A DNA stretch of 49,722 nucleotides from Alphaproteobacteria bacterium (lineage in GTDB: Bacteria; Pseudomonadota; Alphaproteobacteria; Micavibrionales; UBA2020): contig JAIOQI010000063.1 in assembly GCA_021413445.1 (NCBI GenBank), positions 1 through 49,722 on the forward strand, given 5' to 3'. This document shows, one piece after another, positions 1 to 49,722 of the stretch. Within the stretch, counting starts at the first letter, position 1. Each line of letters starts with the position of its first letter. Under the pieces are notes generated by a model that was not told the origin of the DNA, ran no database searches, and saw nothing but the letters and a program-made list of their open reading frames with translations. The translations under genes and the position numbers were made by a program.

Positions 1-37
1 GGACCAGCGGATCGATTATTTCTATGTCCTTGCTCAT
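1..37 (-). CDS. 5' end of an unidentified gene (partial)
   Basis: The reverse strand has an ATG at 37 followed by an open frame reading MSKDIEIIDPLV that leaves the window. A good ribosome binding site (GAGGAG) lies just upstream, between the stop of the His-rich protein gene at 53 and this start, so the two genes appear to be consecutive members of one operon 15 bases apart. Only 12 codons are visible, so no function can be assigned. Confidence 0.55.
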   Translation of the reverse strand, partial: MSKDIEIIDPLV

Positions 38-52
38 GTCACGCTCCTCATA

Positions 53-1147
53 TTACATCCCCGGTTTAGGTTGAGATTTTTTAGTCTGCGGGGCTTTGGT
101 GACTTTATTCTCTTTTTCGGCGGCGGTCTTGATATCGGCGCCCGTCACCACATAAGTGCTCGCAGAAGATGTGGCTTTCGGCACGGCGGAGACGGCGACT
201 TCGGTCTGCGCCTTCACGAACTTGCTCTCCGACGGTGTCTGCTTGTTGCCCGCCATACCCGCCGCGCTGGCAATCACCGCTGCGCCGACAGCGATATTCT
301 TGAGGTCGCCTATGAAAGAGGAGTGCTTCCCGTGATGATGGCCACCATGTCCATGGTCATGCTTCTTTTCCCATTTTACTTCACCCCTCGCGATTTTTGC
401 GATATTCCGCATATTCTTGAGAAAATGTTTTGCCGAGGCTTTCATCTCCCCCATTTTCTTCTCAATGACTTCCGATTTCGCCTCAAGCTCTTGAGTATTG
501 CCGACCGCGGCTTTTGCCGTGCTGACCAGCAAGCCGACGGTGGATTTCGCCGCCTGCGCCACGCCTGTTTCAAGATGGTGGCCGGCGCTCGTGGACAAGA
601 AATACATCGCCGCACACGTCAAAACCGTTGATACCGGCCCCCCTGCGACCACGAGGCCAATTAAAGCGCCCTTCCCTACATAAGCGCCGACGGCCACCGC
701 CCCCTCCAGCGAGGTCCCCTTGATGATGTGATCGGCCATGTGCCCTGTCTTTTTAAAGAACCCCGACACCCCAGTGCCCAATTCTTTGTTCTGCTTGATC
801 GCCTGCAATTCCTTCAGCTTGATGCCCTCGGTGGTCTTTAGGATCGCTTGGACGCCTTTCACGTAATAGGAAACGCCATAGGCAGCGCCTGCCGCCCTTA
901 CGAAAGTACTATCCGTCTTGTTATCCACAAAATTGACGCCCTTAAGCGACACATTCCTTAGAAAGGCGCCGGCAATAAGCGCCTTTTTATGGAGTTTATG
1001 CTGATCAGATTTAAGTTCCTGCTTCAGCTGCTTAAAACTATCGATCACAAACGCGTTGGTCTTGTTTATGTCGACTTGCGCTTGATTGTCTGTTTGCTTT
1101 ATGGGGCCCATAATCAGCCTGTCACCAAAAAATTTCCCTACCCTCAT
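53..1147 (-). CDS. hypothetical protein with hydrophobic segments and a His-rich stretch
   Basis: A 364-residue protein that I do not recognise. The N-terminal 130 residues are Lys-rich and mostly polar. Residues about 150-190 contain two hydrophobic stretches around GALIGLVVAGGPVSTVLTCAAMYFL that could be membrane segments. A His/Gly-rich cluster (KKHDHGHGGHHHGKHSS) lies near residue 270, just before a third hydrophobic, Ala-rich stretch (IAVGAAVIASAAGMAG). The C-terminal tail is Ser/Thr/Lys-rich and likely disordered. The His cluster suggests metal binding, but this is inference only. The ATG at 1147 has no clear ribosome binding site; an ATG at 1111 with AGG upstream is the alternative. 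The gene is followed 15 bases later by the partial gene at the window edge, and 163 AT-rich bases separate it from divergent rpmE. Confidence 0.7.
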   Translation of the reverse strand: MRVGKFFGDRLIMGPIKQTDNQAQVDINKTNAFVIDSFKQLKQELKSDQHKLHKKALIAGAFLRNVSLKGVNFVDNKTDSTFVRAAGAAYGVSYYVKGVQAILKTTEGIKLKELQAIKQNKELGTGVSGFFKKTGHMADHIIKGTSLEGAVAVGAYVGKGALIGLVVAGGPVSTVLTCAAMYFLSTSAGHHLETGVAQAAKSTVGLLVSTAKAAVGNTQELEAKSEVIEKKMGEMKASAKHFLKNMRNIAKIARGEVKWEKKHDHGHGGHHHGKHSSFIGDLKNIAVGAAVIASAAGMAGNKQTPSESKFVKAQTEVAVSAVPKATSSASTYVVTGADIKTAAEKENKVTKAPQTKKSQPKPGM

Positions 1148-1316
1148 TTTATTGCAAAATACATAATAATATATTAACGTAACGGGGTAATATTGAAATT
1201 ATCCTTAAAAAACAATATGTTACAAAAATTTAACGTTTTGCGAAAACATAACACTTGCATATTTGGCGCAATAAGGATAAAAACCTCATTCGAATAAGCA
1301 TTTAAGGAGATTGGCC

Positions 1317-1580
1317 ATGAAAGAGAACATTCACCCGGACTACCACGAAATCAAAATCGTGCACACCGACGGCACCGAACATGTGACCCGCAGCTGCTGG
1401 GGCAAACCGGGCGACGTCATGCGCCTGGACATCGACCCCCTCAACCATCCAGCCTGGATCGGCGGCAACGCGCAGATCCTTGAAAAGGGCCGCCTGACGA
1501 AGTTCGGCAACAAATACGCCGGCCTCGGCGTCGCCAGCACCGACAAGCTGGAAACCATCAAAAAGCCGTCCGGCAAATAA
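1317..1580 (+). CDS. rpmE: 50S ribosomal protein L31
   Basis: The protein (87 residues) begins [14 protein letters not shown] and contains [17 protein letters not shown] and [15 protein letters not shown], the signature blocks of alphaproteobacterial L31. It lacks the CxxC pairs of the zinc-binding form (one Cys only), so it is the zinc-free type. L31 sits on the large subunit at the bridge to the small subunit. I chose the ATG at 1317 because AAGGAG at 1304-1309 is well spaced; a TTG at 1311 is in frame but too close to that site. The C-terminal tail is longer than in E. coli L31 and ends in KPSGK. The gene is monocistronic, facing rplT across a shared terminator. Confidence 0.95.
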
Positions 1581-1603
1581 TATTTTGCTTCCCTGTAAGC
1601 AAT

Positions 1604-1634
1604 AAAAAAAGGGCCCCTTCACGGGGCCCTTTTT
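1604..1634. terminator. bidirectional rho-independent terminator between rpmE and rplT
   Basis: A perfect 7-bp GC stem (GGGCCCC at 1611-1617 pairing with GGGGCCC at 1623-1629, loop TTCAC) is flanked by A7 on the left and T5 on the right. It can therefore end transcription of rpmE on the plus strand and of rpmI-rplT on the minus strand. Confidence 0.9.
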
Positions 1635-1652
1635 CTTTGTGCCCTTTAAAGC

Positions 1653-2021
1653 TTAGGCAGCTTTTTTGCTGAGTGCAGCCTTGGCTTGTTCGGCGATCTT
1701 TCCGAAGGCCGCGGCATCTTTCACCGCGATATCGGCCAGAACCTTGCGATCCAGGGTGATGCCGGCGATTTTCAGGCCGCCAATCATTTTGGAATAAGTC
1801 AGGCCATGCAGGCGCGCCGCAGCGTTAATGCGCTGAATCCACAAGCCGCGGAAATCGCGCTTCTTGTTGCGACGGTCGCGATAGGCATAGCGCAGGGCTT
1901 TTTCAAGACGCTGCAAGGCGATACGGAAGCAGTTGTTGCTGCGGCCCATATAGCCTTTGGCGAGTTTCAGTACTTTTTTGTGACGGTTGATAGAGGCCGT
2001 ACCACCTTTTACGCGTGCCAT
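1653..2021 (-). CDS. rplT: 50S ribosomal protein L20
   Basis: The 122-residue product has the L20 blocks [52 protein letters not shown] and [25 protein letters not shown]20 is an early-assembly 23S rRNA binding protein and in several bacteria represses its own operon. The start at 2021 lies one base after the rpmI stop, and AAGGAGG of its ribosome binding site sits inside the rpmI 3' end, so the two are translationally coupled. The transcript runs into the terminator at 1604-1634. The pheS and pheT genes, often found downstream of rplT, are not here. Confidence 0.97.
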
Positions 2022-2022
2022 G

Positions 2023-2286
2023 TTATGCGGCCTCCTTCTTTGCTATAGCCAGTCTTTGCCGGCTGCGGTTGTTGCGCCGCTTCTTCTGCTGATAAGGCAG
2101 GAAATTATCGAGAATGGTCTTGGCGTTCATATCCAGCAGGATCAGGGTCGAACGGCCTTCGGTTTTCATTCTTTTGGATTTGCTGGTCAGGCGGTGGCGT
2201 TTTGCGGCAGCTCTCGACTGCACTTTGCCGGTGCGCGTGACACTGAAGCGCTTCTTGGCGCCCGAGTGGGTCTTCATTTTTGGCAT
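2023..2286 (-). CDS. rpmI: 50S ribosomal protein L35 with C-terminal extension
   Basis: The first 66 residues ([24 protein letters not shown] to LDNFLPYQQ) match the full length of ordinary L35. A basic 21-residue tail, [20 protein letters not shown] in its main part, follows, giving 87 residues in total. The tail carries the rplT ribosome binding site and brings the stop to within one base of the rplT start, which would favour coupled translation. AAAGGA lies upstream of the ATG at 2286. A promoter and a terminator-like hairpin precede the gene. infC is not upstream, unlike the common infC-rpmI-rplT order. Confidence 0.95.
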
Positions 2287-2310
2287 TTTGTTTTCCTTTC
2301 AAAGAAGTTT

Positions 2311-2353
2311 AAAAAAACGGCGATCGAGGCAGCCAAATCCGAGCCAGATCGCC
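2311..2353 (-). promoter_or_regulatory. terminator-like hairpin in the rpmI-rplT leader (candidate attenuator)
   Basis: Read on the minus strand, GGCGATC (2353-2347) pairs with GATCGCC (2325-2319), with a further GGC/GCC pair inside the 21-base loop. The stem is followed by G and then seven T (2317-2311). This has the form of an intrinsic terminator, yet it lies between a promoter (2368-2397) and the rpmI start at 2286, with no minus-strand gene upstream that it could terminate. That position suggests transcription attenuation of the ribosomal operon, perhaps by L20. The hairpin is seen in the sequence; the regulatory role is inferred. Confidence 0.55.
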
Positions 2354-2367
2354 TTTTGCGGAGACTG

Positions 2368-2397
2368 TTTATAGAGGAGTTATTCACAGAGAGTCAA
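2368..2397 (-). promoter_or_regulatory. candidate sigma-70 promoter of rpmI-rplT
   Basis: On the minus strand TTGACT (2397-2392) and TATAAA (2373-2368) are separated by 18 bases. Both boxes are close to consensus. A start near 2361 would give a leader of about 75 bases that contains the terminator-like hairpin. Confidence 0.6.
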
Positions 2398-2565
2398 GAA
2401 AAACAGTTTCTTTAATCAAGGTTATCCCGTCGATTAATGTTGATATTTAACATAATTACAGCTATTTTACCTGTCCAGCCCTTTATCCCCTTGACTTTTC
2501 ATAGCGCCGGGACTCTAATGTGCGGCAGAGCTGTTAAAACAATGAAGATTCAGGGAGACACCGCA

Positions 2566-2964
2566 ATGCTCAAGAAAATTTTAGCCTTTCTCGGCCTCGG
2601 CAATGGCATTTACAACGTTGCAATAGACCCGCGCCGGAAATACGTCCGCCATCCCGGCTTCCGCGCCGAAGTGATCGTCGGCAACCGCGTCTATGGCGTC
2701 CGCGACTGGAGCCTGGGCGGCGTCGCCTTTGAGACTGGCGCCGATGCGCGTATCCAGGCCGGCGACAAGGTGCAAGTGACCATGAAGTTCCACCTGCCGA
2801 CGAATGACACCATTACCATCGAACAGCAGGCACGCATCGTCCGCGCGGCCAAGCGCGGAGTGGCTGCTGCATTCGCGCCACTGCCCCCAAACACCCGCCG
2901 CCAGTTCGAGCGCGTGCTGGACAGCCTGCACGCCCAAAGCTTCCTTGAATCGCAGGTTGCTTAA
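2566..2964 (+). CDS. PilZ-domain protein
   Basis: A 132-residue protein. The PilZ signature is visible as an Arg-rich N-terminal switch (PRRKYVRHPGF, about residues 24-33) followed by RDWSLGGVAFETG, which fits the D/NxSxxG motif. Together these bind cyclic di-GMP in known PilZ domains. A single PilZ domain with no effector domain suggests an adaptor that acts on motility, adhesion or polysaccharide proteins through a partner. The frame is open from 2437, but the ATG at 2566 has AGGGAG eight bases upstream and gives a normal N-terminus (MLKKILAFLGL), so I use it. The next gene, a small membrane protein, starts 55 bases downstream. Confidence 0.85.
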   Translation: MLKKILAFLGLGNGIYNVAIDPRRKYVRHPGFRAEVIVGNRVYGVRDWSLGGVAFETGADARIQAGDKVQVTMKFHLPTNDTITIEQQARIVRAAKRGVAAAFAPLPPNTRRQFERVLDSLHAQSFLESQVA

Positions 2965-3018
2965 AAGGCTGAAAAAAGCTATAAAAAATCAGGAATAACT
3001 TTTTAAGGGTGAACCCCT

Positions 3019-3333
3019 ATGGGTGCTGTCATCGTTGTCTTGGCCGTCATCGGCCTGCTGGTACTGCTGGTTTACCTGAAGTTTCCGCCCCCCTTTGCCA
3101 ATGCAAAAACCATCGGCGTCTATGACAAAATGGTGTTGGGCGTCTGCGGGGTTCTCTGCCTGCTCTGGTTCCTGAATGCCCGCGCCACCTGGATGGGCAC
3201 CGATGACGACAAATGGTGGATACCCCTCGGTATTCTGGGCGCCCTGGCCATCGAAATCGGCTTTCTGGGCATCTGCTTCCTGATGCGCAACTTCTGGATT
3301 TTCAAGCCGCCCCGCCGCCCCGGCGGCCTCTGA
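3019..3333 (+). CDS. small membrane protein, unknown function
   Basis: A 104-residue protein with three predicted membrane helices: residues 2-20 (GAVIVVLAVIGLLVLLVYL), about 38-53 (MVLGVCGVLCLLWFLN) and about 66-88 (WWIPLGILGALAIEIGFLGICFL). It ends in a basic Pro-rich tail, FKPPRRPGGL. I see no known family motif. It sits just downstream of the PilZ gene in the same direction and may be co-transcribed, so a role in c-di-GMP-dependent envelope behaviour is possible but unproven. Confidence 0.75.
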   Translation: MGAVIVVLAVIGLLVLLVYLKFPPPFANAKTIGVYDKMVLGVCGVLCLLWFLNARATWMGTDDDKWWIPLGILGALAIEIGFLGICFLMRNFWIFKPPRRPGGL

Positions 3334-3374
3334 TTTTAAGGGATGGCACCCCTGCTGATATTTTCCAAATAACA

Positions 3375-3402
3375 TTGACATATACCACGCCGGTGCTAGG
3401 AT
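3375..3402 (+). promoter_or_regulatory. candidate sigma-70 promoter of the small coiled-coil pair
   Basis: A perfect TTGACA (3375-3380) is followed after 16 bases by TAGGAT (3397-3402). It lies 28 bases upstream of the ATG at 3430 and would drive both small genes. Confidence 0.6.
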
Positions 3403-3429
3403 AGCCTCAATATTTTGAGGAGAAAATCC

Positions 3430-3627
3430 ATGAGTTACGATTACGAAACTTATAACGAGGTCAGAAAATCCCGCCGACTTCAAGAAGAGATGCTGGAGCA
3501 GCAAAAAAAATTGATTGAAGCTTTCAACGCTGTTGCCACAGAACTCCGCCTATTGCGCGAAGAACTGGCTCCCAAGAAACTGGACAAGCCTGCCGGGCAA
3601 TCTCCGCTGAAGAAATCAGGGGAATAA
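3430..3627 (+). CDS. small coiled-coil protein, first of a paralogous pair
   Basis: A 65-residue charged protein, MSYDYETYNEVRKSRRLQ onward, that is almost entirely helix-forming with heptad-like Leu/Ala spacing up to residue 45. It ends in EELAPKKLDKPAGQSPLKK. The next gene product has the same architecture: an MSxDY-type N-terminus, a helical core and a nearly identical EELAPKKLDKPANQFPLK tail, so the two are diverged duplicates. GAGGAG immediately upstream fixes the ATG at 3430; an in-frame TTG at 3415 precedes the site and is rejected. Function unknown; an oligomeric cytoplasmic protein is likely. Confidence 0.7.
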   Translation: MSYDYETYNEVRKSRRLQEEMLEQQKKLIEAFNAVATELRLLREELAPKKLDKPAGQSPLKKSGE

Positions 3628-3630
3628 TTG

Positions 3631-3870
3631 ATGAGCGATTACGATTACACCGCCAGAAGATACGCCCGGAATGCCGAAAGCCGGGCCAACGACGCCGTCA
3701 ATTATGCCGAACGGCTGGAAAGGCAACTTCGGGATCTGATGAGTCAGTTTAACTCTGCCGTATCGCGGATCAAGGAACTGGAACAGGAAGTGGCCAAACT
3801 GAAAGAAGAACTGGCCCCCAAGAAGCTGGACAAGCCCGCCAATCAGTTTCCGCTTAAAAACAAGGACTAA
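3631..3870 (+). CDS. small coiled-coil protein, second of a paralogous pair
   Basis: A 79-residue protein starting MSDYDYTARRYARNAESRAND. Residues about 25-60 form a strong coiled-coil prediction (LERQLRDLMSQFNSAV, IKELEQEVAKLKEEL). The tail EELAPKKLDKPANQFPLKN matches that of its neighbour. The ATG is three bases after the first gene's stop, so they form an operon; a TTG at 3628 is in frame but adjacent to the ATG. The 3' end overlaps the convergent protease gene by four bases. The conserved tail is the most constrained part and may be a docking segment. Confidence 0.7.
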   Translation: MSDYDYTARRYARNAESRANDAVNYAERLERQLRDLMSQFNSAVSRIKELEQEVAKLKEELAPKKLDKPANQFPLKNKD

Positions 3871-5078
3871 CGCGCCGTCCGGCTTTTTTCCACAGGCTTG
3901 TTATGATCGATCTTCATGGTGATGGCCAGATAGTTGGCCAGGTCCCGGAACATGATGAGCCCCATAAAATGGCCATTCTCCGCCACCAGCAGATGTTCCC
4001 GGTTATGCCGCTGCATCATTTCCAGCGCATCCGCCGCGCTCATATCCGGGGGGACGACAGTTGTCGGCGTCAGCGGCTCCATCACGCTGGCGACATGCAG
4101 CCATTGCCATTTATGGCGGTCCAGCGACAGCACGGATTTCAGGTTCACCACCCCCACCAGCACGTCGCGGTCGATCACCGGAAAGCTTTTCTGGTAGTGT
4201 TTGCTGATATAAAGATCCACCAGGTCCGTGATCGTCAGGTCCGGCGACACCGATACGACATGATTATTCATGAAGCGCGACACTTTTTCCATGCCCAGCA
4301 GCGAGCGTGACTCCATCTGGCGCACGGCATAGGAGCCCGAGCTATAGACAAAAAGCCCCAGCAGGCCAAGCCAGATGCCGGAAACAAGGTCGTCATGGAT
4401 AACGATACTGTAGCAGGAAAAGGCGATCAGTCCGTAGGCGAAAACCGCGCCGCATTCCGAGGCGATGCGGGTGGCCGCCACCAGGTTGTTCTTGCGGTGC
4501 CAGATGATGGCGCGCAGGGCGCGGCCTCCATCCAGCGGAAAGGCCGGGACCATATTGAACGCGGCGATCAGCATATTGAGGTTGCCGAGGTAATCCAGCA
4601 CATGCGAGACGGCGCCATCACCCACGTATCCGGCATAGAGATCGGCCATCGCCCAGAAAAAAAGCCCCACCAGCGCGCTCATGATCGGCCCCGCAACGGC
4701 CATAAAAAACTCACCCTTGGGATGGCTGGGCTCGCCCCTCATCTCGGCGACGCCGCCAAAAATGAACAAGGTGATATTGGCAATCGGCATGTGATAATAT
4801 TCGGCAATCACGGCATGCGCCACTTCATGCGCGATAATGGAGAAAATCACGCCGGCCACCGTCGCCACCCCCATCGCCTGATACAAATCCATGGACTGCC
4901 CGGGATAAAAATGGGGATAGACATTATTGGACATCGTCCAGCTGATGAGCACGGCCAGAAAAAACCAGCTGGCATCCGCCTTCACCTTGAAGCCGAAAAA
5001 ATGAAAAATAGTGACACGCTTCAGAGACACCGAAAAATCCTTGCCTGGAAAAAACCTTTGCTCAGCCCGATATTCCAT
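3867..5078 (-). CDS. site-2 protease family zinc metalloprotease with two CBS domains
   Basis: An integral membrane intramembrane protease of the M50 family, about 403 residues. The catalytic HEVAH (residues 84-88) lies in a membrane helix, and the second zinc site is the LDG motif in NMVPAFPLDGGRALRA. After the membrane core, two CBS domains follow (VVSVSPDLTITDLVDLYI... and SVMEPLTPTTVVPPDMSAADALEMM... ending GLIMFRDL), which in this subfamily bind adenine nucleotides and gate activity. The open frame extends to 5258, but the family N-terminus (FGFKVKADASWFFLAVLI) begins soon after the ATG at 5078, and the earlier stretch would overlap the divergent lipoprotein gene. The ribosome binding site at 5078 is weak, so the start is uncertain. 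The substrate is unknown. Confidence 0.88.
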   Translation of the reverse strand: MEYRAEQRFFPGKDFSVSLKRVTIFHFFGFKVKADASWFFLAVLISWTMSNNVYPHFYPGQSMDLYQAMGVATVAGVIFSIIAHEVAHAVIAEYYHMPIANITLFIFGGVAEMRGEPSHPKGEFFMAVAGPIMSALVGLFFWAMADLYAGYVGDGAVSHVLDYLGNLNMLIAAFNMVPAFPLDGGRALRAIIWHRKNNLVAATRIASECGAVFAYGLIAFSCYSIVIHDDLVSGIWLGLLGLFVYSSGSYAVRQMESRSLLGMEKVSRFMNNHVVSVSPDLTITDLVDLYISKHYQKSFPVIDRDVLVGVVNLKSVLSLDRHKWQWLHVASVMEPLTPTTVVPPDMSAADALEMMQRHNREHLLVAENGHFMGLIMFRDLANYLAITMKIDHNKPVEKSRTAR

Positions 5079-5112
5079 TATAATAATGAAGAGTGAAAAT
5101 AGTGTAAAAAAT

Positions 5113-5655
5113 ATGCCCTCAAAAACACAAAAACTGCTGATAACCCCTTTTATGCTATCATGCCTGCTGCCGTTGACAGCCTGTTTGCCGGACATGGGCT
5201 TATTTGAGGAAAAATACAAACCGCCCACCGTCGAAGTCTCTTCGATGATTACCCCCACCGCGCCGAATCAGCCCGTCCAGACGCTTTATTGCAGGATCGG
5301 CCACGGCGAAGCCCTGTTCGGGCTACGCTGGTACGCTTTTTCCGAGACTGCCTTCGCCCTCTATCAGGGGAGCTACGTCAATATCGCCCTATCCCGCCTG
5401 GAGGGCCCGGAGAGGATGAATATCCAGGCACTCTTCGACAACAGCGGCCAAAAACTGATTTTCTGTCCCGTGGTGAATGCCCAGCCCGGCCAGCGCATCC
5501 CCTGTTCAAGCCTTTATGCCATGGAAGACGACCTGACCGGCGGCATCAAACGGACCTTCGACATCCCCAATGCGCTGCGCGGCGGCGCCATCACCTGCGC
5601 CTACCAGCAAGCCAACCTCAAACCACTGACAATCCCGACCGACGGAGGAAAATAA
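5113..5655 (+). CDS. putative lipoprotein
   Basis: A 180-residue protein with a type II signal peptide: MPSKTQKLLI..., a hydrophobic core, then the lipobox LTAC with the lipidated Cys at residue 24. The mature part contains TLYCRIGHGEALFGLRWYAFSE and several Cys that could form disulfides. I do not recognise the family. The start at 5113 gives a standard signal peptide; an ATG at 5086 would add nine polar residues. Neither has a strong ribosome binding site. It is directly upstream of argE (two bases between stop and start codon), but functional linkage to arginine metabolism is not obvious. Divergent to the protease gene, 34 bases apart. Confidence 0.7.
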   Translation: MPSKTQKLLITPFMLSCLLPLTACLPDMGLFEEKYKPPTVEVSSMITPTAPNQPVQTLYCRIGHGEALFGLRWYAFSETAFALYQGSYVNIALSRLEGPERMNIQALFDNSGQKLIFCPVVNAQPGQRIPCSSLYAMEDDLTGGIKRTFDIPNALRGGAITCAYQQANLKPLTIPTDGGK

Positions 5656-5657
5656 AC

Positions 5658-6824
5658 ATGCCCAAAACAACCCTTTCCAGCAAGGAGATGCTGGCCCGGC
5701 TGGTCAGCTTCGACACCACCAGCTGCAAATCCAATCTTGAGCTGATCGATTGGGTGAGAAATTACCTGGGCGAATACGGCATCAAGTCCGAGATCATCTA
5801 CGACCCGACGAAGAACAAGGCCAATCTCCACGCGATCGTAGGGCCCGCGGACAAACCGGGCGTCGTGCTCTCCGGCCATACCGATGTGGTGCCGGTCGAG
5901 GGGCAATCCTGGGACAGCGACCCCTTCAAGCTGCGCGAACATGACGGACTGCTCTATGCCCGCGGCACCTGCGACATGAAGGGCTTCATCGCCGTCGTCC
6001 TCGCAAAACTGCCGGAAATGGTCAGCGGCAACCTGTCCACGCCGGTCCACTTCGCGCTGTCGTACGACGAGGAAGTGGGCTGCCTCGGCGCCCACGACAT
6101 CGCAAAACACCTCGACAAGCTGCCGGTGAAGCCGAAGCTGTGCATCGTCGGCGAGCCCACCAGCATGAAATCCATCACCGGGCATAAGGGCATCTGCGCC
6201 CTGAACTGCACCGTGCACGGCAAGGAAGCGCACTCGTCGCTGGCGCCTTATGCCGTGAACGCGGTCGAAAATGCAGCGGAGCTGGTCGCCTACATCAAGT
6301 CCGTCGCCCGTCGCATGGCCCACGAAGGCCCCTTCAACAAGCAGTTCGATCCCCCCTTCACCACCGTCCACACCGGCATCATGAAAGGCGGCACGGCCCT
6401 GAACATCGTGCCCAATATCTGCGAGTTCTCCTTCGAAATCCGCAATATCCCGGAGGTCAACCCCGAGACGCTGATGGAAGAAATCCGCCAGTACGCCTTC
6501 AAGACGCTGGAACCGCGCATGAAAGACATCGACCCCAAAACCGGGTTCGAGTTCAAGCCCTCCTCCAACGTGCCCGCCTTCGACATTTCCAACAACGACC
6601 CGGCGGTGGAGCTGGTGCTGTCGCTCTCCGGCTCCAACATCACGGAAAAGGTCAGTTTCGCCACGGAGGCCGGCATCTTTCAGAAAAGCGGGGTCCCGAC
6701 GGTGGTCTGCGGCCCCGGCAGCATCAATCAGGCGCACAAACCCAACGAATTCGTCGCCATCGACCAGTTGACCAAATGCGAGAACTTCATCGACCGGCTG
6801 CTGGACAGGCTACGCATCGCATGA
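5658..6824 (+). CDS. argE: acetylornithine deacetylase
   Basis: A 388-residue M20-family metallohydrolase that removes acetyl from N-acetylornithine to give ornithine. Metal ligands and catalytic residues are visible: LSGHTDVVPV (His74, Asp76), GTCDMKGF (Asp106, bridging), YDEEVG (catalytic Glu138 and ligand Glu139), GEPTS, and a C-terminal NQAHKPNE His. The dimerisation lid domain lies between (about residues 180-300, with HGKEAHSS). GGAGG at 5644-5648 fixes the ATG at 5658. In alphaproteobacteria ArgE-like enzymes coexist with the ArgJ cycle, so a related N-acyl amino acid could be the real substrate. The 3' end overlaps the ankyrin gene by 15 bases, tail to tail. Confidence 0.88.
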   Translation: MPKTTLSSKEMLARLVSFDTTSCKSNLELIDWVRNYLGEYGIKSEIIYDPTKNKANLHAIVGPADKPGVVLSGHTDVVPVEGQSWDSDPFKLREHDGLLYARGTCDMKGFIAVVLAKLPEMVSGNLSTPVHFALSYDEEVGCLGAHDIAKHLDKLPVKPKLCIVGEPTSMKSITGHKGICALNCTVHGKEAHSSLAPYAVNAVENAAELVAYIKSVARRMAHEGPFNKQFDPPFTTVHTGIMKGGTALNIVPNICEFSFEIRNIPEVNPETLMEEIRQYAFKTLEPRMKDIDPKTGFEFKPSSNVPAFDISNNDPAVELVLSLSGSNITEKVSFATEAGIFQKSGVPTVVCGPGSINQAHKPNEFVAIDQLTKCENFIDRLLDRLRIA

Positions 6825-7274
6825 CGGATTCTTCTTTGCTGACGGTCTGACCTTTTTCTTCTGCCCTTTTTGGGGCGCGGTCATATCGGCCATCTGCTGG
6901 CGCAAATCTTCCACAATCTTCTCCAACTGCACCACGCGGGCCGGCAGGTCTTCCGGCTTGATGAGCGGCGCTTCTTTTTCCGCCTTTTGCAGCAGCACCG
7001 CTATTTCCAGGTGTCCGCGCTTTATGGCGATGTCCAGCGGCGTCTCCTTGTCTTTGTTCTTGAAAAAAGGATTGGCGCCCGCATCGCAAAGAATAGAAAC
7101 GTTATCCTGCAACCCGCAGCTGGCGGCGATATGCAGGGCCGTCCAGCCATCGTCATCGGCCTGATCGATGCCGTCCTTGGATTTGGCCAGCAACCGCAAA
7201 AGCTCTTCCGGAATTTTCAGGGAAGCCGCATGCATCAGTCTGGTCACGCCGCCTGGTTCTCTTTTGTCGCTCAT
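6810..7274 (-). CDS. ankyrin-repeat protein
   Basis: A 154-residue protein with about three ankyrin repeats: GVTRLMHAASLKIPEELLRLLAKS, GWTALHIAASCGLQDNVSILCDAGANP and KETPLDIAIKRGHLEIAVLLQKA, covering residues 8-95. A coiled-coil segment (ARVVQLEKIVEDLRQQMADM) and a Lys-rich tail follow. No signal peptide is present, so it is probably a cytoplasmic protein-binding module. The partner cannot be inferred; its neighbour argE is convergent and overlapping, not operonic. Confidence 0.82.
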   Translation of the reverse strand: MSDKREPGGVTRLMHAASLKIPEELLRLLAKSKDGIDQADDDGWTALHIAASCGLQDNVSILCDAGANPFFKNKDKETPLDIAIKRGHLEIAVLLQKAEKEAPLIKPEDLPARVVQLEKIVEDLRQQMADMTAPQKGQKKKVRPSAKKNPSCDA

Positions 7275-7438
7275 GTCACCTCCTCCTACGGAATCCCGTC
7301 AGCTTATGGTATAAGAAAAAGGTTAAAGATGGTTTAATATGTCAATATCCACAAGGACTTAGGGCTATTGCTTTCTTCCTCTAGACATGACAACATCTTG
7401 AAAAATAGGCTGAAAACTTTTTAAGAGGTAACTAACTG

Positions 7439-8062
7439 ATGTTTGAGCAATATAAATGGCAAGTGGTGGCCGGGCCACAAATGGAGCCTTTTCTCAAGCT
7501 AATCAATCCAATTCAGGGCAAGCACATCGCCTCCCCGGAATCTGCGACCGTCGGCTGGGCGCAGCTGCCGTTTTACAACACCATCGCGCTGGTGAAAGTG
7601 GATGACACGGCATGGCCGGCGAATACCGGGCCTTTCTGGTTTCTCGCCAAGCAGGGCCGGATGTTTTTGCTGGACGGCTCCAGCGCCCCCATCCATGACG
7701 CCAATGAAGCCGACCCGATCACCATCACCGAACTCAACGCGCTCGAATACCTGCGGTTTTTCTGCTATTTCGTGCATGGCGATGAAGGCCCGTTCCTGAT
7801 CGTGGAAGGCATCAACCATCCGGCGCTGGATCAGTCGAAACTCGACGCCTCCACACGCAAGGTCATCGAAGACGCCATCCGCCCCGCCGCCTTTGAAGGC
7901 AAAACCGACGAAAACAATTACGAAGCCTCAGCGATGGTGCTCTACGGCAATGCGCTGTTCTCGGCGCGGTTCTCCATGTCGGAAAACGGCATGATCGAGA
8001 TGATCGACGATGAACCGGTCGCCGCCGACCTGCCCGTCAAAAAAATCAAGCCCAACTACTAA
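7439..8062 (+). CDS. conserved hypothetical protein upstream of a UbiH-type hydroxylase
   Basis: A 207-residue soluble protein, MFEQYKWQVVAGPQMEPF onward, with no signal peptide or membrane helix. Residues 60-120 (WFLAKQGRMFLLDGSSAPIHDAN, LEYLRFFCYFVHGDEGPFLIVEG) look like a mixed beta/alpha domain. I do not recognise the family. AAGAGG upstream supports the ATG at 7439. The stop lies six bases before the hydroxylase start, so the two are very likely co-transcribed. The 164-base gap upstream is AT-rich and would hold the promoter, but no convincing -35/-10 pair stands out. Confidence 0.75.
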   Translation: MFEQYKWQVVAGPQMEPFLKLINPIQGKHIASPESATVGWAQLPFYNTIALVKVDDTAWPANTGPFWFLAKQGRMFLLDGSSAPIHDANEADPITITELNALEYLRFFCYFVHGDEGPFLIVEGINHPALDQSKLDASTRKVIEDAIRPAAFEGKTDENNYEASAMVLYGNALFSARFSMSENGMIEMIDDEPVAADLPVKKIKPNY

Positions 8063-8068
8063 GCGGCA

Positions 8069-9319
8069 ATGGCTGGAAAAAAGCCCCCCCACCTCAAGAC
8101 CACCGTCCTGATTATCGGCGGCGGGCTGTCAGGGCTGACGCTGGCCGCGGTGCTCGGCGAGGCCGGGGTCGATGTCACCTGCATCGACCGCGACCCGCCG
8201 GTCACGCAGCTCACGCAAAAATACGATGGCCGCACCACGGCGATTTCCTACGCCTCGCACAAAGTGCTGCAGGCGGCCGGGGCTTGGGAAAAAATGCTGC
8301 CGGATTGCGAACCGATCCTCGATATCCGCGTCGCTGACGGCGATTCCCCGCTTTACCTGCATTTCGCCAGCGAAACCGACGGCAATGGGGCGCCCTTCGG
8401 CTGGATCATCGAAAACGGCCTGATGCGGAAAGCCCTGTTCGAGAACGCCGTCCGCCTGAAGAAACAAGTGCGCCACCTGGCGCCGGCGGAAATCACGGAA
8501 TTTATCAACGAAGGCTCCTGCGTCGGCGTCATCCTCAAGGACGGCACAAAAATCACCGCGCCGTTGATGATCGGCGCCGACGGCCGCCAGTCGGCGACGC
8601 GGGAATGGCTGGGTATCAAGGTTAAAAAGACCGACTATCACCAAACCGCCATCGTCTGTAACGTCGCTCACGCGCAAGATCACGAAAATGTCGCCGTGGA
8701 ACACTTCCGCGCGGCGGGGCCGTTTGCCGTTTTGCCGATGACGCGGGGCGAGCACGGGGAGTTTCGCTCCTCGGTCGTCTGGACAGAGCACGGACCGGAT
8801 GCAGGCGCGGCGCTGAAACTGCCGCCGCAAGCATTTGACCGCCGCCTGCAGGAATTATTCGGGCCGCATCTCGGCAAGGTAAAACACATATCGCCGCCGA
8901 TGGGATATCCCTTAAGCCTGATGCATACTGAAACATACATCGGCCACCGTGTCGCGCTGATGGCGGAGGCCGCCCATGCCGTCCATCCGATTGCAGGACA
9001 GGGCCTCAATCTCAGCATGCGCGATATCGCCGTGCTGGCGGAACTGATCGTCGATCACCTGAAGCTGGGGCTCGACATCGGCGCGCCGGCGCTTTTGAAA
9101 AGCTATGAAGCCTGGCGGCGGCCGGACACCATTCTCATGGCGAGGGTCACGGATATATTAAACAGATTATTTTCCAATAATCTGAAGACGGTCGGCGTCG
9201 CGAGGGACTTAGGTCTTGGGATGGTTGAGAAATTACCGCTTTTGAAGCGTTATTTCGCCCGGCAGGCCATGGGACTTTCCGGAGTCCACCCCAGAATCAT
9301 GGACAAGGGCAGGCTCTAG
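8069..9319 (+). CDS. FAD-dependent UbiH/UbiF/COQ6-family hydroxylase
   Basis: A 416-residue flavoprotein monooxygenase of the family that hydroxylates the ubiquinone ring. Motifs in order: dinucleotide-binding IIGGGLSGLTLAAVLGEAGVDVTCIDRD (residues 16-42), DGRTTAISYASHKVL, the GADGRQS motif (about 170) and a second FAD motif VALMAEAAHAVHPIAGQGLNLSMRD (about 291-315). In the last one most relatives have GDAAH; here it is AEAAH, so the FAD-contacting Asp is replaced by Glu. Which ring position it hydroxylates cannot be told from sequence. The start codon follows the upstream gene by six bases. Confidence 0.88.
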   Translation: MAGKKPPHLKTTVLIIGGGLSGLTLAAVLGEAGVDVTCIDRDPPVTQLTQKYDGRTTAISYASHKVLQAAGAWEKMLPDCEPILDIRVADGDSPLYLHFASETDGNGAPFGWIIENGLMRKALFENAVRLKKQVRHLAPAEITEFINEGSCVGVILKDGTKITAPLMIGADGRQSATREWLGIKVKKTDYHQTAIVCNVAHAQDHENVAVEHFRAAGPFAVLPMTRGEHGEFRSSVVWTEHGPDAGAALKLPPQAFDRRLQELFGPHLGKVKHISPPMGYPLSLMHTETYIGHRVALMAEAAHAVHPIAGQGLNLSMRDIAVLAELIVDHLKLGLDIGAPALLKSYEAWRRPDTILMARVTDILNRLFSNNLKTVGVARDLGLGMVEKLPLLKRYFARQAMGLSGVHPRIMDKGRL

Positions 9320-9424
9320 CTAGATATTCTGTTGATTCACAAAGGTTTTTTCTTGACGGCGGGTTTTAAACTTGGCACGCTGGAAACATATATTCCAAGG
9401 TTTTGAAAGGGATACCACGTCATC

Positions 9425-9736
9425 ATGACCAAATCTGAATTAATCCTCCGGCTGGCCGAATTGAACCCCCATCTGTATCAGAGCCATGCCGAGCAGATTG
9501 TCGATACGGTTTTTGAAGAAATCACCAAGGCGCTGGCCTCTGGCGCACGGGTGGAACTGCGCGGCTTCGGCGCCTTCTCCATCAAGCAGCGCAAGGCGCG
9601 CACCGGCCGCAACCCGCGCACCGGCGAAACCGTTCAGGTAGAAAACAAGCGCGTCCCCTTCTTCAAAATCGGCAAGAAGATGCACGAGCGCCTGAATGGC
9701 ATCACTTCCGACAGCGAAGATGATATGAAGGACTAG
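9425..9736 (+). CDS. ihfB: integration host factor subunit beta
   Basis: A 103-residue HU/IHF-family DNA-bending protein. [45 protein letters not shown] and [16 protein letters not shown] match IhfB, including the RNPRTGE arm with its intercalating Pro. IhfB pairs with IhfA and bends DNA at specific sites for transcription, replication and recombination. The C-terminal tail SDSEDDMKD is acidic. AAAGGGA lies upstream of the ATG. The downstream Nudix frame begins two bases after its stop. Confidence 0.95.
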
Positions 9737-9738
9737 GC

Positions 9739-10152
9739 CTGAAACGCGTCAAAAAAGTCGTCGCCTATATCATCTGCAATAACCGTCTGCTTGTTTTCAA
9801 ACACCGCGACTTCCCTGAAGTGGGCATCCAGGTTCCCGCTGGCACTGTCGAAAATCCGGACGACCTTGAGAACGAGGTCTTGCGTGAAGCGGAAGAAGAG
9901 ACAGGCCTCAAAAATCTTAGAATTGTGAAATATCTGGGGAAGACTGATTGGGATGCCAGTTTCTTTCGCCCCGAAATCCATGAACGGCACTTCTTTCATC
10001 TGCAAGCGGACCCGCCTCAGCCCGAAAAATGGCTTCACTACGAAATGACCCCCACAGGCGGCGGAAAACCAATTGCTCTTAATATTTTTTGGTGCGATAT
10101 CAAGGAAGCAGTGCTGTTTGGCGATCAGGGATGTATGCTCAATAAAATCTAG
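9739..10152 (+). CDS. Nudix hydrolase, probable CTG start
   Basis: The Nudix box GTVENPDDLENEVLREAEEETGL fits Gx5Ex7REUxEExGU except that the first Glu is Asp. An ordinary start search gives a GTG at 9820, but that begins only a few residues before the box. The frame is open upstream to 9724 and reads LKRVKKVVAYIICNNRLLVFKHRDFPEVG, the expected first beta strands of a Nudix fold. No ATG, GTG or TTG occurs in this upstream part, whereas CTG at 9739 follows AAGGA within ihfB at a suitable distance and lies two bases after the ihfB stop. I therefore propose a 137-residue protein made by coupled initiation at CTG. The substrate is unknown. Confidence 0.7.
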   Translation: MKRVKKVVAYIICNNRLLVFKHRDFPEVGIQVPAGTVENPDDLENEVLREAEEETGLKNLRIVKYLGKTDWDASFFRPEIHERHFFHLQADPPQPEKWLHYEMTPTGGGKPIALNIFWCDIKEAVLFGDQGCMLNKI

Positions 10153-13100
10153 CCGCCCTTGCCTGCGCCCGCCTTATAGGCATCGAGGAAACCCTTGAAC
10201 ATATCGACTTCACCGGCGATTTTGAGCATCGACTCGCGGTCGGCCAGGGAAGAAGAGCCCCCTTCCCGGGTGACGACACCGAAGGTTGAGGCCATTTTTG
10301 TCGCTTCCATGTCAGCGCTGTATTTTTCCTTGATCTCTTTCAGCTTCGCTATGTTGCCTGACAGCTTCCAGGCCACGGCGGCGTTCACCACCAATGACGC
10401 GTCTTCCTCGCTGATCGGACGGCCCGCATCAGGCAACAAGGCCTCGATGGTCTCCGCTGCGGCGCCCCACTTCTGCGCCCGCCACAATACGTCAGCCTTC
10501 AGGCGCCCGGCATTCCTGGACGTCATCGTGCTGAGGGTGCTGATGGCGGCATCGGTCTGGTTCAGCTGCGACTGCGCCCTGGCCCTCAAAAGGCCGCGTT
10601 CTTCGCGGTCTTTATCGGTCATGTTGCTTCTCTCTGTTTTTCCGAGAGCCTCCAGCGCCTGCACCGGCCGCTTGTCGAGCAGGTAAACGGCGGCCAGTTT
10701 TTCGCCGGCGCTGATGATTTTGTCTTCGGGCATCCCGACGCTGATCTGGTTTTCAATCAACTCAGCCGCTTTCGGAAGGAGATCCATGCTGACGAGATAA
10801 TCCGCAAAGCCAAGCGTGGCGGTGGTCCCTTCCGGGCCCGCCGGCAGCAGCGTGCTGAACTCGCCGTAAATCGACACGGCTTCAAGCAGGGAGATCTTGC
10901 CGGCCTGCCCGCCCACGAACAGGTCGGAAAAAACGGACTTCATCTCATCGCGGATGGGGGTTGAATCGTTAAGCATGCTGTCAGCCAGCTCGGCCGCCTG
11001 CTTCATGTCCTGAAGCCCGGAAAGAACCTGCCCGTTCTGAACCCTTAATGCGCCCAGCATGCGGAGAATTTCAACTTCCAGCCCGTCTCCCCGCCAGGCG
11101 AAACGCAGGCTGTCAATCCGCTCAACCGCATCCTTCAGGGAGATTTTCTTCTGCTGCAACAACAGGCGGGTCATCGCCAGGCTGGTTTTGGCGTGATACA
11201 GGCGGTCGAGGCCGTTGGCGACCGGCCCCCAGACCTCCTCCGCCTGCTCCGGTTTTCCGTCCTGCGCCAAGGCTTCGCCCCTGAGGTAGCTGATGGCCGC
11301 CTGATACTGCGGCGCCAGCGCGTCCGATGTCATGTTGATGGTGTCCAGCAGCTTCTTGGCCGTGTCGGTATGCCCCAGGTGCAACGCGGATTCCGCCATG
11401 TAAATGGTGAACGGGATGGCGATATTGTCCGGATATTGCAGCAGCAGCCGGTTGCTTTTGGGGAAGGAACGGTCGGCCATCAGCCATTGCTCCGTCGCCG
11501 CCGCCGCGTAGCCTATCCACAGGTTCACTTCCGGATTGCTCTGGATGGGCGGATAGGACAAGTCCTGCAAAGCCTCGTTGAAATGGCCGGACATGGCATT
11601 GGCCGCGCCGCGAATGGCGATAAAATTCGGGTTCTTCTCCATTTCTGGGTTCTCTGTCAGCACCAGGTCAAGAACGCCCAGCGCTTCCTGCCCGAAATTG
11701 TTGGAGAAATAAAGCATCGCCATTTTCATCAGCAGGCCCGCGCGTTCGCCAGGCGTTGGGGCAACGGCGATTTCGTCCTGGAGCTTGCGCCTGTTTTCCC
11801 GCAGCATGAGCAGCCCTCCCTGCCGCCAGTTGGGGAAATCGAACAGGCGGTTATTATCGTCATCCGATGCCGCATCCGCTTCGCCGATCAGCACGGGCGT
11901 TCCCACCCCTTCCGGCGTGGCCGTCAATCCATCCGGCGAGGTCAGGGAAACAAAATCATGGACCGGATTGACCCTGAGACCGTCCTTCAGGGGCCGGACA
12001 ACCATCCCCAGTATGCCCGGAATCATCGTGAAGTCCGTCAGATGCGAAACATTGCGGATCACCTGATCCGGCTTGCCGGTGGGCACCACATAAAGGGTAT
12101 CGCCGACGTCAGGGTCTTCAAACGCGATCGTATTCCCCGCTTCCCTCAACGGCACGATCAGCTTTGCTTTCCGGCTCGTCGGGTCGAATTCCGCCTTGAT
12201 CTCGGCCGGCGGCGGCGGTTCATAAGCTTCGGGCAAGAGCGATATTTTCCACGTCAGGTTCTGCTTTTCCACGCGCGGATAGAATTTTTTGGGGAAGGTG
12301 TAGCGATAGGCCGTGCCGCCCTCAAAACGGAGAGCTTTCGGCGGGGCGATAAACTCCGCCATCGGCCCGGTGATAACGGGCGGCGTGGCCGTGCTCGCCG
12401 TGAAATCCGACACGACCCAGAGGACATTGGAACGTTCGAATACCGCCAGTCGTGACGGCGCCAGAAACGATACAGAAATTTCAGTGGTTGCCTCCGGGGC
12501 ATGGTCCTCCCCCTTTTCGTCACCATGCGCGGCGACGGCAGGGGCGGCCGGCTCGGCCTTGATTTCAGCGACCTCCGTTTTTAACGGCTCCTGCACAGCT
12601 TCTTTCGGAGCCGGAGCCGGTTCCGGGGCTGGGGGCGCTTCTTGGGCTGGAGCCGGTTCCGGTGCTGGGACTGGCATTGAAACAGGGGCATCCACTGTAA
12701 GCTTCACAGGAGGCGCGCTTGGCTCAGGCTTCTTTTTCGCCGCACCCCGGGCCCGGGGATGGGCCTTTTTTTTGGAAGGCGGCGCCGAGGAATATACATC
12801 CACCACGATTTTCCGTTGCAAGCGGTAATGTCTGACGGTTGCCCCGCCAACCATTTCAATATCGACTTTCAGGACACCTTCGCTATTGGGGATTTCCCTG
12901 ATGCTTTTAACCAACGGCGATTTGATTGCCCCAAAAGCCGCGACAGCGTTGGTGTCAAAATCTATCAGGGCGTCGCCGTCGGTGGCCTTGACGTGATAGG
13001 CCAGCAGCTTCGGGAATTCAAACACGATACGCGTGAAACTCCCGTGATGCGCGATCCTGACCGGCACGGGCGCAGGTATTTCTGCACTGGAGGTGCCGGC

Positions 13101-13181
13101 AATCCCCAGCAACAACAAAACAGCCGCCACGAGTGGCGCCGCCAAAAGACCTATTCTGCTTTTCATCGCCGACAAGGACAT
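10149..13181 (-). CDS. large exported TPR protein with N-terminal AMIN-like domain
   Basis: A 1010-residue protein. A signal peptide (residues 1-33, core LLAAPLVAAVLLLLGIAG, cleavage near SSAEI) exports it. Residues 40-130 (VRIAHHGSFTRIVFEFPKLLAYHVK..., LQRKIVVDVYSS) resemble an AMIN domain, which targets septal peptidoglycan or envelope polymers. A Pro/Ala/Glu-rich linker with repeated PAPEPAPA follows (about 140-215). From about residue 470 to the end the sequence is helical with TPR-like repeats (AMLYFSNNFGQEALGVLDLVL, IAIRGAANAMSGHFNEALQDL, AESALHLGHTDTAKKLLDTI and others). The arrangement suggests a periplasmic scaffold in envelope assembly. GGGAG lies upstream of the ATG at 13181. It overlaps the Nudix gene by four bases, convergently. 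Confidence 0.8.
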   Translation of the reverse strand: MSLSAMKSRIGLLAAPLVAAVLLLLGIAGTSSAEIPAPVPVRIAHHGSFTRIVFEFPKLLAYHVKATDGDALIDFDTNAVAAFGAIKSPLVKSIREIPNSEGVLKVDIEMVGGATVRHYRLQRKIVVDVYSSAPPSKKKAHPRARGAAKKKPEPSAPPVKLTVDAPVSMPVPAPEPAPAQEAPPAPEPAPAPKEAVQEPLKTEVAEIKAEPAAPAVAAHGDEKGEDHAPEATTEISVSFLAPSRLAVFERSNVLWVVSDFTASTATPPVITGPMAEFIAPPKALRFEGGTAYRYTFPKKFYPRVEKQNLTWKISLLPEAYEPPPPAEIKAEFDPTSRKAKLIVPLREAGNTIAFEDPDVGDTLYVVPTGKPDQVIRNVSHLTDFTMIPGILGMVVRPLKDGLRVNPVHDFVSLTSPDGLTATPEGVGTPVLIGEADAASDDDNNRLFDFPNWRQGGLLMLRENRRKLQDEIAVAPTPGERAGLLMKMAMLYFSNNFGQEALGVLDLVLTENPEMEKNPNFIAIRGAANAMSGHFNEALQDLSYPPIQSNPEVNLWIGYAAAATEQWLMADRSFPKSNRLLLQYPDNIAIPFTIYMAESALHLGHTDTAKKLLDTINMTSDALAPQYQAAISYLRGEALAQDGKPEQAEEVWGPVANGLDRLYHAKTSLAMTRLLLQQKKISLKDAVERIDSLRFAWRGDGLEVEILRMLGALRVQNGQVLSGLQDMKQAAELADSMLNDSTPIRDEMKSVFSDLFVGGQAGKISLLEAVSIYGEFSTLLPAGPEGTTATLGFADYLVSMDLLPKAAELIENQISVGMPEDKIISAGEKLAAVYLLDKRPVQALEALGKTERSNMTDKDREERGLLRARAQSQLNQTDAAISTLSTMTSRNAGRLKADVLWRAQKWGAAAETIEALLPDAGRPISEEDASLVVNAAVAWKLSGNIAKLKEIKEKYSADMEATKMASTFGVVTREGGSSSLADRESMLKIAGEVDMFKGFLDAYKAGAGKGG

Positions 13182-13267
13182 CCGGATACAAACTCCCAGC
13201 GTCCAGAATACATCAAAAACCGTTACCTTTCAGTTACTAACGGAGTTTTTATTCTTTTCATAAATGT

Positions 13268-14920
13268 CTATCGGCCGATTTCAGCGAGCTTCTTCTGCGT
13301 CGTGATCTGCTGGGGGTCCATTTTCAACTCAATCAGCACTGTTTTTTTCGACTGGAGGGCCTTTTTGAACGCCGGCAGGAATTCCGCTGTTTTGGCGACC
13401 GTCACCCCTTCCGCTCCATAACTGCGGGCGAGCGCGGCAAAATCGGGATTGGTCAGGTCGGTCGCGGAAATCCGTCCGGGATAATGCTTTTCCTGGTGCA
13501 TGCGAATGGTGCCGTACATGCCGTTATTGAAAACCAGCAGGATCGGGCGTGCGCCCATGTGCATGGCGGTGGCGATTTCCTGCCCCGTCATCATGAATCC
13601 GCCGTCGCCCATAAAGCCGACGACCGTGCGCTCCGGAAAGGTAATGCTGGCCGCCACCGCCGCCGGAACGCCGTAGCCCATCGCGCCGGAAGTCGGGGCC
13701 AGAAGGCGCTTCGGGCGGTCATAAGAAACAAACCGCTGCGCCCAGCCGCTGAAATTCCCGGCGTCGGTCGTAATCACCGCATCTTCCGGCAGGACTTCCA
13801 GCATGTCTTCCATCACCCCGTCGAGATCAAGCTCGAATTTATCGCGGCTGCGGATGGCAATCCAATCCACATATTCGCCGCGCAGCCGCGCCGTCCACCC
13901 CTGCCATGCGCTGCCGTCGATGGAGATCCCCTCGACCGCTTTGGCAAACTCGCCCACGGTGGAATGAATGGCGAGCTTCGCCTGATAAACCTTATTGAGC
14001 TCCGAGGCATCGGGATAGACATGGATCAGCGTCTGTTTCGGCTGCGGCGGCGTGATGACGGTATAGCCCTGCGTCGTCATTTCGCCCAGGCGCGCGCCGA
14101 CCGCCAGAATCACGTCGGCCTCCTGCACATGCTTAATCAGGCGGCTATCGACCGTGGTGCCGAGCACCCCGGCATAACAATCATGGTTGTTGTGAAAAGC
14201 GTCCTGACGGCGGAAACTCGCCACCACCGGCAATTTGGCCGCGGCGCAAAAACTCTCGAAATGCTGGATAGAAGCGTCGTTCCAGCTGCCGCCGCCGACG
14301 ATCACCAGCGGTTTTTTTGCTGTGGCCAGTATCTCTTTCAGCGCGGCAATATCGTGATGCGTGGGGGCAAAGCGGGCAGGCGCTTTGGGATAAACGATCT
14401 CCACATCCGATTCATCGCAGAGCATGTCTTCCGGCAGCGCGATCACCACCGGGCCCGGACGCCCCTCCGTCGCCACCTCAAAAGCCTGTTCCATCACGCG
14501 GGGAATGTCGGCGGCGTTCTCGATCTGCGTCGCCCATTTGGTGATCGGCGGCTTGAACATCTGGCGGTAATCAATTTCCTGGAATGCCTCGCGCCCCATC
14601 TGGTCGCGCGCCACCTGCCCCACCAGCAAAATCACCGGCGTCGAATCCTGCATCGCCGTATGCACGCCGATCGCCGCGTTGCAGGCGCCCGGGCCCCGCG
14701 TCACGAAGCACACGCCGGGCAGCCCGGTCAGCTTGGCGTAAGCCTCGGCCATGAACGCCGCGCCGCCCTCCTGGCGGCAGGTCACCACGCAAATGTCGTT
14801 CGCCCCCGCCATCGCGTCCAGCGCATCCAGATAGCTCTCGCCGGGCACGCAAAAAACTTTCTTCACGCCATGGGCGCGAAGGCTTTCGATCAGGATATTT
14901 CCACCGCTACGTTGCTGCAT
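13268..14920 (-). CDS. thiamine diphosphate enzyme, acetolactate synthase large subunit-like
   Basis: A 550-residue enzyme with the three domains of the ThDP decarboxylase/synthase family. The catalytic Glu is in TCRQEGGAAFMAEAYAKLTG (about residue 50), the central FAD/NAD-like domain has LVIVGGGSWND, and the cofactor motif is GDGGFMMTGQEIATAMHMG...NN near residue 440. It resembles IlvB, but no regulatory subunit gene (ilvH) is adjacent, and family members include oxalyl-CoA decarboxylase, glyoxylate carboligase and benzoylformate decarboxylase. The reaction is therefore uncertain. GAGG six bases upstream supports ATG at 14920 over the TTG at 14926. It is divergent from the ABC transporter operon. 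Confidence 0.82.
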   Translation of the reverse strand: MQQRSGGNILIESLRAHGVKKVFCVPGESYLDALDAMAGANDICVVTCRQEGGAAFMAEAYAKLTGLPGVCFVTRGPGACNAAIGVHTAMQDSTPVILLVGQVARDQMGREAFQEIDYRQMFKPPITKWATQIENAADIPRVMEQAFEVATEGRPGPVVIALPEDMLCDESDVEIVYPKAPARFAPTHHDIAALKEILATAKKPLVIVGGGSWNDASIQHFESFCAAAKLPVVASFRRQDAFHNNHDCYAGVLGTTVDSRLIKHVQEADVILAVGARLGEMTTQGYTVITPPQPKQTLIHVYPDASELNKVYQAKLAIHSTVGEFAKAVEGISIDGSAWQGWTARLRGEYVDWIAIRSRDKFELDLDGVMEDMLEVLPEDAVITTDAGNFSGWAQRFVSYDRPKRLLAPTSGAMGYGVPAAVAASITFPERTVVGFMGDGGFMMTGQEIATAMHMGARPILLVFNNGMYGTIRMHQEKHYPGRISATDLTNPDFAALARSYGAEGVTVAKTAEFLPAFKKALQSKKTVLIELKMDPQQITTQKKLAEIGR

Positions 14921-14992
14921 ATACAACCTCTTTTCCTAAGCACGGGAACAATGTAAACTACGGAAGGATAATTTCAATCCGAAAGAACTGAT

Positions 14993-16663
14993 ATGCAACT
15001 GCTTTTTGTCTTCTGCGCCCTGATTTTAGCGTTTTTCGGCAGTTTGCCCGCGAAAGCAGGCAGCCACGCGCAACTGCGAATCGGCATGTCGCAGTTTCCC
15101 TCCTCCCTGCACCCGTCCTTTGACGACATGACCGCCAAAAGCTACGTGCTGGGCATGAGCCAGCGCCCGGTGACCGCCCATGACGCCAACTGGCAGCCGA
15201 TCTGCATCCTCTGCACCGAACTCCCCACCTATGCCAACGGCCGGGCCAAGAAGGAAACGCTCAAGGACGGCCGCCACGGCATCGCCGCAACTTACACTAT
15301 CCAGCCCAAGGCCACGTGGGGCGATGGCGTCCCGGTCACGACCAAAGACATTCTTTTCGGATGGGAAGTCGGCAAGCACCCGCAATCCGGCGTCGGCAAC
15401 AGCGACTTTTTCGCCAGGGACATCGCTTCCGTCACCGCCATCGATGACAAAAACTTCACCATCCATTTTTCCAAGGAACAATGCGAATTTGCCTCGATCA
15501 GCGATTTCTTCGCCCTGCCGGAGCATCTAGAGCGGAAGATTTTCGAGCAGGATCCCGCCACCTATAAAAACCGCACCCTCTACAACACCGCCCCCGCCAA
15601 CCCCGGACTCTATTGGGGGCCTTACAAAGTCGTCAAGGTTGACAGCGGCGCCTCCATCACCCTTGATAAAAATCCGACGTGGTACGGCGCCCAACCTGCT
15701 TTCGACACCATCACCGTCAAGATCATTGAAAACAGCGCGGCGCTGGCCGCCAACCTGCTTTCCGGCGACATCGACTACATCGCCGGCGAACTGGGGCTGG
15801 CGCTCGACCAGGCGATTGCCTTTGAAAAGCGCCTGAAACCCGGAGCCTATCAGGTGGTATATAAGCCCGGCCTCATCTACGAGCATATCGACCTCGATCT
15901 CGACCAGCTGCCCTTCAACGACCTGCGCCTGCGCCAGGCGCTGATGTACGGGATGAACCGCGAAAAAATCAACCGGACGCTGTTCGACGGCAAGCAGCCG
16001 GTGGCGGCCACCGACGTCAACCCGCTGGATACCGTTTACAACAAGGACGTCAAACAATACGCCTATGATCCGGACGCCGCCGCAAAACTGCTGGACGATG
16101 CCGGCTGGAAAACCGCCCCGGACGGCGTCCGCGCCAATGCCAAGGGCGAAAAACTGTCGTTCACCCTCTCCACCACCGCCGGCAACAAGACCCGCGAGGT
16201 CATCGAGCAGGCGCTCCAGTCGGACTGGAAAAAACTGGGCATCGACGTCAAAATCGAAAACCAGCCCGCGCGGGTGCTGTTCGGCGACACGATCCGGGAG
16301 CGGAAATTCAAGGGCGGCGTGATGTTCGCCTGGACCAGCGCCCCGAAAAACATCCCCAAAACCAGCCTGCATTCATCCATGATCCCGACGGCCGCCAACA
16401 ACTACGCCGGGCAGAATTATTCCGGCTACATCAACAAGAATATCGACAAGATCATCGACGACCTGGAAGTCGTCTGCGCGCCCAAGGCCAACCAGGCCCT
16501 GTGGGACTCGCTGCAAAAAATCTATGCCGACGACCTGCCCGCCCTGCCGCTTTACTACCGCGCCGAAGCCTATTTCATCCCGCAATGGCTGAAGGGTATT
16601 ATACCGACCGGCCACATGCAGCCGACCACGCTGTGGATTGAAAACTGGAGTGCTGCCGAATGA
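14993..16663 (+). CDS. peptide-type ABC transporter substrate-binding protein
   Basis: A 556-residue periplasmic binding protein of family 5 (DppA/OppA type). A signal peptide (LLFVFCALILAFFGSLPAKAGS) is followed by LRIGMSQFPSSLHPSFDD, the ATYTIQPKATWGDGVPVTTKDI block typical of the family, LALDQAIAF..., and FNDLRLRQALMYGMNREKI. The Cys-containing ICILC insert near residue 70 is unusual. It begins an operon with a small membrane protein and two permeases, joined by 4-base overlaps, so it delivers oligopeptides or a related solute to them. The exact ligand is not predictable. Confidence 0.9.
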   Translation: MQLLFVFCALILAFFGSLPAKAGSHAQLRIGMSQFPSSLHPSFDDMTAKSYVLGMSQRPVTAHDANWQPICILCTELPTYANGRAKKETLKDGRHGIAATYTIQPKATWGDGVPVTTKDILFGWEVGKHPQSGVGNSDFFARDIASVTAIDDKNFTIHFSKEQCEFASISDFFALPEHLERKIFEQDPATYKNRTLYNTAPANPGLYWGPYKVVKVDSGASITLDKNPTWYGAQPAFDTITVKIIENSAALAANLLSGDIDYIAGELGLALDQAIAFEKRLKPGAYQVVYKPGLIYEHIDLDLDQLPFNDLRLRQALMYGMNREKINRTLFDGKQPVAATDVNPLDTVYNKDVKQYAYDPDAAAKLLDDAGWKTAPDGVRANAKGEKLSFTLSTTAGNKTREVIEQALQSDWKKLGIDVKIENQPARVLFGDTIRERKFKGGVMFAWTSAPKNIPKTSLHSSMIPTAANNYAGQNYSGYINKNIDKIIDDLEVVCAPKANQALWDSLQKIYADDLPALPLYYRAEAYFIPQWLKGIIPTGHMQPTTLWIENWSAAE

Positions 16664-17334
16664 AGAAGTTTTTCAGGTTTGTTCTCAAATTTTTTATTTC
16701 CGTCATTATGATCTGCTATGTCCTGATCGGAATCTCCGCGTCTTTCACGCTCTATAAAATGGAGATGAACGCCCGCCAGAGCATCAGTGACCTCAGCTCC
16801 GTCATCCAGGCAGCGATCGATGAAGGCCGCCCCGGCGATGTCTTTACATGGGTGCATCTCCGGCCGCTTGCCGAGACAGCGGCGCTGATCGACATCATCA
16901 CGCCGGAAAGCGGAAAACTGAACCCCGACATATTTTTCGAGATTTCGTCAAGGCAGATCAGGCAGGGCCTCATGGAAGACGCCCTGTTCTGGTCCCAGCT
17001 GGGCAGATACCGGCTGCGCTACGATGCGCTGCGCTGCGGCGCGCCGGATTCGGTGGAGACACTCAGTAAAATTATGCAGGTGCTTTCCTCCCCGAAACTC
17101 CAGAATTTGTTGCAGCAGCATCCCGAGCTGGTAAAAAAATCCCTCAAGCAGGTGCTGGATTTTGACGCAAAATACCCGGCCAACAACAGCCCCGCCTCCA
17201 TTTGCGCCACCGTCAACAAGATAACAAAAAGCAACGCCCCCCAGATACCCCGGGAACAATGGGGGCGCATCCGCCTGACCCTGCGGGCGGTCGCCGAACA
17301 AAATTTGAAGGAAATGGACGGACAACGCCCTTGA
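16660..17334 (+). CDS. membrane-anchored accessory protein of the ABC operon
   Basis: A 224-residue protein with one N-terminal membrane anchor (about residues 8-32, FVLKFFISVIMICYVLIGISASFTL) and a helical extracytoplasmic part with two or more Cys (LRCGAPDS, ASICATV) that could form a disulfide. It overlaps the binding-protein gene by ATGA and the permease gene by TTGA, so it is translated as part of the transporter operon. I know of no standard Dpp/Opp component that looks like this. It may assist the binding protein at the permease or monitor substrate, but this is a guess from position only. Confidence 0.75.
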   Translation: MKKFFRFVLKFFISVIMICYVLIGISASFTLYKMEMNARQSISDLSSVIQAAIDEGRPGDVFTWVHLRPLAETAALIDIITPESGKLNPDIFFEISSRQIRQGLMEDALFWSQLGRYRLRYDALRCGAPDSVETLSKIMQVLSSPKLQNLLQQHPELVKKSLKQVLDFDAKYPANNSPASICATVNKITKSNAPQIPREQWGRIRLTLRAVAEQNLKEMDGQRP

Positions 17335-18269
17335 TCAGCGCACGCTTTGTTATTCACCGCCTGCTCCAGACACTGGCCACCCTCATCGTCATGTCCTTTC
17401 TGGTCTATGCGCTGATCGGCCTGATGCCCGGCGATCCGGTGGACCTGATGATGGCCGGCAACCCGCACATGACGCCGGAAGATGCGGCGCGGCTCAGGGC
17501 GCTCTACGGGCTTGACCGCCCCTTGCTCGAAAGATACGGCCATTGGGCTTTAGCCGCCCTCGGCGGCGACGCCGGTTACAGCCGCCTTTACGGCCTGCCG
17601 GTACTGACGGTGCTGCTGCCGCGCCTTCTGAACACCGCCTGTCTCATGGGCGCGTCCCTGTTGCTGACCCTGGCGATCGCCTTGCCGCTGGGCATTCATG
17701 CGGCGCGCCGGCCGAAATCCGCCGCAGACAAAGCCATCAATATTTTCTGCCTGTCCGGCATGTCGCTGCCCGCCTTCTGGCTGGCGCTGCTGCTCATCAG
17801 CCTGTTTGCGGTGAAGCTCGGCTGGCTGCCGGCCAGCGCGACGCTTGAAGACCCCCTTTCGCTGCTGCTGCCGGTCATCACGGTGACGCTGGCCGGCCTC
17901 GCCGTTTATATCCGCCATATCCGCAGCGCGATGATCGATGCGCTCCAAGCCGCCCACATCAAGACCGCCTTCGCCAAAGGCTGCTCCGAAAGCCGCGTCA
18001 TCTGGCATCACGCCTTCCGATGCGCGCTGCCGCCGGTGGTGACAATTTTGATGCTGGACCTCGGCGCGCTCCTCGGCGGCGCCGTCACCATTGAAACGAT
18101 TTTCGCCTACCCCGGCATGGGCAAGCTGATGTTCGACGCCGTGATGGGCAACGACTTCAACCTGGCGCTGACCGGTTTTCTGCTGTTGACCGCTTTTGTC
18201 ATGCTCGGCAACTTTCTGGCCGACATCGCCTATGCTTTTCTCGACCCGCGCGTGGATAAACCGGCATGA
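17331..18269 (+). CDS. ABC transporter permease, DppB type
   Basis: A 312-residue inner-membrane permease with six helices. The N-terminal block FVIHRLLQTLATLIVMSFLVYALIGLMPGDPVDLM and the EAA-loop region KGCSESRVIWHHAFRCALPP are typical of DppB. ETIFAYPGMGKLMFDAV is the conserved C-terminal block. The frame is open from 17202, but that part overlaps the previous gene and has no homology. The TTG at 17331 overlaps the previous stop (TTGA) and starts right at the family N-terminus, so I choose it. It pairs with the DppC-type protein encoded next. Confidence 0.9.
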   Translation: MISARFVIHRLLQTLATLIVMSFLVYALIGLMPGDPVDLMMAGNPHMTPEDAARLRALYGLDRPLLERYGHWALAALGGDAGYSRLYGLPVLTVLLPRLLNTACLMGASLLLTLAIALPLGIHAARRPKSAADKAINIFCLSGMSLPAFWLALLLISLFAVKLGWLPASATLEDPLSLLLPVITVTLAGLAVYIRHIRSAMIDALQAAHIKTAFAKGCSESRVIWHHAFRCALPPVVTILMLDLGALLGGAVTIETIFAYPGMGKLMFDAVMGNDFNLALTGFLLLTAFVMLGNFLADIAYAFLDPRVDKPA

Positions 18270-19114
18270 ACCGCAGCGTCGCCCTGCCATCCCTTATTCT
18301 CCTCCTGCTGCTCATTCTTTCATTATCCGCCGGCGGCATCGGGCAGTTCCTGTCCATCGACAGCAATGCCGCCGACCTGACAACGCGCTTTTTACCGCCT
18401 TCCGGCGCGCATTTTTTCGGCACCGACGAGCTGGGGCGCGATATTTTCCTCCGCCTGCTCTATGGCGCGCGCGTGTCGCTGGGGGTGGGGTTTATCGCCG
18501 CCCTTGCCACCTCCCTGATCGGCACCGCCATCGGCATGGGGGCGGGATATGGCGGCGGAAAAACAGACGCCCTCCTGATGCGCCTGACCGACATCCTGAT
18601 CGCCCTGCCGCTATTACCCCTCTTAATCATCCTCTCGGCGGTGGATGTGACAAAACTGGGTTTCAGCGCCGCCGCCGGGGATACGAGCCTTTATAAAATC
18701 ATCGTGCTAATTTCCCTGACCGGCTGGACCACCGTCGCCCGCCTCACCCGCGCCCGCACCCTGACGCTCAAGAAGATGGATTTCGTGCTGGCGGCGCGGG
18801 CACTCGGCGTCGGCCATGTCCGCATCATCCTCCGGCATATTTTTCCCAACCTGCTCAATACCGTGATGGTCGCCACCGCGCTCTCCATCGGCAACATCAT
18901 CATGATTGAATCGGTATTGAGCTTTTTGGGGTTAGGCATCCAGCCGCCGCTGCCGAGCTGGGGCAATATGCTGACCAACGCCGAGGACAATATCTGGGAG
19001 CACGCCGCCCTGACGGTCTATCCCGGCGCGCTGATTTTCATCACCGTGCTGGCGTTTAATTTTCTGGGAGACGGGCTACAGACGGCGCTGGACCCGAAGA
19101 CAAAGCGAAATTAA
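18266..19114 (+). CDS. ABC transporter permease, DppC type
   Basis: A 282-residue permease. The FGTDELGRDIFLRLLYGARVSLGVG block, the EAA loop ARALGVGHVRIILRHIFPNLLNTVMV and ESVLSFLGLGIQPPLPSWGNML are diagnostic of DppC/OppC. ATGA overlap with the DppB-type gene indicates coupled translation and a heterodimeric channel. No ATP-binding subunits (DppD/DppF type) follow; the next gene is convergent. The transporter must borrow ATPases encoded elsewhere, or they have been separated. Confidence 0.9.
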   Translation: MNRSVALPSLILLLLLILSLSAGGIGQFLSIDSNAADLTTRFLPPSGAHFFGTDELGRDIFLRLLYGARVSLGVGFIAALATSLIGTAIGMGAGYGGGKTDALLMRLTDILIALPLLPLLIILSAVDVTKLGFSAAAGDTSLYKIIVLISLTGWTTVARLTRARTLTLKKMDFVLAARALGVGHVRIILRHIFPNLLNTVMVATALSIGNIIMIESVLSFLGLGIQPPLPSWGNMLTNAEDNIWEHAALTVYPGALIFITVLAFNFLGDGLQTALDPKTKRN

Positions 19115-19296
19115 CGGCAGCCGCACCCGCCGCAGCCGGAACCGCAGCCGCCGCTGCTTTGCTCTTCCTCATCTTCCATGGCGTAAACATCCAGCACGAT
19201 GACGTCACGTTGTTTCTGCAATTCCTGCGCGGCGAGCAACGCCTGTTCTTCCGGCGAATTCTCTCCGGCGAAAAAGCTTTTCAGGAACCCGATCAT
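19111..19296 (-). CDS. small Cys/Gly-rich protein coupled to alanine dehydrogenase
   Basis: A 61-residue protein, MIGFLKSFFAGENSPEEQALLAAQELQKQRD..., ending in the Cys-rich tail GGCGSGCGGCGCR after an acidic stretch (MEDEEEQ). Four Cys in eleven residues suggests metal or Fe-S binding, or redox activity. Its ATG overlaps the ald stop in ATGA form, so it is translated with alanine dehydrogenase. The other end overlaps the convergent permease gene by four bases. I do not know a named family. The tail composition makes a random open frame unlikely. Confidence 0.65.
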   Translation of the reverse strand: MIGFLKSFFAGENSPEEQALLAAQELQKQRDVIVLDVYAMEDEEEQSSGGCGSGCGGCGCR

Positions 19297-20411
19297 GCGG
19301 CCAGGCTTTCTTCGGCTTTGGTGTAATCCAGTTTCAGGTCGTGCGCGACTTCAGGCTGGGTGATCTTGCCCTTGCAGACGGTCAGGCCATTGCGCAGGTG
19401 TTTGTTATCCTGCAAAGCCTTGACCCAGCCCTTGTCGGCGATTTCGATGCCGAAAGGCAGGACGGCGTTGTTCAGCGCCTGCGCCGAGGTGCGCGGCACG
19501 GCGCCCGGCATGTTGGCGACGCAATAATGCACGATGTTATCGACGACATAGGTCGGGTCGTCATGGGTGGTCGGCTTGGAAGTTTCCGCACAGCCGCCTT
19601 GGTCGATGGCGATATCGACGATCACCGATTTGGGGCGCATTTTCTTCAGCAGGTCCCGCGTAATCAGCTTCGGCGCCAGCGCTCCCGGCACCAGCACCGC
19701 GCCGATGACCAGGTCCGCCTTCGAGACGTATTGCTCCACGGCGCCGTGGGTCGAATAAATGATATTGGCTTTGGGGCCGAACAAGTCTTCCAGCTGGCGG
19801 ATGCGCTCCAGCGAGCGTTCAAGGATGGTGACGCGCGATTCCAGGCCGATGGCCATTTTCGCCGCATTGGTGCCCGCCACGCCGCCGCCGAGAATGACGA
19901 CTTCCGCCGCCTTGACGCCCGGCACGCCGCCGATCAGGATGCCCGAGCCGCCGTTGGTGATCTGCAGGTAATAAGCGCCGACATGCACGCCCATGCGCCC
20001 CGCCACTTCGCTCATCGGCGCCAGCAGCGGCAAGCCGCCGCGTTCGCTGGTCACGGTTTCATAAGCAATCGCCACCGCGCCGCTGTCGATCAGGCCCTTG
20101 GCCTGCGCCGCGTCGGCTGCCAAATGCAGATAGGTGAAAAGCACCTGACCCTTGCGCAACATCTTGCATTCATTGGCCTGCGGTTCCTTGACCTTGACGA
20201 TCATGTCGGCCTTGGCGAAGACATCGGCGGCTGTGCCGACGATCTTGGCGCCGGCGGTGATATAATCGTCGTCGCTGGCCTGGATGCCGGCCCCCGCATT
20301 GGTCTCCACAATCACCTGATGGCCGTGGCGCACATATTCGCTCACGGATGTCGGGGTCAGCCCTACCCGAAACTCTTTGGTCTTAATTTCTTTTGGTACG
20401 CCGATCAGCAT
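19293..20411 (-). CDS. ald: alanine dehydrogenase
   Basis: A 372-residue NAD-dependent enzyme interconverting L-alanine with pyruvate and ammonia. Visible residues: MLIGVPKEIKTKEFRVGLTP at the N-terminus (Arg substrate binding), IVKVKEPQ (catalytic Lys), FTYLHLAAD (catalytic His), the Rossmann motif VILGGGVAGTNAA, and VDIAIDQGGCAETSKPTTH (Asp near the nicotinamide). Length is that of standard Ald. AAGGAG upstream of 20411 fixes the start. It is divergent from ornithine aminotransferase over a 72-base promoter region and coupled to the Cys-rich peptide downstream. The role fits catabolism of imported peptides. Confidence 0.95.
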   Translation of the reverse strand: MLIGVPKEIKTKEFRVGLTPTSVSEYVRHGHQVIVETNAGAGIQASDDDYITAGAKIVGTAADVFAKADMIVKVKEPQANECKMLRKGQVLFTYLHLAADAAQAKGLIDSGAVAIAYETVTSERGGLPLLAPMSEVAGRMGVHVGAYYLQITNGGSGILIGGVPGVKAAEVVILGGGVAGTNAAKMAIGLESRVTILERSLERIRQLEDLFGPKANIIYSTHGAVEQYVSKADLVIGAVLVPGALAPKLITRDLLKKMRPKSVIVDIAIDQGGCAETSKPTTHDDPTYVVDNIVHYCVANMPGAVPRTSAQALNNAVLPFGIEIADKGWVKALQDNKHLRNGLTVCKGKITQPEVAHDLKLDYTKAEESLAA

Positions 20412-20423
20412 TGCTTTTTCTCC

Positions 20424-20474
20424 TTGGGGGTTTAATAATGCCCCCATACTATATAGACCCCTCAACCAATTCAA
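20424..20474. promoter_or_regulatory. divergent promoter region between ald and rocD
   Basis: On the minus strand TTGAAT (20474-20469), a 17-base spacer and TAGTAT (20451-20446) form a candidate ald promoter. On the plus strand TTGGGG (20424-20429), 17 bases and TACTAT (20447-20452) form a weaker rocD promoter. The two -10 boxes overlap, so the genes probably compete for polymerase or share regulation. A GGGGG/CCCCC inverted repeat (20426-20445) sits at the expected ald start point. Confidence 0.45.
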
Positions 20475-20483
20475 GAGTATATT

Positions 20484-21731
<1,248 letters not shown>

Positions 21732-23378
21732 CCCGGGTGCGGTTGTTGTAAAAATCCGCCTTTTCCTTGTTGCCCAGATGGGCGTAGATCGCGCCCAGAA
21801 TCTGGTTGGCCCAATAGAAATCCGGCGCCAATTCCAGCGCCTTGTCCAATTGCTCGATAGCTTCGGGTATCTGGCCGCCGCCCTGCGACAAGGCACGGTT
21901 TACTTCGTCAGGAGTGACAATGCCGTTTCTATCCATTCTGGCGCGCAGATAAATCAGCGCGAAATTGGTATGCACACCCATCATCATCGGCTGCATCCGC
22001 GCACCGGGATCGGCGGCGACAAGGCGGAACTGCCCGATCGCCTTGTCAAACTCGCCCTGCCCCCAGTAAAACAGGCCGAGGTTGTTGTGCTCCCGACCGG
22101 TGCTCTCGCCGCAGGCTAAAATATTCTCGTAGAATGTGCCCGGGCTGTACCACACCCTGTTTTGCAAATAGGCTTTAGCGCCCAGAAACATTGCTGCCAG
22201 CGTTACAACGCTGACTATTACTTTTTTCGATGTCCAGCGATCAGCCCAGACCGCCATCGTCTGCGCCATGCCCAGAAAGAGTCCGGCAGCCGGCAAATAC
22301 AGCCAATGTTCCGCCACCAACGCATTGATGGGAATGACAATGCCGGTGTTCGGCGCGTGAGCTACGGCGAACCACAGGAGGCCCCAGCTCAGCGCCAATC
22401 CGCGCCTTGCCCGTCCCCAGAGGATTTGCAGCGCAGCCGCGGCAACCATCGCTGCGCCCGCCAGCACCTGCCATGACCAGAAATTGCTGAAGACAGGATA
22501 GGTGCGCTCCATATGCAGCCCCATCGGCCAGACGAGCAGCCTGAAATAAGCCGGCAGGGTCGCCAGGCTGGTCAAAACGCGGTTGGCGAGATTGTCTGCA
22601 TAGGATTGGAGGTCAGGCACGCCGCGCGGGTCATAGACGCTGTACCCCGCTCTCTGCAACGCCAGCCATCCGGCCATATATACCGCCGCCAGCAGCCACA
22701 GCGGCCAGGTCTTGAGATAAGTGGCGGGGCGCAGGCGCTCCTTGCTCACGAGAAAAAGGGTGATCGTCGTCAGTGCCGGAAAAACGATAGCGGATTCCTT
22801 GGCTCCCAGCGCCAGCACAAATAACATGCTTGCCAGCCAGATCTTGCGCGGCGTGAAATCCGGCAGCAGCACCAGCAGTCCTGACAGACAGAAGAAGCTG
22901 AACAGCGGATCGGCGGTGGAGGCCATATAGGCCACCGCCTCCGTAAACAGCGGATGCACCGCCCACAGCAGCGCCGCCGCAAAACAAGCCCCGGGCCTTA
23001 AGGACAAGCGGCAGCCCAGCCGGTACACCAGCCCCGCATTGGCCGCATGCAGGGCGACATTCAGCGTATGGAACGCCGCCGTCGAGAGCCCGAAAGCCTG
23101 ATAGATGAAAAAATACAGCAGCATCTGCAGCGGACGGTAAAAGCCCCCGCCCATGCCCGCGCCGCTGTTGGTCAGGCCCGTCAGGAGATCGGGCAGATGC
23201 CGCCAATCCCGCAGCAGGCCGTTCTGGACGATCAGGACCATGTCATCGAGGACAAACGCGTTGCGATAGACGTTCGCATAAACGACGAAAACCGCCGCCG
23301 CCAGGAAAAGGTAAGGCGCGGCGTGGCGCTGTTGGGGGGATAGAGACTGGAACCAGCTATATGCTTTCATGTTTAACC

Positions 23379-25025
23379 CTATTGATCCTTCACATGTTTT
23401 TCAGCCAAAGCGTTGTAAAATGACGCTTTCTTTTTATCTTGCTGGTACTCGTAGATAACCGCCAGAAACTTGTTGGTCCAGTAAAAATCCGGATCCAGCT
23501 CGTGCGCCTTCTCCATCTCCATGATCGCTTCCGGAACCCGGTCCGACAGCGGCAGGACGCGCTTCAGTTCCTCGACGGTGACCGTGCCGCCCTCCCCCTC
23601 CGGCCTGGCCCCCAGATACATGAGCCCGAGGTTGAAATGCCTGAATGGAAGCTTCGACACCGACACCCCTCTGTAATAGGCAATCGCCATGCGCTGATAT
23701 TTGATCGCCCTTTCAAAATCGCCGCGCGCCCAGTAATTTTTGCTGAGATTGGCGTAAGCCCTCACCGAATCTTCACCTGATGCCAGGATATTTTCGTAAT
23801 AGGTGACGGGATCATGCCAGGCCCGGTTTTGAAAATAAGTTTTGGCGCCAAGCGGCAAGGCCGCCAAAACCACGAGCCCCGCCATGATCGCCGGCGCAGG
23901 TTTTGGCTTCAGGCTTTCAAAACATGACGCCACGCCCAGAAAGAGCCCGACAGTCGGCAGATACATCCAGTGATCGCAAACCAGTGCATTGATCGGGATA
24001 AGGATGCCGGTATTCGGCGCATGGGCCACCGCAAACCACAGCAACCCCCAGCTCAAAACCAGCCCGCGCCGCGCCTGCCCCCAGAGGATTTGCAGCATCG
24101 CGCCGGCAGCCATCACAATCCCGGCCATCACCTGCCATGACCCAATGCCTGTAAAAATGGCGAAGACACGCTCAAGGTGCAAATCATGCGGCCAGACAAT
24201 CAACCCAAAATAAACCGGCAAGGTCGCCAGCGCGGTCAGAACGCGGTTCAAAGGATTGTGCTCATAGGCTTCGAAGTAAAGCGCATCCATGTGATCGTAC
24301 ATAACGATGCTGCCGGCCTTGTGGCGATACATCAACTCCACAGCCACATACACCGCCGCCAGCAGCCACAGCGGCCAGGTCCTGAGATAGGTGGAAAAAC
24401 GCAGGTGCTCCTTGCTCACCAGAAAAAGGGTGATGGTCGCCAGCGCCGGAAAGACGACGGCGGATTCCTTAGCTCCCAGCGCCAGCACGAACAGCAGGCT
24501 CGCCGTCCAGATTTTGCGCTGTGTGAAGTCTGGCAGCAGCACCAGCAGCCCCAACAAACAGAAAAAGCTAAATAGAGGGTCGGCCGTGGAGGCCATATAG
24601 GTCACAGCCTCGGTATGGAGGGGATGAACGGCCCACAACAGCGCCGCCGCGAAACAGGCGCCGGACTTTAATCCGAGGCGGCAGCCCAGCCGGTACATCA
24701 GCCCGGCATTGACGGCGTGCAGGGAAAGATTCAGGAGATGGAACGCCACGGTCGATGCCCCGAAGAGCTGATAAAGGAAAAAATACACCAGCATCTGTAG
24801 CGGGCGATAGAAAAAGCCCTCGGAACCGGCGCCCGCCTCGATGATATGGGTCAGCATATCCGGCAAGCGGCTCCATTCCAGCAAAAAACCGTTGTGGACG
24901 ATCAGCCGCAAATCATCATTGATGAAAGTGTTGCGATAGACATTCGCATACACGGCAAAAACCGCCGCCGCCAGGAAAAGGTAGGGCGCGGCGCTCCTCA
25001 TATCTTTAACTCCGACCCTTTTCAT
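23379..25025 (-). CDS. TMTC-like GT-C glycosyltransferase with C-terminal TPR (copy 2)
   Basis: Close paralogue of the gene downstream: SAAPYLFLAAAVFAVYANVYRNTFINDDLRLIVHNGF carries the DD motif, HPLHTEAVTYMASTADPLFSFFCLLGLL and APNTGILIPINALVCDHWMYLPTVGLFLG follow. TPR helices are at the end (AYANLSKNYWARGDFERAIKYQRMA and DPDFYWTNKFLAVIYEYQQDKKKASFYN). About 548 residues. Two starts are possible: ATG at 25025 with AGGAG only three bases away, or ATG at 25001 with GGAG eight bases upstream, which I find equally credible. It is divergent from the GtrB-like gene 52 bases away, so all three are probably controlled together and use a polyprenyl-phosphate sugar. Confidence 0.85.
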   Translation of the reverse strand: MKRVGVKDMRSAAPYLFLAAAVFAVYANVYRNTFINDDLRLIVHNGFLLEWSRLPDMLTHIIEAGAGSEGFFYRPLQMLVYFFLYQLFGASTVAFHLLNLSLHAVNAGLMYRLGCRLGLKSGACFAAALLWAVHPLHTEAVTYMASTADPLFSFFCLLGLLVLLPDFTQRKIWTASLLFVLALGAKESAVVFPALATITLFLVSKEHLRFSTYLRTWPLWLLAAVYVAVELMYRHKAGSIVMYDHMDALYFEAYEHNPLNRVLTALATLPVYFGLIVWPHDLHLERVFAIFTGIGSWQVMAGIVMAAGAMLQILWGQARRGLVLSWGLLWFAVAHAPNTGILIPINALVCDHWMYLPTVGLFLGVASCFESLKPKPAPAIMAGLVVLAALPLGAKTYFQNRAWHDPVTYYENILASGEDSVRAYANLSKNYWARGDFERAIKYQRMAIAYYRGVSVSKLPFRHFNLGLMYLGARPEGEGGTVTVEELKRVLPLSDRVPEAIMEMEKAHELDPDFYWTNKFLAVIYEYQQDKKKASFYNALAEKHVKDQ

Positions 25026-25077
25026 TGACTCCTGCACCGCATCGTTTATTTTATAAAGGGTAGAGGGAGGAGCCGTT

Positions 25078-26046
25078 TTGAGCAAGGAAAAACCCGTCAT
25101 TACCGTCGTCATCCCCTGCTACAAAGTGAAGGGGAAAGTGCTCGGCGTCCTTGCCCGCATCCCGCCGGAAGTATCCCACATCATTTGCGTCGATGACGCC
25201 TGCCCGGAACAAAGCGGCGCTTTCATAAAGCAGTCTTGCCGCGACAAGCGGGTGCAGGTCATCTTCCATGAAAAAAACCGGGGCGTGGGCGGCGCCATGG
25301 TCACCGGATACAAGGCCGCGCTGACAACGGATGCGGACATCGTCGTCAAGGTTGATGGCGACGGGCAGATGGCGCCGGAGCTGATTCCCGCCTTCACCGC
25401 GCCGATCCTGAAAGGAACCTGCGACTACACCAAGGGCAACCGTTTCTTCAGGCCCGAGGACCTGCATGGTATGCCGGGCTTACGTATCTTCGGCAACGGC
25501 ATATTGAGTTTCCTGACCAAGCTGTCCGGCGGCTACTGGGATATTTTCGACCCGACCAACGGCTATACCGCCATTCATGCGCGAGTGCTGCGGCAGATCC
25601 CGCTGGAAAAACTGGACCCTTCCTATTTCTACGAAAGCGACATGCTGTTCCGCCTCAACATCCTGCGCGCCGTGGTCAGGGACATCCCGATGAGCGCCGT
25701 CTATGACGGGGAAGAAAGCGGCCTGACCATCCGCCGCATCCTCTGGCCGTTCCTCAAGGGGCACGCGCGCAACTTCAGCAAGCGCATCGTCTATAACTAC
25801 TTCCTGCGCGACTTTCATATCGCTTCTCTGGAGCTGCTGCTGGGGATTGTTTTCCTGCTGTTCGGGATCGTGTTCGGGCTGGTGAAATGGAGTCTGGGAG
25901 AGGAAACGGGAATCCCGGCGAGCGCCGGCACCGTCATGCTGGGCGCCCTGCCCGTGATTCTGGGATTCCAGATGCTGCTGTCGTTCCTGCAATTCGACAT
26001 CCAGTCCGTGCCGCGCACCCCGCTGCACCAGAGCCTGCCGGATTAG
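25078..26046 (+). CDS. family 2 glycosyltransferase, GtrB/DPM1-like, two C-terminal membrane helices
   Basis: A 322-residue enzyme predicted to move a sugar from a nucleotide donor to polyprenyl phosphate. ITVVIPCYKVKGKV starts the GT-A fold, CVDDACPEQS gives the first Asp pair, EKNRGVGGAMVTGYKAAL and VVKVDGDGQMAPELI hold the DxD metal motif, and the acceptor loop has FDPTNGYTAIHARVL. Two helices follow (LELLLGIVFLLFGIVFGLV, TVMLGALPVILGFQMLLSFLQF), as in GtrB. The start is TTG at 25078 behind a near-perfect GGAGG at 25066-25070. TTGACT (25025-25030) and TATTTT about 16 bases further could be its promoter. Its 3' end overlaps the GtrA-like gene by four bases. Confidence 0.88.
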   Translation: MSKEKPVITVVIPCYKVKGKVLGVLARIPPEVSHIICVDDACPEQSGAFIKQSCRDKRVQVIFHEKNRGVGGAMVTGYKAALTTDADIVVKVDGDGQMAPELIPAFTAPILKGTCDYTKGNRFFRPEDLHGMPGLRIFGNGILSFLTKLSGGYWDIFDPTNGYTAIHARVLRQIPLEKLDPSYFYESDMLFRLNILRAVVRDIPMSAVYDGEESGLTIRRILWPFLKGHARNFSKRIVYNYFLRDFHIASLELLLGIVFLLFGIVFGLVKWSLGEETGIPASAGTVMLGALPVILGFQMLLSFLQFDIQSVPRTPLHQSLPD

Positions 26047-26453
26047 CCTTTCCGGAGCCTGAAAACAAAAAACCGGTTGATGACGAACGACAATACCGCG
26101 CAGACAGGGATGACAAGGGCCTGCGCCACCAGCTTATTCAATCCCGCCAGGTCCACCAGAACATAAAGCGCCGCGATGTTCAGACCCAGCAGGAAGACAT
26201 AGGTCAGGATAAAACGGGGATAGCTGCGGAAGGAACGCTCGCCGGCGGTGAAAACAAAAGCCCGGAACGTGACGAAGCTGAAGGTCACGCCGATGACATA
26301 GGATAAAATGATCGACCAGAAATAGGAAAGGTCCAGCGCCACCACGCCGAAGGCATAGACCAGGTAGCCGAACAGCGTATTGACGCCGCCGGTCACGAGA
26401 AAACGCCACATCTGGCGGGACAGTTTCACGGTCCCCTCACGCTGCGGGGCCAT
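26043..26453 (-). CDS. GtrA-like membrane protein
   Basis: A 136-residue protein with four membrane helices matching the GtrA family: RFLVTGGVNTLFGYLVYAFGVVAL, YFWSIILSYVIGVTFSFVTFRAFVF, RFILTYVFLLGLNIAALYVLVDL and LVAQALVIPVCAVLSFVINRFFVF. GtrA proteins are thought to flip polyprenyl-phosphate sugars or to assist the transferase. The ATG at 26453 overlaps the end of the zeta-like gene by 17 bases; a GTG at 26429, giving MKLSRQMWRFLVTGG, would fit the family start just as well. It is convergent with the GtrB-like gene and probably co-transcribed with the zeta-like gene upstream. Confidence 0.85.
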   Translation of the reverse strand: MAPQREGTVKLSRQMWRFLVTGGVNTLFGYLVYAFGVVALDLSYFWSIILSYVIGVTFSFVTFRAFVFTAGERSFRSYPRFILTYVFLLGLNIAALYVLVDLAGLNKLVAQALVIPVCAVLSFVINRFFVFRLRKG

Positions 26454-27354
26454 TTTTTCTTTTGTCCATGATTTTCTTGAATTGAGCCGTGGCCCGCGCG
26501 GCAAAATCTTTTTCGGCGAAGAAATTGAAGGCATCCCCAAGGCTTGAAGACCTGCCTGCATCCGAAGGGAGATCGCGGTTATCGCCCGGCTTGCGCGCCG
26601 CTATGTTCTTAAGCGCTTCCGCCGGCGTGGTGGCTGCGGGGTCCAGCAGGGCGCGGTCGATGAATCTTTCGTAAGCAGCGGCATCATGGATATTTATCAC
26701 GGCACCGGAAGCTTTGGCCTTGCGGCAGTCGGCAATTTTCCTGATGGCGATGTCGGGGTCGCCGTTTTTCAAGGAAAACGCGCTTTCAAACAATACGGCG
26801 GCATCGAAGTGCTCGATGTAGGTTTTGAAGCTCACGGCGAAGTCGCGCAGGAAGCGGAAGCCGCGGGGATGGTCCGCCGCGCGGCCCTGAATGGCCTGCG
26901 TGTAATTGGCATAGTCGAAATACGACTGCGGCTCCGAGGACAGCCCGATGAGAAGCGTTTCGTATCCCGCCCCGCCGCATTTTTTCTGCAGCTCGAGAAT
27001 GAACGGCATGTTTTCCGCGTGATCGACGAGCAGGATGGAGCAGCCGTTTTTCACGGCCTCGTCAATCACCCTGCGGACGATGGCGCGGTAAGCATCCACA
27101 AGCTCGGGCCGTTTTTCTGGATGCTGCACGTGCTTGAGCGCGTCAAACCCGTCCATGCCGGCGAAGTTCCCCGGCGCAATGATGACCGTTGAGCTCTTGT
27201 CGATGAAATTTTTCTCAACCATCATGTGCTGCAGGACCGCCTGCCCCGTCTGCATGCCGCCGCCCACGACGATAAAACGCGGATTGTTTGCCGCCGTCTT
27301 GCCATCGGTCAGTGTTTTGACAATTTTATCGGCAGCGCTCATATCATCTGACAC
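26437..27354 (-). CDS. zeta-toxin-like protein with degenerate Walker A
   Basis: A 305-residue soluble protein. The layout resembles zeta-toxin P-loop kinases: a hydrophobic strand and loop FIVVGGGMQTGQAV (about residues 27-40), then AYRAIVRRVIDEAVKNGCSILLVDHAENMPFILELQKKCGGAGYETLLIGLSSEPQ, then SFKTYIEHFDAAVLFES. The loop lacks the GKS/T of a working Walker A (GQA instead), so phosphotransfer may be lost. A GTG at 27354 with GGGAG six bases upstream is the best start (MSDDMSAADK); the frame continues to 27387 without a ribosome site. It overlaps the GtrA-like gene. Family placement is by pattern only. Confidence 0.6.
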   Translation of the reverse strand: MSDDMSAADKIVKTLTDGKTAANNPRFIVVGGGMQTGQAVLQHMMVEKNFIDKSSTVIIAPGNFAGMDGFDALKHVQHPEKRPELVDAYRAIVRRVIDEAVKNGCSILLVDHAENMPFILELQKKCGGAGYETLLIGLSSEPQSYFDYANYTQAIQGRAADHPRGFRFLRDFAVSFKTYIEHFDAAVLFESAFSLKNGDPDIAIRKIADCRKAKASGAVINIHDAAAYERFIDRALLDPAATTPAEALKNIAARKPGDNRDLPSDAGRSSSLGDAFNFFAEKDFAARATAQFKKIMDKRKNGPAA

Positions 27355-27455
27355 GAAAATCTCCCTGCAACTGATTGCGCAGAACAAATAGCATAATACA
27401 CGATCAGCGGCGCTTTCACAACCTAGATCATAAATTTTCGTTTTGTTTCAATGGC

Positions 27456-28511
27456 TTATTTAAAGTCTGCCGGCCCCTTCAGCTTGTCCGACAGCGTGCC
27501 GATCGAGGTCGCGAAATGGGTGGAGTTGTTCCATTTCAGAATCACCCGGTAGTTATTATAGACGGCATAAACCGGCGTGCCCGCGCCGTCCGGCTGGATC
27601 AGGGATACTGTGGTTTTCGTATCGGTGAGCGGAATCGACCCGCCGCCCGGCAGCTTGATGCCCTTGCTGTTCCAGAATTTCAAAGGATACCGCTTGTCCA
27701 GCCCTAAAAGGCTGCGGTTGAAATGGGCTGGTAGCGCCACGCGCCGCCCCCACAGCTCGCCCTTCTTCCAGCCGCAGGTGGAAAGATAGTTGGCGGCGGA
27801 AGCGAACACATCCGCGGGCGTGCCCCAGATGTCGCGGCAGCCGTCCTTGTCGAAATCGACGGCAAAGCGGGAAAAACTCGACGGCATAAACTGGCACTGC
27901 CCCATCGCCCCCGCCCAAGAGCCCTTCAGGGACGAAGCGGGCATGCGCTCCTGCTCCAAAATCTTCAGCGCCTTGAAAAGCTCGCCGCGGAAAAATTCGC
28001 GGCGGCTGCCTTCATAAGCCAGCGTCGCCAGCGCATTCACCACGTTGAACCCGCCGGTATTCTTGCCGTAGCTTGTCTCCAGCCCCCAGAGGGCGACGAT
28101 GACCTCGGGATCGACGGGATAAGCCACGCTGACATTTTTCAGCAGGGGTTTGTAGGTCTCCATATTCTGCTGGCCGTTGTTGACGCGGGTATCGCTCAGG
28201 ACAGCCGCCAGATATTCTTCCAGCGTTTTGGTGCGTTCGGGCTGCTTGCGGTCCCGCTCCAGCACCGCCGCAAGCGGCTGCATGCTGTCCGGCAGCGCGT
28301 CATTGATGACTGCCTTCGAAATCCCTTTGGCGGCGGCTTCCTTTTTGAGCTGGTGCAGCCAGAGCAGGAATTTTTTTGATGTTGTCACCGTTGTTGTCAC
28401 CGGCGCCTTTGTTTCAGGGGCGCGCTGCGAACCGGCCCCGCCGGCCAGCGGCGGCAAAACCAGGCACGCGCAGAAAAACGCCTTTCTGAGGATTTTGGTG
28501 AAGTTTTTCAC
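27456..28511 (-). CDS. lytic murein transglycosylase, MltB type
   Basis: A 351-residue exported enzyme that cleaves the MurNAc-GlcNAc bond of peptidoglycan with formation of 1,6-anhydro ends. Family blocks: DPEVIVALWGLETSYGKNTGGFNVVNALATLAYEG (catalytic Glu in WGLETSYG), FKALKILEQERMPASSLKGSWAGAMGQCQFMPSSF and DKDGCRDIWGTPADVFASAANYLSTCGWKKGE. The N-terminal signal (KAFFCACLVLPPLAGGAG) has no clean lipobox, so it is probably periplasmic. The start is GTG at 28511 with AAGG upstream. Confidence 0.9.
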   Translation of the reverse strand: MKNFTKILRKAFFCACLVLPPLAGGAGSQRAPETKAPVTTTVTTSKKFLLWLHQLKKEAAAKGISKAVINDALPDSMQPLAAVLERDRKQPERTKTLEEYLAAVLSDTRVNNGQQNMETYKPLLKNVSVAYPVDPEVIVALWGLETSYGKNTGGFNVVNALATLAYEGSRREFFRGELFKALKILEQERMPASSLKGSWAGAMGQCQFMPSSFSRFAVDFDKDGCRDIWGTPADVFASAANYLSTCGWKKGELWGRRVALPAHFNRSLLGLDKRYPLKFWNSKGIKLPGGGSIPLTDTKTTVSLIQPDGAGTPVYAVYNNYRVILKWNNSTHFATSIGTLSDKLKGPADFK

Positions 28512-28705
28512 GATCAGGAAACCTTATGCGATGACGACGGAACGCGCCTATTGTCATAGCGCTTATAACCGTTCCCGTAAAGAGAATCTTTTTCCGCTAA
28601 GTCATTGATTTAAATGGTGCCGGAAACAACCCAATAATTGCTTAACCTTTATATATTAGCATACGGAGAGACAGATACACTCCTTCCCCACCGCGAGCGA
28701 TCCAT

Positions 28706-29203
28706 ATGCACCGTCACCGGAAACCGAAACGCCACAGACGCAAGAACAGCCCGTCCCGGCCTGCTGCGGCAAAAAAAAGCATCCGGCTGGAGCGTAAAAA
28801 AGGCCTTTACCTGAAAGACGTCGGCGGCAAGGGCCGCGGCGTATTCTGCGCCCACAATATCGCGGCGGGCGAGGAGCTGGAAATCACCCCGGCCCTTCTC
28901 CTCAACGAGGCGGCGACCAAGCATGCCGATCAAACCATCCTGGTGAACTACACCTTTATAACCGGAAAGATCTCCAAGCGCCTGCGCGACCGCGCGCATA
29001 TCAAAAAAACCGACCGCTGCAGCAGCGTTATCATGGGCGTCGCCTCTTTTTGCAACCACACCGATACCCCGAATGCCGAAATTCTCTGGGAAGAACAGAA
29101 CGGCACGCTCTACCATACCCTGCAAGCGACGCGCCCCATCCCCAAAAACACCGAAATCTGCACCACCTACGGGGACGGGTGGTTTGAGAATAGGGAGTGG
29201 TGA
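28706..29203 (+). CDS. SET-domain protein
   Basis: A 165-residue protein. After a very basic N-terminus (MHRHRKPKRHRRKN...), the SET domain shows GGKGRGVFCAHNIAAGEELEITP, then FCNHTDTPNAEILWE (the NHxxxPN motif) and ATRPIPKNTEICTTYGDGWFENREW (the ExxxxYG end). These are the SAM-binding and catalytic motifs of protein lysine methyltransferases. Bacterial SET proteins of this compact kind exist, and targets are mostly unknown. The basic N-terminus could bind nucleic acid or ribosomes. The start lacks a clear ribosome site. The gene marks the left edge of the AT-rich islet. Confidence 0.82.
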   Translation: MHRHRKPKRHRRKNSPSRPAAAKKSIRLERKKGLYLKDVGGKGRGVFCAHNIAAGEELEITPALLLNEAATKHADQTILVNYTFITGKISKRLRDRAHIKKTDRCSSVIMGVASFCNHTDTPNAEILWEEQNGTLYHTLQATRPIPKNTEICTTYGDGWFENREW

Positions 29204-29334
29204 TCTCAGGCCCCCCAGTTGGGGATAACGACCCACCACTGCAGACTGCAAACGAGGCTATCAGCAAGCGGATTTTGGATGCCATGACATCTAAGCCGAA
29301 GAAGGATAACGTTGTAAAATTAACCAATAAATAG
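29197..29334 (+). other. 45-codon open frame, possible gene remnant at islet edge
   Basis: From a GTG at 29197 the frame reads VVISGPPVGDNDPPLQTANEA..., then ISKRILDAMTSKPKKDNVVKL and ends at TAG 29332-29334. Its composition looks protein-like and the Lys-rich end resembles a normal C-terminus. It lies between the SET gene, which it overlaps by seven bases, and the AT-rich higBA segment. It may be the tail of a gene cut by the event that brought in the islet, or a small real gene. No homologue is recognised. Confidence 0.3.
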
Positions 29335-29397
29335 AATAGGCTTAACTGTAATCATAGGGCGATAAACTAAGCGATTCCAAATAAATACGCTTTTTAG

Positions 29398-29427
29398 TTG
29401 ATATAATACGCTAATTAGCGTATTATA
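29398..29427 (+). promoter_or_regulatory. higBA promoter with embedded 26-bp perfect palindrome (HigA operator)
   Basis: TTGATA (29398-29403) and TATTAT (29421-29426) are 17 bases apart, a good sigma-70 promoter. The spacer and the -10 box are covered by a perfect palindrome at 29402-29427 made of TATAATACGCTAA and its reverse complement. A single extra half-site AATACGCT lies at 29384-29391, exactly 21 bases (two helical turns) before the same word in the left arm. Binding of HigA here would block polymerase, the usual autoregulation of toxin-antitoxin operons. Confidence 0.75.
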
Positions 29428-29452
29428 GTAATCATAAGGATAGATTAGAGAA

Positions 29453-29728
29453 ATGATTAAAAGCATTAAACACAAAGGCCTTAAGGAATTATACGAAGAA
29501 GGCTCCACGAGGAGAATTAATCGGATCCACATTGGGAAGTGTATAATGATTTTAAACGCACTTGAGGTGGCAAAGCAGCCGCAAGATCTTAATATCCAGG
29601 GTTTTGCATTCCATGGATTAGAAGGAAAACCGAAGCGCTATTCGGTGAAGGTGAATAAAAATTATCGAGTAACTTACGGATGGGATAACGATGGTGCGGC
29701 AGCAATTGATTTTGAGGATTATCACTAA
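29453..29728 (+). CDS. higB: HigB-family toxin (RelE fold)
   Basis: A 91-residue protein with the HigB/RelE pattern: MIKSIKHKGLKELYEEGSTRRI, a central helix ILNALEVAKQPQDLNIQGFAFHGLEG, and YSVKVNKNYRVTYGWDNDGAAAIDFEDYH with the conserved C-terminal Tyr-His. Family members cleave mRNA on the ribosome. It precedes the antitoxin gene, the characteristic order of hig operons. Base composition is clearly more AT-rich than flanking genes, consistent with transfer. The ribosome site is weak (AAGGA 12 bases before ATG), which would keep toxin levels low relative to antitoxin. Confidence 0.9.
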   Translation: MIKSIKHKGLKELYEEGSTRRINRIHIGKCIMILNALEVAKQPQDLNIQGFAFHGLEGKPKRYSVKVNKNYRVTYGWDNDGAAAIDFEDYH

Positions 29729-29774
29729 ATAGGCTGTAGCATATAGCGCAGACTGAGACGCATGGAGGCGTAAA

Positions 29775-30209
29775 ATGAAGAATAACTTACCCCCGGTACA
29801 CCCAGGGAATTACATTAGAGAGGCTATCTCTGAAATGGCTTTTAGTCAGGCGGAGATAGCAGGGGTGCTTGATATTTCGCCACAGTATCTCAGCGATATT
29901 ATCAATGGCCGGAAGGGATTAACGCCCGAGATGTGCTTCAAGCTTCCTGAGGTGATGGGAAGTACTCCTGAGTTTTGGGCAGATCTGCAAAAGACATATG
30001 ATCTTAAAAAAGCCGAAGCAGATAAAGGTGTCGCAGGAGCAAAAGACGCGGTCAGGAAAAGATTTTTCGAGCTGAGCAATGTTCTTGCTGCCGAGCTTTC
30101 TAAAAAGCCAGAAATAAAGAGAGTGGCTTATAGACGGGTAACTGGTGGGAAACTCATTGCCGCAAAGGTGGCCCCTAAGAGCCGCAGCAAAGATAAAGAA
30201 CGAGCATAA
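29775..30209 (+). CDS. higA: HigA-family antitoxin
   Basis: A 144-residue helix-turn-helix protein. NLPPVHPGNYIREAISEMAFSQAEIAGVLDISPQYLSDIINGRKGLTPEMCFKLPEVMGSTPEFWADLQKTYDL is the HigA domain, with the recognition helix around ISPQYLSDIING (residues 35-46). A C-terminal extension of about 45 residues (KRFFELSNVLAAELSKKPEIKRVAYRRVTGGKLIAAK) is longer than usual. GGAGG six bases upstream gives strong translation. It neutralises HigB and should bind the palindrome in the promoter. Confidence 0.9.
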   Translation: MKNNLPPVHPGNYIREAISEMAFSQAEIAGVLDISPQYLSDIINGRKGLTPEMCFKLPEVMGSTPEFWADLQKTYDLKKAEADKGVAGAKDAVRKRFFELSNVLAAELSKKPEIKRVAYRRVTGGKLIAAKVAPKSRSKDKERA

Positions 30210-30239
30210 AAATATCATTTATTTTGCACGACTCACAGC

Positions 30240-30788
30240 ATGGATTTGGAAGAACGCTATCCCACCACCCTTAAATTTCAGCCATTCGTCAACGATGATG
30301 GGCGCGTGATAGAGGAGGAATCTGATTATATTCTCAGGATACAAGATGGGATTCTTCCAAACTGGCCTGCGGAAGTGCTGAAAGAGTGGCTTTATCGACA
30401 CAACACGCATATGGAAGAATATAGCTTTCTTGGTTTTGAAAAGTTTCAATTTCAAAAAGAGACTTGGGACATCACCCAGATTCCTGGCAGAGATGCCTTC
30501 AAAGATGAAGGATTTTGCGACAACTTTCAGAGCGTGGATAAACGTGCAGCCAGTAACCCACGTGACTGGCTGGCGCATTATATGATGCGGGAAGGCACCT
30601 GGAACTCGCCTATCATTTTATTAGATAACAAAAGTGACATTTACAGACACCCAAACGGGAGAAAATTAAAGTCGCCATACCATCTGCTGGAAGGTCATCG
30701 CCGCCTATCGTTTCTCAATGGGCTAATAAGATTGGAGAAAGCGCTAAAGACACATCCATTATGGATTGTACGCATAGCTATGCTGTAG
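30240..30788 (+). CDS. hypothetical protein with ParB-like EGHRR motif in the higBA islet
   Basis: A 182-residue AT-rich gene 30 bases after higA, probably in the same transcript. The C-terminal third has NSPIILLDN, then KLKSPYHLLEGHRRLSFLNGL, recalling the strand-loop-helix of ParB/sulfiredoxin-like folds (the GxRR motif). The rest (WPAEVLKEWLYRHNTHMEEYSFLGFEKFQF) is not recognised. The start has no strong ribosome site. It may be a cargo gene, a third component of the toxin-antitoxin unit, or a stabiliser; only position supports a link. It ends about 50 bases before the tRNA-Arg 3' end. Confidence 0.6.
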   Translation: MDLEERYPTTLKFQPFVNDDGRVIEEESDYILRIQDGILPNWPAEVLKEWLYRHNTHMEEYSFLGFEKFQFQKETWDITQIPGRDAFKDEGFCDNFQSVDKRAASNPRDWLAHYMMREGTWNSPIILLDNKSDIYRHPNGRKLKSPYHLLEGHRRLSFLNGLIRLEKALKTHPLWIVRIAML

Positions 30789-30838
30789 CTACGATATTCA
30801 AACGATTCTCTGATTTTAAGATAACTCATTGATAAAAA

Positions 30839-30915
30839 TGGTGCGCCCGAAGGGAGTCGAACCCCTAACCTTCTGATCCGTAGTCAAACGCTCTATCCAA
30901 TTGAGCTACGGGCGC
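30839..30915 (-). tRNA. tRNA-Arg (ACG)
   Basis: The minus strand folds as a complete tRNA with encoded CCA: acceptor GCGCCCG/CGGGCGC, D-arm GCTC...GAGC, anticodon arm TTTGA-CTACGGA-TCAGA with anticodon ACG, variable loop, T-arm AGGGG-TTCGACT-CCCTT (outermost A-T), discriminator A, CCA at 30841-30839. ACG reads CGN Arg codons after A34-to-inosine editing. The 3' end faces the AT-rich higBA islet, a common integration target arrangement. Confidence 0.97.
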
Positions 30916-30987
30916 ATTTGAGTCTCAAGAGCAAGCAATGTAACCTAAACCACCGGCATATGGCAAGTGGATTTATTCTCTTATTTA

Positions 30988-31671
30988 TCAAGGCGCTTGT
31001 ATCTCAAAACGCTCCTTGATGAATTGCAGGCCGCGGATCAGGCCGAACTGGTCGATGCCGTGGCCGAGGCCGGGGCGCAGGATGGCTTCCACCTCAAATC
31101 CGGCGGCAGAGAATCCGGCCTCGACGTCCTGCAGGCAAAACGGGGGCACGACATCGTCTGCGTCGCCGTGGATCGCCAGCACCGGCGGTTTCACGATGGC
31201 GGGGTCCTGCAGCCCCTGCGCATCCAGCAGCATCCCTGAATAGCCGATAATCCCGGCGCAAGCCTTCTGGCGGCGCGGCAGGGCGTACATCGCCATCATG
31301 GCGCCTTGCGAAAATCCGGCCACAAACAGGCGGCTTTCATCGACGTTCCATCGCTCCAGCTGCGCGTCGATATAAGCATTCAGGATCGCGGCCGGTTTCT
31401 GGATCGCGGCCGTGCGTTCAAGCTCTTTTGTCACGATGCCGTCCGCCGCGCGGATCGAAAACCATTGATAGCCGACTGACCACTGCTCGCACGGCTCGGG
31501 CGCGTTGGGCGACAGGAAAACGGCGTCGGTCAGCGCAAAGGCCCAGTCTTCGCCGATCGAGAGCAAATCGGCCCCGTTGGCGCCATAGCCGTGCAGGAAC
31601 AGCACCATCTGCTTTGCCGTGCCGGATTTCGGCGGCAAAAACGGGCCTTCCAGCTGTTTTAACGAACTCAT
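30988..31671 (-). CDS. phospholipase/carboxylesterase-family alpha/beta hydrolase
   Basis: A 227-residue cytoplasmic hydrolase. MVLFLHGYGANGADLLSIG forms the oxyanion region, the nucleophile is Ser in VAGFSQGAMMAMY (GxSxG), the acid is in AIHGDADDVVPP and the His in PGLGHGIDQFGL. This triad spacing and length match bacterial YpfH/EstB-type carboxylesterases. Substrates are short acyl esters; the physiological one is unknown. The ATG at 31671 with AGGG upstream is preferred over a start at 31692. It is divergent from the twin-helix small protein. Confidence 0.88.
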   Translation of the reverse strand: MSSLKQLEGPFLPPKSGTAKQMVLFLHGYGANGADLLSIGEDWAFALTDAVFLSPNAPEPCEQWSVGYQWFSIRAADGIVTKELERTAAIQKPAAILNAYIDAQLERWNVDESRLFVAGFSQGAMMAMYALPRRQKACAGIIGYSGMLLDAQGLQDPAIVKPPVLAIHGDADDVVPPFCLQDVEAGFSAAGFEVEAILRPGLGHGIDQFGLIRGLQFIKERFEIQAP

Positions 31672-31730
31672 GAGAACACCCTTTTTATTCAAGCGACGGA
31701 TTGTTATACTATAAAAAAGGAGCTGATTTC

Positions 31731-31922
31731 ATGGATAAATTTTTCTTTATAGCAGCATTGATCTGTATGGCCGGCGTCGTCGCTTCCTTGTTCCTCGGGC
31801 TGTGGGCCATGACCAAGGACACAAAAAAAGACCACAAAACCAGCAATATCATGATGAGATTCCGGGTTTTGTTTCAGGGCCTGACCATCCTGTTCCTGCT
31901 CCTGGCCTATTTCTCCAAGTAA
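31731..31922 (+). CDS. twin transmembrane helix small protein (HIG1-type)
   Basis: A 63-residue membrane protein with two helices (FFFIAALICMAGVVASLFLGLWAM and MMRFRVLFQGLTILFLLLAYF) joined by a charged loop, KDTKKDHKTSN. The RFRVLFQG start of helix two carries the conserved QG of HIG1 domains. Proteins of this layout are common in alphaproteobacteria; mitochondrial relatives associate with cytochrome oxidase and respiratory supercomplexes, so a respiratory role is likely but inferred. AAGGAG upstream supports the start; TATACT at 31705-31710 may be a -10 box. Confidence 0.85.
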   Translation: MDKFFFIAALICMAGVVASLFLGLWAMTKDTKKDHKTSNIMMRFRVLFQGLTILFLLLAYFSK

Positions 31923-31988
31923 CCTGATTATTAACCCTCTGTTTACCCCTCCAATGTTACAATTATGTAATATAAAGGGGTGCTGTTT

Positions 31989-32483
31989 ATGGCGTCAAAA
32001 AGCCGCTCGGGGTTAACCAAGGAGGAACGCGAAGATTTCCTGCGCGCGCATGGGTTCGTGCCGCTGCGCTCCGGCAAGGGCAGCCATGAAATGTGGGAGC
32101 ATCCCGAGTTGAAACTGCTGGCCCGCGCCAACAAGATCTCGCTGCCGGCCAACCTAATGTCGAACCCCTCGCAAAAACCCTGGGAAACGACCCTCTGCGC
32201 CGATCCGGCCGGCGGCACCTGGCGCGCCATGGTCAAGCACGCCGAATGGTGCCTGAGCACAGCCGAGCAGATCAAGAATGCCTCGGCGCATGAACAACTG
32301 CGCTGCAAGGTCGCCAGCCAGTTCCGCCAGGCCGTCCATGACATGCGGCAATGGAAAAAAGACCTCCGGCACCATTTTAAGGCCGATCTCTCCCTTGAAA
32401 AAGCGCCCCCCGCGCCGTTCAAGTATGAAGATTTCAAGGAATTGCTGGCGAAGAAAAATCAGCTTTCTAAGCCCTCCATGTGA
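31989..32483 (+). CDS. HicA-like domain protein without a HicB partner
   Basis: A 164-residue protein. The N-terminal part, EEREDFLRAHGFVPLRSGKGSHEMWEHPE, matches the HicA mRNA-interferase fold, including the GSH catalytic His, and GGTWRAMVKHAEWC resembles the HicA C-terminal helix, though with an insertion between them. A helical, Lys-rich C-terminal region of about 70 residues is extra. No HicB-like gene is next to it, so it is either a domesticated domain, an RNA-binding protein or an orphan toxin. AAGGGG eight bases upstream selects the ATG at 31989. Confidence 0.65.
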   Translation: MASKSRSGLTKEEREDFLRAHGFVPLRSGKGSHEMWEHPELKLLARANKISLPANLMSNPSQKPWETTLCADPAGGTWRAMVKHAEWCLSTAEQIKNASAHEQLRCKVASQFRQAVHDMRQWKKDLRHHFKADLSLEKAPPAPFKYEDFKELLAKKNQLSKPSM

Positions 32484-32500
32484 TGTGCTAGACTTTCCCC

Positions 32501-33457
32501 ATGAAAATACTGTTCATCACCTCCACGCGGCTTGGCGATGGCGTCTTGTCCACGGGCGCGCTCGGCTATTTCATCGGCAAATATCCCGGCGCTGAAATCA
32601 CCGTCGCCTGCGGCCCGCTGGTGAGCGGAATTTTCGAACCGGCACCCGGCGTCAAAAAGGTCATCGCCCTCAAAAAAGAGCCCTATGCCCTGCACTGGCG
32701 CAAGCTGTGGATGGAAACCGTCGGCACCGACTGGGACATCGTCATCGACCTGCGCAACAGCCTGATGTCGCGCCTGATCCGCGCCAAAAAAAGATATGTC
32801 TGGAGCCGGCAGGACGAGCAAAAGCACAAAGTCGAGCAAATCGCCGCCGTGATCGGCGCCGCCCCGCCGCCAGTCCCGGTTTTGTGGTTTGACAAGGCGA
32901 CGCTGCACGAGGCGGAGACGCTGATCCCCACCGGCGCGCCGGTGCTGGCGATAGGGCCTGCCGCCAACTGGCCCGCGAAAACCTGGCCGGCGGAGAATTT
33001 TATCGAGCTGATCGGCAAGCTGACGGCAGCAGGCTCCATCCTGCCCCGGGCGCGGGTCGCCGTTTTCGCGGCGCCGGGAGAAGAAAAGACGGCTTATAAA
33101 GTCCTGAACGCGATCCCTGCGGGGCGGCGCATCGACATCATCTCCAGGGCGTCGCCGCTGGTTGCCGCCGCCGCCCTCGGGAGATGCAGCCTCTATATCG
33201 GCAATGATTCAGGCCTGATGCACTGCGCGGCGGCAGCGGGAGTGCCCACGCTCGGCCTTTTCGGGCCCAGCTGGCCGCAACTTTACCGCCCGTGGGGAAA
33301 CCACTGCGCCTTCGTCTCGACGCCGGAGAACTTTGACCAACTCGTAAACTACCCGGGCTACAATCCGCGCACGGCGCCCTGCCTGATGGCTTCCCTGACA
33401 GTAACGGCCGCCTATGCGGCAGCCGTTGATCTGTGGAAGAAGGTTGCTGGAAAATAA
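32501..33457 (+). CDS. glycosyltransferase family 9 protein (heptosyltransferase-like)
   Basis: A 318-residue GT-B enzyme. MKILFITSTRLGDGVLSTGALGYF is the N-terminal signature (GDxVLST), then IGPAANWPAKTWPAENF and YIGNDSGLMHCAAAAGVPTLGLFGPSWPQLYRPWG are the ADP-heptose site blocks of WaaC/WaaF/WaaQ-type enzymes. It most likely adds a heptose or related sugar to the lipopolysaccharide core on the cytoplasmic face. No other LPS core genes adjoin it. The gene begins 17 bases after the HicA-like gene and may be co-transcribed with it. Confidence 0.88.
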   Translation: MKILFITSTRLGDGVLSTGALGYFIGKYPGAEITVACGPLVSGIFEPAPGVKKVIALKKEPYALHWRKLWMETVGTDWDIVIDLRNSLMSRLIRAKKRYVWSRQDEQKHKVEQIAAVIGAAPPPVPVLWFDKATLHEAETLIPTGAPVLAIGPAANWPAKTWPAENFIELIGKLTAAGSILPRARVAVFAAPGEEKTAYKVLNAIPAGRRIDIISRASPLVAAAALGRCSLYIGNDSGLMHCAAAAGVPTLGLFGPSWPQLYRPWGNHCAFVSTPENFDQLVNYPGYNPRTAPCLMASLTVTAAYAAAVDLWKKVAGK

Positions 33458-33464
33458 ACCCGGG

Positions 33465-33998
33465 TTATTGATTCGTCCCGACGCTATCAGCCCTTAACTC
33501 TTCCATCATGAGTTTTTCTTTGGCGATTGACGCGGCGCCGGTCAGGCCCGTTTCCCGGTATTGCTTGGTTTCCCGGTAAATATGGTGGGATTGCTGGTCG
33601 GTCTGATAACGCACGTATCTCACGCGTTCCCAGCCCTTGGAGCGCATGCAGCTTTCAAAATCATGAAAATCGGAATGCGCCACTTTTTTGTCGCCGAGGC
33701 GTGTCGGCGTATCGTAATACGCAAGATCGCCCGAGGCATTCAGGGCCCGGTGATAGTCGCTATGCGTGTCAGGCGGCATCGTTCCGCGCAGCGCGTCCAG
33801 CTCGACCATTTCGTCGATCACATGAACGCAGAGGGCGATATTCTCTTCCAGTTCCTGCTGCCCCTTGGGCCCCGTCATATAAAGCGCGGAGTTATCCTCA
33901 ACGCGCTGCCAATACGCCTGGCCCATCGGCGAAGAAGAACACGCCGTCATGGCCAAAACCCCGATCGCCGCCAATACTGAAGCTACTTTGAATTTCAT
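33465..33998 (-). CDS. putative lipoprotein
   Basis: A 177-residue protein with signal MKFKVASVLAAIGVLAMTAC, the lipobox ending at Cys20 and followed by Ser-Ser-Ser. The mature part is charged and has two Cys (NIALCVHVIDEM, FESCMRSKGWERVRYVRY) that could pair; the FESCMRSKGW segment is frequent in small alphaproteobacterial lipoproteins. Function unknown. It lies downstream of the binding-protein gene in the same direction, 55 bases away. Confidence 0.75.
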   Translation of the reverse strand: MKFKVASVLAAIGVLAMTACSSSPMGQAYWQRVEDNSALYMTGPKGQQELEENIALCVHVIDEMVELDALRGTMPPDTHSDYHRALNASGDLAYYDTPTRLGDKKVAHSDFHDFESCMRSKGWERVRYVRYQTDQQSHHIYRETKQYRETGLTGAASIAKEKLMMEELRADSVGTNQ

Positions 33999-34053
33999 CT
34001 GGATACCGTCCTCCCGATTAAGTTAGACCATTTTGTCTGGAAAAAAAATAGCC

Positions 34054-35823
34054 TTATGGCTGAGACTGAAACCACCACGCCTCCCTGACAATTCCATAAA
34101 CGGGAACGACATCCGGCTGCCGGATCTCCGCCGCATGCGCCACAAGGTCCATCCCCAGATAATGCATCGGGATCATGTAATAGCCCCACATGATCGCCCG
34201 GTCCAGGGCGCGCGCCCGCGCCACCAGCGTCTGCCGTTCGGAGGCCTGCGCGATCCCCGCGGCCAGACCATCAACCGCCGGGCTCTCGATGCCGGCATAG
34301 TTGCGGGAGCCTTTGGTTTCTGCCGCGGCCGTGCCCCAATAGTTCAACTGCTCGTTGCCCGGCGACAGGGAATTGATCCAGCGGTACATGACCATGTCGT
34401 AATCGAAGGCATCCAACCGCCCGACGAATTGCGCCGAATCGACGGTCCTGACCCGCGCCGCGATGCCGATTTTCTTGAGGGAACGTGAAAACTCCAGGGC
34501 GATTTTCTCGTCGCCGCGATCATTGAGCAGGATTTCAAAACTGAAAGCCTCGCCGGTTTTTTCATTGACGAGCGCCTGGTCCCTGTAAACCCAGCCGGCG
34601 GACTTGAGCAGCTCTATCGCTTTCCTCTGGTTCTCGCGGATATTGGAGGACGGCGGCTGCCACGCAGCGCCGAAGACTTCCGGCGGCAGCTGGTCTTTGT
34701 ATTTTTTCAATGACGCCAGTTCTTCGCCTTCCGGCTTGCCCGTGGCGGCCAGTTCGGAATTGGGGAAAACGCTGCCGATCCGCTTGAAGGCGCCGAAAAA
34801 CAGGTTCTTGTTGACCCAGTCGAAGTTGAACATCAGGCCGAGAGCTTCCCGCACGCGCCGGTCCTGAAACGCCGGACGGCGGGTATTGAAGACCATGGCG
34901 CGCAGCCATTCCGGGCGGTGGTGGGCGGTTTCCTGCCTGACCACCCTGCCCTCGTCCAGCGCCTTGAAATCATAGGCTGTCTTCCACTTGTGGATATTGT
35001 ATTCCTGACGCAGGTTATAATCGCCGGCCTTGAACGACTCCAGCGCGATGTCGTCATCGCGGTAATAGGTATAAGTGATGGTATCAAAATTATACAGCCC
35101 CACGTTCACCGGCAGATCCTTCGCCCAGTAATCCTTCACGCGCTCATAGACAATCTTGCGCCCCGGCTCGACGGACTTGATTTTGTAAGGGCCGCTGCCG
35201 AGCGGCGTCTCCAGCGTCGTCTTGCTGATGTCATGCTTCTCCCAATAATGCTTGGGCAGCACCTGCATCATAGCGAGGATCATCACCGACTCGCGGTCGT
35301 ATCCCTTGCCGAAAGTGAATTTAATATCATGATCCGACAGGATTTTAACGTCCTTAATCAGCCCATAAACCCGGCGTCGCACCGGATGGCCGTATTTAAG
35401 GTAGGATTCATAGCTGAATTTCACATCCGCCGCCGTCATCGGCACGCCGTCATGGAACCGCGCTTTTTTGTTGAGGTGAAAGATGATCCAGGAACGGTCG
35501 GGCGCAATGTCAATGCTTTCGGCGACCAGGCCATAGAGGGTGAAAGGCTCGTTCCAGGCCCGCTGCATCAGCTTGTCATTCAGCAGCTCCAATCCCTCGG
35601 CGCTATTGCCAAGAATGATATTGCCATTGAGGTTGTCGAAAGAGCCGTTTTTGGACGTCTTCAAATCGCCGCCCTTGGGCGCAGCCGGATTCACGTAGTC
35701 AAAATACTTGTAATCCGCCGGATAGCGCGGCTGGCCGTGCATGGCGAGGGCATGAGTGCTGTCCGCATAGGCGGCGGCGGAGGGAAAAAAAAGCAACAGC
35801 GCGAAAATCCAGCGCATCATCAT
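34054..35823 (-). CDS. YejA-type ABC transporter substrate-binding protein
   Basis: A 589-residue family 5 binding protein with a signal peptide (MMMRWIFALLLFFPSAAAYADS). HALAMHGQPRYPADYKYFDYVNPAAPKGGDL is the start block of the YejA group, which carries oligopeptides such as microcin C in E. coli, and RFHDGVPMTAADVKFSYESYLKYG, LGSGPYKIKSVEPGRKIVYERVKDYWAKDLPVNVG follow. The ATG at 35823 overlaps the kinase stop (ATGA), so both are co-translated. The yejB, yejE and yejF transporter genes are absent here, so the permease must be elsewhere. Confidence 0.9.
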   Translation of the reverse strand: MMMRWIFALLLFFPSAAAYADSTHALAMHGQPRYPADYKYFDYVNPAAPKGGDLKTSKNGSFDNLNGNIILGNSAEGLELLNDKLMQRAWNEPFTLYGLVAESIDIAPDRSWIIFHLNKKARFHDGVPMTAADVKFSYESYLKYGHPVRRRVYGLIKDVKILSDHDIKFTFGKGYDRESVMILAMMQVLPKHYWEKHDISKTTLETPLGSGPYKIKSVEPGRKIVYERVKDYWAKDLPVNVGLYNFDTITYTYYRDDDIALESFKAGDYNLRQEYNIHKWKTAYDFKALDEGRVVRQETAHHRPEWLRAMVFNTRRPAFQDRRVREALGLMFNFDWVNKNLFFGAFKRIGSVFPNSELAATGKPEGEELASLKKYKDQLPPEVFGAAWQPPSSNIRENQRKAIELLKSAGWVYRDQALVNEKTGEAFSFEILLNDRGDEKIALEFSRSLKKIGIAARVRTVDSAQFVGRLDAFDYDMVMYRWINSLSPGNEQLNYWGTAAAETKGSRNYAGIESPAVDGLAAGIAQASERQTLVARARALDRAIMWGYYMIPMHYLGMDLVAHAAEIRQPDVVPVYGIVREAWWFQSQP

Positions 35824-36806
35824 GCCGCTTTCTTGTCCTTCAGCAATTGCGACAGGCTTCTTTGCGGGCGGGCGCCGACCTGCGCAATAATTTCCGCCGC
35901 GGCGATGGAGGCAATCCGCCCGCACTGCGCCAGAGGCTTGCCCCGGGTATAGCCGTAGAGGAAGCCCGCCGCATAAAGATCGCCGGCGCCGGTCGTGTCC
36001 ACCACTTGGGCAACAGGTTCCGCCGGAATTTCAATCGTTTCTTTTTTACTGATAATCACGGAGCCTTTTTCGCTTCTGGTGATGACAGCCAGCTCGCAGT
36101 GCGGAAGGGCTTCCGGGAAGCTGTCGGTTTTATACAGTGACATGATTTCCGCCTCGTTGGCGAAAAGGATATCGACGTGGCTCCTGACCAGCTCCAGGAA
36201 ATCATCGCGATGCCTATCGACGCAGAACGGGTCGGAAAGCGTCAGGGCGATCTTCTTTCCCGCCGCATGGGCAAGCTCCGCCGCCATGCGGAAAGACTGC
36301 TTGGCGTGGGCGCGGTCGAACAAATAGCCCTCCAGATAGGTCACCTGCGCGTTTTTAATCATCTTTTCGTCCAGGTCCATCGGCATGAAAAAAACGCTGG
36401 CGCCAAGATTGGTGCACATCGTGCGCTGCGCGTCCGGGGTAATCATGATGAGGCAGCGCGACGTCGGCACATCCTCCTTCAGCAGCGGCAGCGTATCATA
36501 CACCACGCCGGTCGAGCGGATGTCATGGCGGAACACCTCGCCCATCTGGTCGTCGGCGACCTTGCCGATATAGCCGACCTTGCCGCCCATGGAGGCGAAG
36601 GCCGCGACCGTGTTGGCCGCCGAGCCGCCGGACATTTCTATGCACGGGCCCATTTTGGCATAAAGGGCTTTGGCCTGATCCGTCTCGATCAGGGTCATCG
36701 TGCCCTTGTGGATGTGGTTATTCTTCAGGAAGGCATCGTCGGTCTTGCATAAAACATCCACGATCGCGTTGCCGATGCCCACCACATCCAGTTTGTCTTT
36801 ACTCAT
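35820..36806 (-). CDS. PfkB-family kinase, adenosine kinase-like
   Basis: A 328-residue ribokinase-fold sugar/nucleoside kinase. KLDVVGIGNAIVDVL begins the fold, EMSGGSAANTVAAFASMGGKVGYIGKVADDQMGE is the first PfkB signature, and VVDTTGAGDLYAAGFLYGYTRG is the second, with the catalytic Asp of GAGD. The GGSAANT and IGNAIVD blocks point to the adenosine kinase branch rather than fructokinase. AGGGA precedes the ATG at 36806; the TTG at 36812 is a poorer start. The ATGA overlap with the binding protein suggests a shared transcript, perhaps linking uptake of a nucleoside-containing peptide to salvage. Confidence 0.87.
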   Translation of the reverse strand: MSKDKLDVVGIGNAIVDVLCKTDDAFLKNNHIHKGTMTLIETDQAKALYAKMGPCIEMSGGSAANTVAAFASMGGKVGYIGKVADDQMGEVFRHDIRSTGVVYDTLPLLKEDVPTSRCLIMITPDAQRTMCTNLGASVFFMPMDLDEKMIKNAQVTYLEGYLFDRAHAKQSFRMAAELAHAAGKKIALTLSDPFCVDRHRDDFLELVRSHVDILFANEAEIMSLYKTDSFPEALPHCELAVITRSEKGSVIISKKETIEIPAEPVAQVVDTTGAGDLYAAGFLYGYTRGKPLAQCGRIASIAAAEIIAQVGARPQRSLSQLLKDKKAA

Positions 36807-36851
36807 GAGCAAAATCCCTTTATTTTATTCTGATATTTCAGCAGGTTTACA

Positions 36852-37295
36852 ATGGCACAAAAACGCAAAACAGACCAGTCCAAACTGGACGCCGCCGCCC
36901 TCCTCCTCCAGAAACTGGAGGAGAAAACGGCGCAGGATGTCAAAGCCCGCCTCGGTGATAGCTGGCGGGACAACCTTTTTGAAATCATGATGACCCGCCT
37001 CGATCTGGCGGCCAGACACAAGAAAACCTACGCCGCCATCCCTTCCACGCTCGGCCATGAACCGCAGCAGATACCGAAATTCGCCAGGCTGTTCCTGAAA
37101 ACCATGCGCCGCATGCTGAAACTGGCCAAAGCGCCGACCTCCCCCCTGCATGTCGCCGCCTTCGGCGTCCTCTACGCCAGCGTCGTGAACGCCTTCCTCA
37201 ACGACAACACCAAAGACCACGCCAAAACCATGGCCGCGCTGGACAAGGGGCTGGGCATGTTCGAGGAATTTGCCGGATATTTGCGGTGCAGATAA
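36852..37295 (+). CDS. COQ9/TetR-C-like helical protein lacking an HTH
   Basis: A 147-residue all-helical protein. LFEIMMTRLDLAARHKKTYAAI, FARLFLKTMRRMLKLAK and LHVAAFGVLYASVVNAFLNDNTKDHAKTMAALDKGLGMFEEF follow the pattern of the COQ9/TetR ligand domain, including the D-x-x-x-TM-A-x-LD end. The N-terminal DNA-binding helices of TetR regulators are missing, so it is unlikely to be a repressor. COQ9 proteins bind lipids and support ubiquinone synthesis; whether this one does is inference. Its end overlaps the following VOC gene by ten bases, indicating an operon. Confidence 0.65.
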   Translation: MAQKRKTDQSKLDAAALLLQKLEEKTAQDVKARLGDSWRDNLFEIMMTRLDLAARHKKTYAAIPSTLGHEPQQIPKFARLFLKTMRRMLKLAKAPTSPLHVAAFGVLYASVVNAFLNDNTKDHAKTMAALDKGLGMFEEFAGYLRCR

Positions 37296-37861
37296 AAAAC
37301 GCTATCCTCAATCATGTCGCACTGCTCGTTCCCTCCATCGAGAAGGCGGCCAACTATTTACGGCCTTTTTCTTTTGAGACCGGCCCCACCCAGGAATGGG
37401 ATGGGGAGGGGACAAAGGAAATCTATGTCGGCAATACCCATTCTCAATCGGCCACGCTCTTGCTTATGGAGCCAATGAAGGACGGCGCCTATTCCCGCGC
37501 CATGCAAAAAAGAGGCCCCGGACTGCATCATCTTGCCATCGATGTTTTAAATCTGGAATCCTATATTGATGCCCTGTCAGGCTCAGGCTGGCTGCTGCAT
37601 CCCAGGAGCCTGAAAACCATTCAGGCCAGCCGCACCGCCTGGCTGGCGCGCCCCGGCATTCCAACGCTTATCGAAGTTCAGGAAAGAGATGTCCTTGATA
37701 AAAAAACCCCTTTCATCAGTAAAGTGAGAATCCCCGGAATCTCTGCGGAACAGCTGAAAATGTTTCATGCGCTGGGCATACAGCAGGCTTGCGAAGAAAC
37801 GGACAAAGGCCTGACGCTGGTCATTCAAAATCACAAAATCCGGTTTGAAGATTTAGTGTAA
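37286..37861 (+). CDS. VOC/glyoxalase superfamily protein
   Basis: A 191-residue protein started by GTG at 37286. LNHVALLVPSIEKAANYLRPFSFETGPTQEW is the first beta-alpha-beta-beta-beta unit with the metal His of NHVALLV, and KRGPGLHHLAIDVLNLESYIDALSGSGW gives the second His. LARPGIPTLIEVQE supplies the metal Glu. The spacing resembles methylmalonyl-CoA epimerase, but only the first module is well conserved; the C-terminal part is divergent. With a methylcitrate cluster elsewhere in the window a propionate-related role is imaginable, not shown. Confidence 0.7.
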   Translation: MQIKNAILNHVALLVPSIEKAANYLRPFSFETGPTQEWDGEGTKEIYVGNTHSQSATLLLMEPMKDGAYSRAMQKRGPGLHHLAIDVLNLESYIDALSGSGWLLHPRSLKTIQASRTAWLARPGIPTLIEVQERDVLDKKTPFISKVRIPGISAEQLKMFHALGIQQACEETDKGLTLVIQNHKIRFEDLV

Positions 37862-37869
37862 CCGCCACG

Positions 37870-39210
37870 TTACAACGGCAGCCGGATCACCACCCTGAGG
37901 CCCCCGCGGTTGCTTTCTTCGAGGAAGATTTCGCCGCCGTGGCTGTGGACGATGTCCTGCGCGATGGACAGGCCTAAGCCCACGCCGCCGGTCTTCGGGT
38001 TGCGGGATTTTTCCAGGCGGTAAAACGGCTTGAACACTTCTTCGCGCTGCTCTTGGGGAATGCCGGGGCCGTCGTCATCGACGAAAATCTCCAACGCCTC
38101 CGCCTGCTCGCGCGCACTCACCCACACATGCTTCGCGTATTTGCAGGCGTTGCTGACGACATTGGCCAGCGCCCGCTCCACCGCCATGGGCCTGACGCGC
38201 ACCATCAGCCGGTCTGTAAAGCTGGCCTGGACATCGCACCCCTGACGGCGGGCATTGCTGACGATACGCTCCAGCATGGATTTCATGTCCGTCATTTCCG
38301 TGCCTTCGTTGCCCTCGCCCCGGGCGAAAGTCAGGTAGCCCTCCAGCATCTTTTCCATTTCATCCAGGTCCTGGCGGAGGTTGCCGTTCTCTGCCGAGCC
38401 CTTCATCATCGCCAGCTGCAGCTTCATGCGGGTCAGCGGGGTGCGCAGGTCATGCGACACGCCGGCGAGCATCGCGGTGCGCTGCTCGATCTGGCGGCGG
38501 ATGCGGTCGCGCATGTCGAGGAAGGCCGTCGCCGCCTGGCGCACCTCGCGCGCGCCCCCCAGCTTGAAGCTGCCGACGTCCTGCCCCTTGCCCAGCTTCT
38601 CGGCGGCAATCGCCAGGCGGTGGATCGGCCTGATCTGGTTGCGCATGAAGATGACGGCAATCGCCATCAGGACGATCGAACTGCCGATCAGCCAGAGGAT
38701 GAAAATATAAGTGGTGGGGCTGATGAGCCGGTTGTTGTAGCAGATGTATTGGAGCGTGCGGCCATCATCCAGCCGGATGCTGACCTCAAAGCGCCTGCCG
38801 TCCGGATAGGGCGTGATCGTGAAAGACTCACTTATCCTTTCCCTGAGGGCTTTTTGCAGCTTGCTTTCAGCGCTATACCACATCAGGTTCACCGGACGGC
38901 GGGGGGGCTTGCCGGCCTCTTTCGGGGGATCAATGTTAAGCCGCAATCCAAGCCCCGTCGAGGCGTGCCTGATGATCCTGCCGATATCCTCCTGTGATCC
39001 GGCCTGCCTGACCTGCTCGGTAATCATGTCGATCTCGCCCGCCAGGGCGAACACCAGCTTGTCGCTCATGCTGTCCAGATGGCGGTTGATGAAGATATAG
39101 GCCACGATCATCTGCAACAGCAGGATCGGCACGACGATAATCATCAGCGACCGGCCATACAGCGTATGGGGGAAAATTTTCTGCTTGATATTTTTCCACG
39201 CACCGAGCAT
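37870..39210 (-). CDS. EnvZ-type sensor histidine kinase
   Basis: A 446-residue membrane kinase. Two helices (about residues 21-43, LMIIVVPILLLQMIVAYIFI, and around 168-188, TYIFILWLIGSSIVLMAIAVIF) bracket a periplasmic sensor domain. A HAMP domain leads to the phosphoacceptor His in MLAGVSHDLRTPLTRMKLQLAM, then NVVSNACKYAK (N box), DDDGPGIP (G1) and KTGGVGLGLSIAQDIV (G2). The TGATG overlap with the regulator gene stop favours the ATG at 39210; a GTG at 39222 with AAGGG upstream is the alternative. The kinase and the regulator form a cognate pair; the signal is unknown. Confidence 0.92.
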   Translation of the reverse strand: MLGAWKNIKQKIFPHTLYGRSLMIIVVPILLLQMIVAYIFINRHLDSMSDKLVFALAGEIDMITEQVRQAGSQEDIGRIIRHASTGLGLRLNIDPPKEAGKPPRRPVNLMWYSAESKLQKALRERISESFTITPYPDGRRFEVSIRLDDGRTLQYICYNNRLISPTTYIFILWLIGSSIVLMAIAVIFMRNQIRPIHRLAIAAEKLGKGQDVGSFKLGGAREVRQAATAFLDMRDRIRRQIEQRTAMLAGVSHDLRTPLTRMKLQLAMMKGSAENGNLRQDLDEMEKMLEGYLTFARGEGNEGTEMTDMKSMLERIVSNARRQGCDVQASFTDRLMVRVRPMAVERALANVVSNACKYAKHVWVSAREQAEALEIFVDDDGPGIPQEQREEVFKPFYRLEKSRNPKTGGVGLGLSIAQDIVHSHGGEIFLEESNRGGLRVVIRLPL

Positions 39211-39935
39211 CAGTCGGACCACAGCACATAACCCTTGCCGCGCACCGTCTGGATATATTTCGGCAGCTTCGGGTCTTCTTCAAGCTTCTTGCGCAGGCGC
39301 GTCACCTGCACGTCAATCGTGCGCTCGGCGGAATCTATGTCGCACATCCGCGCCAGCTCCTCGCGGCTGACCACCTCGCCCATTTTGCTGGAAAGGGCCT
39401 TCAGCAAATTATGCTCCACCTGCGTCAGCGGCAGCCGCTCGTCGCCATCAACCAACTCGCCCCGCTCCATATCCAGCGTCCACCTGCCGAAGCGGACAGC
39501 CTCTTTCTGCAGCGCGGGCTTGGCGGCCACCCGCCGCAAAATGGCATGCATGCGCAGCAGCAGCTCACGCGGCTCGAACGGCTTGGACAGGTAATCGTCG
39601 GCCCCCGCCTCCAGCCCCAGAATGCGGGATTCAGTTTCGCCCAGGGCCGTCAGCAGCAAAACCGGGGTCGTGATTTTATCGGCCTTCAGGGACTTGGTGA
39701 GCGCCAGGCCGCCTTCGCCCGGCATCATCACATCCAGCACGATCAGGTCGTATTGCAAATATTTCAGCTTCTGGCGCGCGTCCTCCGCATCGACCGCCGT
39801 CGTCACCAGAAAATCGTTTTCCGTCAGGAACAGCGAGATCAGCTGGCGCAGGCGCTCGTCATCATCCACCACCAGGACATGGGGCTTTTGGGCAAGGCTT
39901 GAAAGCCTGTCGATCTGCGCCTTAAAGTTGGACAT
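39210..39935 (-). CDS. OmpR-family response regulator
   Basis: A 241-residue regulator. The receiver domain has the acidic pocket VVDDDERLR, the phosphorylated Asp in YDLIVLDVMMPGEGG, the switch Thr in VLLLTALGE and the Lys in DDYLSKPFEPRELL. The winged-helix DNA-binding domain includes RLPLTQVEHNLLKALSSKMGEVVSREELARM and RTIDVQVTRLRKKLEEDPKLPKYIQTVRGKGYVL. The ATG at 39935 has no evident ribosome binding site. The open frame extends to 40640 antisense to ilvE, but that part is a shadow. The gene is divergent from ilvE, which it might control. Confidence 0.92.
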   Translation of the reverse strand: MSNFKAQIDRLSSLAQKPHVLVVDDDERLRQLISLFLTENDFLVTTAVDAEDARQKLKYLQYDLIVLDVMMPGEGGLALTKSLKADKITTPVLLLTALGETESRILGLEAGADDYLSKPFEPRELLLRMHAILRRVAAKPALQKEAVRFGRWTLDMERGELVDGDERLPLTQVEHNLLKALSSKMGEVVSREELARMCDIDSAERTIDVQVTRLRKKLEEDPKLPKYIQTVRGKGYVLWSD

Positions 39936-40016
39936 AATTACTACACGGTTGTATGTGCACGCTGTTTCAAATATCCTGTAAGAGATAGTAGCAGAATTTA
40001 AACAGGAAACACCCTC

Positions 40017-40895
40017 ATGGCAATGATCCCCTACGACGACCGCGACGGATTTATCTGGTTTGACGGCAAACTGGTGCCCTGGCGCGAGGCGAAGGTGCAC
40101 TTCCTGACCCACGCGCTGCACTACGGCAGCGGCGTGTTTGAGGGCATCCGCGCCTATGGCGGCCATATCTTCAAACTGAAGGAACACTGCCAACGGCTGC
40201 TTGAGGGCTGCAAGACCATGGATATGAAAATTACATTTACGCTGGATGACATCAGCAACGCCTGCCTCGAATCCCTCAAGGCCAACAAGATTGTCGATGG
40301 CTACCTCCGTCCGCTGGCCTGGCGCGGCGCGGAACAGATGGGCGTCTCCGCCCAGCAGAGCAAGATCCACCTCGCTGTCGCCGCCTGGGAATGGCCGAAT
40401 TATTTCAGCGCCGAAGCGCGCGAAAAGGGCATCCGCCTGAAAACCGCGAAATGGCGGCGCCCCGCGCCGGACACCGCGCCGGTCCATGCCAAGGCCTGCG
40501 GCCTGTACATGATCTGCACCATCTCCAAGCATGACGCCGAGAACTCCGGCTACGCCGACTCGCTGATGCTCGATTACCGCGGACGCGTCGCCGAGCTGAC
40601 CGGCGCCAACTTCTTCATGGTTAAAAACGGCGACATCCACACGCCGGATCCGGATTGCTTCCTCGACGGCATCACCCGCCGCACCGTCATCGACCTGGCG
40701 AAAAAAAACGGCATCAAGGTTATTGAGCGCGCCATCATGCCGGAGGAATTAAAAGACGCCGACGAATGTTTCGCTTCCGGCACCGCCGCCGAAATCACGC
40801 CGATCGGCGGCATTGACGACATGGTGTTCAAGGTAGGGCCTGTCACCCGGTTGCTGCGGGAGCAGTATGAGAAGCTGGTAAGGACGCCGGGCTAA
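40017..40895 (+). CDS. ilvE: branched-chain amino acid aminotransferase
   Basis: A 292-residue class IV PLP enzyme making or degrading Leu, Ile and Val. FIWFDGKLVPWREAKVHFLTHALHYGSGVFEGIRAY is the N-terminal block, PVHAKACGLYMICTISKHDAENSGYADSLMLD contains the PLP Lys (HAKACG), and VAELTGANFFMVKNGDIHTPDPDCFLDGITRRTVIDLAKKNGI and ECFASGTAAEITPI complete the set. AGGAAA lies upstream. It is divergent from the two-component regulator across 81 bases. Length and motifs match IlvE rather than D-amino acid aminotransferase. Confidence 0.94.
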   Translation: MAMIPYDDRDGFIWFDGKLVPWREAKVHFLTHALHYGSGVFEGIRAYGGHIFKLKEHCQRLLEGCKTMDMKITFTLDDISNACLESLKANKIVDGYLRPLAWRGAEQMGVSAQQSKIHLAVAAWEWPNYFSAEAREKGIRLKTAKWRRPAPDTAPVHAKACGLYMICTISKHDAENSGYADSLMLDYRGRVAELTGANFFMVKNGDIHTPDPDCFLDGITRRTVIDLAKKNGIKVIERAIMPEELKDADECFASGTAAEITPIGGIDDMVFKVGPVTRLLREQYEKLVRTPG

Positions 40896-40903
40896 AGCAG
40901 TTT

Positions 40904-41365
40904 TCAGTTTTCGGAGAAGGGCATATTGCTTTTAAGTTTTTGTGCCGGAGCGGATGTTTTCTCCGTCCGGGCGGATTTCCGCGCTGATTTCGAAAAAATG
41001 GATTTCAGTTTCTGAAATCCGTAGCGTGGGGAAAATATGCAATTGATAGTTTCACCAACGATTTCGGCAGGTATGCACATTATTTCAGTAGGGCCATAGC
41101 TGCGGCCGCTTTTTTTTGTGCCGATCTTATTGACCGCGGCAAGCGGGAGCAAGCCTGCAGCCAGCCCAAGGATGCCTCCAGCACCGGCGGCTGCAACCTG
41201 AATGCCGATGCCTGACAAAGCAACGGCATGATAGGCCATTGCACCCAGATACCAGGCCCCCGCCGCCGGCAGGGCAGCTATGAGCGTTATGACCGTAGCC
41301 CCAAAAACCAGGGAGCCGATAATGTCTGATATGCGTTCAACAACTGGATGTGGTTCATTTTTCAT
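40904..41365 (-). CDS. membrane protein, unknown function
   Basis: A 153-residue protein with two or three Ala/Gly-rich membrane segments (IIGSLVFGATVITLIAALPAAGAWYLGAMAYHAVALSGIGIQ and VAAAGAGGILGLAAGLLPLAAV). A cytoplasmic-looking, Lys/Ser-rich C-terminal tail follows, and a two-Cys stretch (EIMCIPAEIVGETINCIF) lies between. No family is recognised. It is convergent with ilvE, eight bases apart, and lies downstream of the Lcl-like gene in the same direction. Confidence 0.65.
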   Translation of the reverse strand: MKNEPHPVVERISDIIGSLVFGATVITLIAALPAAGAWYLGAMAYHAVALSGIGIQVAAAGAGGILGLAAGLLPLAAVNKIGTKKSGRSYGPTEIMCIPAEIVGETINCIFSPRYGFQKLKSIFSKSARKSARTEKTSAPAQKLKSNMPFSEN

Positions 41366-41391
41366 TTTCTTGTCCTTAATAAAAAAACGCT

Positions 41392-41802
41392 CTAGCTACG
41401 GACGAAACGGATCGAGCTGTAGCCACCCATCAGGTTCCAGTCGCGGAGGCCATCGCTAAATCTCTGCTCATGCGGCTCGTCGTTGTAACCGTGAAACTGC
41501 GGGGACGCCAAATACCAGGCGTTGTCATTGAAAGTGCCTTTCAGGAAACCTTTGTCCTTGTTTTGATAAAAAACATTTAATTCGGATGGCGTCGGAAGGC
41601 GCCAGTCTTTGTGGCCGCCGGCGTCCACCGTCCGGGAATATTTCTGCGCCTCGTTGAAACTCATGGTCAGGGACTCGTCCTTCGGCAGGACAAACATCGG
41701 CCTTTTCGTCTCCGGCGAGATGCCCGCGAAGATCGAGCCGTCGGCCATCTTGTCGCCGACATTCAATTCAGTATTGCCTGCTGTTCCAAATTGTTCCGTC
41801 AT
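41392..41802 (-). CDS. DUF1566/Lcl-like domain protein
   Basis: A 136-residue protein. MSFNEAQKYSRTVDAGGHKDWRLPTPSELNVFYQNKDKG, then NDNAWYLASPQFHGY..., RFSDGLRDWNLMGGYSSIRFVRS follow the pattern of the Lcl C-terminal (DUF1566) domain: WRLPTxxEL, a WYLAS or WSS strand and a final VRFVR. In larger proteins this domain belongs to cell-surface lectin-like and adhesin proteins. No signal peptide is present here, so localisation is unclear. A GAAAGGAAAAAGCC stretch upstream contains the ribosome site. Confidence 0.75.
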   Translation of the reverse strand: MTEQFGTAGNTELNVGDKMADGSIFAGISPETKRPMFVLPKDESLTMSFNEAQKYSRTVDAGGHKDWRLPTPSELNVFYQNKDKGFLKGTFNDNAWYLASPQFHGYNDEPHEQRFSDGLRDWNLMGGYSSIRFVRS

Positions 41803-41951
41803 GGCTTTTTCCTTTCAATTCTCAAGATAAATGTAAAAGGCGCTTAACAGCCTCTTACCTCGTTAAAAGCATTATGGAATATAAAGTAACTGATTCGCTA
41901 TGAATATGTCAAGTAAAAACAAGGCGTTCTCCCCAAGGGTTATTTTAATCC

Positions 41952-41980
41952 TTGAAATACCTATATACATAATGTATATT
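41952..41980 (+). promoter_or_regulatory. candidate sigma-70 promoter of the cyanophycinase-like gene
   Basis: TTGAAA (41952-41957) and TATATT (41975-41980) are separated by 17 bases. The expected start near 41987 supports translation from the ATG at 42014 and rules out the earlier in-frame ATGs at 41900 and 41972. Confidence 0.5.
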
Positions 41981-42013
41981 ACTCAAACAACCGACACTTT
42001 GAAAGAAAAAAAC

Positions 42014-42799
42014 ATGGTCTTTATAGCCATCGGCGGCGCCGAGGATAAGCTTCATGAAAAGACCGTCCTTAAGCGGGTACTGCTGGAAAGCGGAAAGACG
42101 CAACCGCGCATCTGCGTCATCACCACCGCCACCGGCTTTCCGGATGATGCCCGCAAAACTTACCTGGACGCCTTTCAGTCCCTTGGCGTCACCGAATGTT
42201 CCGTGCTGCACATCGACAGCCGCCAGGGCGCTGAAGACCCGACGGTCATCCAGCACCTCGCCGATGCCGACATTATTTTCTTTTCCGGCGGCGACCAGCT
42301 GCGCCTGACGAGCATCCTGGGCGGCACGCCGTTTCTGCAAGCAGTCATCAATCGCGCGCAGCAGGGCGCGGTGATCGCCGGCACCAGCGCCGGAGCTGCC
42401 GTTATGTCCGGGCTGATGATCTACGGCGGCGAAGCGTCACGGGCGATGGAGAAGGGTCATGTTGCGCTGACCTCCGGCTTCGGCTTTGTGAACGGCGTTG
42501 TTTTCGATACGCACATGGAGCGCGGCCGCATCACGCGCCTGTTCAACGTGGTGGCGACCAACCCCGCCACTCTCGGCATCGGCCTGCATGAAGACACCGG
42601 CGTCATCGTGCGCGGCGACGTCATGGAAGTCATCGGCCGCAGCAGCGTCACGATTGTCGATGGCAAAGATTTAAAAAATTCCAATGTCACCGATATTGAA
42701 CGCGGCGAAACCATCAGGGCGGAGAACTACGCGGTGCACAGCCTCAAGACCGGAGACCGCTACGACCTCAAGAGCCGCAAGATCCTCCCGCCGCTCTAG
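42014..42799 (+). CDS. cphB: cyanophycinase-like S51 peptidase
   Basis: A 261-residue serine peptidase. MVFIAIGGAEDKLHEKTVLKRVL, ITTATGFPDDARKTYLDAFQSLGV, IFFSGGDQLRLTSILGGTPF, and the nucleophile block AVIAGTSAGAAVMSGLMIYGG (Ser in GTSAGA) match cyanophycinase. GFGFVNGVVFDTHMERGRITRLF and GIGLHEDTGVIVRGDVMEVIG also belong to the family. The enzyme splits multi-L-arginyl-poly-L-aspartate into beta-Asp-Arg. No cyanophycin synthetase (cphA) is in the window, so it may degrade scavenged polymer. Length fits the intracellular form of about 270 residues. Confidence 0.85.
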   Translation: MVFIAIGGAEDKLHEKTVLKRVLLESGKTQPRICVITTATGFPDDARKTYLDAFQSLGVTECSVLHIDSRQGAEDPTVIQHLADADIIFFSGGDQLRLTSILGGTPFLQAVINRAQQGAVIAGTSAGAAVMSGLMIYGGEASRAMEKGHVALTSGFGFVNGVVFDTHMERGRITRLFNVVATNPATLGIGLHEDTGVIVRGDVMEVIGRSSVTIVDGKDLKNSNVTDIERGETIRAENYAVHSLKTGDRYDLKSRKILPPL

Positions 42800-42884
42800 G
42801 TTATCAGGTGCGCGATCATTGACATCTGAATCTAAAAATGTTTTTCTCTTCGAGTTGTGTTTTTCGGTGTTTGGGGTGCGGTGA

Positions 42885-43307
42885 ATGAATAAATTGAAAA
42901 AAATAATTTTCTTTGCAGCTCTGCTGCCTTTGCTTGGGGCTTTTAGAGCGCAGGCATTTTGGCCGGGAGAGGACAGAACTTTTTGGGATCAGGCTATAGA
43001 GGCTGCTAATGACGCAGGTAAGGTGCTGATCCGCCATGGGATATGTGAACGGGCAAATAGGCGCTGTGGAGGGCATGTTTATACTATCGGGCCAATGACG
43101 GGTGGTTTTGCATTTGTAATCTCCGGTATAGAAGATCAGAAGATTTTAGAGGAAGTCAATGATGCTGTTATTAAGGTATTTTATAAGACTCCAGGAATAA
43201 GACATGTGTTGATTGAAGCTTACATTGGGGATGGTTTAGTGGGGCGAGAAGGCCCTCCTAAACAGAAAGGCTTAATTCATAAGTTCGACCTTCGGAGGGG
43301 TGAATGA
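42885..43307 (+). CDS. secreted protein, first of tandem paralogues
   Basis: A 140-residue protein with a signal peptide (MNKLKKIIFFAALLPLLGAFRAQA, cleavage before FWPGEDRTFW). The mature part contains EDRTFWDQAIEAANDAGKVLIRHGIC, a pair of Cys in GICERANRRCGGH, and the end KGLIHKFDLRRGE. The next gene encodes a clearly related protein. Base composition is visibly AT-richer than the surrounding genes, indicating acquisition. No family is recognised; a small disulfide-bonded periplasmic or secreted protein is likely. Its stop overlaps the next ATG (ATGA). Confidence 0.7.
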   Translation: MNKLKKIIFFAALLPLLGAFRAQAFWPGEDRTFWDQAIEAANDAGKVLIRHGICERANRRCGGHVYTIGPMTGGFAFVISGIEDQKILEEVNDAVIKVFYKTPGIRHVLIEAYIGDGLVGREGPPKQKGLIHKFDLRRGE

Positions 43308-43729
43308 GTAAAACAAAAAAACTAGCCTGTGTTATTGCTTTATTGTCTTTGTTCACGCCCCCTAATGCTTATGCGTGGAGCCTGGTAGAAGATAGGACAT
43401 TCTGGGGGGAAGCCATAGATGCTGGGCATGCGGTGAAACAAGTATTGATTCGTCATGGGGTGTGCAAAGATGAAAACAAAGATTGTGCAGGAGGACATTT
43501 TTTTACTCTTGGTCCTCGCCAAGGCGGCTTTGAGCTGGCAACTTTTGGCATAGAAGATCAAAAGGTTCTAGAAGAAATAAGCGATGCTGTTATCAAGGTC
43601 TTTTATAATACGCCCAAGATGACACACGTGATTATCGTAGCGTTTGTTGGGGAAGGGGTAGATATTGAGAATGCCCCCCCTAAAAGAAAAGGCCTGATTC
43701 ATAAATTTGATCTTCGGAGGGGTGAATGA
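43304..43729 (+). CDS. secreted protein, second of tandem paralogues
   Basis: A 141-residue paralogue with signal MSKTKKLACVIALLSLFTPPNAYA and mature WSLVEDRTFWGEAIDAGHAVKQVLIRHGVCKDENKDCAGGHFFTLGP. FGIEDQKVLEEISDAVIKVFYNTPKMTHVII matches its neighbour, and the last 13 residues (KGLIHKFDLRRGE) are identical. Identity is high in the middle and end but low in the signal peptides, so this is an old duplication. The shared 3' end CTTCGGAGGGGTGAATGAG supplies the ribosome site and start of the following frame in both copies. Confidence 0.7.
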   Translation: MSKTKKLACVIALLSLFTPPNAYAWSLVEDRTFWGEAIDAGHAVKQVLIRHGVCKDENKDCAGGHFFTLGPRQGGFELATFGIEDQKVLEEISDAVIKVFYNTPKMTHVIIVAFVGEGVDIENAPPKRKGLIHKFDLRRGE

Positions 43730-43761
43730 GCGGATTAGCACAAAAGCTGCCGCCGCGCTAA
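43726..43761 (+). other. 11-codon stub after the tandem paralogues
   Basis: After the second paralogue the same GGAGGGGTGAATGAG junction recurs, again overlapping a stop with an ATG, and opens the frame MSGLAQKLPPR before TAA at 43759-43761. It occupies the place of a third gene copy. It may be the remains of a deleted third paralogue or simply the tail left by the duplication. Confidence 0.3.
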
Positions 43762-43762
43762 G

Positions 43763-45151
43763 TCACGCCGCCAGAAACTCGGAAACCTTGCGATAAATTT
43801 CCTTCTGTTCCGGTGTTGCAAACCCGGCGCCGTACCCGGCAATCACCGTCATGCGGTGCAAAGCCATCAGCGAGGACAAGGCGACAACGATCTTTTTGTC
43901 ATGGATATAAGCCAGAACCTGGTGGAAGTCCTCAGGCTTATTGACGATAATGGGCACCTCGTCAAACCTGACGACTTCATCGCCGTCAATCGCCTGCATT
44001 TTCGAGAATGGAATCTTTCCGGCGCGGGTGATGCCGATGAATTCCGGCAGGCCGCAGCGGTCGATCCAGCGGAAGAACCCCGTCACCATGGTGTTCTTGC
44101 GCACCTCCTTGAGCCATTTATTGCCGATGCCGGTCTCTTCGCAGACTTCGCGCGCCATGGCATAGGCGGCCATGTCCCGGAAATCCTCCGGATGCCCGGA
44201 CTTCTTCACGTCGGCATAATTGAACGACCCGGACCCGCCCAGGCACACCATGCTTGCCCCGACGGCGTTGGTCGAGCCTTGCAGCAGCATGGCCACGCGC
44301 TTGTTCTCCGTCAGCAGCAGGCTGGTGATCCCCATATGCAGCGAGACATGCTTGTAAAAATCGGGCGTGAAGCGGAGGCACTCCTGGCCGTCAAAGGTTT
44401 CCCTTTTGACGGGGAAATAGGTGGTGAGATCGGTATAGACTTCTTTTTCATTCTGCAGGTTGCCGCGGAAAATCCGGCTCCGGAACGCCTCCACCGTCAG
44501 CAGCGCGTCGTAATAAAACGCCTTGCGCAACGTGACCGGCCCGTCGCCGGCCAGAGAGTCGGCCATGTCATGAAAGGCGAGCAACACGCCGTTGGTGGTA
44601 TGGGTGAGCTTGTTCAGCACACGGATGGCGATATACCTGAGCTGGTGGCGGGAGGTGATGAAATTGATGGGCTCCTTCTCCTCGCGCCAGGGGATATTTT
44701 TCCGCGTCATCAGGATGTCGTCAACCTTGCTGCTGACCAGCGGGCTTTCCTTGCAGGTCTTGATGTCATCGACCGGGTTGCCAAAACCCAGCGCAGCCTC
44801 TGACGGCGCCGGCAAAACTGCCGACATCGGAAAACTGAGCTCGTCATTGGCGATGTGCGTGCTGTGCTGCGCGCTATAGGTCACGCCGCCGTGGGAGGGC
44901 CGGTAATCCGACGGCATGATCGACATTTCCCCGCCCACCTGCACCATGATGATGGCGGCCTCCACCGCCATGGCGATCAGGTCGTAGAAGGTATTCCACG
45001 AGACCACCGAATAACCAAACAGCGCAAAGGCCAGCAGCGTGGTGGTCAGGTCCTTGCGGTAATCGCTGTCCCATTTGAAGAAGAACAGCATCAGGTCGAG
45101 ACGGCCCTTGACGTTGCGGTAAAAATTGAGCCATTTGATAAAGCTGGACAT
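43763..45151 (-). CDS. membrane-anchored protein with Nudix-like C-terminal domain
   Basis: A 462-residue protein. One or two N-terminal membrane segments (about residues 35-70, TTLLAFALFGYSVVSWNTFYDLIAMAVEAAIIMV) are followed by about 200 unfamiliar residues. The C-terminal part has VCLGGSGSFNYADVKKSGHPEDFRDMAAYAMAREVCEETGIG, whose REVCEETGI end is the Nudix box core, with one extra residue in the Gx5Ex7 spacing and Asp for the first Glu. Nudix enzymes hydrolyse nucleoside diphosphates linked to X. The gene starts 11 bases after prpC in the same direction, so it belongs to the prp operon. Function is unknown. Confidence 0.65.
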   Translation of the reverse strand: MSSFIKWLNFYRNVKGRLDLMLFFFKWDSDYRKDLTTTLLAFALFGYSVVSWNTFYDLIAMAVEAAIIMVQVGGEMSIMPSDYRPSHGGVTYSAQHSTHIANDELSFPMSAVLPAPSEAALGFGNPVDDIKTCKESPLVSSKVDDILMTRKNIPWREEKEPINFITSRHQLRYIAIRVLNKLTHTTNGVLLAFHDMADSLAGDGPVTLRKAFYYDALLTVEAFRSRIFRGNLQNEKEVYTDLTTYFPVKRETFDGQECLRFTPDFYKHVSLHMGITSLLLTENKRVAMLLQGSTNAVGASMVCLGGSGSFNYADVKKSGHPEDFRDMAAYAMAREVCEETGIGNKWLKEVRKNTMVTGFFRWIDRCGLPEFIGITRAGKIPFSKMQAIDGDEVVRFDEVPIIVNKPEDFHQVLAYIHDKKIVVALSSLMALHRMTVIAGYGAGFATPEQKEIYRKVSEFLAA

Positions 45152-45162
45152 GAATTGTACCC

Positions 45163-46302
45163 CTAAGCCGCTTTCCGCTGTGCGATCGGCTGCACATGAC
45201 GCTGCGCCACGCCGTTATAAACGCTCAGCGGCCGCATGATTTTGTTGTCTTCCAGCTGTTCCATGACATGCGCCGTCCAGCCGGTAATGCGGCTCATCAC
45301 GAAAATCGGCGTGAAGATGGGGATTTCAAAGCCCATCAGGTAATAGGCCGGTCCCACCGGATAATCGAGATTGGGATGGATGTTATTTTTGGCCAGCATC
45401 GTCTTGGCGAGGATGTCCTCGATCTCCACCCATTTCTGGCCGCCCTTGATCTTGGCCATTTCATGGAACACCTTGGTCATGTAGGGCACGCGGCTATCGC
45501 CGTTCTTATAAACGCGGTGCCCGAAACCCATCACCAGCTTTTTCTTTTCCGAGAGGGCCTCGTCGATCCACGCTTGCGCCTTGGACGGCTCCTGAATATC
45601 CAGCAGCATGTGCATGACCGCCTCGTTCGCGCCGCCGTGCAGGGGGCCCTTGAGGGCGCCGATCGCGCCGGTCACCGCCGAATAAATATCCGATAAAGTC
45701 GAGGTAATAACGCGCCCGGCGAAAGTCGAGGCGTTAAACCCATGCTCGGCATAGAAGGTCAGCGAAGCGTCGAAGCATTTGACGATCTCTTTTTGCGGCA
45801 CCTCGCCGAAATACATGTGGAAAAAGTTTTCAGCCATGCTTAAATCCGCGCGCGGCGCGATCGGCTCCTGCCCCTTGCGCAGACGGAAGTCGGCGGCGAT
45901 GATGGTCGGGATCTGCGCCAGCATGCGGAGGGATTTTTTCAGGTTTCCGGCCGGCGACTGGTCCGCCCATGACGGATCTTCCACCCCCATGAAGCTGATG
46001 GCCGTGCGCAGGGTATCCATCGGATGCGCCTCGGTGCGGAATTGCCGGAGCACCGTCAGCAGCTTGGGGGAAATCTGGCGCTGCCCGCGCTCCTCCTGCT
46101 CGAATTTTTTGAGCTGCTCGGCGGTCGGCAATTCGCCGTGCCAGAGCAGGTAGGCCACTTCCTCGAAACGGCAGAACTCCGCCAGCTCCTGCACCGGGTA
46201 GCCGTAGTAGGTAAGCGAATTGGTCGCGTCCACCACCGTGGAAATGCGCGTGTGGTCTGAATAAATTCCGGCAAGGCCTTTGGCGATTTGCGGCTCGATC
46301 AT
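45163..46302 (-). CDS. prpC: 2-methylcitrate synthase / citrate synthase
   Basis: A 379-residue enzyme joining propionyl-CoA (or acetyl-CoA) with oxaloacetate. Active-site blocks are GALKGPLHGGANEAVMHML (His), VMGFGHRVYKNGDSRVPYM (His) and DPSWADQSPAGN; the FEIPIFTPIFVMSRITGWTAHVMEQLEDNKIMRPLSVYNG end is typical. Its shorter length and position behind prpD-prpB argue for the methylcitrate enzyme, though such proteins often use both substrates. It lies 21 bases after prpB. Confidence 0.92.
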   Translation of the reverse strand: MIEPQIAKGLAGIYSDHTRISTVVDATNSLTYYGYPVQELAEFCRFEEVAYLLWHGELPTAEQLKKFEQEERGQRQISPKLLTVLRQFRTEAHPMDTLRTAISFMGVEDPSWADQSPAGNLKKSLRMLAQIPTIIAADFRLRKGQEPIAPRADLSMAENFFHMYFGEVPQKEIVKCFDASLTFYAEHGFNASTFAGRVITSTLSDIYSAVTGAIGALKGPLHGGANEAVMHMLLDIQEPSKAQAWIDEALSEKKKLVMGFGHRVYKNGDSRVPYMTKVFHEMAKIKGGQKWVEIEDILAKTMLAKNNIHPNLDYPVGPAYYLMGFEIPIFTPIFVMSRITGWTAHVMEQLEDNKIMRPLSVYNGVAQRHVQPIAQRKAA

Positions 46303-46323
46303 GACTGCTCCTAAGCTATACGA

Positions 46324-47259
46324 TCAGGACTTGCAAGAAGGCGGTTCATTTTTTTTTACGCCTTGGGACTTGCTTCCCAACTGCTTTGCACGCGCGGCAA
46401 CCTGGCCCGGATAGTCTATCAACTGCTGAAAATCCTCGCGCTTTTGCATTTGTGGTTCCATGCCGCGCTGCGTGCCTTTGGCATAAATTTCCTGATACAT
46501 TTTTGCCGCCGTCTGGCGCTGTCCGCGATATACCGTCAGCGGGTTGAGAACGATATCGACGTTACCGCCGGTTTCCTTGGCGATCTCCTGCGGCGTTTTA
46601 AGGGCAACCTTGCCGAACTCCGTCATGTTGGCCAGCACCGGCTTGCCCTGCGCCGCTTTTTTAACCTGGGCGTAAGTGGCGGCATCCGGGAAAGCCTCGG
46701 CAAAAATCATGTCGGCGCCTGCCGCCGCATAAGAAGTGATGCGCGAGAGGGTTTTTTCCATGCCTTCCACGGCCAGTGCGTCCGTCCGCGCCATCACCAC
46801 AAAATCGGGGTCTTTTTTTGCAGTGACAGCTCTTTTGATACGGGCGGTTGCGTCTTCCTGGCTGACGACATGCTTGCCCGGCAGGTGTCCGCAGGCTTTC
46901 AAATCCTGCTGGTCTTCGATGTGCACCGCCGCCGCGCCTGCTTTTTCAAGGGCGTGGATGGTTTCGGCGACATCGTCAAAGCCCGTGTCAATATCGACCA
47001 GAACGGGAAGCTTGGTGCCGCTATCGAGAATGCGCTGCACATGTTCAACCACATGTTTGAGTTCGATGCGGCCGATGTCCGCCCAGCCGCGGGAGGCCGC
47101 GACCTGGCTGCCTGAAATATAGAGCGCCTTGAATCCCGCTTTCTCCGCTTCCAGCGCGTCCGAGCCGTCCGCCACGCCGATCACATGCAACGGTGTGCCG
47201 TCAGCAAGGGCCTCTTTCATGGCCTGACGAAAACGTTTTCCGGCGGATACTTTTATCAT
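46324..47259 (-). CDS. prpB: methylisocitrate lyase
   Basis: A 311-residue isocitrate-lyase-superfamily enzyme splitting 2-methylisocitrate into pyruvate and succinate. LPVLVDIDTGFDDVAETIHALEKAGAAAVHIEDQQDLKACGHLPGKHVVSQEDA contains the Mg-binding Asp pair and the catalytic Cys in ACGH (most relatives have RCGH or KCGH). FVVMARTDALAVEGMEKTLSR follows. The frame is open to 47286, but ATG at 47259 overlaps the prpD stop (ATGA) and has GGAG eight bases upstream, so it is the start. Confidence 0.92.
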   Translation of the reverse strand: MIKVSAGKRFRQAMKEALADGTPLHVIGVADGSDALEAEKAGFKALYISGSQVAASRGWADIGRIELKHVVEHVQRILDSGTKLPVLVDIDTGFDDVAETIHALEKAGAAAVHIEDQQDLKACGHLPGKHVVSQEDATARIKRAVTAKKDPDFVVMARTDALAVEGMEKTLSRITSYAAAGADMIFAEAFPDAATYAQVKKAAQGKPVLANMTEFGKVALKTPQEIAKETGGNVDIVLNPLTVYRGQRQTAAKMYQEIYAKGTQRGMEPQMQKREDFQQLIDYPGQVAARAKQLGSKSQGVKKNEPPSCKS

Positions 47260-48782
47260 GCGCATTTCTCCTTCTCCCTCTTGCAAGAATACGACACGCG
47301 GCAGGCATTGTAAATGCCGCGCGTTTTCACTTCCGCCAGGGACACCAGATCAAGCTTCGGCGTCAGCTCTTTCAGCTTGGCCGCGGGGCTGTTTTGCAGG
47401 CCCTCGACAGCCTTGAGGAAGCGCTTGCGCTCCACGTCGCTGATGAGGCCCTTGGTCAGGTTTTCGAGCTTGCGGACGTAGTTGGGGCGCTTCCACGGCG
47501 TCTTGCCGAAGGGATGGGCGTTGGCGCAGGCTTTCGAATCCTTCACCACCCTGCCGTCGGCGAGGGTGACCATCAGCGTGCCGCCGAAAGACTGCTCCTT
47601 CGGGTCGGTCGAGTGATAGCGGCGTTCCCATTCAGCATCCTGCTGGGTGCGGATTTTCGCCATGGCAGAACGCAATTCTTCCTTCTCGCTCTTCTTGATC
47701 TCATAAACGCTTTCATCCCAGCGGCCGAGCTGCATGGAGCGCGCGATGGCGAACATGATGCTGTGGTCGAGCGTGCCGCGCGGGCTGTCGGGGTCGATCT
47801 TCTGCGGATCGTTGGCGCCGGTGCCGATGACGTGGTCGGTATGATGGCTGGTGACGAGCAGGATGCCCTTGATCTGGCTCCAATCGACGGCGCCGTTCTT
47901 TTTCTTCGGCATCTTGCCAGCCAGTTCCAGCGCCATGTCGATGATCGCCTGCCCTTGATACTCGAAAGCATGCTCTTTCGGGTAAGTCATCATGATATTG
48001 CGCAGTTTGTCCTTGCCGGGTTCGGCCAGCGCCACTTTATAGGCGGCATTGGGATCGTTCTTGCCGTCGAGAAAGCGGCGGATGATGCTGTCCTCGCCTT
48101 CATAGACCGGGTTCGGGCCCTTGAGGCCGTGCATCGCGGAATTGACGGCGTCAATGGAGATTTCCGCCGAGAAGCCGGGCACGAATTCCTTCTGCGCGCC
48201 GATGTCGCCCTTGCGCGACTGGCGCGAGGAAATGGAATTGTGGACAGCAAAATTGACGGCGTGGTAAATCTGCTCGACCGGCAGCTTCAGCATCGCGCCG
48301 ATACCCGCCGTCGCCGCCGCCGCGATATGGGTCATGTGATCGACCTTGTGCTTGTGCAGGCAGATGCCGGTGCCCTCGCCCGTGCCCACCAGCGCCACAT
48401 GCACTTCATAAGCGACGCCGATGCCGCGGATCATGTCCTTGCCGGAAACATCCAGCTGCTGCGCGACGGCGAGGATAGGGGAAATATTGTCGTCGGGGTG
48501 CGAGTATTCAGCGGCGAGATAGGTGTCATCCTGGTCGCGGAAACGGACCGCGACCGCGTTGACGAAAGCGGCTTCCTTCGGCCCGAAGGTTTCCTTCTGG
48601 GATAAGCCGTAGATGGTGGCCTTGCCCGTGCCCTTTGATGCCAGCGCCTTGTCCCGCGCGACCGCCACCGCATGCTCGTTCACCGCCGCCAGCGCAATCG
48701 CCGCGTTATCGATGATGCGGTTCTTGATCATATCGACCACTTCGGCATCAAGATCGGAATCTTTTGTCTTCGCCGCCAGCAC
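47256..48782 (-). CDS. prpD: 2-methylcitrate dehydratase, N-terminally truncated
   Basis: A MmgE/PrpD-family protein, 508 residues from a GTG at 48782. IKNRIIDNAAIALAAVNEHAVAVARDKAL, DQDDTYLAAEYSHPDDNISPILAVAQ and KHKVDHMTHIAAAATAGIGAML match the long PrpD type. The frame continues upstream through QLAWKIAV (48803-48780), a block found near the N-terminus of this type, and then meets TAA at 48821. The normal initiation region, roughly the first 15-25 residues, is missing and replaced by AT-rich foreign DNA. It must start at an internal GTG or CTG, so activity and expression are uncertain. It is the first intact gene of prpD-prpB-prpC, coupled to prpB by ATGA. Confidence 0.88.
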   Translation of the reverse strand: MLAAKTKDSDLDAEVVDMIKNRIIDNAAIALAAVNEHAVAVARDKALASKGTGKATIYGLSQKETFGPKEAAFVNAVAVRFRDQDDTYLAAEYSHPDDNISPILAVAQQLDVSGKDMIRGIGVAYEVHVALVGTGEGTGICLHKHKVDHMTHIAAAATAGIGAMLKLPVEQIYHAVNFAVHNSISSRQSRKGDIGAQKEFVPGFSAEISIDAVNSAMHGLKGPNPVYEGEDSIIRRFLDGKNDPNAAYKVALAEPGKDKLRNIMMTYPKEHAFEYQGQAIIDMALELAGKMPKKKNGAVDWSQIKGILLVTSHHTDHVIGTGANDPQKIDPDSPRGTLDHSIMFAIARSMQLGRWDESVYEIKKSEKEELRSAMAKIRTQQDAEWERRYHSTDPKEQSFGGTLMVTLADGRVVKDSKACANAHPFGKTPWKRPNYVRKLENLTKGLISDVERKRFLKAVEGLQNSPAAKLKELTPKLDLVSLAEVKTRGIYNACRVSYSCKREKEKCA

Positions 48783-49257
48783 GGCGATTTTCCACGCCAG
48801 CTGGCACTTCCTGTATCTTTAAGTCTTTAGACCTATGGCCAAATACCTCGTTTTTTAACCTCGAAACTTTTACCCATATAGGTTTTGCCCGCGCATACAG
48901 CTCATTAATCTCCTTCAGAGATTCTTCTGAGAAAGTTTTATTATCTTCTAAGCTCTTCAAGAACCGGGGAATGTTGTGTGTATCATTTCTAGTTTCATAG
49001 AGCCTGTACAAAGGCGTAATACAAGCAACAAAATGTGCATGGATACTTGTTACAAAAAAGAGAAGATACTGACTGTCATTCAATACAGGTAAATATTCAG
49101 CTCTATTTTTATCATAAAAATCCCACACATCATGATTAAGGCTAGCTACCTTAATGGAATGGCGTAATTCTTCAACGGTCTCCAATAAAACAGTTTCCTG
49201 GATCCCCGCCTTCGCGGGGATGACCGTAGTGGATAATTGATGTCTATTCGTATTCAT
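48748..49257 (-). CDS. HEPN/AbiU2-like protein inserted upstream of prpD
   Basis: A 169-residue AT-rich gene. The core (VEELRHSIKVASLNHDVWDFYDKNRAEYLPVLND, FFVTSIHAHFVACITPLYRLYETRNDTHNIPRFLKSLED and VSRLKNEVFGHRSKDL) resembles the HEPN_AbiU2 domain; RLKNEVFGH fits the Rx4-6H RNase motif. Such proteins act in abortive phage infection or toxin-antitoxin systems. The last 18 or so residues (VPAGVENRRAGGEDKRFRS) read out-of-frame through the start of prpD, so the true C-terminus has been lost or altered. The N-terminus contains VIPAKAGIQ, translated from a palindromic repeat, so the real start is uncertain. Confidence 0.55.
   Translation of the reverse strand: MNTNRHQLSTTVIPAKAGIQETVLLETVEELRHSIKVASLNHDVWDFYDKNRAEYLPVLNDSQYLLFFVTSIHAHFVACITPLYRLYETRNDTHNIPRFLKSLEDNKTFSEESLKEINELYARAKPIWVKVSRLKNEVFGHRSKDLKIQEVPAGVENRRAGGEDKRFRS
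49202..49221. repeat. dispersed palindromic repeat (VIPAKAGIQ type)
   Basis: ATCCCCGC (49202-49209) and GCGGGGAT (49214-49221) form an 8-bp perfect stem with loop CTTC, within a unit that continues to CTGG on the left and GACCGT on the right. Read on the minus strand it translates as VIPAKAGIQ, a phrase well known from repetitive palindromic elements in many bacterial genomes. It lies in the AT-rich segment inserted next to prpD and is GC-rich against that background. Confidence 0.8.
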
Positions 49258-49275
49258 TCGCGGGCAACTGACTTT

Positions 49276-49722
49276 CTACACATTAAACCTGAACAGCATG
49301 ATATCGCCGTCTTTGACGACGTATTCTTTACCTTCCGAGCGCATTTTTCCAGCTTCTTTTGCGGCCTGTTCGCCGCCGAGGCCGAGGAAATCCTTTATGT
49401 CAATGGTCTCGGCGCGGATGAAGCCGCGCTCGAAGTCGGTGTGGATGACCCCTGCCGCCTGCGGCGCCTTGGACAGGTTCTTGACCGTCCAGGCCCGCGC
49501 CTCCTTGGGGCCGACGGTGAAGAAGGTGATGAGGTCGAGCAGCTTGTACCCGGCGCGAATGACGCGGTTCAGCCCCGCCTCATCAAGACCGATCGAGTCC
49601 AGAAATTCCTTCTTCTCCTCCTCCGACCCGAGCTGGGCGATGTCGGATTCGATGGCCGCGCAGATGACCACGTATTCCGCGCCCTGCGCCTTCGCCATCG
49701 CAGCGACGCGCTCCGTATATTG
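49276..49722 (-). CDS. ychF: ribosome-binding ATPase YchF (3' part)
   Basis: The last 148 codons of YchF/OBG-type ATPase, open through the window edge. [92 protein letters not shown] is the helical and TGS region, and [17 protein letters not shown] is the diagnostic C-terminus. YchF binds ATP and the ribosome and influences oxidative-stress responses. The nucleotide-binding part is outside the window. It precedes the AbiU2-like gene in the same direction by 18 bases. Confidence 0.95.

Follow-up and report, generated by a model that had tools for sequence, protein, structure and literature searches.

Organization of the ychF-prpD junction

What occupies the AT-rich space between ychF and prpD in this alphaproteobacterial genome, and does it hold a working defence gene? 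A sequence-only reading of the window (the whole stretch of DNA analyzed, 49,722 nt) had proposed that a cassette resembling AbiU2 replaced the 5' end of prpD and thereby put a phage-defence-type gene in front of a metabolic operon. On the minus strand the gene order is the 3' end of ychF, a 169-aa ORF, prpD, prpB, and prpC (Table 1). The DNA of the 169-aa ORF has a GC content of 35-42%, compared with approximately 60% in both flanks, and the replacement DNA upstream of the QLAWKIA codons of prpD is 36% GC. The YchF sequence is 83-88% identical to that of relatives. An ORF of 462 aa that follows prpC (positions 43763-45151, minus strand) has no Pfam or NCBIfam match.

Table 1. Features of the junction between ychF and prpD, in window coordinates.
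Feature	Coordinates	Strand	Remarks
prpD, 5'-shortened	47256..48782	-	508 aa from GTG; relatives 26 residues longer N-terminally
169-aa fusion ORF	48748..49257	-	Four-part composition
QLAWKIA codons of prpD	48783..48803	-	Intact; upstream of first ATG/GTG/TTG start
AbiU2/prpD join	48804..48805	-	...GAAGTG (AbiU2) then CCAGCTGGCG... (prpD)
HEPN_AbiU2 remnant, C-terminally truncated	48805..49185	-	PF18734; 52% identity to L092; possible TTG start at 49185
CAT (His141)	48835..48837	-	Conserved HEPN histidine, kept
AAA (Lys135)	48853..48855	-	Predicted catalytic Arg in all nine close homologues
CGTC-type REP palindrome	49199..49226	.	5' edge of AbiU2 remnant; translates as VIPAKAGIQ
DNA from ychF stop to REP	49227..49275	-	ATG 49257 possibly the old prpD start, weakly suggested
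ychF 3' end	49276..49722	-	PF06071; runs off contig end; stop codon 49276-49278

The 169-aa ORF is a composite of four parts: junction DNA (aa 1-11), the REP palindrome (approximately aa 12-20), the AbiU2 core (approximately aa 25-151), and prpD DNA read out of frame (aa 152-169). The proposal that its C-terminus reads into prpD out of frame was thus correct for the final 18 residues. The description of the ORF as AbiU2-like applies to the core and not to the first 20 codons from the start at 49257, which are approximately 11 junction codons followed by the palindrome. Because homology to AbiU2 ends at Val151 (48807-48805) and homology to prpD begins at the CCAG at 48804, the two genes are both cut at a single join. 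This 3' join is a bare junction with no repeat, and apart from the REP palindrome we saw no mobile-element ends. The fusion ORF is known from one genome only, as judged by searches of relatives, the class, and the phylum.

The AT-rich segment is a truncated AbiU2 gene

One frame stays open through all 384 nt of the AbiU2 segment, a property that none of 3000 dinucleotide shuffles reproduced; because, in addition, nine independent homologues align to it, the reading frame is not a chance occurrence. A Pfam profile search placed residues 25-148 in HEPN_AbiU2 (PF18734, E = 3.9e-17), with a score of 62.8 bits against a gathering threshold of 26.8, so the match on which the proposal of an AbiU2-like core depended is real and the segment belongs to the family. 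It does not extend over the full-length domain (approximately 3-185 of the 193 profile positions): the window sequence covers profile positions 5-140 only, whereas the homologues cover 2-190.

The nine true homologues (L087-L095, all in other genomes) were retrieved with a degenerate DNA pattern for W[VIL]K[VIL]xxx[KR]NxxF[GA]HR, which admits Lys as well as Arg at the motif position; shorter RN[KE]VFGH patterns, tried in IMG/VR before this longer pattern, gave chance matches only. The best of them, L092, is 52% identical over 126 aa. All nine extend beyond the point at which the window sequence ends (Val151), and the native proteins are approximately 57 aa longer. No close homologue was found by exact-peptide scans of genome contigs and IMG/VR, by tblastn in plasmids and phages, or by protein searches of relatives, the class, and the phylum, and no second AbiU2 piece was found elsewhere in the window's genome. 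The remnant had no match in PHROGs, NCBIfam, or PADLOC; neither the window nor three homologues gave a PADLOC hit, and its library may lack this AbiU2 group.

In the AlphaFold model of L092, predicted helices at residues 140-162 and 173-187 fall in the part that is missing from the window. Because HEPN toxin structures align over residues 3-164 of that model, the fourth helix of the bundle lies in the lost part. The alignments to HEPN toxins (8yuf, 8xdj, 7ae2) have Z-scores of 7.7-9.0, moderate values for a helical bundle that are intermixed with those of unrelated bundles; they support the HEPN fold short of proving it. A Foldseek search with the model gave no significant match.

The sequence-only reading had also credited the protein with an Rx4-6H HEPN motif, a point on which it was mistaken: the window reads R-L-K-N-E-V-F-G-H, with Lys at the Arg position. 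All nine close homologues have R-N-x-x-F-[GA]-H where the window has K-N-E-V-F-G-H. The motif is conserved in AbiU2 according to a published survey, which also reports that PrrC and RNase L, the latter in its KEN domain, need this Arg to act as RNases (PMC3710099). Having lost both the conserved Arg and the last predicted helices, the AbiU2 remnant very probably has no RNase activity. The suggestion that a phage-defence gene now precedes the operon is therefore not supported in the sense of a working gene, as the C-terminus is truncated and both the native start and the predicted catalytic Arg are lost. From these features the AbiU2 part is most likely a dead toxin fragment, and a new defence role for it is unlikely.

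Homologues are found in defence settings, with L092 following hsdM-hsdS-hsdR and L094 near a GmrSD-type gene, but we found no association of AbiU2 with prpD elsewhere. At the former locus (L092:144-6667), the full-length homologue lies directly after the hsd operon, its start approximately 10 nt past hsdR.

prpD has lost its 5' end and kept its body

Upstream of GTG 48782 the prpD frame passes through QLAWKIA (Q at 48803) and then meets a stop, as had been described. In the same genus, PrpD (G003-G007) starts M-K-x-H-I-V-K...KKE[DE]-QLAWKIA, and its ATG lies 78 nt upstream of the site that corresponds to the window's GTG. We inspected the N-termini of 51 PrpD genes, 22 from the order and 29 from the class. 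Every one extends N-terminally past the point at which the window PrpD can start, in agreement with the earlier statement that the long PrpD type normally carries an additional N-terminal segment, and a natural start at LAAKTK, which would have spoken for an intact gene, was found in none. Within the N-terminal block, QLAWK is exact in 44 of the 51 and a close variant in the other 7 (QLAYK, ELAWK, QFAWK, QLAFR, QLAGR, MSWR). The window PrpD is without the H-x-V-[KR]...QLAWK block; QLAWKIA alone is kept, upstream of the first standard start. On this comparison the window PrpD is most likely shorter N-terminally by approximately 19-26 residues: approximately 20 if translation begins at CTG 48800, and 26 if it begins at GTG 48782. 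The AlphaFold model of PrpD from G006 has a predicted strand at residues 2-7 and a first helix at 21-34, and a protein begun at GTG 48782 would lack that strand and the first turns of the helix. A search by sequence found no solved PrpD structure that covers the N-terminus.

The rest of the gene retains the character of a 2-methylcitrate dehydratase. Its product matches the MmgE/PrpD N- and C-terminal domains (PF03972, E = 1.1e-55; PF19305, E = 1.2e-21), and prpB and prpC lie downstream, so both the domains and the prpDBC neighbourhood identify it as PrpD. The body is open, conserved, and free of decay, with pairwise dN/dS values of 0.07-0.14 that are within the range of relatives; it is under purifying selection. 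In a tree of first and second codon positions the window prpD branch is no longer than those of relatives, and the divergence of prpD is too deep for dating the join. An AbiU2 frame with no stop over 127 codons implies that the join is either recent or still selected. Together with the intact QLAWKIA, the open frame suggests a recent join, or else translation of QLAWKIA from the non-standard CTG 48800. Putative ribosome-binding sequences are present for both candidate starts: AGGAAG just upstream of CTG 48800, and GGAA at a usable distance from GTG 48782. Scans of the join region for sigma-70 promoters and terminators found nothing, and because no promoter-like site was found there, read-through from ychF would be the simplest source of the prpD transcript. 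Of the earlier suggestion that the insertion changed the PrpD N-terminus and promoter, the first half stands, in that the N-terminus is shortened and the native start region is gone, and an effect on the promoter is plausible.

Some observations on the neighbourhood are recorded here in their own right. PrpB proteins from the other relatives in the genus and near family are 73-77% identical to the window PrpB, whereas in G006 the gene after prpD (L071:4373-4987) is a divergent prpB-like gene whose product has 39.5% identity to it. G014 carries two prpD copies, on contigs C147 (L009; E = 2.7e-276) and C35 (L027; E = 4e-269), one of them on a short contig.

The gap between ychF and prpD is a variable gene slot

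We read the same gap in relatives (loci L070, L072, L073, L074, L077, and L078, as well as G006). The junction in G006, of the same genus, is empty, with ychF followed after approximately 14 nt by a full-length prpD. Opposite to prpD, the gap holds an RNase_T-family exonuclease in G007, a small membrane-anchored protein in G004 and G005, and a 139-aa protein in G003; in prpD's own orientation, it holds a Zeta toxin (PF06414, E = 1.3e-31) and a small 124-aa protein in G012 and G014. The prpD start is intact in all of these genomes (G003, G004, G005, G006, G007, G012, and G014). Because the window branches outside G003-G007 in a tree of prpD and ychF (support 95-96), the content of the slot has turned over between lineages. 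The uninterrupted ychF-prpD arrangement in G006 supports the earlier proposal that prpD was altered at its 5' end by an insertion accompanied by a deletion.

At the other edge of the remnant, the REP palindrome occupies the place of the start Met of the AbiU2 homologues. The window's genome (G000) contains more than a dozen related palindromes at dispersed sites. Copies occur on contigs C14, C17, C21, C50, C63, C67, C75, and others (L030-L055), including several inverted pairs 40-80 bp apart. Between the palindrome and ychF, ATG 49257 lies 18 nt past the ychF stop, compared with approximately 14 nt for the prpD start in G006. The window sequence TTGCCCGCGAATGAATACGAATA agrees with the G006 ychF-prpD junction TTCCCCGCAAATGAAAACACATA at 18 of 23 bases, as good a match as was reached by 3 of 5000 mononucleotide shuffles. 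Because an anchored control, an ATGAA context of this genome with no relation to the junction, matches equally well (17/27; 1 of approximately 329), we take the resemblance to be weakly suggestive; prpD may once have started at ATG 49257.

History of the junction

Taking the evidence together, we think it probable that an acquired AbiU2 gene resided in the slot and that a later deletion fused it to prpD, leaving a dead fragment and a shortened PrpD. The order of events that we infer is as follows. An AT-rich AbiU2 (HEPN) gene would have entered the variable ychF-prpD slot in the orientation of prpD. A later deletion would have begun near AbiU2 codon 133 (in the numbering of L092) and reached codon 19 of prpD. 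AbiU2 would have lost approximately 57 C-terminal residues and PrpD its first 19; the intervening spacer, which contained the native prpD start region, would have gone as well, and the two genes would have been joined out of frame. The REP palindrome borders the remnant on its 5' side. The prpD transcript would then run from ychF through the remnant, with translation starting at GTG 48782 or at the non-standard CTG 48800. Counting against such a deletion are the AbiU2 frame with its 127 stop-free codons and the intact QLAWKIA, even though the latter is upstream of the first standard start. Insertion of a fragment that was already broken would also leave nearly identical sequence: it could have gone straight into prpD, at the 5' end of the coding sequence, in which case ATG 49257 would be the old prpD start and would now initiate the fusion ORF. 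The resemblance to the G006 junction and the similar spacing from the ychF stop speak for such a direct insertion, but the anchored control matches as well, and prpD codons 6-19 would still have to be lost; we judge it unlikely.

The open frame, which no shuffle reproduced, could instead mean that the fusion ORF encodes a small, functional protein of HEPN derivation that has been kept before prpD, perhaps as a regulator without catalytic activity. HEPN domains that lack the motif can indeed regulate, as does MtlR in mannitol operons (PMC3710099), but the ORF occurs in a single genome, no association of AbiU2 with prpD was found elsewhere, the C-terminal bundle helix is gone, and the tail is out-of-frame prpD DNA, so that we regard a working protein as very improbable. 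A more specific version, by analogy with MtlR, would have the truncated, motif-less protein expressed from the former upstream signals and serving the prp operon as a translational coupler or as a leader that binds RNA without catalysis, and to this we give still less credence. An assembly artefact, in which AT-rich DNA was misjoined between ychF and prpD, is favoured by the fragmentation of this metagenome-assembled genome (87 contigs, 2.8% contamination) and by the position of the join only 917 bp from a contig end, points that also count against the deletion. However, the flanks keep the ychF-prpD order of relatives, and the insert is single-copy and shorter than 500 bp, such that both of its ends would need to be false; the chance of an artefact seems to us slight in the extreme.

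A probable deletion following acquisition thus remains our preferred account, and the locus is an ordinary genome scar and not a new defence system. Its interest is that it offers a clean case in which a defence gene in transit through a variable slot can scar the neighbouring metabolic gene, and a natural test of the need for the conserved PrpD N-terminus, which is present in every relative checked. It also has a bearing on annotation, in that gene callers would give the remnant the label of an AbiU2 defence protein, and it is probably no longer one.

Comparison with known systems

The nearest full-length counterpart of the remnant, HEPN_AbiU2 L092 from a Rhodocyclaceae metagenome-assembled genome, has in common with it the WVKV...N-x-x-F-G-H-R block in addition to the identity given above; the window copy differs in being without the approximately 57 C-terminal residues, the native start, the conserved Arg (replaced by Lys), and adjacent restriction-modification genes. 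Compared with PrpD of the same genus (G003-G007), the window protein has a body that is 79-87% identical and the same ychF-prpD order, but residues 1-19 are replaced, and the GTG start makes it 26 residues shorter. The palindrome resembles the CGTC-tagged REPs, which are known to occur inside the 5' ends of ORFs (PMC3733652), in its short sequence GTCATCCCCGCGAAGGCGGGGATCCAG and in having dispersed relatives in the genome; it differs in that the window copy ends in GGTC, not CGTC. Finally, MtlR is a HEPN-type repressor, often without the motif, that is found in mannitol operons (PMC3710099). The trait that it has in common with the window protein is that of a HEPN-type protein without an intact motif beside a metabolic operon, but there is no sequence evidence of kinship between the two, and the window protein is truncated and confined to one genome.
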